From the NCBI GenBank assembly GCA_030428695.1, contig JAUIEM010000442.1:1-7453 (forward strand): DNA of 7,453 nt. The letters run 5' to 3'. Below the pieces are notes generated by a model. It was given only the letters and a program-made list of their open reading frames with translations. It ran no database searches and was not told the origin of the DNA. Positions 1 to 7,453 of the stretch are shown piece after piece (within the stretch, counting starts at the first letter, position 1; each line of letters opens with the position of its first letter). A program made the translations under genes and the position numbers. The DNA comes from a bacterium (GTDB lineage: Bacteria > Planctomycetota > J058 > JAJDCP01).

Positions 1-73
1 GTGGGGCTTCTCGGTGGTTGGGGCGGTTGTTCCCCCGGCACGACTCCCCGCGGGCTCGAGGCCCAATCCCAAG

Positions 74-102
74 TCGGGATCGGTCTCGGCCATCGGGATC
101 GG
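74..102. repeat. 10-bp direct repeat, two copies
   Basis: TCGGGATCGG occurs exactly at 74-83 and again at 93-102, a start-to-start distance of 19 bp (just under two helical turns). Same-face spacing of this kind is compatible with paired protein-binding half-sites upstream of the operon. Two copies of a GC-rich 10-mer in a GC-rich leader could also be chance, and no regulator gene is visible nearby. Confidence 0.4.
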
Positions 103-204
103 AGGCAAGAACGAAGAGGCCACGTCTGGGAAATCGAACCCCCAGCGCGACGCATGCCGGTCCCCCTCGGAACCAGGTGTTTGTTGGCTTGATGCCCCCC
201 TGTT

Positions 205-222
205 GTCCCCCCCGTGGGGGAC
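205..222 (+). terminator. C/G hairpin, possible terminator or leader stem
   Basis: GTCCCCC (205-211) is the exact reverse complement of GGGGGAC (216-222), with a four-base loop, CCGT. A further GTTG/CAAC pairing (202-205 with 224-227) can form if three bases are bulged. The stem is very stable, but no T-run follows on either strand, so it is not a classical rho-independent terminator. It may end a transcript arriving from the left or form part of the 5' leader of the adaptor operon. Confidence 0.45.
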
Positions 223-252
223 TCAACTTGTCGGGAACCACACTGTCGGAGC

Positions 253-271
253 TTGGGCGACCATCGCCCAA
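253..271. promoter_or_regulatory. Perfect 8-bp inverted repeat with 3-bp spacer (candidate operator)
   Basis: TTGGGCGA (253-260), spacer CCA, then TCGCCCAA (264-271) form a perfect dyad about 120 bp upstream of the adaptor start. The size and symmetry suit a dimeric repressor site controlling the efflux operon. As RNA it could only form a tight three-base-loop hairpin, which makes a DNA-level role at least as likely. There is no regulator gene in the window to pair with it, so the operator role is inference. Confidence 0.4.
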
Positions 272-296
272 CTCCTCTGGGGCGCCACCCTTCGTC

Positions 297-323
297 CTGC
301 TCTCCTCGTGCCTCGGAGAGCAG
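297..323 (+). promoter_or_regulatory. Perfect 9-bp stem hairpin in the operon leader
   Basis: CTGCTCTCC (297-305) and GGAGAGCAG (315-323) are exact reverse complements around a nine-base loop (306-314). Outside one C/A mismatch, GT (294-295) can pair with AC (325-326). The hairpin ends about 67 bases before the adaptor start codon. With the dyads at 205-222 and 253-271 it makes the leader unusually structured, as expected for an attenuating or stabilising 5' UTR. I do not recognise it as a known riboswitch class. Confidence 0.4.
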
Positions 324-390
324 AACTTCGGGCTCGACATCTCGACCCCACCGACGACAATGGCCCTCCGGATCCGGCCCCTGGAGACCG

Positions 391-1728
391 ATGAAGACCT
401 TCCTCCTCATCCTCGTGACCGCCGCGGTGACGGTCGGCATCCTGTTCGGCAGCGGCGCGCTCTCCTTCGGTCCCCGCGGCGCCGTCGTCGAGGAGGCGAC
501 GCCCGTGCGCCTCGAGCTGGCGACGGTCGGGAGCCTGTCCGAGGCGGTCTCTGCCCCGGGCGAGATCCAGCCCCGCACCAAGGTCCTGATCAGCGCCCGG
601 GTCTCGGCCCGCATCCGCGCGCTGCCGGTCGCCGAGGGCGAGGAGGTGCGCGGCGGCACGGGCCCGGCCGACACCACCGCCACGCTGCTCGTGCGGCTCG
701 ATTCCACCGAGCTCGAGGCGGCGCTGCTGTCCGCCGAGGCCCGGCACCTCGCGCAGGTCGCGACGATCCAGGCGGAGAGCTCGCGGATCGCCTCCCAGGA
801 GGCCGACCTCGAGGCGGCCGAGATCCAGCGCGCCCAGGCCCGGCGCGACCTCGACCGGCAGCTCGACCAGCTCGCGAAGAAGCAGGTCAGCCAGGCTGTC
901 GTCGACGAGGCCCAGAGCCTGTACGACGAGCGGGTCGCGCGCATCGTCTCGCAGAAGCACGCCCTGTCCGCCGCGCGCAAGAACCTCGAGGTGCTGCACC
1001 ACAACCTCGACGCCGCCCTGGCGGACATCTCCACCGCCCGCGAAAACCTCAGCTACTCGCTGATCCGCTCGCCGATCGACGGGGTCGTCACCAAGCGCCA
1101 CACCAACGTCGGCGAGCTGACCGTGACCGGCACGATGAACAACGCCGGCACCGTGATCCTCGAGGTCTCCGACCTGTCGCAGATGCTGCTGATCGCCGAG
1201 GTCGACGAGGCCGACATCGGGCGCGTCGCCGTCGGCCTGCCCGCCCGGGTGCGCATCCAGGCCTACCCGGACCGCATCTTCCCCGGCACGGTGTCGGCCG
1301 TGGCGCTGACGGCGACGACCGATCCGAGCAAGTTCTTCCGCGTCGAGATCCTGCTCGACACCGGCGGCGAGCGGATCTTCTCCGGGCTGACCGCCGATGT
1401 CGACATCGAGGTCGAGCGCCACGACAACGTCGTCGTCGTGCCGAGCCAGGCGATCGTCGGCCGCCGCCTCGAGGACCTGCCGGCCGAGGTGCGGCTCGAC
1501 AATCCCCTGGTCGACGAGAGCCGCAGCGTGCTGCCGGTCGTCTTCCGCTACCAGGGCCAGAAGGCGGTCGCGACGCCGGTCGAGCTCGGACCGAGCGACG
1601 CGACCCACAGCGTGATCCGTGCCGGCGTCACCGCCGGCGACAGCCTGATCGTGTGGCCCTACCGGGTGCTCGAGACCCTCGCCCACGACGACCGCGTCGT
1701 CGACGAGCGGGACGGCGGCGATGACTGA
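391..1728 (+). CDS. MacA/HlyD-type periplasmic adaptor (membrane fusion protein) of an ABC exporter
   Basis: This 445-residue protein should link the inner-membrane ABC pump encoded next to it to an outer-membrane channel. Residues 3-22 are a single hydrophobic signal-anchor segment. The split lipoyl-like domain lies around 45-105 and 223-262, with the hallmark SPIDGVVTKR at 227-236. Between the halves (about 105-222) is an Ala/Glu/Arg/Gln-rich helical hairpin of coiled-coil type. A beta-barrel domain follows (about 263-345), then a membrane-proximal domain beginning near VVVVPSQAIVG (347-357). Two apparent insertions are a Gly/Thr/Ala-rich loop at about 88-98 and an acidic stretch at about 370-382. 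The start at ATG 391 is chosen because it gives the signal anchor at once and has GGAG at 383-386; in-frame extensions further upstream read as unstructured Arg/Ser/Pro sequence. The stop overlaps the ATPase start by 8 bp, implying coupled translation. The substrate cannot be told from sequence. Confidence 0.93.
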   Translation: MKTFLLILVTAAVTVGILFGSGALSFGPRGAVVEEATPVRLELATVGSLSEAVSAPGEIQPRTKVLISARVSARIRALPVAEGEEVRGGTGPADTTATLLVRLDSTELEAALLSAEARHLAQVATIQAESSRIASQEADLEAAEIQRAQARRDLDRQLDQLAKKQVSQAVVDEAQSLYDERVARIVSQKHALSAARKNLEVLHHNLDAALADISTARENLSYSLIRSPIDGVVTKRHTNVGELTVTGTMNNAGTVILEVSDLSQMLLIAEVDEADIGRVAVGLPARVRIQAYPDRIFPGTVSAVALTATTDPSKFFRVEILLDTGGERIFSGLTADVDIEVERHDNVVVVPSQAIVGRRLEDLPAEVRLDNPLVDESRSVLPVVFRYQGQKAVATPVELGPSDATHSVIRAGVTAGDSLIVWPYRVLETLAHDDRVVDERDGGDD

Positions 1729-2452
1729 GACGCCGGTGCTGTCGGTGCGCGGCCTGCGCAAGCTGTACAAGGTCGGGGTCGAGGTGATCCGCGCCCTCGA
1801 CGGCGTCGACCTCGACGTCGGGCGCAACGAATACCTCGCCGTGATGGGCTCGTCGGGCAGCGGGAAGAGCACGCTGATGAACATCCTCGGCTGCCTCGAC
1901 CGGCCGAGCGAGGGCACCTACCTGCTCGACGGCCGCGACACCACCCGGCTCGGGGCCGCCGCCCTCGCCCAGGTGCGCAACGAGCGCATCGGCTTCGTCT
2001 TCCAGTCCTTCGAGCTGCTGCCCCGGCTCAGCGCCCTCGCCAACGTCGAGCTGCCGCTAATCTACGCCGCCCACGGCTGGTGGAGCCGGCGCAAGCGGGC
2101 GCGGGAGGTGCTGACCCGGGTCGGCCTCGGCGACCGGGTGCGGCACCGGCCGAACCAGCTCTCCGGCGGCCAGAAGCAGCGGGTCGCGATCGCCCGGGCG
2201 CTGATCAACCGGCCGAGCCTGCTGCTCGCCGACGAGCCGACGGGGAACCTCGACAGCCGCACCAGCGAGGAGATCCTCGGCCTGTTCGAGGCGCTGCACG
2301 CCGAGGGGCAGACCATCGTGATCGTCACCCACGAGCCGGCGGTGGCCGCCCGCACCCGGCGGGTGATCCGGATGCTCGACGGGAAGATCATCGCCGACCG
2401 CGCCGTCGCCGATGACCCGGAGCTCGCTTCGCTGCGCGTGGAGGGCTCCTGA
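1721..2452 (+). CDS. MacB/LolD-type ABC transporter ATP-binding protein
   Basis: This 243-residue stand-alone nucleotide-binding subunit has every catalytic motif intact. The Walker A motif GSSGSGKST is at 43-51, the Q-loop glutamine is Q95 (FVFQSF), and the signature [15 protein letters not shown] is at 147-161. Walker B with the catalytic glutamate, LLLADE, is at 167-172, followed by PTGNLDS, and the switch histidine is H204 (IVTHEP). The GNLDS D-loop and the [12 protein letters not shown] stretch after Walker A are typical of the LolD/MacB/FtsE group, which powers mechanotransmission pumps rather than transport through a channel. It should sit on the cytoplasmic face as a dimer bound to the FtsX-type permease encoded immediately downstream. 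The start at 1721 overlaps the adaptor gene by 8 bp and gives the usual short N-terminus. The stop overlaps the permease start as TGATG. The length is normal for the family. Confidence 0.96.
2440..2445 (+). promoter_or_regulatory. Ribosome binding site for the permease gene
   Basis: GGAGGG lies inside the last codons of the ATPase gene, six bases before the permease ATG at 2452. It fixes that start and, with the TGATG stop/start overlap, indicates reinitiation or coupled translation of pump subunits. Confidence 0.75.
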
Positions 2453-3705
2453 TGCTGCGCGTCCTGCTGTGGCCCTTCTCGCTCTTGCGCCTGCTGTTCC
2501 TCAGCGTCTTCCTCGCCATCGGCCAGATCTGGGCGAACAAGATGCGCTCGGTGCTGACCACGGCGGGGATCGTGATCGGCGTCGCCTCGGTCACCTCGGT
2601 GATCGCGGCGCTGAGCGGGCTGCGCAGCAACGTGCTCGCCGAGTTCGAGGCGCTCGGCACCAACAAGATGTTCATCTACCCCGAGCAGCCGGAGAGCGGC
2701 GGCTTCAGCTGGCGCAGCGTGCGCTTCTGGCCCGAGCAGTTCGAGGGCCTGGCCGAGGAGTGCCCGGCGATCGACCAGCTGACCCGCATCGGCAGCTACA
2801 CCGCGACGGTCAAGGCCGAAGGACGCACGATCGCCGACGTCGACATCACCGGCATCGAGCCGAGCTGGCACGCGATCGAGAACCGCTCGGTCACGCTCGG
2901 CCGGCCCTTCTCGGTCATCGACGAGCAGCAGGCCCGGCAGGTCTGCCTGATCGACGCCGGCCTGCGCGACAAGCTGCGGCTGCGCACCGACTGCGTCGGC
3001 GAGCGGCTGCTGCTCGGGGAGCGCAGCTTCCTGATCGTCGGCCTGGTCGAGCCGAGCCAGGAGAGCTCGCGCTTCGGCGGCCGCGGCGAGACCGACCAGG
3101 TGTTCATCCCCTTCCGCACCTGCTGGAAGCTCGCCGAGCCGTGGTTCCACGTGATCGCGACCAGCGTCTCGCCGGAGCGGTCCGAGGACGCCCGCGCAGA
3201 GGCCCGGCTGTTCCTGCGCCGCACGCGCCGGCTCGGCTACGCGGACCCCGACACCTTCCGGGTCAACGTGATCGAGGAGTTCCTGCAGCGCTTCAACACC
3301 ATCGCCCTGACCATCACGATGGTCGCCGCCGGCATCGTCGGCATCTCCCTGCTGGTCGGGGGCGTCGGCATCATGAACATCATGCTGGTGTCGGTCTCCG
3401 AGCGCACCCGCGAAATCGGCCTGCGCAAGGCGGTCGGCGCCCGTCCGGCGGCGATCATGCTGCAGTTCCTGGTCGAGTCGGTGATGCTGTGCTTCGTCGG
3501 CGGCCTGATCGGGGTCGGCCTCGGCCAGCTGCTGACCCTCGGCATCGCGAACATCCCCGGCGCCGAGCTCGAGCGCGCGCCGCTCCCGGCCTGGGCGATC
3601 GCGATGGCCTTCGGCTTCGCCGCGGGGGTCGGGGTGGTGTTCGGCATGTTCCCCGCGATCAAGGCCGCGCGACTCGACCCGATCGTCGCGCTGCGCCACG
3701 AATAG
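2452..3705 (+). CDS. MacB/FtsX-type ABC transporter permease
   Basis: This 417-residue protein is the membrane subunit paired with the ATPase encoded upstream. It has the four-helix MacB/FtsX topology: TM1 at about 33-55, a large periplasmic domain at about 56-280, then TM2 (about 284-312), TM3 (about 338-366) and TM4 (about 379-400). The family signature at the cytoplasmic end of TM2 is clear ([20 protein letters not shown], 304-323, then LRKAVGA), as is the C-terminal [25 protein letters not shown] ending (397-417). The periplasmic domain carries cysteines at 104, 165, 181 and 224, which could form disulfides. The N-terminus is longer and more hydrophobic than in simple MacB permeases (residues 3-22, [19 protein letters not shown]), just ahead of the conserved [19 protein letters not shown] region. 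The gene overlaps the ATPase gene by one base. No outer-membrane channel gene is present in the window. Family membership is secure; the substrate is unknown. Confidence 0.94.
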
Positions 3706-3760
3706 GGAGCTGATGTTCTCCAAACGTTCAGTTTCCCGGCGGTCGATCAAGGCAAGAGGC

Positions 3761-3883
3761 GAAGGATGGGAGAAGAGGAAGAAAGAAAAGGAAATGAAGG
3801 AGAAAAGGAAAAAAGAAAAGAGTTTATAACGAAGACAGGAGAGGGGAGAAGGCAGGAAAAGAGAAGAGGAAAGAGTGGGAGAC
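3761..3883 (+). repeat. Polypurine tract, about 91% A+G
   Basis: Only 11 of the 123 bases are pyrimidines. Uninterrupted purine runs cover 3768-3794 (27 nt), 3796-3822 (27 nt), 3837-3852 (16 nt) and 3854-3875 (22 nt). The text is irregular GA/GAA/GGA, not a fixed-unit microsatellite. A small island, TTTATAAC (3823-3830), interrupts the middle. As DNA such a tract can adopt triplex (H-DNA) or stabilise R-loops; as RNA it would be an A/G-rich strand able to pair with the U/C-rich block that follows. Confidence 0.85.
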
Positions 3884-3998
3884 TGATCTTATTTTGGTTT
3901 TCCTCTTCCTCTCGTTTTCGGTTTTCTTCATTTCTCTCCTGCTCTTCTCTTCTTCTTCTCGTCTTTTCCTGCCTTCCTTACTTCCTGCATTCCTTATA
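3825..3998. repeat. Long imperfect inverted repeat joining the purine and pyrimidine tracts
   Basis: The core is a perfect 15-bp inverted repeat: GAAGGCAGGAAAAGA at 3848-3862 is the reverse complement of 3962-3976. Further out, 3825-3840 pairs with 3983-3998 at 13 of 16 positions, including TATAA with TTATA and CAGGA with TCCTG, on nearly the same axis (one bulged base). The mixed-sequence islands thus pair with each other, so the symmetry is more than shared purine bias. The loop of 99 bases (3863-3961) is itself partly complementary. It could be a giant terminator-like or RNase III-type RNA hairpin, or a relic of an inverted duplication. Confidence 0.6.
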
Positions 3999-4023
3999 GA
4001 TTTCTTCTCTTCGTCTTCTCTTT
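3898..4023 (+). repeat. Polypyrimidine tract, about 88% C+T
   Basis: Only 15 of the 126 bases are purines. The text is irregular TTC/CTT/TCC with no fixed unit over its length. It matches the preceding purine tract in length and has the opposite strand bias, so the two blocks can act as arms of a very large imperfect hairpin. It ends about 40 bases before the start codon of the dioxygenase-like gene and may therefore form much of that gene's 5' leader if transcription starts inside or before it. Confidence 0.85.
3968..3996. repeat. Two-copy 13-bp tandem repeat, period 16
   Basis: CCTGCCTTCCTTA (3968-3980) recurs as CCTGCATTCCTTA (3984-3996) with one mismatch. The first copy overlaps the right arm of the 15-bp inverted repeat, so this sequence is present twice directly and once inverted (around 3848-3856). 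That suggests the tract grew by local duplication. Confidence 0.6.
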
Positions 4024-4055
4024 GGGTCGAGCTGGGCTGGGTTGGTTCAACTTAT

Positions 4056-4061
4056 GGAGGG
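4056..4061 (+). promoter_or_regulatory. Ribosome binding site deciding the start of the dioxygenase-like gene
   Basis: GGAGGG ends four bases before ATG 4066. The two earlier in-frame candidates, TTG 4042 and ATG 4054, lie upstream of or overlap this site and have no purine-rich site of their own at good spacing, so 4066 is preferred. Confidence 0.7.
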
Positions 4062-4065
4062 AACG

Positions 4066-4464
4066 ATGACGGATCCCGCCGCGTGGGTCGTCGATGGCTA
4101 CGACGTCCACCTGCTGTTCGAAAAGCACGAGGAGGAAGCCGCCCGCGCGCTGTTCCGGAGCTTCCTCCACTACGTCGAGGCCGAGCAGATCCCCTACGAG
4201 CGCGGGATCGTCTTCCCCGCGCCGGTCGGCCCCTGGCCGACGCCGATGTGGCAGATCCTGCTGCGGAGGAAGGAGCGGACGCTGCTCGAGCGCGACCTCG
4301 GGCGCTGCATCGCCTGGATGATGCTCAACCGCGGCAGCTTCTCCGCGATGGTCCACCCGAACACCCGCGAGGAAGCGGGCATCGGCGGCGGTCTGCGCGA
4401 CCACCGGGACTACTGCCTGTGGCTGGGGGAACCGCGTCGGCTGCGGCTCGGGATCTTCGGGTAG
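4066..4464 (+). CDS. DOPA 4,5-dioxygenase family protein (small extradiol-type ring-cleavage enzyme)
   Basis: This 132-residue protein resembles the DOPA 4,5-dioxygenase family (Pfam DOPA_dioxygen), small proteins of roughly 100-130 residues; characterised members cleave catechol-type rings extradiol-wise. Family-like features in order are GYDVHLLFE at 11-19 with H15, PVGPWPTPMWQI at 53-64, and MMLNRGSFSAMVHPNT at 85-100 with H97. The C-terminal DHRDYCLWLGEPRRL (112-126) has H113. H15, H97 and H113 are plausible metal or substrate ligands. From memory, many relatives have GPH where this protein has GPW (55-57), and a histidine a few residues after the DH where this one has Tyr116; both could affect activity. 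It also has a short Gly-rich insert (105-109) between HPNT and DH. No signal peptide is seen, so it should be cytoplasmic. No aromatic-pathway gene adjoins it. The stop is 14 bp from that of the convergent YfhO-family gene. Family call is good; the actual substrate is unknown. Confidence 0.82.
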   Translation: MTDPAAWVVDGYDVHLLFEKHEEEAARALFRSFLHYVEAEQIPYERGIVFPAPVGPWPTPMWQILLRRKERTLLERDLGRCIAWMMLNRGSFSAMVHPNTREEAGIGGGLRDHRDYCLWLGEPRRLRLGIFG

Positions 4465-4485
4465 GGCTCGCGGAGGCTCTACCCG
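4458..4485. terminator. Shared hairpin at convergent gene ends (candidate bidirectional terminator)
   Basis: CGGGTAGGGCT (4458-4468) pairs with GGCTCTACCCG (4475-4485) around a six-base loop: 11 bp, including two G-T (G-U in RNA) wobbles. It spans both stop codons: TAG of the dioxygenase-like gene (4462-4464) pairs base for base with CTA (4479-4481), the stop of the minus-strand gene. Its position between convergent genes fits a bidirectional terminator. No T-run follows on either strand, so termination would have to be stem-driven or rho-assisted, or the hairpin may instead protect transcript 3' ends. Confidence 0.55.
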
Positions 4486-7453
4486 CCCGCCGCGGCCCCC
4501 TCCTCCGCCGTCTCCCCGACCGCCTGGCGTCGCTTCCACCACAGGAACAGCCCGCCGAGGAACAGCGCCCACCAGACCAGCGAGGACACCGTCGACAGCA
4601 GCTGGCCGCGCTGGTAGCTGCCCTGGTCGTAGCGCCACTCGACCTGGTGCTCGCCCGGCTCGAGGACGACGCCGCGCAGCAGGTAGTTGACGACCAGGTC
4701 GTCGCGGGGTTCGCCGTCGACGAACAGCTGCCAGGCCGGGTAGGTGATCTCGCTGAGCACGAGCAGCGCGCGCCGGTCGTTCTTCACCGTCAGGGCGGTG
4801 CGGTAGGGCTCGTAGGCGTCGATGCGGATGCCGCCCTCGACGGGACCGGCCGGGAGCGTGCCGATGTCCTGCTGGACGATCGCGTGGGTGTGCGGATCGA
4901 GGCCGATCAACATGTCGCGGGCCTGCTTGTCGCTCTTCGCCTGCAGCACCTGCGAGGCGAACCAGGCGCGGGGCAGCGCGTCCTTGTTCTCGTAGATGTG
5001 GACGCGGGCGACGGCGTCGCGGCGCACCCAGCCGGTGTCGGCGATGCCGGAGGTGCGGCGGGTCGCGATCTTGATCTGGTTCTCGCGCTGGTCGAGCAGG
5101 GCGACGCTCAGGCGCGGCGCGAGCCGCAGCTGCTCGCCGCGCTGGTTGGTCATCGTCAGGGCATCGGGGTAGGGCCAGACGATCTGGATGTCCTCGAACA
5201 CCAGCTCGGTGTCGAAGCCCCGCGGCGGGCTGCCGCCGACCGAGCGCACGTAGCGCGCGTTCAGCATGTTCGGCAGGGCGGGGAAGCGCTCGTAGGCGTG
5301 GGGATTGTCCGCGACCAGATCGCGGACGTTCTGGTAGCGGCGCAGCTTGAAGGGGCTGTAGCCCTCGATGCTCTCCAGCCCGCAGCCGGGGAAGTAGTTC
5401 GGGTCCTCGTAGCCGAGATACGGCCACAGGCGGAAGGGCTCGAACGGCGCCTCGCTGCGCTGCTGGGAGACCAGGAAGGCCATGTCCCGCGGCAGCTCGC
5501 CCGGAGAGACCTGGATCAGGTTGTTCTGCGGCGGGTCGGCGAGCACCACGACGTTGGCGCGCTGGAAGTCGTTGAACACCAGCAGGGCGCAGACCAGCCC
5601 GAAGCCGATGCCGACGCCCGTCGCGCTGGCCGCGCCGAGGGTCGAGGCGATGAAGCAGGCGCCGAGGATCGCGAGCAGCGTGCCGAAGGCGTAGAGCAGC
5701 GAGCGGTTGAGGTCCTCCGCGGCGCGCTGGGCGGCCTCCTTCGCCTCCGGGAGGAAGTAGGCGAACAGCGCGTCGGCGGCCATCTCCTGGTCGCCGCCCT
5801 CGGTCGGGACGATGAGCTTCGTCGCCCGCATCTCCCGCTGCACCGACACGTCGATGGTCGTGAAGCTGTCCGCGGCGAAGACCACATCCCCCCAACCTCC
5901 GAGCTTGTCCCGCACTTCGGCGTAGACGCGCGCGTCGCGCTCGGCGAAGTCGCCGACCTTGCGGGCGAGGTACTGCGAGCCGGCCATCTGCGAGAGGCCG
6001 CCGGCCGCGCCGAAGACGATCCAGAAGAGGCCGACGACCCCCATCCCGATCAGCGCCCCCCGCACCACCCGCTGCCGCTTCTCGGGCTGCGCGAGCACGC
6101 TGACGACGTGATGCCCGCCGAGGGCGGCGAGCACCGCGACGCTGAAGCTCGTCGCGTAGAGCGCCATCGAGGGCACGCGGATGCGGTTGAAGAACGGGAG
6201 GTACTCGTACAGGAGCCCGTACGGACCCCAGGCCCAGAAGCGCCCGAAGGAGACCAGCACCGCGAAGATGCCGGCGACCGCCAGGGCGACCGCGAGCACC
6301 CGGTAGGGCCGGACGAACGCGAAGCAGGCGAGCACGAGCGCGACCACCCCGAGGTAGTGCGGGGCCTGGGTGAAGCGCATCCAGCCGAAGTAGTCGACCG
6401 CGTTCGAGAAGCCGAAGGCCTCCGGCACAGCGAAGGTCATCGCCTCTTCGGGATGCAGGGACCAGTTCGTCGCGTAGGTCCAGTCGAGGGCGGCGCCCTT
6501 CGGCTCCTCGACCTGCTCCTGCGGTGCCGGGAGAGGTCCCTGGCCGCGGATGGAGTGGGGCGTGTAGTCGGTGATCGGCTGCCAGTGGAAGGCGGTCATC
6601 AGGAGCGCGAGCAGCGACGCGAGAGCGAACGCGAGCCCGGTCTTGCCGATCTTCGCCCAGGCCCCTTCGAGACCCTGCCGCACCGCCCAGATCAGCAGGC
6701 AGAACACCGTCACGGCGACGCCGTACAGGGCCATCTGCGGGTGGAGCTGGAGGATCATCAGGTAGGCGATGTAGCTGAAGGCCGCGAAGCGCAGCAGGCC
6801 GCCCTTCTTCGCGAGCTCGAGGGCGAACACGAAGAGCACGGGAAACAGGGCGTAGGAGTAGAGCTTCGAGCCGTGGGCGGCCGGCCCGAGCACCGTCACC
6901 GCGGGCTGCAGCACGAAGATCAGCGCCGCCGCCAGGGCGGGCGCGACCCCGAGCTTCAGGGACATGCACAGATAGAGCAGGCAGATCCCACCGAGGAAGA
7001 AGCCGAAGGTGTAGTAGTTGCCGAGGTCGAACAGCGGCCGCGTGAGGCGCCGCAGCGCGCCGAGGGAGGTGTTGAACTTGTGGTAGAACATCGCCGGCCC
7101 GTAGGGCATGCCGCTGAAGATGCGGCGGGACCACTGCAGGGTCTCGCCGGTCTCGCGGTAGTGCGCCGCGCCCTCCTGGGTGACGTTGTGCACGCTCTCG
7201 CTGTCGCCGGCCTGCACGAAGGAGGCCGGCTGGATCGCGACGACGATCGCGGCGATCGCGAGCACGGCGCCGGCGATGGCGAGCCAACGGTTGCGGCCCT
7301 GCAGCAGCGTCCGGGACGCCGAGGTCCCCGTCGGCGCGCCGGCGGGAGGCTTGCCGGCCGCGGACTGCGCCGCCGCTGGGCTCGCCGCGGCCGCCTCGGC
7401 GGGCGCGGCAGGGGCCTGCTTCGCGGGCCCGGACTCCGGCGCGGCGGGCTTCG
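4479..7453 (-). CDS. YfhO-family polytopic membrane protein (GT-C-like), N-terminus beyond the window
   Basis: The minus-strand frame is open from the right edge to the stop at 4479-4481, giving 990 visible residues. Counting from the first whole codon, residues 1-50 are an Ala/Pro/Gly/Ser-rich, probably disordered cytoplasmic segment. TM1 is at about 56-76, followed by an extracytoplasmic loop and many further membrane segments to about residue 630. A soluble C-terminal domain ends in a last membrane helix (about 955-972) and a short KRRQ tail. Family-like motifs are HGSKLYSYALFPVLF (193-207), LHPQMALYG (236-244), PFFNRIRVPSMAL (419-431), HIYENKDALPRAW (818-830), YPAWQLFVDG (904-913) and RGVVLEPGEH (926-935). 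YfhO proteins are predicted GT-C-fold enzymes; in Bacillus the family is linked to glycosylation of lipoteichoic acid. A similar envelope-glycan role here is inference. The first in-frame start-like codon in view, GTG 7265, falls inside TM1, so it is not taken as the start. The 3' end faces the dioxygenase-like gene. Confidence 0.85.
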   Translation of the reverse strand, partial: KPAAPESGPAKQAPAAPAEAAAASPAAAQSAAGKPPAGAPTGTSASRTLLQGRNRWLAIAGAVLAIAAIVVAIQPASFVQAGDSESVHNVTQEGAAHYRETGETLQWSRRIFSGMPYGPAMFYHKFNTSLGALRRLTRPLFDLGNYYTFGFFLGGICLLYLCMSLKLGVAPALAAALIFVLQPAVTVLGPAAHGSKLYSYALFPVLFVFALELAKKGGLLRFAAFSYIAYLMILQLHPQMALYGVAVTVFCLLIWAVRQGLEGAWAKIGKTGLAFALASLLALLMTAFHWQPITDYTPHSIRGQGPLPAPQEQVEEPKGAALDWTYATNWSLHPEEAMTFAVPEAFGFSNAVDYFGWMRFTQAPHYLGVVALVLACFAFVRPYRVLAVALAVAGIFAVLVSFGRFWAWGPYGLLYEYLPFFNRIRVPSMALYATSFSVAVLAALGGHHVVSVLAQPEKRQRVVRGALIGMGVVGLFWIVFGAAGGLSQMAGSQYLARKVGDFAERDARVYAEVRDKLGGWGDVVFAADSFTTIDVSVQREMRATKLIVPTEGGDQEMAADALFAYFLPEAKEAAQRAAEDLNRSLLYAFGTLLAILGACFIASTLGAASATGVGIGFGLVCALLVFNDFQRANVVVLADPPQNNLIQVSPGELPRDMAFLVSQQRSEAPFEPFRLWPYLGYEDPNYFPGCGLESIEGYSPFKLRRYQNVRDLVADNPHAYERFPALPNMLNARYVRSVGGSPPRGFDTELVFEDIQIVWPYPDALTMTNQRGEQLRLAPRLSVALLDQRENQIKIATRRTSGIADTGWVRRDAVARVHIYENKDALPRAWFASQVLQAKSDKQARDMLIGLDPHTHAIVQQDIGTLPAGPVEGGIRIDAYEPYRTALTVKNDRRALLVLSEITYPAWQLFVDGEPRDDLVVNYLLRGVVLEPGEHQVEWRYDQGSYQRGQLLSTVSSLVWWALFLGGLFLWWKRRQAVGETAEEGAAAGG

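What the first reader, a model, noticed from the sequence alone, without database searches (positions are those of the whole stretch)
3761..4023. Matched polypurine and polypyrimidine blocks back to back in a GC-rich genome
About 123 nt at 91% purine is followed, after a 14-nt transition, by about 126 nt at 88% pyrimidine on the same strand. The blocks are nearly equal in length and lie precisely between two ordinary GC-rich genes. They are not a fixed-unit microsatellite and code for nothing recognisable. An abrupt strand switch of this size is unusual. It could be an H-DNA/R-loop-forming element, a transcription or replication barrier insulating the pump operon from the next gene, a duplex-forming RNA, or a mobile intergenic repeat.
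Basis: partly seen in the sequence, partly recalled or inferred. Interest (0 to 1): 0.72.

Follow-up and report, generated by a model that had tools for sequence, protein, structure and literature searches.

The report
Back-to-back purine and pyrimidine intergenic block
Between two genes of a very GC-rich, uncultured planctomycete-like bacterium lies a 275-base stretch that is nearly all purine and then nearly all pyrimidine, perhaps an outsized two-way stop signal for transcription, although a harmless leftover of a folded-back duplication is almost as likely.

Summary
Bases 3749-3882 are 91% purine, 3898-4023 are 88% pyrimidine, in a 70% GC contig (GC3 0.94-0.98), in the gap between a MacB-type pump operon and a DOPA-dioxygenase-like gene. 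Chance is excluded. No mirror symmetry, so not H-DNA-like. The blocks are linked: 3823-3871 and 3953-4000 form a degenerate inverted repeat (1 of 5000 dinucleotide shuffles with composition-aware scoring; only 104-237 of 2000 with plain scoring), but the RNA folds no better than block-wise shuffles. Purine-then-pyrimidine reads the same on both strands, so each strand's transcript ends in a G-poor pyrimidine stretch: the weakest RNA:DNA hybrid and the highest C/G (5.6 and 14) of the contig. I favour a two-way, Rho-type terminator/insulator (0.42), with a neutral fold-back relic close behind. In 3.06 Mb of relatives nothing this large was found (junction score at most 26, against 83), but long inverted repeats there more often have purine-rich left arms (25 against 2), and one smaller look-alike was found. 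No transcripts, close relative or own genome were available.

The parts
3749..3882 (.). Purine block (R block): 134 nt, 91% purine, GC 0.43; read on the minus strand it is the C-rich, G-poor second half of the element
   Evidence: best 78-nt minus-strand C/G = 14 (window starting at 3775 on plus)
3883..3897 (.). 15-nt transition between the blocks
3898..4023 (.). Pyrimidine block (Y block): 126 nt, 88% pyrimidine, GC 0.40; on the plus strand a C-rich, G-poor stretch
   Evidence: best 78-nt plus-strand C/G = 5.6 at 3935; weakest 100-step hybrid mean of the plus strand at 3880-3987
3823..3871 (+). Left arm of a degenerate inverted repeat inside the R block
   Evidence: composition-aware local alignment 22.5 against 12.3 +/- 1.9 in dinucleotide shuffles, 1 of 5000; 37 of 49 columns identical; core 3848-3871 found also by the repeat finder
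3953..4000 (-). Right arm of the same inverted repeat, inside the Y block
2452..3705 (+). MacB-type ABC permease (MacB_PCD + FtsX), last gene of the pump operon upstream
   Evidence: PF12704, PF02687
4066..4464 (+). DOPA 4,5-dioxygenase-like gene downstream, ATG at 4066 with ggaggg just before it
   Evidence: PF08883

Best explanation
The tract is a strand-symmetric transcription stop (terminator and insulator) between the pump operon and the next gene. A purine block followed by a pyrimidine block reads purine-then-pyrimidine on both strands, so polymerase coming from either side first makes purine-rich RNA and then 125-135 nt of pyrimidine-rich, G-poor RNA. In that second half the RNA:DNA hybrid is at its weakest and the transcript offers a long G-poor landing place for Rho. 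Rho (or hybrid collapse helped by pairing of the new pyrimidine RNA with the purine RNA just made) would release read-through from the pump operon on the plus strand and antisense transcription from the convergent yfhO-like gene on the minus strand. Shown here: location, composition, symmetry, C/G extremes, hybrid weakness (computed with recalled parameters), a degenerate inverted repeat, Rho genes in related genomes. Inferred: termination itself, its direction, and Rho's part in it.
For: C/G in the best 78-nt window is 5.6 (plus, Y block) and 14 (minus, R block), against maxima of 2.59 and 2.47 in the rest of the contig. In 5,467,016 78-nt windows of relatives (both strands; 196 of 220 loci, the 24 loci with N left out) C/G of at least 4.4 is reached by 2347 (0.043%) and of at least 9 by 215 (0.004%). 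With a C every 11-13 nt required as well, windows with C/G of 3 or more (63 plus, 93 minus) all start within 3623-4070. Mean 9-bp hybrid energy is weakest here on both strands (-8.6 and -8.2 kcal/mol against medians of -14.3 and -14.2). It sits between a gene end and a gene start. The blocks are related by an inverted repeat. All 18 related genomes searched match the Rho family model, 15 above its curated cut-off. Long inverted repeats (arms of 28 nt or more) in relatives prefer purine-rich left arms, 25 against 2, as two-way terminators would. In PMC12350095 (passages read) Rut sites share pyrimidine-rich motifs, and pairs of Rut sites on opposite strands are described, with significance still to be determined.
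Against: No transcript or term-seq data. C/G above 1 with spaced C is met by 2876 of 7376 plus-strand and 3208 of 7376 minus-strand windows in this contig, so the rut criterion itself is weak; only the extreme ratio is special, and PMC6407284 (passages read) reports no strong correlation of C/G with the RNA-seq measure of termination. The Y block is richer in T (55%) than C (33%). If the arms pair, the rut stretch would be hidden from Rho. The RNA fold is no better than block-wise shuffles. The terminator scan found no canonical terminator, nor a promoter for the next gene. The purine-left preference is weak at stricter purity (11 against 5 at 70%/30%, p 0.21, arms of 20 nt or more) and absent in L001-L080 alone (12 against 9). 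In PMC12350095 about 80% of such tandem Rut pairs showed no transcription change in a rho mutant.
Confidence: 0.42

Rival explanations
1. Neutral relic: an inverted (fold-back) duplication of a purine-rich low-complexity sequence, enlarged by replication slippage and local duplications, tolerated because it lies in an intergenic gap. No function.
For: Degenerate inverted repeat 3823-3871/3953-4000; weak tandem arrays of periods 5-24 in the tract; excess self-match at lags 8 and 16 in the Y block (z 3.5 and 2.9); no element of the same size in 220 loci, 3,056,923 bases, of relatives; several purine-left inverted repeats listed for relatives are visibly made of degenerate short units.
Against: GC of 0.40-0.43 is far from the composition of a genome with GC3 near 0.97, so a neutral tract would have to be young (inference), yet its arms are already down to 76% identity (37 of 49 columns). 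Block lengths are nearly equal, and purity of both blocks is kept although exact pairing is not.
Confidence: 0.35
2. A regulatory leader or small RNA: the tract is transcribed with the DOPA-dioxygenase-like gene (or as a 3' UTR of the pump mRNA) and controls stability or translation through purine/pyrimidine pairing.
For: It lies just upstream of a Shine-Dalgarno-like ggaggg and ATG at 4066; R and Y RNA can pair extensively.
Against: No promoter-like site in 3600-4200, no Rfam match, fold energy not better than block-wise shuffles, no conserved relative in hand to test covariation.
Confidence: 0.1
3. A copy of a mobile or dispersed intergenic repeat family, such as a miniature inverted-repeat element.
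For: Inverted-repeat character. Two genomes of the sampled class carry recognisably similar purine-rich inverted repeats (L224 8487-8571 and L229 4897-4986; similarity judged by eye), so some such repeats may spread.
Against: No match in the phage or plasmid collections (the low-complexity filter may have masked the query). I saw no target-site duplication or defined ends, by eye only. Own genome not held, so copy number is unknown.
Confidence: 0.09
4. An H-DNA (triplex) forming tract that stalls replication or transcription.
For: Long R.Y tracts can form triplexes; PMC4060949 (passages read) states that H-DNA forms in such tracts when they have mirror symmetry.
Against: No mirror symmetry above shuffles in either block (624 of 1000 and 273 of 1000 shuffles reach the observed score).
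Confidence: 0.04

Closest known systems
Bidirectional tandem Rut pairs / Rho-dependent terminators (B. subtilis, E. coli; passages of PMC12350095 and PMC6407284)
   Same: Pyrimidine-rich or C-over-G stretches of at least 78 nt, on opposite strands close to each other; Rho family present in related genomes.
   Different: Known from Helicase-SELEX on model species, not from this lineage; here the two stretches abut, have an extreme C/G and are related as an inverted repeat. Rho binding is untested.
Bidirectional intrinsic terminators (A-tract, hairpin, U-tract; passages of PMC12207403)
   Same: Purine-left/pyrimidine-right order on both strands, inverted-repeat relation, intergenic.
   Different: About 275 nt instead of the stem-loop limit of 59 nt used in that paper, no short GC-rich hairpin followed by a T run, G and C mixed into both blocks.
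Intrastrand triplex motifs of bacteria (passages of PMC4666352)
   Same: Polypurine and polypyrimidine units along one strand; the E. coli motif TMECO is always intergenic.
   Different: Those are short three-part motifs with a strong consensus; here two long degenerate blocks. A triplex motif was not searched for.
L248 18092-18328, between a DUF3467 gene and an MFS gene of a related genome
   Same: Both genes on one strand; purine left flank (60 nt, 83% purine), pyrimidine right flank (50 nt, 12% purine), 32-nt inverted arms at 88%.
   Different: Shorter blocks separated by a 127-nt mixed stretch; C/G only 2.55 and 2.88. The left flank is intergenic only if the MFS gene starts at its second ATG (18078) rather than at 18159 (the MFS domain begins at residue 77 of the longer frame).

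Membership tests
Rho-dependent terminator, two-way (Rut pair) | 78-nt stretch with C/G above 1 and C every 11-13 nt, on both strands | tested here: met
   C/G 5.6 plus, 14 minus; but C/G above 1 with spaced C is common in this contig
Rho-dependent terminator, two-way (Rut pair) | Unstructured, Rho-bound RNA and Rho-dependent loss of read-through | not testable with these tools
   needs H-SELEX, term-seq or bicyclomycin experiments
Rho-dependent terminator, two-way (Rut pair) | Downstream polymerase pause site within 150 nt | not tested
   no pause-site scan was run
Canonical intrinsic terminator | Short GC-rich stem-loop followed by a run of T | tested here: not met
   0 sites in 3600-4200 on either strand (shuffles: mean 1.1)
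H-DNA forming tract | Mirror symmetry within a purine/pyrimidine tract | tested here: not met
Tandem short-repeat (microsatellite/STRR-like) array | Fixed repeat unit | tested here: not met
   only short weak arrays of differing period; lag 8 and 16 signals in Y only
Dispersed mobile repeat | Several copies in the genome | not testable with these tools
   own genome not held
Long RNA hairpin selected for pairing | Fold better than shuffles that keep block composition | tested here: not met
   43 of 150 (plus) and 32 of 150 (minus) shuffles fold at least as well

The most novel reading that the evidence does not exclude
Very GC-rich Phycisphaerae-like bacteria use purine/pyrimidine switch elements, selected for R/Y order rather than sequence, as two-way transcription stops: the same gap silences read-through on one strand and antisense RNA on the other, because each strand ends in a weak rY:dR hybrid that is also an extreme Rho loading site. 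The preference for purine-left inverted repeats in their genomes would be the genome-wide footprint of this.
Probability: 0.2. Interest if true: 0.65.

Novelty: new variant of a known kind. Interest (0 to 1): 0.42.

Why it matters
How very GC-rich genomes end transcripts is poorly covered by the canonical model: PMC12207403 (passages) reports that only 4-6.6% of 3' ends in Streptomyces met the criteria for intrinsic termination. Pairs of Rut sites on opposite strands have no assigned function (PMC12350095). An element in which both strands carry an extreme pyrimidine stretch back to back would be a clean, clonable test of whether such pairs work as two-way stops.

Tried and rejected
H-DNA: rejected for lack of mirror symmetry. 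Protein-coding low-complexity tail: rejected; the permease ends before the tract, whereas several purine or pyrimidine tracts found in relatives (L010, L050, L090, L099, L108) look like charged protein segments and are not analogues (judged by eye, not by gene calls). Assembly chimera: not supported by codon usage; read coverage not checkable. Orthologous gap in relatives: tblastn (E 1e-4) found no DOPA-dioxygenase in the 111 loci then held (L001-L111; some are short), so gene order is not seen to be conserved and the gap has no ortholog in hand. One 79% protein (P0062) is on a 114-kb contig whose DNA I could not reach: (the same 38 genomes, as it turned out) had no match at E 1e-165, and one search found none in viral contigs. 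Plain match/mismatch scoring of the arms gave a weak signal (over four schemes, 104-237 of 2000 dinucleotide and 7-53 of 2000 mononucleotide shuffles reach the observed score); the strong signal appeared only with composition-aware scoring chosen after I had seen the match by eye, so its p-value is optimistic. The whole-sequence fold z of -2.1 is a weaker control than the block-wise shuffles, which give no signal. E. coli control for inverted-repeat orientation: 4 inverted repeats in 150 kb, too few to say anything. Paper searches, titles and abstract openings seen: polypurine with Planctomycet (4 papers), polypurine/polypyrimidine/intergenic/bacterial genome, two-way Rho terminators, rut sites, degenerate heptamer repeats (none), bidirectional terminators, STRR, Planctomycetes intergenic repeats (none), hybrid strand bias; none of these listings named an element of this form. 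No paper was read whole; passages only of PMC4060949, PMC4666352, PMC12350095, PMC6407284 and PMC12207403.

Full report
What is there. The window is a complete 7453-bp contig (the protein search lists its permease on a longest contig of that length), 69.5% GC. It holds a three-gene export pump operon on the plus strand (membrane-fusion protein, ABC ATPase 1721-2452, MacB-type permease 2452-3705), a DOPA 4,5-dioxygenase-like gene (4066-4464, plus) and a large YfhO-like membrane protein on the minus strand (ending at 4479). No genome is held for it.

The tract. Between the permease stop at 3705 and the ATG at 4066, bases 3749-3882 are 91% purine and bases 3898-4023 are 88% pyrimidine, with GC 0.43 and 0.40. 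Both are far beyond chance: in 200 Markov-3 contigs no segment scored above 20, against 86 and 66.

Relation of the two blocks. Purine-then-pyrimidine is its own reverse complement in the R/Y alphabet. To see whether more than composition links the arms, I aligned the R block with the reverse complement of the Y block. With plain scoring the excess is slight (46 against 35 +/- 5.7 in dinucleotide shuffles, 104 of 2000 reach it; three other schemes 135-237 of 2000). With scores that weigh rare letters, a 49-column alignment (37 identical) of 3823-3871 with 3953-4000 scores 22.5 against 12.3 +/- 1.9 (1 of 5000 dinucleotide shuffles, 3 of 5000 mononucleotide shuffles); the unreversed complement of Y, as control, scores 12.7. 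The interruptions of the blocks match each other (TATAA, CAGGA, GGCAGG). I had seen this match by eye before choosing the scoring, so the p-value is optimistic, but a degenerate inverted repeat is the best reading. The RNA can fold along the whole tract (-102.6 kcal/mol), yet 43 of 150 (plus) and 32 of 150 (minus) shuffles that keep each block's dinucleotides fold as well. So pairing follows from composition, and selection for a particular hairpin is not shown.

What the composition does. On each strand the second half of the element is a G-poor pyrimidine stretch. The best 78-nt C/G is 5.6 on plus (start 3935) and 14 on minus (window starting at 3775); elsewhere in the contig the maxima are 2.59 and 2.47. 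With a C every 11-13 nt required too, the windows with C/G of 3 or more (63 on plus, 93 on minus) all start within 3623-4070. Among 5,467,016 78-nt windows of relatives (both strands, 196 of 220 loci; 24 loci with N, 308,323 bases, were left out), 2347 (0.043%) reach 4.4 and 215 (0.004%) reach 9. The mean 9-bp RNA:DNA hybrid, computed with recalled nearest-neighbour energies, is weakest at 3880-3987 on plus (-8.6) and 3771-3878 on minus (-8.2), against medians of about -14.2. Rho matched in 18 of 18 related genomes, 15 above the family cut-off. Rut sites share pyrimidine-rich motifs, and two-way Rut pairs exist without an assigned function; about 80% of them showed no transcription change without rho (PMC12350095, passages). 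This is the basis for the favoured reading, a two-way terminator and insulator. It is inference: no transcript was measured, and C/G is a weak predictor of termination (PMC6407284, passages).

Relatives. Purine-then-pyrimidine junctions exceed the opposite order at high scores (at least 10: 264 against 240; at least 14: 28 against 11; at least 16: 9 against 1), but the largest scores 26 against 83 in the window. So an element of this size is not a general feature of the sampled genomes; none of them is known to be a close relative. Among 267 inverted repeats (arms of at least 20 nt, at least 80% complementary, at most 250 nt apart) left arms of at least 60% purine outnumber left arms of at most 40% purine 64 to 31; at arms of 24 nt or more 35 to 8; at 28 nt or more 25 to 2 (two-sided binomial 6e-6). 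At 70%/30% it is 11 to 5 (p 0.21). The bias sits in L116-L255 (23 to 2 at 28 nt, in 19 and 2 loci); L001-L080 alone shows 12 to 9 at 20 nt (p 0.66) and 2 to 0 at 28 nt. Thresholds were chosen after a first look, and these repeats were not classed as intergenic or coding. The closest analogue is L248 18092-18328, between a DUF3467 gene (18342-18701, minus) and an MFS gene (minus), with a left flank of 83% purine, a right flank of 12% purine and 32-nt arms at 88%. Its right flank is intergenic; its left flank is so if the MFS gene starts at its second ATG (18078), and falls in the first codons of the longest frame (start 18159) otherwise.

Verdict. A real, extreme and well-placed compositional element, most likely a variant of two-way (Rho-type) termination signals, with a neutral fold-back relic almost as likely. 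H-DNA is not supported. The wider preference for purine-left inverted repeats in the sampled genomes is a lead that deserves a proper genome-wide test with gene annotation.

Noticed in passing
L224 8487-8571 and L229 4897-4986: Two different genomes of the sampled class carry, by eye, similar inverted repeats (right arms reading ...tctcaggaactc[t/c]gtgtcgga...), which suggests a dispersed repeat family with arms of the cacagag/cacggag low-complexity type.
   Followed up: no
L128 9482-9714; L171 12508-12621; L054 5108-5217; L032 451-553; L037 5925-6014; L185 6688-6790: Inverted repeats made of degenerate short tandem units (cacagag, gaaggcac, gcaaaggc, ggagttcggagggc, gggagta types) with the purine-rich arm on the left.
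   Followed up: partly
L211 about 750-900 and L212 1-60: Octamer minisatellites (gcgaaggg and cccctctg types) in two related chromosomes.
   Followed up: no
window 4479-7265 (minus): YfhO-like protein of 928 aa that no Pfam or NCBIfam model reached at E 0.001; the protein search found one relative over the full length (54%) and otherwise matches covering under half of it, many annotated with the YfhO domain.
   Followed up: partly
18 genomes: Each of the 18 genomes has a shorter Rho-like match that begins at model position 42-51 and stays below the family cut-off (about 360-480 bits); in three (G545, G677, G710) it is the best match. A second Rho-like protein in this lineage may bear on termination.
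   Followed up: no
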